A stretch of DNA of 37,088 bases from Sulfurimonas crateris (lineage in GTDB: Bacteria > Campylobacterota > Campylobacteria > Campylobacterales > Sulfurimonadaceae), in the NCBI GenBank assembly GCA_945883795.1, contig CAMCYC010000019.1, forward strand, positions 1-37,088, in the 5' to 3' direction. Below, piece by piece: positions 1 through 37,088 of this stretch (position 1 is its first letter; every line of letters begins with the position of its first letter). The position numbers were made by a program, and so were the translations under genes. The notes below the pieces were generated by a model. It had not been told where the DNA came from. It worked only from the letters and a program-made list of their open reading frames with translations, and did not search any database.

Positions 1-1008
1 AAACATGCTTTTACTATGCCAGAGGGTAATTTTGCAATAAAAAGTAGTTACCTCAAGGTTAATGATACGCTTGATGTATTTAATATAAAAGAGAGCGAAC
101 TTGGTTCATTAAGTCGATTTGGTTCAATAGGTGATATGGATGGATATACCTTAGAACTTCGATATGGGTTAACAGATGATGATTCTATCTTTTTTGATTA
201 CCAACGATGGAATATTGATTATGCAGGTTCAACTCTTGCAAATAATAAAATAGAACTCTTCAACCGATATAATATCGTCCATGATGATTATGCTATTTTT
301 AATGGACTTGCAATTGATGTTGGTTTTATTAATAATTTTGCCCAACCATTAGATGTAACGAATGAAACGCTTTTAAATAGCATGATAAAAAAGATAAAAC
401 CCTCATCAAATATCTCTATTAAAGATGGAAGTATTGTGAGCGGAGATACAACATTTAGCATTTATGATGGAAATAATAAGAAAATATCCCCTTATTTATC
501 GATTCAAGATTTGGATAGTAAAAGCTATTATCTTAGAGTTTTATTGGCCAAAACAATTTCACCAAGAAATGTTATTGATTTTTATACTGCTGTTAAATAT
601 ACAGATATCACAACAAATATAGTACTAAAACCTAGCAATAATAGTTTATTAAATCAATATATTGCAAATTATGACATACCAGATTTAAATAGAGATGAGA
701 TGGTTTATTCTTTAGGATTAAACACTGCAACACAGTTTAGTGATTATATATTTGAATTCAATTATGAATATAATAGAATAGTAAGAGATAGTCATCTTAA
801 TGCTGCTAACACAAGTAACACTATTGAAGCGACATTCTCTCGAATTGTCGACAAAAATCTTATACTCTTTGTAGGTGGTAAAATATTATTCGAGCAGTTT
901 AATACAGATATTCCATATCTTTATAATCAATACACACAAACTCAATTTGATAAAAAGTATGGTTTTGCACAAATTGGTCTTGTGTATAACTTTGAAGGTC
1001 TCAAATGA
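1..1008 (+). CDS. Probable outer-membrane beta-barrel protein, 5' end missing
   Basis: The reading frame is open from the first base, so the true start lies before the window; an internal ATG at 16 need not be the start. The visible 335 residues are rich in Asn, Asp, Tyr and Ile, with short alternating polar/hydrophobic stretches separated by turns (for example YTLELRYGL, IFFDYQRWNIDY, YIFEFNYEYNRI), as in transmembrane beta strands. It ends YGFAQIGLVYNFEGLK, close to the aromatic-ended last strand of outer-membrane proteins. I do not recognise a family. The last four bases overlap the start of the next gene (ATGA), so the two are probably co-translated. Barrel topology is inference from composition. 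Confidence 0.6.
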   Translation, partial: KHAFTMPEGNFAIKSSYLKVNDTLDVFNIKESELGSLSRFGSIGDMDGYTLELRYGLTDDDSIFFDYQRWNIDYAGSTLANNKIELFNRYNIVHDDYAIFNGLAIDVGFINNFAQPLDVTNETLLNSMIKKIKPSSNISIKDGSIVSGDTTFSIYDGNNKKISPYLSIQDLDSKSYYLRVLLAKTISPRNVIDFYTAVKYTDITTNIVLKPSNNSLLNQYIANYDIPDLNRDEMVYSLGLNTATQFSDYIFEFNYEYNRIVRDSHLNAANTSNTIEATFSRIVDKNLILFVGGKILFEQFNTDIPYLYNQYTQTQFDKKYGFAQIGLVYNFEGLK

Positions 1009-1220
1009 AACAGCAACTAATAGATAGTTTAAGAAAAGAAAACTACTCTATTAAAATAATAAAAAATAATAAAATTGAAGAAAAATTCGTGGCTAATGGA
1101 AATAAACTTTCTCTTCTGCTTGAGGGCGTTAACGCTCCTGAACTGATACAATTATCAGTTCAGGATTTACAAAATTTTAAAGAAATTAGAGTTTTTAATC
1201 TTCAAGAAGAGATAGAATAA
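1005..1220 (+). CDS. Unknown 71-residue protein with an inverted repeat in its coding sequence
   Basis: A small, charged protein (MKQQLIDSLRKENYSIKI...) with no signal peptide, membrane segment or recognised domain. Its ATG overlaps the stop codon of the barrel gene by four bases, so it is probably translated by coupling. Near its middle lie a 10-base palindrome and a perfect 11-base inverted repeat, translated in frame as part of the segment around NAPELIQLSVQ. The function is unknown. A real gene is likely from the overlap and uninterrupted frame, but its short length limits confidence. Confidence 0.55.
   Translation: MKQQLIDSLRKENYSIKIIKNNKIEEKFVANGNKLSLLLEGVNAPELIQLSVQDLQNFKEIRVFNLQEEIE
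1126..1164. repeat. Palindrome plus perfect 11-bp inverted repeat
   Basis: GCGTTAACGC at 1126-1135 is its own reverse complement. Directly after it, CCTGAACTGAT (1137-1147) and ATCAGTTCAGG (1154-1164) are exact reverse complements around a six-base loop. The block is less A+T-rich than its surroundings and lies inside the 71-residue gene. It would form a strong RNA hairpin. It may be a small palindromic element that landed in frame. Confidence 0.8.
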
Positions 1221-1274
1221 AATATATATGTAAAGTACTCCTATTTTCGCTAAATATTGGGTAACATTTCCAAC

Positions 1275-1862
1275 ATGAATGAAGCCTTATATACAACTAT
1301 TACTGATGCACTTGTAGAGAATGGATATGTAATAATTTCTAATGCTCTTACAGGTACACTTTCACAAAACCTTTTAACTCTTGCAAAAAAATCCAAAAAT
1401 TTTAAACGAGCTGGAATCTCTACTAGAAAAAAAATAAATTCAAATACAAGAAGAGATAAAATTCTTTGGTTATCGCATGATAACGGGGTACAGAGTGAAT
1501 TTCTTGATTTTGCTGATGGACTCAAAGAGTATTTCAATAGAGAACTTTTTACATGTATCACTTATTTTGAAAGTCATTTTGCTTTGTATGAAGATGGTGA
1601 TTTTTATGCGACCCATTATGATGCTTTTAAAAACTCTGTGAATCGTATTATTACGATTGTCTATTATCTCAACGAAGAGTGGGATGAAAAATCTGGAGGT
1701 GAGCTTGTGATGTATGATGATGATATGAAATTTGTAACAAAAGTGATGCCACTTGCAAATACTTTGGTTGTATTTTTAAGTGACAAATTTCCTCATGAAG
1801 TTTTACCTGCTAAGAGAAAAAGATACTCGATTGCAGGATGGTTTCGGGTAGATAAAATTTAA
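1275..1862 (+). CDS. 2-oxoglutarate/Fe(II) dioxygenase, prolyl 4-hydroxylase (PHD2-like) type
   Basis: Predicted non-haem iron oxygenase using O2 and 2-oxoglutarate, probably hydroxylating a protein prolyl residue in the cytoplasm. The facial triad is visible as H114-Y-D116 and H174 (FPHEV), and R183 (KRYSIAGWF) would bind 2-oxoglutarate. The block IVYYLNEEWDEKSGGEL closely resembles the animal oxygen sensor PHD2/EGLN1, and DKILWL matches its DKITW motif. Known bacterial relatives, such as the Pseudomonas enzyme, modify EF-Tu; the substrate here is not known. I chose ATG 1275 (195 residues); an upstream in-frame TTG at 1257 is possible but has no better ribosome site. It stands alone between a barrel-protein pair and a convergent cytochrome b gene, overlapping that gene's stop by four bases. 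Confidence 0.85.
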   Translation: MNEALYTTITDALVENGYVIISNALTGTLSQNLLTLAKKSKNFKRAGISTRKKINSNTRRDKILWLSHDNGVQSEFLDFADGLKEYFNRELFTCITYFESHFALYEDGDFYATHYDAFKNSVNRIITIVYYLNEEWDEKSGGELVMYDDDMKFVTKVMPLANTLVVFLSDKFPHEVLPAKRKRYSIAGWFRVDKI

Positions 1863-2428
1863 TTTTTCCCATTTACCATAGTAGAGATTAACCCTTTTTC
1901 ACCTCTTAGCTCTGCTATCACTACACCTGCAATATGAAGAGGTATAAAAATGAGAATAAAATTATAAATACTTTCATGCAGTTCTTGTATGTTATTTACA
2001 AATGCTTTTGTCATGTGAAGTGATTCGTAAAAATGGATAATTAAACCACTTATAGCCATAAAAAAAAGTGTTCCATAAAGAATATAGTAAAGAGATTTCA
2101 CCCCTTTTTTGTGTAAACTCAAAGAGCTAAAATTTTCTTTTACAGAACTATCTTTAAAAAAAAGGTAGATTCTAAAAAGTACCAAAAAAGCTAAAGCATA
2201 ACCCAAAATATAGTGCCACTCCCACATTCCATCACGAACTGCTTTTGCCAAAATTTTTGCTTGTTGTTGCGTAATTTCTATACTCATTTCAGAGAGCTTA
2301 CTTATGAAAATTTCTGCATTTGTTTTGACGCCTAAAAAACTTTCCCTCAGTAAAACGGTACCTACTAAACCTATAACAATTAAAGCATTTAACCAATGCC
2401 ATATTCTAAATGCAACCGTATATTTCAT
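1859..2428 (-). CDS. Membrane cytochrome b, b561/Ni-hydrogenase cytochrome subunit family
   Basis: A 189-residue membrane protein with about four hydrophobic helices (near 10-27, 72-92, 112-133 and 152-172). Histidines H11 (WHW), H72 (WEWHYILGY), H132, H151 and H165 (PLHIAGV) sit in or beside helices where this family ligates b-type haem. The family passes electrons between the quinone pool and periplasmic or membrane partners. No hydrogenase or other partner subunit is adjacent, so the electron donor is unknown. The gene diverges from the receiver-PilZ gene with only 67 bases between start codons. Loss of the usual short C-terminal tail is possible, but the core is complete. Confidence 0.8.
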   Translation of the reverse strand: MKYTVAFRIWHWLNALIVIGLVGTVLLRESFLGVKTNAEIFISKLSEMSIEITQQQAKILAKAVRDGMWEWHYILGYALAFLVLFRIYLFFKDSSVKENFSSLSLHKKGVKSLYYILYGTLFFMAISGLIIHFYESLHMTKAFVNNIQELHESIYNFILIFIPLHIAGVVIAELRGEKGLISTMVNGKN

Positions 2429-2495
2429 TCCTAATCTCCTTCATAAAAATAATATGTTATTATATCTCCTAATAGTATATATCAAGAGGGTTTAC

Positions 2496-4001
2496 ATGTC
2501 AGATTTAAAAAAGCTCAAAGAAGACGCTGAGGGTTTAAGTGTTTTATATGTAGAGGATAATGAGGTTTTAAGAAAAAAAGCTTGTATCTTGTTAGTTAAA
2601 TTTTTCGATACTGTATACACAGCAAAAGATGGAGAGGAGGGTTTGGAAAATTTTAAAAAATTTCATCCCGAGATTGTTTTAACAGATATTCAGATGCCAA
2701 AGATGGATGGGCTTGAGCTCTCCGAAGAGATTCGAAAACTCTCTCGTGATACCAAAATAGTTATCATGTCAGCATTTGATGATAAAGAAAATTTACATAG
2801 GGGAATCGTCAATAAAGTTTCAGGTTTTTTGAGTAAGCCTGTCAATATAAATAGTTTAGTAGACCTTTTGCAGGAGGTAGTGGATGAGATTGTGGATGAA
2901 AGAAATAAAAAACTTTTTTTAACACATGTAGAGAACATTTTTAACTATCAAAGTACTATGGTTATGATGCTCAAGGGGACGCAACCTGTTCTTGTTAATC
3001 AGATGTTTTTAGATTTTTTTGGGGTTACCGATTTAAAAGATTTTATACAAAAAAATATATCTTTGGGAAATGTTTTTTTAGAGCATGATGGTTTCTTATA
3101 TGATAAACCTAAGTTTAATTGGTTTCATGAATTAAGTACAAATGCAAAAAAACTCTATCATACAAAAATCAAAAATCAAAAAAATGAATTTAGGCATTTT
3201 ATCGTTAAATTTCAAAATCTTCCAATAGAAACTGGATATTCAGTTGTATCTTTGGATGACATTACTGAGTTAAATCTTTTGGAACTTTTTGATGAAAAAC
3301 AAAATAAGCTTGATAATGAAGAATCAGACACAAACGCTATCTTCAATTTGTTTAAAGTTATTCAACGCAATAATGCAACACTGCAATTACATAACTATTA
3401 TAAAGGGTTGATAATTACGAATGATGGTGCTATCATAGAAGTGAAAAAAGATAGTATCGTCATTAAAACAACCTTTTTACAAGAAAAGGCAATTCAATTT
3501 GAGAGAAAAAGTATTCTTACTTCTGAAGTAATACCGCATCCAATTGCTTGTGATGAAATTGTCAAAATAGGTTTTGAAAGTCAAAGCGTTGAGCTTAGAA
3601 AAATTCACTTTCTTAAAGAATCAGCACTTCAAAGAAAAACAGTGCGTCTCATTCCAGAAAAAGAGATAAAAGCTTCTATTTTTTTAGGAGAAAAAAAGTT
3701 TCAAGGGGATGTGGTTGTTGAAGATATCTCTTTAGATGCTATAAGACTTTCCCTTAATTTATTTCCAGCAGGTTTACGAGAGGGAGATAGAGTTATTATA
3801 GATATAGTTTTAAGAATAGACAAACGACCTGTTCCTATAAATTTAAATGCTATATTCTTTAAAAAAGTGGAGTATAGAGATAGTTTTAGTATTGTTCTAC
3901 TTTTTGAATTTGCACCAAGACAACAATCTATTTTAGTGCAGTATATTACAAGTAGACAAATAACAATTATCAAAGAATTTAAAGGACTACAAAATGGTTA
4001 A
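2496..4001 (+). CDS. Response regulator: receiver domain with C-terminal PilZ domain
   Basis: 501 residues. The N-terminal receiver (about 12-130) has the acidic pair E20-D21, phosphoacceptor D64 (VLTDIQMPKMDG), S92 and K114 (LSKP). The middle (about 135-370) is not recognised and may be a PAS-like sensory or linker region. The C-terminus carries the two PilZ signatures for cyclic-di-GMP: RKTVR near 379-383 (RxxxR) and DISLDA near 409-414 (DxSxxG with the final Gly replaced by Ala). I take the start at 2496, which has AAGAGGG just upstream; a frame running back to 2304 crosses the divergent promoter region and was rejected. It heads an operon with an eight-base overlap into the diiron protein gene, so it is probably an output of the same sensory circuit. 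Confidence 0.85.
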   Translation: MSDLKKLKEDAEGLSVLYVEDNEVLRKKACILLVKFFDTVYTAKDGEEGLENFKKFHPEIVLTDIQMPKMDGLELSEEIRKLSRDTKIVIMSAFDDKENLHRGIVNKVSGFLSKPVNINSLVDLLQEVVDEIVDERNKKLFLTHVENIFNYQSTMVMMLKGTQPVLVNQMFLDFFGVTDLKDFIQKNISLGNVFLEHDGFLYDKPKFNWFHELSTNAKKLYHTKIKNQKNEFRHFIVKFQNLPIETGYSVVSLDDITELNLLELFDEKQNKLDNEESDTNAIFNLFKVIQRNNATLQLHNYYKGLIITNDGAIIEVKKDSIVIKTTFLQEKAIQFERKSILTSEVIPHPIACDEIVKIGFESQSVELRKIHFLKESALQRKTVRLIPEKEIKASIFLGEKKFQGDVVVEDISLDAIRLSLNLFPAGLREGDRVIIDIVLRIDKRPVPINLNAIFFKKVEYRDSFSIVLLFEFAPRQQSILVQYITSRQITIIKEFKGLQNG

Positions 4002-4752
4002 CAACGAAAAAATTTTATACGATGATGGAATACATAAATGTATTATGTTTGGTTTTGATGATGAAACACATGAAGATTCTTTTTTATCTGTAAATCAATA
4101 CCTTATAATTCAAAATGAGCATGCTATTTTGATTGACCCTGGAAGTGTAGGAATATTTGATGACCTTTATGAAGCAATTTCTAACCATATAGCGATAGAG
4201 AATATTAAATTTATTTTCTTTTCACACCAAGACCCTGATGTCTCTGGCTCTATAGCACATTGGAGTGTGAGTACAAATGCAAAATTTATCATTTCCTCTA
4301 TTTGGATAAGATTTATGAGCCATTATGGTTTTGCTGATACGACACGAATCATGGCATTAGAAGACCATGGTGCAAAGCTAAAATTTGGAAACGACTATCT
4401 TAGATTTCTTCCCGCACACTTTTTACACTCTCCAGGAAATTTTTCAGTGTATGATTCTCGCTCAAAAATTGTTTTTTCTGGAGATATTGGTGCAGCAATT
4501 GTTCCCTCTCCTGAGTCCTATAAGCATGTTGAAAATTTTGACCAACATGTAGTATTTTTGGAAGCTTTTCATAAAAGATACATGAGCTCAAATAAACTTT
4601 GCCGTGCATGGTCTGCACAGATAGCAAAACTTGATGTTGATATCATCGCTCCACAACATGGTTTGATTTTTGAAAAAGAAGATGTAAAACTTTTTTTAGA
4701 TTGGATAAAAGAGTTTCAATGTGGAAGTGATTACATGGAGGAACTTTATTAA
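3994..4752 (+). CDS. MBL-fold diiron protein, ODP/flavodiiron-like
   Basis: A 252-residue metallo-beta-lactamase-fold protein with no flavodoxin domain. Likely metal ligands are H78, D80 and D82 (SHQDPDVSG), H145 (FLHSPGN), D164 (FSGDIG) and H222 (PQHG). This is the flavodiiron pattern, but Asp replaces the usual Glu in HxExDH and the following His is missing (Val). That matches the oxygen-binding diiron proteins (ODP) known as O2/iron sensors in Treponema chemotaxis. An oxygen- or iron-sensor role is inference from this likeness and from the setting: it lies between a receiver-PilZ gene (eight-base overlap) and a histidine kinase gene nine bases downstream. It could instead be an ordinary hydrolase or NO/O2 reductase core. 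Confidence 0.85.
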   Translation: MVNNEKILYDDGIHKCIMFGFDDETHEDSFLSVNQYLIIQNEHAILIDPGSVGIFDDLYEAISNHIAIENIKFIFFSHQDPDVSGSIAHWSVSTNAKFIISSIWIRFMSHYGFADTTRIMALEDHGAKLKFGNDYLRFLPAHFLHSPGNFSVYDSRSKIVFSGDIGAAIVPSPESYKHVENFDQHVVFLEAFHKRYMSSNKLCRAWSAQIAKLDVDIIAPQHGLIFEKEDVKLFLDWIKEFQCGSDYMEELY

Positions 4753-4761
4753 TAAAAATAA

Positions 4762-6012
4762 ATGAAAGAAATGATGATAATAAATTTTGAATACTTTTGG
4801 ATGTTTTTATTTATTATAGTTTTAGCCTCTCTCTCTTTTTTGTATCGTCGATTCAACACTTATAAAAATGAAGTAGCAAGGATTTATAAAACTAAAATCA
4901 AAGAGATGAATAATGCTAAAACACTTTTAGACCATGTTATTGGCTCTATTGATAACCTCATTTTTGTCAAAGATAAAGAGTTGAGATATATAACTTGCAA
5001 CAAATCTTTTGAAGAGTTTATTGGTAAATCTCAAAGTGAGCTGATTGGTAAAAATGATTATACATTTTTTCCTAAAGAGCTAGCAGATTATTTTAGTAAC
5101 GATGACAAAGCTGTGATGTTGACAGGAGTTACGCATAGAAGTGAAAAATGGATTTCTTATCCAAATGGTGAAAATAAATATTTATTGACAACGACTTCCC
5201 CTTTGCGTGATTCGGAGGGAGCGATTATTGGTTTAGTTGGAAACGCTATTGATGTAACACATCAAAAAAAACTAGAACAAGAACTTACAGATAAAGAAGA
5301 GATAATGCTAGCACAATCTCGCCAAGCTGCTATGGGTGAGATGATAAGTATGATAGCACATCAATGGAGACAACCTCTTAGCTCAATATCTATGGGTGCA
5401 AACAATATCCTTGCAGATATTGAGCTTGATATACTGGAGATAAAAACACTCAAAGAAACCACTCTAGATATAGTAAAGCAAACACAAGAACTTTCAAAAA
5501 CCATAGATGATTTTCGAAATTTTTTTAAACTAGGAAAGGAAAGAGAACAATTCTTTCTAAAAGATATCTTTGAAGAATCTTATGAAATAGTCAAAGCTTC
5601 CTTTACAAGCAATAATATAGAAGTTACAAAAGTTATACAAAACAATATTCAAATAACAACATATCCACGAGAACTTAAGCAAGTTATTTTAAATATTCTT
5701 AACAATGCTCAAGAAGCATTTAGAGAAAATAATATCAAGAACAAACATATCTCTATTTTTATAGAAGATGGGTTACATGATGTTACAATTAAAATATGTG
5801 ATAATGCAAAAGGGATAGCAGAGATGTTTATTGGAAAGATATTTGAGCCATATTTTAGTACTAAAAGTGATAAAAATGGAACAGGTCTTGGGCTTTATAT
5901 AAGTAAAACAATTGTCGAAAAACATCTTCAAGGTTCTATCCAAGCTTATAACAAAGATGATGGAGCATGTTTTGAGATAAAAATTCCGCAAGGTGGAAAT
6001 AACAATGAATGA
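4762..6012 (+). CDS. Membrane-anchored PAS sensor histidine kinase
   Basis: 416 residues with one N-terminal membrane helix (about 8-27), a short coiled linker, a PAS domain (about 50-170, including DNLIFVKDKELRYITCNKSF), then a kinase core. The phosphoacceptor is H199 in the box AHQWRQPLSSIS. The ATPase part shows the N box (ILNNAQEAF, about 311-319), a G1-like DNAKGI (346-351) and GTGLGLYISKTIV (372-384). There is no periplasmic domain, so the signal is probably cytoplasmic, perhaps read by the PAS domain or passed from the diiron protein encoded just upstream. Likely phosphorylation targets are the three receivers in the same operon. Its stop overlaps the next start by eight bases. Confidence 0.9.
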   Translation: MKEMMIINFEYFWMFLFIIVLASLSFLYRRFNTYKNEVARIYKTKIKEMNNAKTLLDHVIGSIDNLIFVKDKELRYITCNKSFEEFIGKSQSELIGKNDYTFFPKELADYFSNDDKAVMLTGVTHRSEKWISYPNGENKYLLTTTSPLRDSEGAIIGLVGNAIDVTHQKKLEQELTDKEEIMLAQSRQAAMGEMISMIAHQWRQPLSSISMGANNILADIELDILEIKTLKETTLDIVKQTQELSKTIDDFRNFFKLGKEREQFFLKDIFEESYEIVKASFTSNNIEVTKVIQNNIQITTYPRELKQVILNILNNAQEAFRENNIKNKHISIFIEDGLHDVTIKICDNAKGIAEMFIGKIFEPYFSTKSDKNGTGLGLYISKTIVEKHLQGSIQAYNKDDGACFEIKIPQGGNNNE

Positions 6013-6394
6013 AATTCAAGCACTTAAAGAAAAACTTCAAAATTTTAGAGTACTTTTTGCTGATGACGAAAAAGAGGTTCGTGATGGCATGTCAATTTTT
6101 CTTAAAAAATTTTTTAACGATGTTGTTATCTGTTCAGATGGAATTGAAGCATTGCAAGAGTTTCAAAAAAACAATAATTTTGATATTGTGATTACCGATA
6201 TTTTAATGCCAAAAATGGGTGGTATTGCATTAGTAAATGAGATAAAAAATATAAAACCTGAAATGATAATAGTATTTATTACAGCTTTGAGAAATAGCAT
6301 ACCATGCGAAGAACAGAGTAATATCTGTCTTAAAAAACCTGTTACTTTTGATACACTTATAAATATTTTAAAAAGAATAGGAGATAGGTTATGA
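6005..6394 (+). CDS. Single-domain CheY-like response regulator
   Basis: A 129-residue stand-alone receiver with D20-D21, phosphoacceptor D65 (DIVITDILMPKMGG), T93 and K110/K111 (LKKP). It has no output domain, so it probably relays phosphate or acts by binding a partner. I chose ATG 6005, which has AAGGTGG eight bases upstream; the GTG at 5993 lies within that ribosome site. The start overlaps the kinase gene by eight bases and the end overlaps the next gene by four (ATGA), which argues for strict co-expression with the kinase. Confidence 0.88.
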   Translation: MNEIQALKEKLQNFRVLFADDEKEVRDGMSIFLKKFFNDVVICSDGIEALQEFQKNNNFDIVITDILMPKMGGIALVNEIKNIKPEMIIVFITALRNSIPCEEQSNICLKKPVTFDTLINILKRIGDRL

Positions 6395-7887
6395 TTGAAC
6401 TTCATGATTTAAAATTACTCTCTCAAGATTTAACTCTCTTATATGTAGAAGATGATGCTTCCATACGGGATGCACTTTCTATGTATCTCTTAAAACTATT
6501 TAAAAAAGTTGTTATTGCAAAAGATGGTGTAGAGGGTTTAGAACTGTATAAAATGCAACCAATAGATATAGTTATAACCGACCTTTCAATGCCACGAATG
6601 AATGGGCTAAATATGCTCCAAGAGATAAAAAAGATACATGAAGACCAATCTGTATTGATAACCTCTGCACATAGCGAATCTGAATATATGTTTGGAGCTA
6701 TCAAATTAGGGATAGACGGCTACATTATAAAACCATTTGATTTTCCTCAATTAAATGGAGAATTATTTAAAATATCAAATAAAATTTTTAAATTTAAAGA
6801 AAATGAAAACTTAAAACTGCATCTCCAACAGATGGTTTCGGCTAAAACGGTAGAGATTACAAAACTTATGCTTTTTCAAAATTATAATTATGAAAAAACA
6901 CTTCTCTCTATGGTTCAAATGATAGAAGAAAGAGATAATTATACAGCAGGACATAGTGAACGAGTAGCCGAATATTCAAAAAAAATTGCCCAACAAATGG
7001 GATACAGTAAAGAGGAATGTACCAAATTATATCAAGCTGGAATATTACATGATATAGGTAAAATAGCTACACCAGATACAGTGCTTTTAAATCCAAAAAA
7101 ATTAAATCAAATAGAATATAAACTAATTCAAGAGCATGTTATAGTGAGTTATAATCTTTTGAAAAATATACCCATGTTTCGAGATTTAGCCGACATTGTA
7201 AGAGTTCACCATGAGAGATATGATGGAGGAGGCTATCCTCGGGGTTTAAAAGCGGATGAAATTGAACCTCTGGCAAGAATCATGATAGTAGCAGATGCTT
7301 TTGATGCTATGACCACAAATAGAATTTATAAGGCAAGAAAAACAGTTCCTGAAGCTCTTGATGAACTTGTCGCTTTAAAAAAGAAACAGTTTCATCCAGA
7401 AGTTATAGATAGTGCAATCATCGCACTGAAAGATGTCACAATTGATGAAAATATCACTCAAACTCCAAAAACTAAATTGGAAGAGGAACGGTTTGCTTAT
7501 TTTTATAAAGATATTTTAGGAAATATGTATAATCAAAACTATTTAGAACTTATATTAATTAAAAATCAATACGAATTGACCTATAAATATTTATATCTTT
7601 TTACAATTAACAACTTTTCCCAATATAATAAAGATAATAGCTGGAAAAAAGGTGATGAATTTTTAATCTCTTTTGCTCAATATTTAGTAGAGTATTTTAC
7701 ATCAGCTTTAGTATTTAGAGTTTTTGGTGACAATTTTGTTGTCCTGACTGAAAAATTTATAAAGATAGAAAACATTACACTTAAACTTGATGAAATGATA
7801 AAAAATACAGCTGTACATTATAAAATCAATATAATAGATTTAACAGAAACAGAAATTAAAAATATTGCAGATATTGAAAACGCTTAA
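6391..7887 (+). CDS. Receiver-HD-GYP phosphodiesterase with degenerate GGDEF tail
   Basis: 498 residues. The receiver (about 12-125) has E20-D21-D22, D64 and K114. A helical linker leads to an HD-GYP domain (about 165-340) with H188, the H220-D221 pair in HDIGK, H249, and [11 protein letters not shown] at 273-283; these are the metal and signature residues of cyclic-di-GMP phosphodiesterases. The last 130 residues look like a GGDEF fold, but the active loop reads FRVFGDNF (442-449) in place of RxGGDEF, so cyclase activity is unlikely. Phosphorylation of the receiver probably adjusts cyclic-di-GMP hydrolysis. It ends the operon, its stop overlapping the tail of the convergent gene by four bases. 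Confidence 0.9.
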
Positions 7888-10294
7888 ATTATTTCTGCAT
7901 GATTATTTAAATATTTCTCTATCACTTTTTCAAGCTCATTTAAATTAATTGGTTTAGCAATATGTGCATTCATTCCAGCTTTTTGCGTGAGTAATTTATC
8001 ATCTTGCATGACAGCTGCACTTAAAGCAATAATGGGAATATTTTGATTAAATTTTCTAATCTCTTTTGTTGCTTCAAATCCATCCATAATTGGCATTTGT
8101 AAATCCATAAAAATCATATCAAAATCTTGCTGTTGTGCTTTTTGTACAGCAATTTTTCCATTTTCTGCGACTACAACTTCAAGCCCAAAGTTTTCTAAAT
8201 TCGCCTGTGCTACGATTTGATTTATCTCATTGTCTTCAACTAATAACACTTTTTTGGAGCTTTTAATATCTACTCCAGAGGTAAAATCTTGAATATTTTC
8301 CTCTTTTGGTAAAGGTGTTTTTTCTAAGAAGCCAAACTCTTTTTTATATCCCATTTTGAGCGTAAAATAAAATTCACTTCCTACATTTTCTTCTGATATT
8401 ACAGCTATTTCTCCCTCCATGAGTTCAACAAGCCGTTTTGAGATAGTAAGTCCCAAACCAGTACCACCAAATTCTCTTGTATGAGATGCATCCACTTGGG
8501 AAAATGCTTTAAAAAGTTTTTCTTGTTTATCTTTAGCAATCCCATGACCTGTATCTTTGACACTATATTTGATTATACAAAAATATTCATTTTGCTCTAA
8601 GAGTTCTACATAAATATTTACTGAACCTTTTTGTGTGAATTTAAGTGCATTCCCTGCAAGGTTAATAATAATTTGTTTTATACGAAATGGGTCACCAATA
8701 AGGATTCGATACATCCCCTCAGCTATTTTATAATGAAAATCTATTTTTTTTTCAGTTGCTTGATAAAAAAACATATCTAAGACCTCTTTTAAAATGGTAT
8801 CAAGTTCAAATTCAATCTCTTCAATTTCAATTTTATTAGCTTCAATCTTTGAATAATCCAATATATCATTTATAATATGAAGCAGTGCAGTTGAGGCACT
8901 TATTGATTTATTCAAATAATCTCTTTGTAAATTTGTCAGTGGTGTTTTGAGAGTAAGATTTGTTAATCCAATAATTCCATTGAGTGGAGTTCGTATCTCA
9001 TGACTCATATTTGCCAAAAATTCTGATTTTGATTTATTGGCTTGTTCTGCCTTTTCTTTTGCTTCTTCAAACTTTTTTGTTTTCTCGTTTACAAGAGAAT
9101 TTAAATGCCTTGTATGAAACATAAGAAGAAATATCACTGCTAAAAGAATAAAACTTATATATACAATTTCATTGACATATTTTGCAACAATATTTTCTTG
9201 TTTATTTGGATTATATACAATAGTTTGTACCGCTTTTTGAAGATTTTTTGCTGATAAACCTTGCTCTTGATAAAGCGTTGCAAGTATTTTAAATCGTTCT
9301 TGTTGCACATCTCCAAGCGGGATATATTTTGTAGCGATAAGATTTGCAGTGATTCTTGATTCATAGAGTAATTGCTCATAAGTGAGATTACGAGTATTAT
9401 ATTTTTGTAAAATAATATTTATTGCTTCATCTGGATATTCTAAAGCATACGCCCATCCTTTAAGTGTTGCTTCTTTAAAATTTTTTACCCTTTTTGGATG
9501 ATTTTTTATCTCATTTTCTGTGGTAAAAATAAGGTCGCCATAAAAATCAATTCCATAGTTTTTTGGGTCAATCACATTTACATCAATGTTGTATAGTTTC
9601 TTCATCCAATAAGGCTCTATACTAATATATGCTTCACAAATATCAACTTCACCATGAATGAAACTCATGTGAGAAAAATCCATCGGTTTTTTTATGTAGT
9701 CATTTTGTGTCAAATTTGCAAAACCAAGCAAACTTGAAATGATACTGTCATCAAGTCCCTCTTGAAATATACTCATTCAAATTGAAAAAGCATAAAATTT
9801 ATTATTACTTATCGGCTCCCAATTCCATAATACATGGAAAATTCCAATTATAAAAAAACTAGTTTTTTGAGTTTACTTGAGTATACAATCTTTTTCCCAC
9901 GCATTTCATAAGGACTCACAATACCAGATTCTTTTTTTGAGATAAGAACCATGCCATTATGTTGAAAAATTGTAGCAAGCACTTTTACAGGCTTTCCTTC
10001 TGCTCGGTAGCGGAGTATCACTGAATCAGCCAAACCATATTCAGACTCACCCTCAACAACTTGAAGAATATTATTTTTTGTTGGGTCTCTTTCTTTGATA
10101 GTGACATCAAGACCTACATCTTCATAAAACCCTTTTTCTTTGGCAACTATAATACCTGCAAATTGATATTGGTAAAACCATTTTAACTGCACACTAATCT
10201 TTTGTAAATCATCATCACCATGTAAAAAAGTGCTAAATAACAATAATATACATATTTGTAAAAATTTGTTTTTCTTCTTTTTAATTCTAAACAA
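7884..10294 (-). pseudogene. Disrupted NMT1-domain hybrid sensor histidine kinase
   Basis: Two minus-strand reading frames together make one protein. The upstream piece (9848-10294, 148 residues) has a signal peptide and the first half of a periplasmic NMT1/THI5-like binding domain, ending SPYEMRGKKIVY before running into a foreign tail and stop. The downstream piece (7884-9776) resumes with [13 protein letters not shown], finishes the binding domain, crosses the membrane (about residues 196-214 of the fragment), and continues with a HisKA domain ([18 protein letters not shown]), an HATPase domain ([15 protein letters not shown]) and a receiver ([13 protein letters not shown]). About 110-116 extra bases with stops separate the halves. 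The sensor half is therefore broken. The kinase half could still be made from ATG 9776, but without a signal peptide. Confidence 0.85.
9765..9880 (-). repeat. Short insertion splitting the hybrid kinase gene
   Basis: These roughly 110-116 bases separate two halves of one protein and carry stops in the flanking frames. CTTGA occurs at both edges (9761-9765 and 9876-9880), and TATAC at 9768-9772 and 9882-9886, so a short target duplication is possible, but exact ends cannot be fixed. Inside are a perfect 16-base palindrome with centre CTAG (9853-9868) and an imperfect inverted repeat around 9820-9847. It encodes no protein. A MITE-like element or a degraded insertion is the likeliest reading. 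Confidence 0.5.
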
Positions 10295-10336
10295 GATACT
10301 TTTTTCCTCTTTTTTTGAATACTAAATTCTAAAGTG

Positions 10337-10342
10337 ATTGTA
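10337..10342 (-). promoter_or_regulatory. Possible -10 box for the disrupted kinase gene
   Basis: On the minus strand the bases read GCTACAAT, with TACAAT about 42 bases before ATG 10294. No clear -35 box was seen. Confidence 0.4.
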
Positions 10343-10423
10343 GCAAACACTCCCAAAATTTGATTTAAACTTCATTTTCTATTTATTAAGTAAAATCTTC
10401 GTTAATACATTATATTATATCAA

Positions 10424-10429
10424 TACAAT
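10424..10429 (+). promoter_or_regulatory. Possible -10 box for galU operon
   Basis: TACAAT in a very A+T-rich stretch, 27 bases before the galU ATG; AAAGGA follows as the ribosome site. An overlapping TATATTATAT run is an alternative. Confidence 0.4.
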
Positions 10430-10456
10430 AAGAGTATGATTTATAAAGGAAATTTA

Positions 10457-11293
10457 ATGATTAAAAGATGTTTATTCCCAGCTGCGGGATACGGAACAAG
10501 GTTTTTACCAGTGACAAAAGCGATGCCAAAAGAGATGTTACCTATTCTTACAAAACCACTTATTCAATATGGTGTCGAAGAAGCGTATGAAGCGGGTTGT
10601 ATCATCATGGCAACTATTACAGGTCGTGGAAAACGAGCTATTACTGACCATTTTGACATAAGCTATGAACTCGAACACCAGATTAAAGGGAGTGATAAAG
10701 AGGAATTACTCGTTGAAATTCGTACACTCATCAAAAACTGTACTTTTACTTACACTCGCCAAAATGAGATGAAAGGTTTAGGTGATGCGATACTTAAAGG
10801 AAGAGTTTTAGTGGGAGATAGCGCTCCTTTTGCTGTAATTCTTGCGGATGATTTATGTGTTAATCCTGATGGAGATGGTGTCATGACACAAATGGTAAAA
10901 CTGTATGAAAAATATAGATGTTCCATTGTAGCTATTATGGAAGTGCCACATGACCAAGTAAATAAATATGGAATTATCGCTGGGCGTGAAGTGGAAAATG
11001 GGTTATATATTATTGATGACATGGTGGAAAAACCAGATATTGACAAAGCACCTTCAAATCTCGCAATTATTGGTAGATATATTCTCACGCCAGATATTTT
11101 TAAAATCATTGAAAATACACCAGCAGGTAAAAATGGGGAGCTTCAAATTACAGATGCACTCTTAACACAAGCTAAAAAAGGGATGGTTTTAGGATATAAG
11201 TTTCAAGGAAAAAGATTTGATTGTGGAAGTTTAGATGGATTTGTAGAAGCAACAAATTACTTTTATAAGAATTTACAAGAAAGTAAGAAATGA
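10457..11293 (+). CDS. galU: UTP-glucose-1-phosphate uridylyltransferase
   Basis: Makes UDP-glucose from UTP and glucose-1-phosphate for surface polysaccharides. The nucleotide-binding signature [20 protein letters not shown] starts near residue 9, and GLGDAI, ILADDL and the C-terminal FDCGSLDGF segment also fit the family. The length of 278 residues is usual. I chose ATG 10457, seven bases after AAAGGA, over an ATG seven codons upstream at 10436. The last four bases overlap rsmG, so it opens an operon of at least five genes. Confidence 0.95.
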
Positions 11294-11871
11294 ATCTAAA
11301 CCAAATGGTGCAAGAGGAGAATTTAGAAGTTCCAGATAACTTTTTCTATAATATACAAAAATACAAAGAGCATCTTTTTAAGTGGAATAAAATCCACAAC
11401 CTTACAGGTGCGAAAGATGAGAAAATGATAGATTTATTTATTTTTGATGCTTTGTATCCAATTAGCTTTTTACCAAAAGTTGATACAATTTTAGATATTG
11501 GTACAGGTGCTGGTTTTCCAGGGATGATTTTGGCTTTAGCATTACCTAAAACAGCAGTAACTCTTGTTGAACCACTTGCAAAAAGAGCAAGTTTTTTACA
11601 ATTTATCAAAGCTGATTTAGAGCTTCAAAATGTCAATGTCGTCAAACAAAAAGTGGAGCAGATGCAACCACACATATTTGAACTTATCACTTCAAGAGCT
11701 GTCACTGATACAAAAATGCTTTTGCAACTCAGTCGGAATTTTCGTGATGAAAATACAAAATATCTTTTTTATAAAGGGGAAAAAGTTTATGAAGAGATTC
11801 CAGAAGGGATGAAATATAAAGTAATTGAAACAAAAAATAGACATTATCTACTTTTGGGAGAGCAGGAGTGA
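11290..11871 (+). CDS. rsmG: 16S rRNA (guanine-527-N7) methyltransferase RsmG
   Basis: Methylates G527 of 16S rRNA using S-adenosylmethionine. The binding loop [16 protein letters not shown], the acidic strand VTLVEP and LITSRAV are characteristic. At 193 residues it is near the usual length. The start overlaps galU (ATGA) and the stop overlaps the next gene (TGATG), so translation is probably coupled on both sides. Confidence 0.95.
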
Positions 11872-12086
11872 TGCTCAAACTATTATTGATTATAGGTGTC
11901 ATGGTTGCTGTTTATTATATTTTTATTAAAAAGCAAATACCTAAAGATTCGCAACTAGATAAGAAAAAATTTGAAGCAAGCGACATGATAGCGTGTGCTC
12001 ATTGTGGTATTTACTGCGAAATGAGGGAAGCAATTTTGAGTCGTGGTAAATATTATTGCTCCAAAGAGTGTGTGGGAAAAGTGTAA
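11871..12086 (+). CDS. Small membrane-anchored zinc-ribbon-like protein
   Basis: 71 residues: one N-terminal membrane helix (about 2-20), then a basic linker and a cysteine cluster (CAHCGIYC, and later YYCSKEC) that probably binds one zinc ion. It resembles the small PP0621-like proteins found beside housekeeping genes; the function is unknown. The ATG at 11871 shares its A with the rsmG stop and has GCAGGAG upstream, so I prefer it to the GTG three bases earlier. The stop shares a base with the next start (TAATG). Confidence 0.75.
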   Translation: MLKLLLIIGVMVAVYYIFIKKQIPKDSQLDKKKFEASDMIACAHCGIYCEMREAILSRGKYYCSKECVGKV

Positions 12087-12478
12087 TGCTAATTTATGGA
12101 CATAGATTTATACCGAGTGAACTTTTTTATCATGTAGCAGATATTGATTCGATACAAAATACGCCTCCATCTTCCATCATCTATTTGGATTTTAGTGAAG
12201 ACAATTTGGATATTATCTTTCATGCCATGCAAAATAGAATCCCTTTTCTTTTAGGTGCTAACAATATTACAGAAGTTATTTATGCTTCCTCTTTGGGCGC
12301 TTCTTTTATTTTAGTGCATAGCGAACTTGCACAAACTACCCAAAATATTGCAAATAATTACCTTTTTGATGCAAAAATTTTAGTAAAAATTGAAGAGGAA
12401 ATCGAGATAGAAGAGATGGCAATACTTGGAGTTGATGGGGTTATTTTTTCAGATGCTATCATCAAAATAAACTCTTAA
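12086..12478 (+). CDS. Conserved-looking protein of unknown function
   Basis: 130 residues with alternating hydrophobic strands and helices (SSIIYLDF, IPFLLGAN, GASFILVH, AKILVKI, GVDGVIFSD), like part of an alpha/beta or TIM-barrel fold. No catalytic motif or family was recognised. There is no signal peptide, so it is probably cytoplasmic. Its ATG overlaps the preceding stop by one base and it sits eight bases before the NlpC/P60 lipoprotein gene, placing it in the galU-rsmG operon. Confidence 0.65.
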   Translation: MLIYGHRFIPSELFYHVADIDSIQNTPPSSIIYLDFSEDNLDIIFHAMQNRIPFLLGANNITEVIYASSLGASFILVHSELAQTTQNIANNYLFDAKILVKIEEEIEIEEMAILGVDGVIFSDAIIKINS

Positions 12479-12486
12479 TTCACACT

Positions 12487-13005
12487 ATGAAAACTACTCT
12501 TTTTATTCTCTTACTACTTTTGTTGGGTGGTTGCTCTACTAAAACGCCCATCATAGATACAACTCCAAAAAAAGCTTTAAAAAAATTACCACTCAATATT
12601 GTAGGTTTCCCTTACAAACCAAAAACGGATAATTGGATTACAATGGCTTTGTTTAATGAATACAAAAAATGGTACAAAACTCCTTATGAATATGGCGGTG
12701 TTTGTTTAGAAGGAGTAGATTGCTCTTCACTTGTACAAAACATTTATCAAGATGCTTTTAACATCTTACTGCCACGAACAACAAAAGAGCAAGTAAAAGT
12801 AGGATTTGAAATTTCAAGAGAATCCACAAGAGAGGGAGATTTAGTTTTTTTCCAAACAGGCTATGACACAAGACATGTAGGAATCGTGATAGAAAAAGGT
12901 AAATTTATCAATGCAGCATCCTCATGTGGCGTGACAATTTCTGAACTTAACAACCCTTATTGGAGAGGAAAATATTGGCAAAGTAGAAGAATTCTACCTT
13001 ATTAA
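12487..13005 (+). CDS. NlpC/P60-family lipoprotein, probable peptidoglycan endopeptidase
   Basis: 172 residues with a lipoprotein signal (LLLLLGGC, lipidated C16), so it is anchored in the envelope. The NlpC/P60 fold has catalytic C79 (GVDCSSLV) and H130 (TRHVGIVI); N142 (FINAAS) probably fills the third polar position often held by His. The family cleaves peptide cross-links in peptidoglycan. It is the last gene of the galU run and faces hypD tail to tail with eight bases between. No Shine-Dalgarno motif is obvious before the ATG. Confidence 0.88.
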   Translation: MKTTLFILLLLLLGGCSTKTPIIDTTPKKALKKLPLNIVGFPYKPKTDNWITMALFNEYKKWYKTPYEYGGVCLEGVDCSSLVQNIYQDAFNILLPRTTKEQVKVGFEISRESTREGDLVFFQTGYDTRHVGIVIEKGKFINAASSCGVTISELNNPYWRGKYWQSRRILPY

Positions 13006-13013
13006 GGAATCGA

Positions 13014-14159
13014 TTAAAAGTTATCTGATTTGCCATATTTATAATAAGCAGCACAAGCACCCTCACTACTTACCATACAACTCCCAATCGGAGAAGTTGG
13101 TTTACATGCAGTGCCAAAGATACTACATTGCAAAGGGTTTGCTTTGCCTTTTAAAATATCTCCACAAATACAAAGTTTATGGTCATCTATAGGCTTTGTT
13201 GGAAGAATATTTTTATAAATTACCTCTGCATCATAAGCATTATATTCTGGTTTGAGTTTTAAACCACTCTTAGGAATATCCCCCAAACCTCTCCATCGAA
13301 AACTTTGAGCTTTTTCAAAATAATGAAGAATAAGTTTTTGTGCTTTGAGATTTCCTTCATAATGAACCGCTCTTTTATATTCTATCTCAAGTTCACATCT
13401 ATTCTCTACAAACTGTTTTACTATCATGCTAATAGACTGCATAACATCAACAGGCTCAAAACCACTTACAACTACAGGAGAGTTATAATCTCGAGGAAAC
13501 TCTTCATAAATCTTGCTTCCACTAATTACACTTACATGCGAAGGTCCCAAAAATGCATCAATCTTATTATCAGGGTCCAAAAGTAAAGCACTCATTGCTT
13601 CAGGGATTGTTACATGATTTATGTGAAAAAAAATATTTTTTATCCCTTTTTGTATAACGAAATCTACTAATGCAGCGGTCATGGGAGTAGTAGTTTCAAA
13701 ACCAATGGCAAAAAATATAATATTTTTACTGGGGTTATCTTGTGCAATTGTGACACAATCCATCGGGGAATACACAAATCGTACATCAGCACCTTTGCTT
13801 CTTGCATCGCTCAAAGAACCATGACTGGCAGGAACTTTTATCATATCACCTAAAGAAACGAGTATCACATTTTCCTGCATAGCTAAAAGATATGCATGGT
13901 CTATTCGCTCTTTGGGGATAATACACACAGGGCATCCTGGACCATGAATAAATCTGATATTTTTAGGGAGAAGTTGTAAGATACCATATTTCATAATAGT
14001 GTGTGTATGTCCACCACAAACTTCCATGATATTTATATTTTTGGGGAGTTTTTTTGCATCTTGTGCTATGATTTTTGCAAATGCCTTAATGGTATCCGCA
14101 TCTCGAAAATCATCATAAAGATTTTTAAGTTTCAAAGCCACAAGAAACCTCTTCTTCAT
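13014..14159 (-). CDS. hypD: Hydrogenase maturation protein HypD
   Basis: An iron-sulfur scaffold that, with HypC, assembles the Fe(CN)2CO group of [NiFe] hydrogenases. Conserved motifs are MEVCGGHTHT, HGPGCPVC, ALxxDPD-type segments and C-terminal cysteines in CICGDILKG and IFGTACKPTSPIGSC. The ATG at 14159 makes a 35-base overlap with hypC. Family proteins usually begin close to KLKNLYDDFRDAD, so a GTG at 14141 or TTG at 14135 may be the real start; GAAGAGG lies upstream of these. The rest of the hyp set and the hydrogenase are not in the window. Confidence 0.93.
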   Translation of the reverse strand: MKKRFLVALKLKNLYDDFRDADTIKAFAKIIAQDAKKLPKNINIMEVCGGHTHTIMKYGILQLLPKNIRFIHGPGCPVCIIPKERIDHAYLLAMQENVILVSLGDMIKVPASHGSLSDARSKGADVRFVYSPMDCVTIAQDNPSKNIIFFAIGFETTTPMTAALVDFVIQKGIKNIFFHINHVTIPEAMSALLLDPDNKIDAFLGPSHVSVISGSKIYEEFPRDYNSPVVVSGFEPVDVMQSISMIVKQFVENRCELEIEYKRAVHYEGNLKAQKLILHYFEKAQSFRWRGLGDIPKSGLKLKPEYNAYDAEVIYKNILPTKPIDDHKLCICGDILKGKANPLQCSIFGTACKPTSPIGSCMVSSEGACAAYYKYGKSDNF

Positions 14160-14388
14160 CCATCGAATCTATAATTTCTTGATAAGTTTGTAAACTCAAA
14201 AGAGCTTCTTCTGCATCTATTTTATTCATGATAAAACCAATATGCAAAAGAACATAATCACCAATGGCTATCTCACCCTTTTGCATCAAAGCCAAACTAG
14301 CATCCCGTTGCACTCCCATAGTATCAATAGTCGCTATGTTATTTACAACATCTATCTTTACAACTTTACTCGGTATTGAGAGACACAT
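14125..14388 (-). CDS. hypC: Hydrogenase maturation chaperone HypC/HybG
   Basis: An 87-residue chaperone starting MCLSIPSKV; the Cys after the initiator Met is the known iron/HypD contact. It carries Fe(CN)2CO between HypD and the hydrogenase large subunit. IGDYVLLHIGFIMNKID is typical of the family. AAGGAAA precedes the ATG. It follows fliD by 19 bases on the same strand and overlaps hypD, so all three may share a transcript. Confidence 0.95.
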   Translation of the reverse strand: MCLSIPSKVVKIDVVNNIATIDTMGVQRDASLALMQKGEIAIGDYVLLHIGFIMNKIDAEEALLSLQTYQEIIDSMDEEEVSCGFET

Positions 14389-14407
14389 AATTTTCCTTTC
14401 TTACAAA

Positions 14408-16075
14408 CTAGTTACTTTTAGCATTAACCTCAGCATCTATCATCATTTGCAATGAAGAAAATTGTGAATTTATTTTACTAATCATCGCATCATAAGCGGT
14501 GAATTTTTTAGTCATCGTCTCATAGCGAGAATCTAAAAGTGCTTTTTGTTTGTCATACTGGGTAGTAAGAGCTAATTTAGAAGTATCAAGCTGATTAGAA
14601 AAATTGGTAAGCGCTCCATCATAGCTCGTATAACTAGTCATTTGAGTATTTAATTTTTTAAATATACCATCTGTAGAACTATCTCCTCTAAAAAGAAGTT
14701 CCATACCAGCAGGATCATCTTTAAATTTTTTATCAAATACAGTAGAATCCAAACTCATGGTTCCATCTCGAGCAATAGTAAGTCCGTAACTCACCAGAGA
14801 ATTTCCATTAGGATTTGTTTGCGTAATAATATTTGTAAGAGTTCTTGAAATAGACTTTATAAAGCTATCACTATTAAAAATTCCAAGCGTTCCTGTTTCT
14901 GTATTTACAGCAGTCATATCTTTTAAATTAGAAGCTAAAGAGTTGTAATTTTCTACAAATTTAGACATAGTTTCACTAATTGAAGTGTTATTTTGTGTAA
15001 TTTTAATATTTGCCGTATCAGTAGCTAGTTGATTTTGATTCAATGTTATTGTGACACCATTGATAAGGTCACTGATATCATTTGTAGAACGGCTGATGGA
15101 AATACCGTTATAATCAAAAGTTGCAGCTTTTGCAACTTGAATATTGTTTAATCCTAAAATGCTAGCAAGACTATTAGAAGCATCAATATTTGCTGTTGTT
15201 GTGGCTTCTGAAGATGTTTGTGTGCCTGTTGAAGTTGCCGTACCGCTAAAAGCGGTTCCAGCATTTTTAGCTTCTATTGTAAAACCATTTGCAGTTGCAG
15301 TTGCTGTGTAAAGAGTATTGAGTGTTGGGTCATTATTAATTGCATTTACGATTGTTATTCCTGTTGCAGTGGGGTCTTCTCCATCAACAAGATTAATTGT
15401 AAGCTCATTTGTTCCGTCACTCCATTTAAAAGTGTCTCCTGAAACTGCATTCCCCGTTAAAGTAATAGTATCTTTTTGTGCAGTAGTAACAGAATTTGAA
15501 TCGGTAAATGTAATTGCTTCATTGAGTGAGTCTGCAGTAACAGCTAAAGAATAACTATTATTTCCAATTTGTAATGAAGAAGCGGTAAGAGATTCACCTA
15601 TATTATCATTGATAGCAAGTTTTATATCATCAATTGTTGTAGTAGGTGTATAGTCAAAATCTAGTGTTTTATCACCAATAGCTATAGTCAATGTTCCTGT
15701 ACCCAGTCCAGCAAGAGCAGTTGAAGTACTAGAAAATGAGGTGGTAGAATTCCAAACATCTTTTTCAGCTTTACTAACATTTGTGATATTAAACGATTGT
15801 ACATCAGAACCACTAGATGCCGTTACACTAACGGCATCAGTACCTCCCGAAACTTCACGACCTAAATAAAGAGTTTCTCCACCAAGAGATGATGTGCTAG
15901 ACTTAAATGTTGTCATCAGAGACGACAAAAGTTTAGCAGCATCCTCTTTCTGGTTTGCCAAAGTCACCTTTGCTTCAAATGGCTTTACAATTGCTGCATC
16001 ATCAGCAGCCCGTAATTTATCAATCAAATCGGAGGTAAGTACTCCAGAACCGAGTCCAAGTGAATTAACAGCCAT
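14408..16075 (-). CDS. fliD: Flagellar filament cap protein FliD (HAP2)
   Basis: 555 residues. Caps the growing filament and guides flagellin folding outside the cell. The N-terminal block NSLGLGSGVLTSDLIDKLR and the C-terminal coiled segment (about 480-550) are the conserved D0/D1 regions; the Thr/Ser/Asn-rich centre is the variable exposed part. AAAAGGA precedes ATG 16075. A sigma-28-like promoter lies 37 bases before the start, back to back with that of fliS. Downstream are hypC and hypD on the same strand, an unusual company. Confidence 0.95.
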   Translation of the reverse strand: MAVNSLGLGSGVLTSDLIDKLRAADDAAIVKPFEAKVTLANQKEDAAKLLSSLMTTFKSSTSSLGGETLYLGREVSGGTDAVSVTASSGSDVQSFNITNVSKAEKDVWNSTTSFSSTSTALAGLGTGTLTIAIGDKTLDFDYTPTTTIDDIKLAINDNIGESLTASSLQIGNNSYSLAVTADSLNEAITFTDSNSVTTAQKDTITLTGNAVSGDTFKWSDGTNELTINLVDGEDPTATGITIVNAINNDPTLNTLYTATATANGFTIEAKNAGTAFSGTATSTGTQTSSEATTTANIDASNSLASILGLNNIQVAKAATFDYNGISISRSTNDISDLINGVTITLNQNQLATDTANIKITQNNTSISETMSKFVENYNSLASNLKDMTAVNTETGTLGIFNSDSFIKSISRTLTNIITQTNPNGNSLVSYGLTIARDGTMSLDSTVFDKKFKDDPAGMELLFRGDSSTDGIFKKLNTQMTSYTSYDGALTNFSNQLDTSKLALTTQYDKQKALLDSRYETMTKKFTAYDAMISKINSQFSSLQMMIDAEVNAKSN

Positions 16076-16111
16076 AATAAATCCTTTTTAACACTAAGAT
16101 ATATAAATACA

Positions 16112-16138
16112 ATATCGGCATCTCTCAAAAGTATTGTA
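16112..16138 (-). promoter_or_regulatory. Sigma-28 (FliA) promoter for fliD
   Basis: On the minus strand GCCGATAT (16119-16112) matches the sigma-28 -10 element GCCGATAA. TACA at 16138-16135 stands at the -35 position (consensus TAAA) with the canonical spacing of 15 bases from it to the -10 octamer. Confidence 0.7.
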
Positions 16139-16171
16139 GGTGTTTAGTCTTAAAAAAGTCTCAAAAATATC

Positions 16172-16198
16172 TAAACAAATCTAAATATGTGTCGATAA
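16172..16198 (+). promoter_or_regulatory. Sigma-28 (FliA) promoter for fliS
   Basis: TAAACAAA (16172-16179), 11 bases, then GTCGATAA (16191-16198). The consensus is TAAAGTTT-N11-GCCGATAA, so the -10 differs at one base and the spacing is exact. Transcription would start near 16205, about 33 bases before fliS. Confidence 0.75.
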
Positions 16199-16238
16199 TT
16201 CAAATATGCAAAATTCGAATAACGAAAAAGGATTTAAT

Positions 16239-16613
16239 ATGTATGCTAATACAGCTTATAATATGTACGCTCAAAACAATGTGGGAATTGAGTCTCCTGA
16301 AAAATTGATTACAATGCTTTATGAAGGTGTTTTAAGATTTAATGCACAGGCAAAAAAAGCAATTAAAGATAAAGATGTGGAGAAAAAAGTATATTGGATA
16401 AACCGTTCTATTGCAATCGTTACAGAATTGGTTGCTGTACTAGACATGAAACAAGGACAAATTTCTAAATATCTCGAAGGTTTATATTCATATGAAATTC
16501 AACTCTTAAGTTTAGCGAATGTGGAAAATAATCCAGATAAACTAGATGAAGTAAGTAATGTTTTTAAAGGTCTTTTGGAAGCTTGGAGAGAAGCTACAAA
16601 TGTGGGTAAATAA
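16239..16613 (+). CDS. fliS: Flagellin export chaperone FliS
   Basis: 124 residues, mostly helical. Binds the flagellin C-terminus in the cytoplasm until export. YNMYAQNNVGIESPEKLI, ITMLYEGVLRF and the INRSIAIVTEL helix match the family. I chose ATG 16239 with AAAAAGGA upstream; an ATG at 16206 lies at the predicted transcription start and was rejected. The end overlaps the next gene by 14 bases. It is transcribed away from fliD from a sigma-28 promoter. Confidence 0.93.
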   Translation: MYANTAYNMYAQNNVGIESPEKLITMLYEGVLRFNAQAKKAIKDKDVEKKVYWINRSIAIVTELVAVLDMKQGQISKYLEGLYSYEIQLLSLANVENNPDKLDEVSNVFKGLLEAWREATNVGK

Positions 16614-16863
16614 GCTTAAAGTCGCACTCATTCACCAAGATACAGACGCTATAAGTAAATTATTAGATACTGTTCCAGAGTTTGACCCAATGCATGATAA
16701 AGAGGAAATTATAGAGGTTTTATACCTCTTAAGAGAAGCATCTATATTAGTTCATAGTTTACAAGATAAAACGGTTGCTACCATGAAACAGATTAAAAAT
16801 AATCTTTTGTTTATAGAATCTACACAAGGGAATTCTTCCAATAAATTTGAAGTATTTTCATAA
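16600..16863 (+). CDS. Small flagellar protein, FliT-like candidate
   Basis: An 87-residue, helix-rich, acidic protein directly after fliS and overlapping it by 14 bases. FliT, which holds FliD, often sits here and has this size, but sequence likeness by eye is weak. ATG 16600 follows GGAGAG; an earlier in-frame ATG at 16558 lies deep inside fliS. Its stop overlaps the end of the convergent SDR gene by six bases. A role in flagellar assembly is inferred only from position and size. Confidence 0.6.
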   Translation: MWVNKLKVALIHQDTDAISKLLDTVPEFDPMHDKEEIIEVLYLLREASILVHSLQDKTVATMKQIKNNLLFIESTQGNSSNKFEVFS

Positions 16864-17553
16864 TCTTTTTTTACTGATTCCAAAGTTTAAACTTCGAATG
16901 GTGTAGTCACTCACAACTGCACCTTTTCTCATGCTCAAAATATGTTCAACTGCATTTGCAATATCTAAAGCTAATAGTTTTTCATTTTCCTTAGCACTTG
17001 TCTCAAATCTCAAATTATCATAAAAAGCACTTTGTGTCATATCTGGATTGATATTTGTAACACTTAAACCTGATTTCCTTGTTTCTTCAAAAAGTGCATC
17101 TCCAAATGCTTTTAATCCTGCTTTTGTTGCACTATAAACACCAGCAAATTTACTAGCCCGTATAGCTTCTATAGAGTTTATATTTATAAGATACCCATCA
17201 TTTTTTTTCAAATCACGAAGTAAAGCATTTGTAAGTAACATGGGCGTAATAAGATTTACAAAACTCATGTTTATTATAGTTTCTGGATTCAACTCTTCAT
17301 GTGGCTCAAATTTTCCAAAACCAGCACAGTTTATTAATATAGAAACATTCTCTTTTTGAAGTTTTTCACATGCCTGTAAAACTGAATCTTTATCCGATAA
17401 ATCTGTTTGCAAAGGGGTAAAATTTTCATGATTAAAATCATCATGGCTAATTGTTCTACTCACTCCAATAATCTTATAATTAAGTGCTAAAATTTTTTTA
17501 GTAATCTCTTTACCAATTCCGCTACTTGCACCTGTTATCACTACCGTTTTCAT
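16858..17553 (-). CDS. Short-chain dehydrogenase/reductase
   Basis: 231 residues of classical SDR type. The nucleotide site is TGASSGIG (7-14), NCAGFG is the NAG-type motif (75-80), and the catalytic residues are S127, Y140 and K144 (YSATK). It reduces or oxidises an unknown hydroxy or keto substrate with NAD(P)H. The start overlaps the stop of the nucleosidase-like gene (ATGA), so the two are co-expressed, but no pathway is apparent. Confidence 0.88.
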   Translation of the reverse strand: MKTVVITGASSGIGKEITKKILALNYKIIGVSRTISHDDFNHENFTPLQTDLSDKDSVLQACEKLQKENVSILINCAGFGKFEPHEELNPETIINMSFVNLITPMLLTNALLRDLKKNDGYLININSIEAIRASKFAGVYSATKAGLKAFGDALFEETRKSGLSVTNINPDMTQSAFYDNLRFETSAKENEKLLALDIANAVEHILSMRKGAVVSDYTIRSLNFGISKKRL

Positions 17554-18080
17554 TGTTGAATCCTCTGTAAAATTTTTTCTATAGAGTGAAATAGAAGTTG
17601 TTTTGTTTTTTCTTTTGTAATTGTATGCGGCTCAAAATGGTCTGAAACAACTTTAAAAATATAAATATTTTTATTTATAAGAGCATTATAAAAACCATAC
17701 GATTCCATGTCTACTATTTCATATCTTTCTTGAAACTCTGCCTCATTGACGCAAGTTATATTGTATCCGTTGTATTCATTTACTTTAAAGAATTCCCCTT
17801 GATAATAAATAGCACTCATCTCGACTAAATCACCAATACTAAATTTTTTACTTGCACCACAAATTCCTATATTTATAAAAATATCATGATTGGTTATATG
17901 AAAATTTTTGAGGAGGGTTTGCGTTGCTAAAGTTGCATTTTGAATTCCTATACCGCTAATTATAAGAACAAATAATTCATGTTGAAAGAGAGTAAAACCA
18001 TCTAATTTACTTTTTTTGAGTTTAAATTTATCCACAAAAGCTTGGGCTTCACTCTTAAGAGCAGTTACAAAATAGTTCAA
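17550..18080 (-). CDS. Nucleoside phosphorylase/MTA-SAH nucleosidase-like protein
   Basis: 176 residues, short against the usual 220-240 for this superfamily. A glutamate at E11 (ALKSEAQAF), the nucleoside-binding VDMESYGFY and the acidic VSDHFE agree with a purine nucleoside hydrolase fold; the middle is shortened. It may cleave adenosine or futalosine-type nucleosides, but the substrate cannot be told. The only plausible start is TTG at 18080; the first in-frame ATG is far inside. It is co-transcribed with the SDR gene that overlaps its stop. Confidence 0.7.
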   Translation of the reverse strand: MNYFVTALKSEAQAFVDKFKLKKSKLDGFTLFQHELFVLIISGIGIQNATLATQTLLKNFHITNHDIFINIGICGASKKFSIGDLVEMSAIYYQGEFFKVNEYNGYNITCVNEAEFQERYEIVDMESYGFYNALINKNIYIFKVVSDHFEPHTITKEKTKQLLFHSIEKILQRIQQ

Positions 18081-18127
18081 ATTTTATCTTTATAAATAAT
18101 TTTTTTTATATTTTAAGCTTTCTAAGC

Positions 18128-18133
18128 TATAAT
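18128..18133 (+). promoter_or_regulatory. -10 box of the SRP RNA promoter
   Basis: A perfect TATAAT, placed so transcription starts near 18139, where the folded SRP RNA begins. Upstream is a long T-rich tract and no clear -35 box, as is common in this group. Confidence 0.65.
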
Positions 18134-18137
18134 TCCG

Positions 18138-18246
18138 TTGCTCTTCTTTAGACCTGTGCAATGGTTGTTTAAGGAACCGTGTCAGGGTAGGAATACAGCA
18201 GCACACCATGAACAGTTATGTGCCGCAGGTATCTGGAGAAGGGTAT
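18138..18246 (+). ncRNA. ffs: Signal recognition particle RNA (4.5S type)
   Basis: About 109 bases of short bacterial SRP RNA. The conserved domain IV core reads GTCAGGGTAGGAATACAGCA: a GGAA tetraloop closed by a short helix with the asymmetric internal loop bound by Ffh. The ends pair (CTCTTCTTTAGACC near 18141 with GGTATCTGGAGAAGGG near 18228-18243), giving a long hairpin. TATAAT lies just upstream and TTTCTTTTC follows. Ends are approximate. Confidence 0.88.
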
Positions 18247-18268
18247 TTCTTTTCACAATCAACAATTT

Positions 18269-18496
18269 TTAATCTTCTCTATATTTTGAAATTCCACAAG
18301 CCTGATTTTTTTGTGGTGGATGATTTTTTAAATAGGTCAAATCTTCAAGTGTTTGGTTTAAAACTCTTTTTTGCTGGACTATTGGCAACATTAAATTATC
18401 TTTTTCATTCAATGGAATACTCCAATCTAAAAGTATCGTCTCAACTTCTTTATCTAAGTCTGTTAGTGCATTTTGTATATGTTTAATTGAATTCAT
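18269..18496 (-). CDS. Unknown 75-residue helical protein
   Basis: A small, mostly helical protein (NSIKHIQNALTDLDKEVETI...), acidic in front and basic near the end, with no signal peptide. No family recognised. A frame continuing to ATG 18523 exists, but TACAAT (minus strand, 18508-18503) lies between the two ATGs and would start transcription on or next to ATG 18496, so I chose that start; the message may be leaderless. It runs tail to tail with the SRP RNA gene. Confidence 0.6.
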   Translation of the reverse strand: MNSIKHIQNALTDLDKEVETILLDWSIPLNEKDNLMLPIVQQKRVLNQTLEDLTYLKNHPPQKNQACGISKYRED

Positions 18497-18502
18497 AAAG
18501 CC

Positions 18503-18508
18503 ATTGTA
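18503..18508 (-). promoter_or_regulatory. -10 box abutting the start of the 75-residue gene
   Basis: TACAAT on the minus strand with six bases between it and ATG 18496. No Shine-Dalgarno sequence can fit, which suggests a leaderless message. Confidence 0.5.
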
Positions 18509-18528
18509 GCAAAATTTCATCATAATTT

Positions 18529-18537
18529 TGATACAAT
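18529..18537 (+). promoter_or_regulatory. Extended -10 promoter for rpmI-rplT
   Basis: TGATACAAT, an extended -10 box, 40 bases before the rpmI ATG. It gives the pair its own promoter, since infC does not precede it here. Confidence 0.6.
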
Positions 18538-18577
18538 TCCGACCTCAAAACATGAGAATTTTACAAAGGGGTGACCG

Positions 18578-18769
18578 ATGCCAAAAATGAAATCTGTTAA
18601 AGGCGCTGTAAAGCGTTTTAAAGTTAAAAAAAATGGTACAGTTAAGCGTGGAACTGCTTACAGAAGCCATATTTTAACTAAACAAGATCCAGCAACTCGT
18701 CGTAAACAACATGAGCCAAAAATAATTGCTAAAGTTGACGAAAAAAATGTAAAGGCGATGATTAACTAA
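18578..18769 (+). CDS. rpmI: Ribosomal protein bL35
   Basis: 63 basic residues of the 50S subunit ([20 protein letters not shown]...RTAYRSHIL-like core). Length and sequence are standard. AAAGGGGTGA precedes the ATG. The usual upstream partner infC is absent; the gene has its own promoter and is followed after 108 bases by rplT. Confidence 0.97.
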
Positions 18770-18779
18770 TTTTAGTTCA

Positions 18780-18865
18780 ATCATTTATCTCCAATTTTTA
18801 AAAAAATTGGGCAAGACCACTTAAGATGTGGCACCCTAAGTACAAAAAGCTACCACGGGTAAAGA
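18780..18865 (+). promoter_or_regulatory. Structured rpmI-rplT spacer, candidate L20 leader
   Basis: Between the two genes lie a hairpin CCAATTTTT/AAAAATTGG (18791-18799 with 18802-18810) and four short complementary blocks: CCAC 18817-18820, GTGG 18828-18831, ACCC 18833-18836, CCAC 18853-18856 and GGGT 18857-18860. GTGG can pair with either CCAC, and ACCC with GGGT crosses the second choice, so a pseudoknot or switch is possible. L20 regulates its own genes through such RNAs in other bacteria; here that is inference. Confidence 0.4.
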
Positions 18866-18877
18866 AAAAGGAAAAAT

Positions 18878-19237
18878 ATGCCAAGAGTAAAAACAGGTGT
18901 TGTTCGTAGAAGAAGACACAAAAAGATATTAAAATTAGCAAAAGGTTTTTATAGCGCTCGCCGTAAACATTACCGTAAAGCTAAAGAGCAATTAGAGCGT
19001 TCATTATATTATGGTTTTCGTGACCGTAAACAAAATAAAAGAGAATTCCGTAAATTGTGGATTATCCGTATCAATGCGGCGGCTCGTTTAAATGGTATGA
19101 ACTATTCAAGTTTCATCAATGGTCTTCATAAAGCTGGCATCGAGCTTGACCGTAAAATTCTAGCTGATATGGCGATGAATGATGCAGCAGCATTTAGTGC
19201 AGTTGCAGAAGCTTCAAAAGCAGCACTTAGTAAATAA
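18878..19237 (+). CDS. rplT: Ribosomal protein bL20
   Basis: 119 residues, of usual length, binding 23S rRNA early in 50S assembly. The very basic N-terminus ([19 protein letters not shown]) and [15 protein letters not shown] are conserved. AAAAAGGA is the ribosome site. It follows rpmI after a structured spacer and ends at a strong hairpin. Confidence 0.97.
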
Positions 19238-19238
19238 T

Positions 19239-19264
19239 TTTCAAGACCTTTTTTGGTCTTGAAA
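19239..19264. terminator. Hairpin after rplT
   Basis: TTTCAAGACC (19239-19248) and GGTCTTGAAA (19255-19264) pair perfectly around six T's, between the convergent rplT and phosphatase genes. There is no clean T-tract after the stem, but it probably stops transcription from one or both sides. Confidence 0.65.
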
Positions 19265-20503
19265 TTACACTTTATTCAGATATAAAACTGAATTTCCTTT
19301 ACTGTTATAATAAATTCCAAAACAATTTTTTCTTGATACAAATACACCTCTTCCATTAAAGCTTTCAGAATTTCTAAATATTGTGGCTAAAATTTGTGTA
19401 TCAAACCCAACCCCTTCATCTGTAATTTGTGTAATAAGATAGGTTGATTTACCATCTTCAATTTTATCAAGTTTTACTACTATTTTTTTTTCACACTCTT
19501 CACTTTTTTTGAGTAAAGTTTCAAAGTAAATATCATCATTTAAAAGTTGATGTTTATACGAAGCAGATATTCCAAGATTACCATGCTCATAAGCATTCAT
19601 AAACAATTCAGTAAATACAATATTGGCATTATAAGTTGATTCATTTGTACTAAGTTTTTTTAACTCTTTTTCATACCATTCATTTGCAAAATCAATACTT
19701 TCAAGCGTACAATCAAAACTTTTTTCACTCACAACTGTACTTGTATAATGAAGTCTATTAATAAAAATAAGCGTAATATCATCTTCCTGTACTTTTATTT
19801 TTTCAAAAATTTTATTTTTTAAATCTTCTCTAGTATAAGAAGTTGCAAAATCAAATTCTATAAATTCAGCATAAGTTTGATTCTCAAAAACAGTATTCTC
19901 AACAACACCATCACTATAAAAAAGTAATTTTGCAATCCCTAAAGTTTTATACTCCGAAATAGAAAATTTTTTTTGATATTTATTCATGGGAGGATTGTTT
20001 GATTTGATACGAATAATCTCTCTTTCATCTGTTTGTAAGAGCATAACAGGCATAGCAAATTTTGCATATTCCATCCGTCCATACGAATTATCTATGACAA
20101 TATAATCAATGGCTAAAATTTCCTCTTCAAGTAATATTGGTCTAATATATTCCATGGATTCTGTTATGAGAATATGTAAATCAAAACTATCATGCATTTT
20201 CATTTTATCTATTAAATGATTAATAAAGGAAGTCATTAATATAGCTGTTAAAGAGGCGGATAGCCCTTTTCCCATACCGTCAACGATAAGATAAAAAGTT
20301 CTATATTCATCTATCTCTCTTGCAGTATAGGCATCACCGCTCATCATGTCAAGTGGTTTATATAAAAAATCTACTAATTCATTTTGAGTTGAATCTATCA
20401 TTTTATAATAAAAATCATTTCTCAGAATATTTAACTCTTTAGCAAAAGATAAATTTTCTTGATAACTACTATAATTTTCTAAGGTTTCATTTAATAAGAG
20501 CAT
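19265..20503 (-). CDS. SpoIIE/RsbU-type phosphatase fused to HATPase (anti-sigma-kinase-like)
   Basis: 412 residues. The N-terminal part (about 35-240) is a PP2C-type SpoIIE phosphatase with metal-binding D57 (SGDAY), D75 (VDGMGKG) and the later FYSDGVVE and DDITLIF motifs. The C-terminal part (about 270-410) is an RsbW-like GHKL ATPase with ELFMNAYEHGN, DEGVGFD and GRGVFVSR. A phosphatase and a kinase acting on a STAS-domain protein in one chain would form a self-contained partner switch; the target is likely the STAS protein encoded at the head of the operon. It starts two bases after the chemoreceptor gene. Confidence 0.88.
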   Translation of the reverse strand: MLLLNETLENYSSYQENLSFAKELNILRNDFYYKMIDSTQNELVDFLYKPLDMMSGDAYTAREIDEYRTFYLIVDGMGKGLSASLTAILMTSFINHLIDKMKMHDSFDLHILITESMEYIRPILLEEEILAIDYIVIDNSYGRMEYAKFAMPVMLLQTDEREIIRIKSNNPPMNKYQKKFSISEYKTLGIAKLLFYSDGVVENTVFENQTYAEFIEFDFATSYTREDLKNKIFEKIKVQEDDITLIFINRLHYTSTVVSEKSFDCTLESIDFANEWYEKELKKLSTNESTYNANIVFTELFMNAYEHGNLGISASYKHQLLNDDIYFETLLKKSEECEKKIVVKLDKIEDGKSTYLITQITDEGVGFDTQILATIFRNSESFNGRGVFVSRKNCFGIYYNSKGNSVLYLNKV

Positions 20504-20505
20504 TT

Positions 20506-22482
20506 TTATACTTTAAATTTATTAAGTGTTTGTTCGAGTTGATTTGCTTCTCTGGATAAGTGTGATGCTGCATTTTTAACGGCAACTCTAATAGCAGTGT
20601 TTTTATCTGCAATATGTACCACTTCATCCATATTCGCAATCAACTCTTTTGTTTTTGTTGCAATATAAATACTCTGGTGAAGAACATCTTTTGATTGCGT
20701 ACTTGTAATAGCCAAATTGTTTTTTGTATCTTGTGATGAGATAATTAATGCATTTGCTGCGCTTGAGATATTTTGCATATTTTCTGAAGTTTCTTCTGTT
20801 TCTGTAGAAATTTCAACTACATTTTGTGAAATTAAGTTTATATTTGCACTAATTTCACTTAAACTTTTTTGCGTTCTCTCAGCAAGTTTTCTTACTTCAT
20901 CTGCAACTACAGCAAATCCTCTTCCATGTTCCCCTGCTCTGGCAGCTTCAATAGCAGCATTAAGTGCTAAAAGGTTTGTTTGGTCTGCAATATCAGAGAT
21001 AATGCCAAGAACATCTTTAATATTTTTTGCTTGTTCAGTTAAAGAAGTAACTTTTTGCGCTAAATCTTGTTGACGCACATTGCCATGTTCTATAGAATCT
21101 ACAACATCTTTAAGCTTTATAATAAAATCAGATAGAACATTAAATGTTTTATTTAAATCTTCTGTTACAACAACTGAACCCTCTTCTACTGTATCTAATC
21201 TTTCCCCTATCTCTGTTGCTAAAGTATAAATATTAGCTATTTTATTGTCAGAGTTGACACTATTGGTTGCCAATTCACTTACTATTTGGTTCAGTTGTTC
21301 ACTCTCATTCACTGTTACAGAGGATACATTTTTAGCGTTATCCATAGCAGCTCTAAATGCTTCTATCATTCCATGTAACGCAGTAGAAATTTGTGATATT
21401 TCATCACTTCCAGCAATATTAATATCACAAGTTAAGTTTAATTCATTTGATACACATCGTATTTTTTCCAAACTAAGAGTAACATTTTTACTTACACCTC
21501 TACTAATAGTCAATATTACTAGAAAAATAATTGCCGTAAAAAGTGTATATGCACCTAAAGTAAGAAAAGTTGTAAGTGTATGTTCTTTTTCAACCGTATC
21601 AATCAAAAGTGTGTTTTGACGAGACATTTCATCATCAACCTCTTTTAAAAGATTGATTTTCTTTGTAATTGTTGCAAACCAATGTTCGCTATCTACACCA
21701 AAATTGCCCGTGATGGCTTTTTCATTTGCAATTTTTCGCATGACATTCACTTCATCAATTACTGGATTTTTTATCTTCTCTGTATAAAACGCTTTGACTT
21801 CTTTAGAGGACATTGCCATGGATGAATCTAAATAACTATTTTGTTCTGCAACAAGTGTTATCCACTTGGCAAACATCCCATCCGCAAATTTATCTGCTGC
21901 AAATGAACCGCTCAAAACTGCCCTTTCAATCCCTGCTCTCTCTTTTGATTTTAAAAAATTTGTATAAGAATCAAGTGCTTTAATTAATTTTTGTGTATTT
22001 GCAAGTTTTGCTGTAAGTGCTACTATATTCAAAATTTTCCGATTCATGTCCGTATAATATGCAACCTCATCTTTGACACTAATAGTTAATGAAGATACTT
22101 GAGAACGAATTTGTTCAAGAGAGTTCATATCAGATTGAAAAGATGCTATTTCAGATTGTAAATCATCTGCATATACACTAAGATTTAAACTTAATAAATA
22201 GCTGTTTAATTCACTATTTCTATTAGTTGTCAAGATTCTTTGCTTTTGTAATATTTCACCAAATTTTTCCCCTTTTGAGCCAATAAAACCAGCCCCAGCA
22301 CCTCTTTCTTTTTGGGTTTCATGGATTAAAAGACTTAATTTTTGGGAAAGTATATTCAACTCTTTTGTTTGCGTTATACTCTCTTTATCTTTCATACTTT
22401 GTAAAAGTGTAGAAATCATAATTATAAGAGCAAAACCAACAACTATACCAATAATTAAGTTTAGCTTGTTTTTAATAGTCAC
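20506..22482 (-). CDS. Methyl-accepting chemotaxis protein with NIT sensor domain
   Basis: 658 residues. Membrane helix about 8-28, periplasmic NIT domain (about 45-300, with [13 protein letters not shown], a family signature for nitrate/nitrite sensing), second helix about 303-327, HAMP-like linker, then the cytoplasmic signalling hairpin with [20 protein letters not shown] and [16 protein letters not shown]. It should report its ligand to CheA/CheW. Nitrate is the known ligand type for NIT domains, not proven here. It lies between a STAS gene and a SpoIIE-HATPase gene with gaps of two bases, so it may feed a partner switch as well as chemotaxis. Confidence 0.93.
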
Positions 22483-22484
22483 TC

Positions 22485-22772
22485 TTAAAGCCTTTTTGCA
22501 TTAAAAGTGGCTGTTAAATTTAAATCACTTATTAAATCAAGCAAATCAGGATTTCCAATCTTTAGCACTATATTAATTCCATCTTTTAATACCAGTTTAT
22601 TCAAATAACCAATAACCGATGATGTAAGCGAGATAGAATCAACGATATGAATAGTGATTGCTTTATGATGAGCAACAACTCCATCTACTAAATTTTTTAT
22701 ATCTTGAAAATCATGAATACTTTTGATATTTCCTTTGATTGTAATAATTCCTTCTGAAGCACTTATTTCCAT
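22485..22772 (-). CDS. STAS-domain protein, anti-anti-sigma-like
   Basis: 95 residues, the size of a stand-alone STAS domain ([32 protein letters not shown]). The phosphorylatable serine would be S51 or S52 in the TSSVIG segment, where the family has DSSGLG. It is the first gene of the operon with the NIT chemoreceptor and the SpoIIE-HATPase fusion and is probably the substrate of that fusion's kinase and phosphatase halves. AAAAAGGG precedes the ATG. Confidence 0.7.
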
Positions 22773-22835
22773 GCGAACCCTTTTTGTAAAATTTTGTCTA
22801 AATATGCTACTAGAATTTATCTTTAAATGGTATGA

Positions 22836-22841
22836 ATTGTA
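22836..22841 (-). promoter_or_regulatory. Possible -10 box for the STAS-MCP-SpoIIE operon
   Basis: TACAAT on the minus strand, about 64 bases before the STAS ATG. There is no sigma-28 signature, unlike many chemotaxis genes. Confidence 0.4.
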
Positions 22842-22889
22842 AAAAATATTTGTTTTATTTATAGAGCGGGAATAAGAAAGAGTAGAAAA

Positions 22890-22923
22890 ACTTGATTGAC
22901 CAAATCATCAAAAGAGTTTGGTC
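22890..22923 (-). terminator. Probable terminator after yjbQ
   Basis: On the minus strand GACCAAA pairs with TTTGGTC (22923-22917 with 22904-22898), followed shortly by GTTTTTC. It ends the kdsD-rluB-yjbQ transcript. Confidence 0.55.
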
Positions 22924-22950
22924 GTAGAGCGAGGGTGAAATCTTGCAAAT

Positions 22951-23349
22951 CTATCCTGCAATAACTTTAATATAAACTTCTCTCTCTTGTCTTGGTCCAT
23001 CAAATTCGGCAAAAAATACACCTTGCCATTTTCCCATGACAAGTTTCGCATTTTCTACGGGAATACTTACAGAACTTCCCATGCGAGAACTTTTAAGGTG
23101 TGCGGCTGCGTTATCCCCTACATGTAAATAATCGACATCATTAGGAGCAATACGATTGAGAGCATTCAGTAAATCACGGCGAAGTGCTGGGTCAACATTT
23201 TCAAACATAAATATACTTGTTGTTGTATTCGGTGAAAATACTACACAGATACCATCTTTTATCCCTGAAGTAATCACTGCTTCATTTACTTCGTTACTTA
23301 TATCCATAAGTTGTGTTTTATGACTTGTTGGAAATTTCATTATTTTCAT
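22951..23349 (-). CDS. YjbQ/UPF0047 family protein
   Basis: 132 residues with the family's HVGDNAAAHLKSS metal/substrate motif and WQGVFFAEFDGPR. Members show weak thiamine-phosphate synthase activity in vitro; the physiological role is unclear. Its ATG overlaps the rluB stop (TAATG), with AAAGGGG upstream. It is the last gene of the kdsD-rluB-yjbQ run. Confidence 0.9.
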   Translation of the reverse strand: MKIMKFPTSHKTQLMDISNEVNEAVITSGIKDGICVVFSPNTTTSIFMFENVDPALRRDLLNALNRIAPNDVDYLHVGDNAAAHLKSSRMGSSVSIPVENAKLVMGKWQGVFFAEFDGPRQEREVYIKVIAG

Positions 23350-24137
23350 TATTTAACCCCTTTTTCTTTAGATTTTTTCTTTTCATCTTTCATGAATGTG
23401 AATAGAGCCGAATATTCACTTCGTGTTAAAAATCTTGTTTTACCACTTGGAAGATTATTCAGCTCAATCTCTGCAAAACTCACCCGTTTCAAGTCTGCAA
23501 CCTCAGCTCCAAAGTGTGCAAAAAATCTTCTGATTTCACGATTTTGCCCCTCACTAATAGCTATCTTTAAGATAGAATAGTTATGTTCACTCTTGTGAAT
23601 TTTGTATCCTATAAAAGGTGCAAAAGTCATAGAAGTAACTGTGCTATGAGAATGTCCTCCAGCTGTTGCATCGCTAAGTTCCAAACCATTAAGCATCGCT
23701 TCTTCCATGGCAGGTGTTATCTCACCTTTGATTTTTATTTTATACACTCTTTCAAGATTAGAAGTCATAAGTGCAGTTGCAACTTTTGAAGCATCTGTTA
23801 AAAGTAAAACACCCTCTGTTGCATAATCAAGTCTTCCCACTGGAATAAAATGTTTATATTGTTTATCAAGTGTATCATAGATAGTTCTTCGACCTTTTGG
23901 GTCAGTTTTTGTAACAAGTTCCCCTTTTGGTTTATTGTAAACTATCACTGTATATTTATCACTTGGTGTTACTTGTTTTCCACTTACATAGACAATAGAT
24001 TCTTTTTCATCTACCTGTGTTGCAGGATTATTTTGAATTTCACCATCCACTCGTACATATCCAGCTTGGATAACAGCGTCAGCTTCTCTTCTTGAGTAGC
24101 TTGAGTGGTGTGCTATATATTTGTTTAATCGCATCAT
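23349..24137 (-). CDS. rluB: 23S rRNA pseudouridine synthase, RluB/RsuA family
   Basis: 262 residues. An N-terminal S4 RNA-binding domain (MRLNKYIAHHSSYSRREAD) precedes the catalytic domain with the aspartate motif VGRLDYATEGVLLLT and NREIRRFFAHFG. It modifies a uridine in rRNA, probably U2605 of 23S. The lysine-rich C-terminal tail is typical. It starts directly after the kdsD stop codon with no gap. RluB rather than RsuA or RluE is a likelihood call. Confidence 0.88.
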   Translation of the reverse strand: MMRLNKYIAHHSSYSRREADAVIQAGYVRVDGEIQNNPATQVDEKESIVYVSGKQVTPSDKYTVIVYNKPKGELVTKTDPKGRRTIYDTLDKQYKHFIPVGRLDYATEGVLLLTDASKVATALMTSNLERVYKIKIKGEITPAMEEAMLNGLELSDATAGGHSHSTVTSMTFAPFIGYKIHKSEHNYSILKIAISEGQNREIRRFFAHFGAEVADLKRVSFAEIELNNLPSGKTRFLTRSEYSALFTFMKDEKKKSKEKGVK

Positions 24138-25100
24138 TTATGATATACCTTTTTCAATAAGCGTGTGAATGTGAAGCACGCCTTTAATTTTTTTATTTTT
24201 ATCTGTTATCACCAACAGTTGAATTTTTTTCTCTTCTATAAGCACAAGTGCTTCACTCGCAAGCATCTCTTCATCATCCAAAGTCATAGGATTGATTGTT
24301 GCGTATTCTAACACATTTGCTTCAAGTGAAAAATCATCCCGTAAAAGTGCACGGCGAATATCGCCATCACTTACAAGTGCCATGAGTTTATCATCTTCAT
24401 CTGTAATTAAGACAGTTCCGATTCTCCCTTCACTTATTTTTATAATCGCCTCTTTGACTTTTGTATCTTGGGCAACTATTGGGATATTTTTTGTTTGCAT
24501 AAGATTACTTACTTTTACAAACAATCTTTTACCCAAAGCACCGCCTGGATGAAAAGAGGCAAAATCACTTTTTTTAAAATCTCTTGCTCTCATGAGACAA
24601 ATTGCCAAAGCGTCACCCAAAGCCAAAGTAAGTGTTGTAGAACTCGTAGGTGCAATATCAAGAGGACAAGCCTCTTTTTGGACAACCACATCTATTACTA
24701 AGTCGCTATATTTTCCCAAAGTAGAATTTCTATCTCTTGTCATGCCAATAAGAGGAATGTCAAATCTTTTGATATGCGGTAAAATAGAGCTTAACTCTTC
24801 ACTTTCTCCACTGTAACTAATAGCGATAACAACATCATTTTTACTAATCATCCCAAGGTCACCATGGAGTGCTTCTGTAGGGTGTAAAAAAAAGCTAGGT
24901 GTTCCAGTGGATGCAAAAGTTGCCGCCATTTTAGCGCCAATGAGTCCAGATTTACCAACGCCACTTACCACTAATTTTCCTGTACAAGCCATAATAATTT
25001 GAACTGCTTTTTCAAAAACATCATTCATATTTTGAGCTGATTGAAGAAGTGTATTTGCTTCTATAGTAAGTGTTTCTTGTGCTATTTGTTTATAATTCAT
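24138..25100 (-). CDS. kdsD: Arabinose-5-phosphate isomerase
   Basis: 320 residues. Converts ribulose-5-phosphate to arabinose-5-phosphate, the first step of Kdo synthesis for lipopolysaccharide. A SIS domain (about 30-170; VVSGVGKSGLIGAK, FLHPTEALHGDLG, ISYSGESEEL, ACPLDIAPTSST) is followed by two CBS domains (about 200-320). TGATATAAT lies seven bases before the ATG with no Shine-Dalgarno sequence, so the message may be leaderless. KpsF is the capsule-cluster paralogue, but no capsule genes are near. Confidence 0.93.
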   Translation of the reverse strand: MNYKQIAQETLTIEANTLLQSAQNMNDVFEKAVQIIMACTGKLVVSGVGKSGLIGAKMAATFASTGTPSFFLHPTEALHGDLGMISKNDVVIAISYSGESEELSSILPHIKRFDIPLIGMTRDRNSTLGKYSDLVIDVVVQKEACPLDIAPTSSTTLTLALGDALAICLMRARDFKKSDFASFHPGGALGKRLFVKVSNLMQTKNIPIVAQDTKVKEAIIKISEGRIGTVLITDEDDKLMALVSDGDIRRALLRDDFSLEANVLEYATINPMTLDDEEMLASEALVLIEEKKIQLLVITDKNKKIKGVLHIHTLIEKGIS

Positions 25101-25107
25101 AGGCGGG

Positions 25108-25116
25108 ATTATATCA
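25108..25116 (-). promoter_or_regulatory. Extended -10 box abutting kdsD start
   Basis: TGATATAAT on the minus strand, then CCCGCCT and the ATG. The start of transcription would fall on or one base before the start codon. Confidence 0.6.
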
Positions 25117-25156
25117 TTTTTAATTATTTATTGAAAACATATATATAGAAATCAGA

Positions 25157-25162
25157 TATAAT
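25157..25162 (+). promoter_or_regulatory. -10 box for the P-loop gene
   Basis: A perfect TATAAT, 29 bases before ATG 25192, followed by the ribosome site GGGAGAG. It probably also drives the NAD(P)HX repair gene. Confidence 0.55.
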
Positions 25163-25191
25163 ATTTTTCAAAAAAAATTTGGGAGAGAATT

Positions 25192-25926
25192 ATGAGAGAT
25201 AAATTAGGTAAATACATAAGTAGCATTGATACACTCAAACTTGAAGAAAGAGTATTAAAATATAATACTCTAATTTTAGGCGAAGAGGGAGCAGGAAAAA
25301 CGAATTTAGCATGCAAAATCAGAAACTATGTAATTGATAAGAATGTGCCAACTATTTATATGGACTTTTCAGATTCAAACGAAGATGCAATTGAAATACG
25401 GTATAAAGATGAACATTTTAATTATATCAGATTTGAAGAAAGCGAAGAGTTTAATAACGCTTTAGATGAATTAGTAAAAGCAAAAAAACATATCTACATG
25501 GCTGTAAACCCTAACTATTTTTCTTTCAAAAGAGATATTAAAAGTAAGCTTACACAAACACTCCAAAAACAAGAGCTTTTAGATAACTATTATTATTTCT
25601 TTCATGACATAGAAAGTTTGAATGGTTTTTATACAAAATTTGAAGATTTTTTACTCTACATGTTAGGCTTTTTAAATCTTCAAAAATATGGATTGACATT
25701 TTTGGCACAACCACATAGCACTTTTGCAAATCCACAAATAAAACTTTTATTTACATTTTTATATATAGGAAAATGTACTCATTTAGATTATTTTAATACT
25801 GCAAATTTAAAAAATTTCAAGAAAAATACTTTTCTTCATCAATACAGAACAGATTATCCAACACTTTTATTTAGTGATATTAAAACAAATCTTGTTGAGA
25901 TTGATGAATATCTTTTTGAAGAATAA
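25192..25926 (+). CDS. P-loop ATPase of unknown role
   Basis: 244 residues with a Walker A motif GEEGAGKT (30-37) and a plausible Walker B, YYFFHDIES (about 134-142). The layout (NTLILGEEGAGKTNLACKIRNYVID, later ADP-type helices rich in Phe/Tyr) suggests a soluble ATP-binding switch or loader, but no family is recognised. It has its own TATAAT promoter and lies two bases before the Nnr gene, with which it is probably co-transcribed. Confidence 0.75.
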   Translation: MRDKLGKYISSIDTLKLEERVLKYNTLILGEEGAGKTNLACKIRNYVIDKNVPTIYMDFSDSNEDAIEIRYKDEHFNYIRFEESEEFNNALDELVKAKKHIYMAVNPNYFSFKRDIKSKLTQTLQKQELLDNYYYFFHDIESLNGFYTKFEDFLLYMLGFLNLQKYGLTFLAQPHSTFANPQIKLLFTFLYIGKCTHLDYFNTANLKNFKKNTFLHQYRTDYPTLLFSDIKTNLVEIDEYLFEE

Positions 25927-25928
25927 AG

Positions 25929-27320
25929 ATGCAAAAACTTTTTCATGAAGTTGCCTCTTTAGATAAAAGGTGTTACGAAGAGTTCGGACTAAGTGAAGAT
26001 ATACTCATGGAACATGCTGCAAATGGGATGGCTGAGTATATCCGCAATCATTTTCATAAAAGTTCTCAAATCATTATCGTCTGTGGTAGTGGCAACAATG
26101 GCGCAGATGGTATTGCACTTGCAAGACTTTTACATGGCGATTTTCCAGTGAGCCTCTTTTTTGTAAAAGAACCAAAATCTGAGATGGCAATTTTACAAAA
26201 CAAACGCACTCAAGCAGTTGGAGTCAAAATTTGTCAAGAGTTATCTCCATGTGATGTTCTTATCGATGCTATCGTTGGAACAGGTTTTAGTGGTAAATTT
26301 GATGCAAGACTTCAATTAGTTTTGGAACAGATGAATGAACTCGAAGCATTTAAAATAGCATGTGATGTTCCCTCAGGCTTGGAACAAAATGGGCAAGTTA
26401 GCTCGAATGTTTTTGAAGCAGATGTCACTCTTACCATGGGTGCTTTGAAAAAAAGTTTATTTTTAGATGAAGCAAAAGAGTTTGTAGGTAAGATAGAAGT
26501 GCTTACTCTGGGTATCTCCAGAGAAATTTATGAAACACCAACAAACTGGAATTTATTAGATTTGCTAGATTTACAACTCCCTTACAGAAAGAAAAAAAAT
26601 TCCCACAAAGGAAATTATGGACATTTAGCACTTGCATGTGGAAATAAATCAGGTGCAAGTATTATGAGTGCTTTGAGTGCTTTGAAATTTGGAACTGGTT
26701 TGGTCACTTTAATTGGATTTGAAGATGAAGTGATTCCAGAGATGCTTATGTATGCTCATGAATTACCAACAAATACAACAGCTCTTGCTTGTGGTATGGG
26801 TTTGGGAAATGAGTTTAGTAAATTAGAATTAGATAAGTTTTTAGATAACACTTTGCCCTTAATTGCAGATGCTGATATTTTTCATATGCCCATACTTTTG
26901 GATATTTTAAAAAGGGAAGATGTGGTTTTAACACCTCATCCAAAAGAGTTTGTATCTGTTTTAAAACAAACAGGGATAGCCGAAATATCTGTAGAAATTT
27001 TACAAAAAAATCGTTTTGAATATGTAGAAAAGTTTTGCTCATTATTGCCACATGTTACCCTTGTTCTAAAAGGTGCAAATGTCATAATTGGTAAAGATAA
27101 TCAGTTTTTTATCAATCCACATGGCACTGCATCTTTGGCAAAAGGGGGAAGTGGTGATATCTTAAGTGGCTTGATAGGCGCTCTTTTAGCACAAGGATAT
27201 ACAGCGTTAGAAGCTGCAAAAAATGGTTCCTTAGCACATACAAAACTCGCACTTAACTATCAAGGCGCTGATTTTTCACTGACTCCAAAAGAGTTGATTG
27301 ATGGAATAGGCAACTTGTAA
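25929..27320 (+). CDS. nnr: Bifunctional NAD(P)H-hydrate epimerase / ADP-dependent dehydratase
   Basis: 463 residues, repairing hydrated NADH and NADPH. The N-terminal YjeF_N domain (about 1-205) has CGSGNNGADGIALAR and the acidic DAIVGTGFSGKF; the C-terminal kinase-like dehydratase (about 215-463) has LTPHPKEF and the ADP-binding AKGGSGDILSGLIGALLAQG. Both halves are complete, as in other two-domain Nnr proteins. It starts two bases after the P-loop gene. Confidence 0.93.
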   Translation: MQKLFHEVASLDKRCYEEFGLSEDILMEHAANGMAEYIRNHFHKSSQIIIVCGSGNNGADGIALARLLHGDFPVSLFFVKEPKSEMAILQNKRTQAVGVKICQELSPCDVLIDAIVGTGFSGKFDARLQLVLEQMNELEAFKIACDVPSGLEQNGQVSSNVFEADVTLTMGALKKSLFLDEAKEFVGKIEVLTLGISREIYETPTNWNLLDLLDLQLPYRKKKNSHKGNYGHLALACGNKSGASIMSALSALKFGTGLVTLIGFEDEVIPEMLMYAHELPTNTTALACGMGLGNEFSKLELDKFLDNTLPLIADADIFHMPILLDILKREDVVLTPHPKEFVSVLKQTGIAEISVEILQKNRFEYVEKFCSLLPHVTLVLKGANVIIGKDNQFFINPHGTASLAKGGSGDILSGLIGALLAQGYTALEAAKNGSLAHTKLALNYQGADFSLTPKELIDGIGNL

Positions 27321-27331
27321 GATTGCTTATG

Positions 27332-27340
27332 TTATAAAAT
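27332..27340 (+). promoter_or_regulatory. Possible -10 region for thiG
   Basis: TTATAAAAT about 29 bases before the thiG ATG, with TAGGAAG as the ribosome site. Confidence 0.35.
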
Positions 27341-27368
27341 AGCCATATAAATATTAGGAAGTAAAACT

Positions 27369-28145
27369 ATGCATAAATTAAAAATCGGAAAATATGAACT
27401 AGGGAGTCGCTTAATTGTTGGAAGTGGCAAATATATTGATTTTCAAACAACAAGAGAAGCAACTCTTGCAAGTGGAAGTGAACTTATCACTGTTGCTGTT
27501 CGCCGTTTAAATATCACAAATCCAGATAAAGAAAATCTTCGAGACACTTTTGCAGGCACAAATGTAAATTTTTTACCAAACTCTGCGGGATGTACAACTG
27601 CCGAAGAAGCGATTACAACTTTTAGACTCACTCGTGAAGCTACGGGGATAGATTTGATTAAACTCGAAGTTATTGGTGATACAAAAAAAACGCTCTATCC
27701 TGATGTAATTGAGACAATAAAAGCATGTCAAATTTTGGCAAAAGATGGTTTTACAATCATGGCATATACTTCAGATGACCCAATTATGGCAAAAAGATTA
27801 GAAGATGCTGGCGCACATGCAATTATGCCACTTGCTGCTCCAATTGGAAGCGGTTTAGGGATTCAAAACCCTTACAATATAGTTTTTATCCGTGAAGCTG
27901 TAAGTGTTCCTGTAATTGTAGATGCTGGAATTGGGTGTGCAAGTGATGCAGCGTATGCGATGGAACTTGGTGCTGATGGTGTTTTAACAAATACAGCAAT
28001 AGCTCAAGCGCAAAATCCTATTCTTATGGCCAAAGCGATGAAACATGCCGTAATAGCAGGACGCATGAGCTATTTAAGCGGAAGAATCCCAAAACGCCCT
28101 TATGCAACTGCATCTTCTCCAATACATGGGATGATACAGTTTTAA
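27369..28145 (+). CDS. thiG: Thiazole synthase ThiG
   Basis: 258 residues, a TIM barrel that builds the thiazole phosphate of thiamine from deoxyxylulose phosphate, dehydroglycine/iminoglycine and ThiS-thiocarboxylate. The Schiff-base lysine is K98 ([11 protein letters not shown]). [22 protein letters not shown] and LTNTAIA are conserved. Other thi genes are absent, so thiG stands alone here. It ends in a terminator shared with pyk. Confidence 0.96.
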
Positions 28146-28171
28146 GCAAAAAGGATTTTTTCCTTTTGCTT
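28144..28171. terminator. Bidirectional terminator between thiG and pyk
   Basis: AAGCAAAAAGGA and TCCTTTTGCTT pair (one bulged A) around a T-rich loop. The hairpin overlaps the stop codons of both convergent genes and offers T-rich 3' arms on either strand. Confidence 0.75.
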
Positions 28172-29621
28172 AGTGTATCTTCAAACCTTTAAAAAATTCC
28201 ATCTCGTAGCGACTTATAATTCTAATCATATTTGTAGAACCAACAACACCATAAGGGTCACCAGCTGTAAGAATATAGGTGCTATCTATATCTAAAACAC
28301 CTCTATTAATACCTTCACTCATGAGTTCATGCATAATAGTGCCATGATTGTTGTTACTTACAGAAAACGCTGGTACAACACCCCAAACAATAGTGAGTGA
28401 TTGTGCTGTTTTTTTATCATGCGTTACTGCATAAATAGGTTGTTCTGGGCGATAACGAGCTATTTTTTTTGCAGAATTTCCTGATGAAGTAATAGTTAAA
28501 ATCCCTGCCGTATCCAAAGTATGACATAATAGTACTGCAGACTCATTTATTTTATCTGCTTTGTCATGCATCTCAAATTCTGTCAATTTATTAAAAGGGT
28601 AATGTTTTTCTATCCCCTTAATAGTATTTACCATGGTTTGCACTGCCAAAACAGGATTATGTCCCATGGCGCTCTCTTCTGAGAGCATAACAGCGTCTGT
28701 TCCATCTAAAACAGCATTTGCAATATCACTAATTTCAGCTCTTGTTGCAGTGTCATTTTTTGTCATGGAAAGGAGCATTTGGGTTGCAGTAATTACAGGT
28801 TTACTCACATTATTTGCTTTTTTTATCAACATTTTTTGTACACTCGGAACATCATAATAAGGTATCTCTATCCCCAAATCACCACGAGCAACCATAATGC
28901 CATCACTTTCTTTGAGAATTTCGTCTATATTATCAACTGCATCAAATTTTTCTATTTTTGCAAAAAGTTGTACTTTCCCACCATTTTCGGCAATAATAGC
29001 TCTTGCATTACGCATATCTTTTCCATTTTGTACAAATGAAATTGCCATAAAATCAACATTATTTTCGATTCCCCAAAGCATGTCTATTTTATCTTTTGGA
29101 GTTAAAATATCAATTCCAAGTTCTGTATTTGGAAAATTCACCCCTTTTTTTGAGCTAAGAATCCCATCATTTTCTATGATAACTTTCACATGCTCAGGCG
29201 TGACTTCAATAACTCGTGAGCGGATAATTCCATCATAAAGATAGATAAATTCCCCCTCACGCAATCTGTCTAAAATAGATTTTTGATTGAGCGTTAAACG
29301 ATAATAAGCATCACTTACTTTTGTACCAATGATATCCTCTTTAACAAACTCTAAAATATCATCTACTCTGAGCATAAAATCCTCTTCAAGTACGCCAATA
29401 CGAACTTTTGGACCACTAATATCTTGTAATATTCCTGTGATTAAACCTGTATTTTTAATCGCCATTCGTATTCTCTTTAAAACAGTAGAGTGGTATTCAT
29501 GCGTTCCATGACTAAAGTTTAGGCGAAATACATTCACACCTGCACGAATTAACTCTTCTATTTTTTCTAAAGAATCTGAAGAGGGTCCAATAGTTGCTAA
29601 AATTTTTGTTCTTTTTTTCAT
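28170..29621 (-). CDS. pyk: Pyruvate kinase
   Basis: 483 residues. Makes pyruvate and ATP from phosphoenolpyruvate. Conserved elements are KILATIGPSS, FRLNFSHG, FMAISFVQN, MVARGDLGIEIP and TATQMLLSM; a small C-terminal allosteric domain is present. It follows gltX on the same strand after 126 bases that contain hairpins, so it may have its own promoter. Confidence 0.97.
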   Translation of the reverse strand: MKKRTKILATIGPSSDSLEKIEELIRAGVNVFRLNFSHGTHEYHSTVLKRIRMAIKNTGLITGILQDISGPKVRIGVLEEDFMLRVDDILEFVKEDIIGTKVSDAYYRLTLNQKSILDRLREGEFIYLYDGIIRSRVIEVTPEHVKVIIENDGILSSKKGVNFPNTELGIDILTPKDKIDMLWGIENNVDFMAISFVQNGKDMRNARAIIAENGGKVQLFAKIEKFDAVDNIDEILKESDGIMVARGDLGIEIPYYDVPSVQKMLIKKANNVSKPVITATQMLLSMTKNDTATRAEISDIANAVLDGTDAVMLSEESAMGHNPVLAVQTMVNTIKGIEKHYPFNKLTEFEMHDKADKINESAVLLCHTLDTAGILTITSSGNSAKKIARYRPEQPIYAVTHDKKTAQSLTIVWGVVPAFSVSNNNHGTIMHELMSEGINRGVLDIDSTYILTAGDPYGVVGSTNMIRIISRYEMEFFKGLKIH

Positions 29622-29671
29622 GAAATATCCATATTTTATAAGCTGAAAAATTATACTGTTTTATTATTCCA

Positions 29672-29701
29672 ATAAAGACACAAATAGATTTATGTCTTTA
29701 T
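29672..29701. repeat. Inverted repeat upstream of pyk
   Basis: ATAAAGACA (29672-29680) and TGTCTTTAT (29693-29701) are perfect reverse complements, 12 bases apart. The site lies between gltX and pyk and may be part of the gltX terminator or an operator for pyk. Confidence 0.45.
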
Positions 29702-29724
29702 AACTTTAGAGCAGATTTTTTGCC

Positions 29725-29749
29725 AAAACTTTGCTTGAAGCAAAGTTTT
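29725..29749 (-). terminator. Hairpin at the end of gltX
   Basis: AAAACTTTGC and GCAAAGTTTT pair perfectly around TTGAA, overlapping the gltX stop codon. The T-rich arm is inside the stem. Probably an intrinsic terminator. Confidence 0.6.
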
Positions 29750-31136
29750 AAGCCTGAAAAGTTATCGCATTTGCAATTCTAAGCATTGTTTCTTGTTTAC
29801 CCAAAATAGCCATGATGCTATCGAGTCCGGGACCTGAGAGTTTGCCTAAGAGTGCTATGCGAAGAGGTTGACCGATTTTACCAAAACTGATTTGCATCTC
29901 ACTGACAACCTCTTCCATCAGTGCATGATAATCACTTGGCAAATGGAGTTCTGATGAAGCTGAAATTTTCGCTCCAAAAGCGTTTAGAATTTCTACAGAA
30001 TCAGATTTAAAAGCTTTTTTGAGTGCTTTTTCATCATAAGAGGTTGGGGTTTGGAGGATTTCTTGAATCAAAAATCCAAGCTCTTTGAGTGTTTTTGCTC
30101 TATCTTTTAGTATATCAAGGATAATCTCTTTTTTGTCATGAGAAGTTAAAACGATATCATAGTCTGAGAGTAACTCTGCAAGAGTACTATTGGAGCTATT
30201 TTTGATGTAGTGTGCATTGAGCCAATCGAGTTTTTCTGTATTATAAATAGAAGCTGATTTATTAATATCTTCTGGATTAAAAAGCTCCATCATCTCATCC
30301 ATAGAAAAAATTTCTTGGTCTCCATGACTCCAGCCCAAACGAACCAAAAAGTTTAGAAGTGCTTGAGGCAAATATCCCATCTCTTTATATGCCATGACAT
30401 CAGTTGCTCCATCTCGTTTGCTGAGTTTTTTCCCCTCATGGTTATGAATCATCGGCACATGATAAAAACTAGGTATTTCAAAACCTAATGCCTCATAAAC
30501 CACTATCTGTTTTGGAGTGTTTGAGAGGTGGTCATCTCCACGGATAACTTGATTTACACCCATTAAATGGTCATCAATAGCTACAACAAAATTATAAGTG
30601 GGTGAGCCATCAGCTCTTGCAATAACAAAATCATCTAAAATATCTAGAGCTTGAAAACTTACATCTCCTTTGACTCCATCTTTTACAATGATTGTGCCAC
30701 TTTGAGGTGCTTTTATCCGAATAACTGGCTCAACTCCTTCAGGTGGTGTATCATTAAAATCACGGTATCGTCCATCATACATGGTGCGTTGTTTGTTTGC
30801 CATTTGTGTTTCACGAAGCTCTGAGAGTTCCTCTTTTGACATGTAGCATTTGTAGGCTTTACCTTCATCTAAAAGTTGCTTAATATATTGTGCGTAAATT
30901 TCATCTCGTTGTGATTGATAAGTAATTTCACCTTCATGAGCGAGTCCGAGCCATTGAAAAGCCTCCAAAATTGCATTTGCCGCTTCGACTGAATTTCTGG
31001 CTTTATCAGTATCTTCTATGCGAAGAAGAAATTTGCCATTATTTTTTTTTGCCCAAAGATAGGAAAAAAGGGCAGTTCTAAGACCACCAATATGAAGATA
31101 GCCTGTAGGACTTGGAGCAAAACGAGTAACAATCAT
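29748..31136 (-). CDS. gltX: Glutamyl-tRNA synthetase, GltX1 type
   Basis: 462 residues, class I. Signature sequences HIGG (15-18) and KLSKRDG (about 238) bind ATP; RFAPSPTGYLH and RGDDHLSNTPKQIV are conserved. It closely resembles GltX1 of Helicobacter pylori, the enzyme that charges tRNA-Glu; members of this group usually also have a second GltX for tRNA-Gln, not seen here. AAAAAGG precedes the ATG. It diverges from the SurA-like gene. Confidence 0.96.
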   Translation of the reverse strand: MIVTRFAPSPTGYLHIGGLRTALFSYLWAKKNNGKFLLRIEDTDKARNSVEAANAILEAFQWLGLAHEGEITYQSQRDEIYAQYIKQLLDEGKAYKCYMSKEELSELRETQMANKQRTMYDGRYRDFNDTPPEGVEPVIRIKAPQSGTIIVKDGVKGDVSFQALDILDDFVIARADGSPTYNFVVAIDDHLMGVNQVIRGDDHLSNTPKQIVVYEALGFEIPSFYHVPMIHNHEGKKLSKRDGATDVMAYKEMGYLPQALLNFLVRLGWSHGDQEIFSMDEMMELFNPEDINKSASIYNTEKLDWLNAHYIKNSSNSTLAELLSDYDIVLTSHDKKEIILDILKDRAKTLKELGFLIQEILQTPTSYDEKALKKAFKSDSVEILNAFGAKISASSELHLPSDYHALMEEVVSEMQISFGKIGQPLRIALLGKLSGPGLDSIMAILGKQETMLRIANAITFQA

Positions 31137-31226
31137 GAAAAGCCTTTTTGTAAAATAAGTTTTGCATTTTAGGCAAACATTGGTTAAATATTGGTAAAAT
31201 ATTTGATTATTTTTTTAGGATTTTAT

Positions 31227-32063
31227 ATGCACAAAATTTTTCTTTCCCTTTTTATCACTTTTACGCTTAATGCTCAAATCGTAGATGGAGTTGCTGCTGT
31301 TGTCAAAGACTTTGCTATCACTCTCTATGATGTCAAAAAAGAGATGCAACTCTCAAAGCTCACAGCAACGCAAGCATTAGATGTTTTAATCCGTAAAAAA
31401 CTCGAAGAGATAGAATGCCAAGAGCGAAAAATTACGGTGAGTTCAAGTGAAGTTTATGATGATATTAAAAAAACTGCAGAGGCTAATAACATGACTGTGA
31501 GTCAGTTTTATGATGCAGTTCGAGAATCAAATGGACTTACTTCATCACAGTTAAAAGAGAAGATGAAAGAAAAGCTCATGAGTCAAAAACTCTATGGAGC
31601 TGTCGCTTATACTCACATGTCTGAGCCAAGTGCTTCTGAAATAGAAGAATATTACACGCTTCATAAAGATGCTTTTATGCATCCAACCTCTTTTAATATT
31701 ACTATTTATATTGCACAAAATGAAGCCAAACTTCAAGAAAAAATTGATAACCCTATGTTTTATTCTCCTGAAATTCAGGTAAAAGATGAGGTGTTACAAT
31801 ATGAAAGAATCTCTCCAGAACTAGCAAGCCTACTTGAAAAAACACCCATAAATAGTTTTTCTCAAATTGTGCCAAATGGAAAAAATGGATACATGAGTTT
31901 TTATATCAAATCCGTAAAATTAGCAGAGGAAGATGGAACAAAAGGGATAGAAAATAAGATTTCAAATCTTATCATGGCAACTAAAAGAGAGCAAGTTCTT
32001 GGGGATTATTTTGAAAGACTTCGTAATACGGCAGATATAAAAACTCTACGAATGCCAGAATAA
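31227..32063 (+). CDS. SurA-like periplasmic chaperone / peptidyl-prolyl isomerase
   Basis: 278 residues with a signal peptide (MHKIFLSLFITFTLNA, cleavage before QIVDG). The SurA_N-type domain (VDGVAAVVKDFAITLYDV, then helices to about 150) precedes a poorly conserved parvulin-like segment (about 150-250). It probably escorts outer-membrane proteins through the periplasm. I chose ATG 31227, after TTTTTAGGA; an upstream TTG at 31191 would bury the signal peptide. It begins a plus-strand run that continues with the radical SAM gene. Confidence 0.8.
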   Translation: MHKIFLSLFITFTLNAQIVDGVAAVVKDFAITLYDVKKEMQLSKLTATQALDVLIRKKLEEIECQERKITVSSSEVYDDIKKTAEANNMTVSQFYDAVRESNGLTSSQLKEKMKEKLMSQKLYGAVAYTHMSEPSASEIEEYYTLHKDAFMHPTSFNITIYIAQNEAKLQEKIDNPMFYSPEIQVKDEVLQYERISPELASLLEKTPINSFSQIVPNGKNGYMSFYIKSVKLAEEDGTKGIENKISNLIMATKREQVLGDYFERLRNTADIKTLRMPE

Positions 32064-32073
32064 AAACTTCTTT

Positions 32074-33573
32074 ATGAAAATAATTTTAACCACTCTAAAT
32101 TCACGCTATACACATAGCTCTGTAGGGTTGCGTTATCTTTTTGCAAATTTACAAGAGTTACAAGGAGATACTTTTATTTTGGAGTTTAGCATTAATGATG
32201 CACTTCAAAGTGTGGCTGAAAATCTTCTTCTGGATTCTCCTCATATTATTGGAATTGGTGTTTATATTTGGAATGCAAAAGAGGTCAATGAACTTATCCA
32301 TATTCTGAAAAAAGTCTCTCCACAAACAACCATTATTTTAGGTGGTCCAGAAGTAAGTTACGAGCCTTTTCGGGTAAATTTTGATGAAGCTGATTTTATT
32401 ATCCAAGGTGAAGGTGATATTGCTTTTTATGATTTATGTAACAAAATTATAAATCAAACACCACCTATTGATAAAATTATCAAAATGACACTTCCGCCTT
32501 TAAAACAAATAAAACTTCCCTATGAATATTACACAGATGAAGATATAAAAAATAGATATATTTATGTGGAAGTCTCACGAGGTTGCCCTTTTGAATGTGA
32601 ATTTTGTCTCTCCTCTATGGATGAAAAAGTGCGTGCTTTTGATTTAGATAAAGTTTTAGAAGAGTTTGAAAATCTTTGGCAAAGGGGAGCGAGAAATTTT
32701 AAATTTGTAGATAGAACTTTTAATCTTAACATGAGAACTGCAAATAAAATTTTGGACTTTTTTTTGGCAAAAGAGGAAGAATATTTTGCTCACTTTGAAG
32801 TGATTCCAGACCATTTTCCAGCTTTACTCAAAGAAAAAATAGCCAAGTTCCCGCATGGTGCTTTGCAACTAGAAATTGGGATACAAACACTTAATCCAGA
32901 GATAGCAAAGAATATTTCTCGCCAACTCTTACTTGATAAAATAGAAGAAAATATAACATTTTTAGAAAATGAAACACAGGCACATATCCATTTAGATTTG
33001 ATAGTTGGACTCCCTGCTGAGACATTAGAGAGTTTTGGAAAAAATCTTGATAAACTTGTAAGCTTGAGTAGTTGTGAGATACAAATAGGGATACTCAAAA
33101 AACTTTCAGGTACTTATATAAAACGGCATGACGAAACTTTTGGAATGGTTTATAGCGATATTCCACCGTATGATATTTTAAAAAATAATGTGCTTTCTTT
33201 TAACGAGATTCAGATTATGAAACGATTTGCAAGGTTTTGGGATTTGACTTACAATAGCGGAAATTTTAAAAACAGTATTACTTTAGTATGGCAAGATAAA
33301 AGTGTTTTTGAAAATTTTTATGCTTTTGGCTTATGGATTTATGAGCAAACAAATTCTACATGGATGATTTCACTCCAAAGATTGGGAGAACTCTTATTTT
33401 TGTATTTGACACAAGTAAAAAAGTTAGCATCACAAATGGTCGCTGAAAAGATGTTACTAGACATGATGAAACTCAAAGGCAGAGCAATCCCTACCTATCT
33501 TAAACCGTATGCAACAGAGTTTGTAGTTCAACAAAAAATGGGAACTTCTGGTTTTAACAAAAGACAAAATTGA
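32074..33573 (+). CDS. B12-binding radical SAM protein, DUF4080 type
   Basis: 499 residues. An N-terminal B12-binding-like fold (about 1-135; IIGIGVYIWNAKEV, ILGGPEVSYEP) precedes a radical SAM core with the iron-sulfur motif CPFECEFC (CxxxCxxC) in VSRGCPFECEFCLSSMDE. The C-terminal part matches the DUF4080 layout. The reaction is unknown. It lies ten bases after the SurA-like gene. Confidence 0.88.
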   Translation: MKIILTTLNSRYTHSSVGLRYLFANLQELQGDTFILEFSINDALQSVAENLLLDSPHIIGIGVYIWNAKEVNELIHILKKVSPQTTIILGGPEVSYEPFRVNFDEADFIIQGEGDIAFYDLCNKIINQTPPIDKIIKMTLPPLKQIKLPYEYYTDEDIKNRYIYVEVSRGCPFECEFCLSSMDEKVRAFDLDKVLEEFENLWQRGARNFKFVDRTFNLNMRTANKILDFFLAKEEEYFAHFEVIPDHFPALLKEKIAKFPHGALQLEIGIQTLNPEIAKNISRQLLLDKIEENITFLENETQAHIHLDLIVGLPAETLESFGKNLDKLVSLSSCEIQIGILKKLSGTYIKRHDETFGMVYSDIPPYDILKNNVLSFNEIQIMKRFARFWDLTYNSGNFKNSITLVWQDKSVFENFYAFGLWIYEQTNSTWMISLQRLGELLFLYLTQVKKLASQMVAEKMLLDMMKLKGRAIPTYLKPYATEFVVQQKMGTSGFNKRQN

Positions 33574-33574
33574 G

Positions 33575-33580
33575 TATAAT
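33575..33580 (+). promoter_or_regulatory. -10 box directly before lapG
   Basis: TATAAT with five bases between it and ATG 33586 and no Shine-Dalgarno sequence; it overlaps the end of the radical SAM gene region. A leaderless lapG message is possible. Confidence 0.45.
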
Positions 33581-33585
33581 AATTT

Positions 33586-34215
33586 ATGAATTTTTTTAAA
33601 GTAATATTTTCAATTTTATTATTATTAATCATGATAACTGCTAATAGTTTGGCGGAACTTATAGATAATCAGGTGATTGTCGCTGCTGATGCAAAATATA
33701 AAACTTTTGCAAAAAATCGTTTTATTGCAGCAAAAAAACAATTACTCACTGACCTTCAAGGTAAGACGGACATGGAAAAATTGGAGGTAGTAAATAGTTG
33801 GTACAACGCTATCCTTTACAAAAGTGACCGAGAAATTTATGGAGTGAGTGATTATTGGGCTACACTTTATGAATTTGTAGGAAAAGGGATGGGTGATTGT
33901 GAAGATTATACAATTGCCAAATATTACACACTCAAAGAGTTGGGAATTGACCCAAATAAAATGAAGTTTACTTATGTTGTTTACAAAAGCAGAAGTGGAG
34001 AAAATATCTCTCATATGGTACTTTCGTACCTCACTGTACCAAAGCCAAAATCAAAAGATGATATTTTGATTTTAGGGAATATTAATCAAAGAGTTTTACC
34101 TGTATCCAAACGGCTTGATATAGTCAAAATGGTTAGGATGATGAACGGTGACACAGGTGCGCAATCAAAAAAATGGAAACAGTTAGATTCTGACATGAAA
34201 AGGAAAAAGTTATGA
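33586..34215 (+). CDS. lapG: LapG-like periplasmic cysteine protease (BTLCP family)
   Basis: 209 residues with a signal peptide (about 1-23). The transglutaminase-like core has catalytic C105 (GMGDCEDY) and H143 (ISHMVLSY). In LapG the third residue is an Asp in a segment like LDN; here the aligned segment ILGNI has Gly (G164), so the triad may be altered, although D158/D159 are close by. In Pseudomonas LapG clips the N-terminus of a large surface adhesin and is held back by LapD. The downstream gene is lapD-like and overlaps by four bases, which supports the call. No adhesin gene is in the window. Confidence 0.85.
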   Translation: MNFFKVIFSILLLLIMITANSLAELIDNQVIVAADAKYKTFAKNRFIAAKKQLLTDLQGKTDMEKLEVVNSWYNAILYKSDREIYGVSDYWATLYEFVGKGMGDCEDYTIAKYYTLKELGIDPNKMKFTYVVYKSRSGENISHMVLSYLTVPKPKSKDDILILGNINQRVLPVSKRLDIVKMVRMMNGDTGAQSKKWKQLDSDMKRKKL

Positions 34216-36137
34216 TGACACTCTTTAAACAGATGGCTTTGGCTATATCGTTGATTATTATATTTTTATTAGCTACCGTTATGGTGATAAATTATCAATC
34301 TGCAAAAAAAGATATAATACAAAGTCTTTATGAAACAACTGTAAATAATATTTCCACTTTAACCACAAAGTTGGCAGAAGCTTCTTCAGATTCTGCACTT
34401 CTCACTTCAACTATAGATGCCGAATTTGATAGTGGTTATTATAAGATGATTGATTTTAAATCTAATGATGGTAAATCGGATTACAAGCAGATAGATAATA
34501 AGGCAATAAAAGATGTCCCCTCATGGTTTGTAAATTTCAGCTCAATTGAATTAGATTCTGTTTCTTCTGATGTTTCTTCTGGTTGGGACATGATAGGCAC
34601 GGTAACTGTTTTAGGCGATACTGGAGTTGTTTATAGAGCCTTGTATAAAATGCTTATCAAACTTTCTTATTTGTTTATTGTGTCTTTATCTATAGCTTTA
34701 ATTATTTTGTCTGGAATGCTTCATTTTATACTTAAACCATTGTCTAGAATTCGAGACCAAGCAGAAGCTATTCTCAGGAATGAATTTATTATTCAAGAAA
34801 AAATGCCTTTTACAACAGAGTTTAAAGATGTTGTAAATGGTATGAATGCTATGGTTAGTAAAGTTGAGGAGATATTCAAAAAAGGGAATGAAGCGGCTCA
34901 GAGAAATAAAGAACTCATGTATAATGACCCAATAACCAAACTTTTCAATCGCAGATACTTGATGCTCAAACTTCCTGACCTTATCAAAGTTGAAAATAAA
35001 GCCAATGGTGGAATTATCATGTTTATCGCTCTTGGTGGTGCAGAGATACTCAATCAAACTTTAGGGCGAAGAAAAGCTGATGATATATTTTTGGAGATTG
35101 CAAATGAATTTCATGATATTTGTAAGAAGTTTGAAGATAGAGTTATAGCTCGTGTAAATGGTACAGAATTTACTCTCATGTTGCCTGATTGTGAGGCAGA
35201 TGAGGCTCGTGAGATAGCAAAAAGTATTCAAGAAAAGTTTGCACAACTTATAATAACAGAAGAATTACCGCTCAAAGATGTGTATATAAATATAGGGATT
35301 TATAAGTACAAACCAACTGTGAGTATTGCTGATTTGCTTACAAGAGCAGATAACGCTCTCTCTCAAGCTAAAGCTGATGAAAAAGATAATATTTATCTGT
35401 ATGAAGAAAAAGATGATGAACATGCATTAGGCAAAGAGCAATGGCGTGAGATTATAGAAGAGTCAATTAACAAGAACTATTTTAGCCTCAAATTCTGGCC
35501 GACTCTCAATGCAAAAACAAAACAAGTCAATCATAAAGTTATGACCTTTACTATTGATGGTGGAGTGAGCAAAAAGTATTTTTATGGTGATTTTATAGCA
35601 CCTGCAATCAATTTGGGACTTGTAAGCAAAATGTATTTGGTAGCTCTCAAAGACCTTATTACAGCGCAACATGAGGAACTTAATGGAAGTACATGTTCTA
35701 TTCGGTTATCAAATGAATTTATCAAAGATACACAAGCGTATTACGAACTCTCTTCATTATTTGAAAAGCACATAAAAACACTCAAATTTAAACTCTCTTT
35801 TGAAGTATCCGACTCATTTGCAATCAATAATACTTTGGCAGTCAAAGAGTATGTAAACCTTTTTAGCAAACATAATATTGGGTTTGGTATCAACTCTTTT
35901 ACAGGAGAATCCAAAGATTTTACTTATTTAAAACAGCTAACACCAGCATTTTTAAAAGCTGATTGTGCTTTTTTACTTGACCAATCTCAAGATTCTATGG
36001 GAGCGTTACAAGTAGTTACTGATTCGTTAGGGATAGAAATAATTGCAACTTTTGTAAAAACGCAAGAGGAGCTTGATAAACTTTTTGCAATGCACATAAA
36101 CAGTGTTCAAGGTCCAATTACCGATAAGTTAGGATAG
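34212..36137 (+). CDS. lapD: LapD-like cyclic-di-GMP receptor with degenerate GGDEF and EAL domains
   Basis: 641 residues. Membrane helix about 8-28, periplasmic LapD/MoxY-type domain (about 30-148) with W125 in SGWDMIGTV, helix about 150-172, HAMP, then GGDEF and EAL folds. The GGDEF loop reads RVNGTEFTL and the EAL position (HKVMTF) and later segments (TFVKTQEEL) lack catalytic residues, so this should bind rather than make or break cyclic-di-GMP. In Pseudomonas, W125 of LapD docks into LapG; the same numbering here is striking. Its start overlaps the lapG stop. When the nucleotide is bound, LapG should be sequestered and the adhesin kept. Confidence 0.88.
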   Translation: MMTLFKQMALAISLIIIFLLATVMVINYQSAKKDIIQSLYETTVNNISTLTTKLAEASSDSALLTSTIDAEFDSGYYKMIDFKSNDGKSDYKQIDNKAIKDVPSWFVNFSSIELDSVSSDVSSGWDMIGTVTVLGDTGVVYRALYKMLIKLSYLFIVSLSIALIILSGMLHFILKPLSRIRDQAEAILRNEFIIQEKMPFTTEFKDVVNGMNAMVSKVEEIFKKGNEAAQRNKELMYNDPITKLFNRRYLMLKLPDLIKVENKANGGIIMFIALGGAEILNQTLGRRKADDIFLEIANEFHDICKKFEDRVIARVNGTEFTLMLPDCEADEAREIAKSIQEKFAQLIITEELPLKDVYINIGIYKYKPTVSIADLLTRADNALSQAKADEKDNIYLYEEKDDEHALGKEQWREIIEESINKNYFSLKFWPTLNAKTKQVNHKVMTFTIDGGVSKKYFYGDFIAPAINLGLVSKMYLVALKDLITAQHEELNGSTCSIRLSNEFIKDTQAYYELSSLFEKHIKTLKFKLSFEVSDSFAINNTLAVKEYVNLFSKHNIGFGINSFTGESKDFTYLKQLTPAFLKADCAFLLDQSQDSMGALQVVTDSLGIEIIATFVKTQEELDKLFAMHINSVQGPITDKLG

Positions 36138-36150
36138 TTTACTACCTTCC

Positions 36151-36208
36151 GCCATTATGAGGAGGGACGAATCCGTTTTTTATAGACTGCTTCGCTCCTC
36201 GCAATGAC
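36151..36208. repeat. REP-like imperfect palindrome
   Basis: GCCATTATGAGGAG (36151-36164) pairs imperfectly with CTCCTCGCAATGAC (36195-36208). The right arm is the reverse complement of GTCATTGCGAGGAGCGAAGC, a repeat core I know from scattered bacterial genomes. It lies between lapD and an ATPase gene. A smaller hairpin, ATGGCA/TGCCAT (36224-36240), follows. Copy number cannot be judged here. Confidence 0.6.
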
Positions 36209-36308
36209 AACAAGCTTAACTTAATGGCAGTGCTTGCCATGACAGATTTAAATATTTCTTCCTCGCACACCAAAGCAATTGAAACTCAACTTTTTACCCC
36301 TCTTTAGC

Positions 36309-36314
36309 TATAAT
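36309..36314 (+). promoter_or_regulatory. -10 box for the AAA-type ATPase gene
   Basis: A perfect TATAAT 34 bases before ATG 36349, followed by ATAAGG as ribosome site. Confidence 0.5.
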
Positions 36315-36348
36315 TAAAAATCTCTATAACCAACATAAGGCAAATCTC

Positions 36349-37088
36349 ATGGAAAAGTTTTTTAATACAGCAGGTCCTATAAAAGAAGCAGACCATTACC
36401 ATATTTCACTTTTATCTCGCATAGATTGGCAAGAGATAGAAACTCTTATCAATCAAAAAAAATATTTTATTCTCCATGCACCTCGTCAAACAGGAAAAAC
36501 TTCTACACTCTTAGGCATCATGAAAGAGCTAAATTCTAAAGATAAATTTGCATGTGCTTATGCAAATATAGAAGCAGCTCAAGCGGCAAGAGGGGATGTA
36601 CAAAGGGGAGTTGAGGCAATTTGTAGTGCGGTAGCTTCTCAAATAGACCTTTATCTTAAAACCGACATAAGAAAATGGCTTCATAGTGAGGCAAAAGAGG
36701 TTTCAGTAGAAGATAAATTTTCTTCTCTTTTACGCTATTGGTCGCAAAGTTCTTCCAAACCAACCGTGCTTTTGCTTGATGAAGTTGATGCTCTTGTTGG
36801 AGATACACTTATCTCACTTTTGCGACAAATTAGAGCAGGATATGCCTCACGACCAGAAGCGTTTCCACAAGCAATTATTCTTTGTGGTGTGCGAGATATT
36901 AAAGATTATAGAATCCACACCAAAGAGCATGAAATTATCACAGGTGGTAGTGCTTTTAATATTAAAGCAAAATCCATCAAAATGGGAAATTTTTCTGAGC
37001 AAGAGTGCAAGCAATTACTTTTAGAACACACTCATGCAACAGGGCAAATATTTGATGAGCTGATATTTCCAAAACTTTGGAGTGACAC
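36349..37088 (+). CDS. AAA-type ATP-binding protein, 3' end missing
   Basis: The first 246 residues of a gene cut by the window edge. It begins MEKFFNTAGPIKEADHYHIS, has Walker A APRQTGKTS (about 47-55) and Walker B TVLLLDEVDALV (about 138-149), and an arginine-rich sensor-like stretch after it. It resembles the stand-alone ATP-binding proteins (AAA-like) that are patchily spread among bacteria, often by transfer; the role is unknown. ATAAGG precedes the ATG, and a REP-like repeat lies just upstream. The A+T content is slightly lower than in the neighbours to the left. Confidence 0.8.
   Translation, partial: MEKFFNTAGPIKEADHYHISLLSRIDWQEIETLINQKKYFILHAPRQTGKTSTLLGIMKELNSKDKFACAYANIEAAQAARGDVQRGVEAICSAVASQIDLYLKTDIRKWLHSEAKEVSVEDKFSSLLRYWSQSSSKPTVLLLDEVDALVGDTLISLLRQIRAGYASRPEAFPQAIILCGVRDIKDYRIHTKEHEIITGGSAFNIKAKSIKMGNFSEQECKQLLLEHTHATGQIFDELIFPKLWSD

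Follow-up and report, generated by a model that had tools for sequence, protein, structure and literature searches.

A STAS-only protein, a chemoreceptor with a NIT sensor domain and a phosphatase-kinase fusion are encoded by three consecutive minus-strand open reading frames of Sulfurimonas crateris, each gap measuring 2 bp, and we consider it highly likely that the three genes form one functional unit, a partner switch with its own chemoreceptor. They lie within a 37,088-nucleotide stretch of DNA, analysed at its full length and here called the window, from a genome assembly of 126 contigs that is 99.85% complete (Table 1). Because relatives keep the trio together despite changes in gene order, sensor and switch very probably act jointly. 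Our favoured reading is a switch of the CrsR-CrsA/HsbR-HsbA type, and we give the full explanation, including a flagellar output through FlgM and FliA, a probability of roughly 50%.

The STAS fold, every catalytic residue of the PP2C and GHKL domains and the signalling tip of the methyl-accepting chemotaxis protein (MCP) are all intact in the window, and pairwise dN/dS of close pairs is 0.09-0.23. The original prediction, made from the sequence alone, had described three genes within a few bases of each other, a partner switch linked with a chemoreceptor of the NIT type, and a phosphatase and a kinase in one chain; the reading frames, the domains together with the conserved linkage, and the intact catalytic residues bear out these points in turn. 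In the open-licence literature, searches for Sulfurimonas together with anti-sigma-factor antagonists yielded no description of the switch.

Table 1 Features of the partner-switch locus, in window coordinates
Feature	Coordinates	Strand	Basis
STAS-only protein, 95 aa, anti-sigma-factor-antagonist fold	22485..22772	-	AF2, Foldseek, 26-row alignment
S51-S52 in the STAS loop (D-S-x-S-x-T-S-S-x-I-G), candidate phosphoacceptor	22617..22622	-	Alignment
658-aa methyl-accepting chemotaxis protein with a NIT domain; start codon GTG	20506..22482	-	PF08376, PF00015
NIT domain, aa 52-289, with R60, R187 and R249	21616..22329	-	Pfam, NasR alignment
C343-x8-C352, HAMP-like segment of the receptor	21427..21456	-	Receptor comparison
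MCP signalling domain, canonical hairpin tip	20617..21090	-	Pfam, alignment
412-aa fusion of PP2C (SpoIIE) and HATPase, no receiver domain	19265..20503	-	Pfam, AF2, alignment
N-terminal helix of the fusion, aa 2-26, kept part of the linker	20426..20500	-	Orthologue comparison
PP2C/SpoIIE phosphatase domain, Pfam match aa 67-249	19757..20305	-	PF07228
GHKL ATPase/serine-kinase domain, aa 286-405	19289..19648	-	phmmer, alignment

Single-sequence searches of Pfam, NCBIfam and the PDB with the STAS protein returned nothing above cut-off, so its fold was set by AF2 and Foldseek. The model (pLDDT 93.7) matches the anti-sigma-factor antagonists RsfB, SpoIIAA and RsbV, with a best E-value of 1.5e-3, though with probability near 1. 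Across 26 aligned STAS sequences S51 and G55 are invariant. Manual alignment of the loop would make S52 the counterpart of SpoIIAA S58; this residue is replaced by alanine in L060 and L061 and by threonine in L070, so that S51 and S52 are both candidate phosphoacceptors.

The fusion carries a SpoIIE match (E 7.6e-17) with the metal-binding aspartates kept at D57 (just before the Pfam match), D75, D198 and D241/D242. The kinase half has an N-box (E299/N303/E306/H307), a G1 box (D362-x-G-x-G) and a G2 box (G384-R-G); its Pfam match to HATPase_c_2 is sub-threshold (E 0.03), and phmmer aligns it with the HATPase of PDB 9qih at 8.6e-9. The catalytic residues of both domains are invariant in a 25-row alignment. 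The AF2 model of the fusion (pLDDT 87.8) has as its top Foldseek match the RsbU-RsbW part of Rv1364c from Mycobacterium tuberculosis (3ke6, 8e-17), the closest solved fold, in which phosphatase and kinase likewise share one chain; its identity to the window fusion is about 13%. We know of no chemoreceptor co-encoded with Rv1364c.

Most orthologues of the fusion begin with a receiver (REC) domain, giving a REC-PP2C-HATPase layout (Response_reg 1.2e-21 in L031 and 1.5e-24 in L167), and in them the motif YxxYQExLxFxKELNILRNDFYY joins REC to PP2C. The window fusion partly retains this linker, begins 2 bp past the MCP stop and has no in-frame REC upstream. A hidden, frameshifted receiver was considered and rejected: the MCP fills the space, and the in-frame upstream sequence has stops. 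By sequence comparison, the window fusion is one of many recurrent REC losses. A tree of 62 rows labelled for absence of REC requires 11 label changes, at least 9 of them on well-supported branches, a count that is only approximate because some labels rest on the choice of gene start or on a broken frame, as in L051. In this Sulfurimonas locus (8549-10036, on a contig shared with L081), an in-frame stop breaks the receiver part of the fusion. Signals are received by RsbU-type phosphatases via a helical linker of such a kind (PMC12143880), so the kept linker helix is consistent with a regulated phosphatase. Separately, five loci (L062, L064, L067, L097 and L103) encode REC-PP2C paralogues that have no HATPase; next to them stand large genes with N-termini that, on visual inspection, resemble FIST.

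In the receptor, the NIT domain (PF08376, E 7.6e-55) and the MCP signalling domain (PF00015, E 1.1e-30) are readily recognized, the HAMP match is weak (0.011), and the hairpin tip is conserved across 18 aligned rows. The pair C343-x8-C352 is found in every linked Sulfurimonas-type receptor compared, L163 included, and is absent from unlinked NIT-MCPs and from the linked NIT-MCPs of other families; it may be a redox or metal site. A single clade of all linked NIT receptors was not recovered in the tree. They sit inside one well-supported larger clade, mixed with unlinked ones.

The original prediction had named conserved linkage in advance as a point on which it could fail. Among 29 tabulated Sulfurimonas loci, STAS is adjacent in all 27 that no contig end truncates, 25 of the 29 have an adjoining NIT-MCP, and the linkage recurs, permuted, in three further families. 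In the exceptions (L033, L038, L043 and L045) STAS immediately precedes the fusion and no MCP adjoins; L040 has the order MCP-STAS-fusion. Outside the genus, the family f20 (L163, L164) has STAS-MCP-fusion with a NIT-MCP, in the order seen in Sulfurimonas, and both f23 (L165-L169) and f7 (L173-L175) have MCP-fusion-STAS, again with a NIT-type MCP. In all five f23 loci a flhB-like gene directly follows STAS, as confirmed for L167 (TIGR00328, E 3e-124) and judged by N-terminal sequence for the other four. The sensor type of the linked MCP varies (NIT, PAS-type or dCache): L058, L059, L177 and L178 have fusion-STAS-MCP with an MCP other than the NIT type, and in Mucispirillum (L091) a dCache MCP lies upstream of the switch. 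Nitrospirota (L082-L084, L087) have STAS and a REC-fusion with no NIT-MCP adjacent, and Sulfurospirillum (L053, L085, L088, L100) has the fusion alone. Since the neighbourhood is kept while its order is permuted, the trio is best read as a functional unit.

Many Sulfurimonas loci share rplT (L20) as a flank; in a second group the downstream flank is of another kind. Other Sulfurimonas, for example L031 (5320-6510), have an intact rarA immediately preceding STAS; at 22892-22948 on the minus strand of the window, a relic that reads LQDFTLALRPNSFDDLVNQ resembles the N-terminus of RarA, and a search for RarA in the window's genome gave only RuvB- and DnaX-like matches. Elsewhere in the window, an NMT1-HisKA-HATPase-REC hybrid histidine kinase (7884-10294, minus strand) is apparently split, with positions 2-100 of the NMT1 profile in the frame at 9848-10294 and positions 101-216 in that at 7884-9776; this may reflect a frameshift, gene breakage or faulty assembly. 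A 244-aa P-loop protein (25192-25926, plus strand) has weak AAA-type matches, and its top NCBIfam match, to an anti-phage protein (1.3e-5), falls far under the cut-off.

Two known systems resemble the locus, the likeness in both cases being one of domain layout. In Shewanella oneidensis the CrsR and CrsA genes lie in the che1 operon with two MCPs, McpA and Aer2, and the proposed control of RpoS by Che1 runs via CrsR/CrsA (PMC9855816). As there, the window has a STAS-only antagonist, PP2C and GHKL in one chain and a chemoreceptor gene alongside. On the other hand, CrsR has a receiver, the che1 operon also encodes CheA1, CheW1, CheY1 and others, and its target is RpoS, whereas the window has neither che genes alongside nor a receiver, and no RpoS-like sigma factor was found in its genome. 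The REC-PP2C-HATPase and STAS layout of most orthologues is that of HsbR-HsbA in Pseudomonas aeruginosa, where FlgM and the diguanylate cyclase HsbD are the targets of HsbR (REC-PP2C-kinase) and HsbA, and HsbR interacts with RpoS (PMC6482189, PMC5085249). The ties of HsbR-HsbA with FlgM/FliA and with flagellar gene clusters are a further point of likeness (PMC5085249); its input, however, is the HptB phosphorelay, with no chemoreceptor reported in the switch, and the window copy lacks REC. A chemoreceptor-linked partner switch is thus not new in kind, CrsRA being a precedent in a chemosensory operon. To the extent of our search, what is new is the phylum, the NIT receptor in an operon that has no other che genes, conservation in permuted order from family to family and the repeated loss of REC.

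These precedents bear on the target, which the original prediction had held to be probably something other than a sigma factor. That expectation is not supported, as the same layout acts on FlgM/FliA and RpoS in Pseudomonas and Shewanella (PMC6482189, PMC5085249). The window's genome has only two matches to Sigma70 region 2, in frames of 633 and 234 aa, which by their size we take as RpoD and FliA, and the same search found no sigma-B-like or RpoS-like factor; a sigma-B/Rsb system is ruled out for want of a sigma-B-like factor in the genome. It also has one FlgM, 18 CheW-domain matches and 4 CheA dimerisation-domain matches. With FlgM and a FliA-sized sigma present, and with relatives of the same layout acting there, FlgM/FliA remains a candidate target. 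Taken as a whole, the earlier reading stood for the switch, the receptor and their linkage, set sigma factors aside without support, and missed both the REC loss and the CrsRA precedent.

A wider survey covered 248 genomes of the order. A search with the fusion alignment returned many REC-only matches, and by reading the list we counted only those covering PP2C and/or HATPase, which gave 51 genomes with the switch. CheA and flagellin are both present in 51 of 51. The switch occurs in none of the 41 genomes without CheA (Fisher p 7e-5) and none of the 34 without flagellin (p 4e-4), and FlgM is present in 43 of the 51 (p 2e-4), although these values ignore kinship and are to be read with care because families without flagella count many times. 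FlgM gave no match in the other eight, all five f7 genomes among them, the FlgM model being short; each of the eight has a second, FliA-sized sigma, in one case only as a 156-aa open frame. An obligate role for FlgM in every genome is thereby unsupported.

The mechanism that we propose runs as follows. The HATPase domain of the fusion would phosphorylate STAS at a serine in its loop, and PP2C, in the same chain, would remove the phosphate, so that the balance of phosphorylation would set the binding partner of STAS. Input to the switch would come from the NIT chemoreceptor; in orthologues with REC the simplest route would lead from receptor to CheA, phospho-REC and PP2C. Since the window copy has no REC but keeps the linker helix, its input would come via the linker, through another protein or by expression level. 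The output would most likely be flagellar motility, with unphosphorylated STAS binding FlgM and so freeing FliA, as HsbA does. Against this motility mechanism stand the FlgM-negative genomes, the window copy without a receiver for CheA and the four Sulfurimonas loci without an MCP.

A rather unlikely alternative makes the receptor the target and not the input: STAS, by its phosphorylation state, would bind the receptor (or CheA/CheW) and so tune the chemotaxis array. Beyond the STAS-fusion core, no neighbour is as constant as the MCP, with its sensor type varied; CheA occurs in all counted switch-bearing genomes; and REC was lost at least nine times, yet most of those Sulfurimonas loci retain the MCP. 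However, a STAS-binding segment in the MCP was not identified, and four Sulfurimonas loci, as well as Nitrospirota loci, have STAS and the fusion with no MCP next to them. Across the 29 Sulfurimonas loci no link is apparent between REC loss and MCP presence (17 with REC and MCP, 8 with MCP and no REC, 3 with REC only, 1 with neither). It is likewise unlikely, if slightly more so, that in the receiver-less versions the receptor couples to the fusion without two-component phosphotransfer, or that STAS feeds back on the receptor.

The switch could also act through c-di-GMP, STAS activating a diguanylate cyclase encoded elsewhere in the genome in the manner of SiaC-SiaD or HsbA-HsbD, which we think improbable. 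Phosphorylated HsbA binds the diguanylate cyclase HsbD (PMC5085249), a GGDEF-EAL gene adjoins the fusion in L058, and the window encodes a LapD-type protein (LapD_MoxY_N, GGDEF and EAL; 34212-36137, plus strand) 12 kb away. Against this, the remaining inspected loci showed no recognizable GGDEF gene beside the switch, and the fusion scores 18 bits against the SiaA model NF038263, whose cut-off is 700; the same score rules out a SiaA/SiaC assignment.

Equally doubtful is that the receptor reports nitrate or nitrite and that the switch sets denitrification or respiratory genes. Besides its strong Pfam match, the NIT domain of the receptor aligns with NasR (4akk) at 1e-9, and R60, R187 and R249 fall on conserved NasR arginines. 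We take NasR R50 and R236 to be pocket residues. NIT-MCPs such as PA4520 share the NIT sensor and the MCP signalling domain with the window receptor, which differs in its lineage-specific cysteine pair; to our knowledge, PA4520-type receptors have no linkage to a partner switch. A published prediction places NasR E175/R176 in the nitrate pocket (PMC7496416). Yet the NasR-aligned arginines are common to nearly all NIT-MCPs compared, unlinked ones included, and the PA4520 NIT domain binds neither nitrate nor nitrite, its mutant being normal in nitrate chemotaxis (PMC6381276). The nitrate or nitrite signal of the original prediction is therefore weak, the kept arginines speaking for it and their generality and PA4520 against; for the window receptor it follows from the domain name only. 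Very improbable indeed is that the three genes are chance neighbours within stable housekeeping surroundings: in Sulfurimonas much of what lies around them (rluB, rarA, rplT) is conserved too, but the trio persists with permuted order and other flanks in other families, and at two kinds of downstream flank within Sulfurimonas.

Partner switches have been studied mainly as controllers of sigma factors in Firmicutes, Actinobacteria and Gammaproteobacteria. A chemoreceptor-linked switch conserved across several families of Campylobacterota, a phylum that has very few sigma factors, would connect chemosensing with motility or gene expression in a lineage where, in our sample, the switch occurs only in genomes with CheA and flagellin. 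The repeated loss of REC offers natural variants for asking how the switch gets its input. If receptor coupling without phosphotransfer, or feedback of STAS on the receptor, were true, it would amount to a direct signalling route from chemoreceptor to partner switch.
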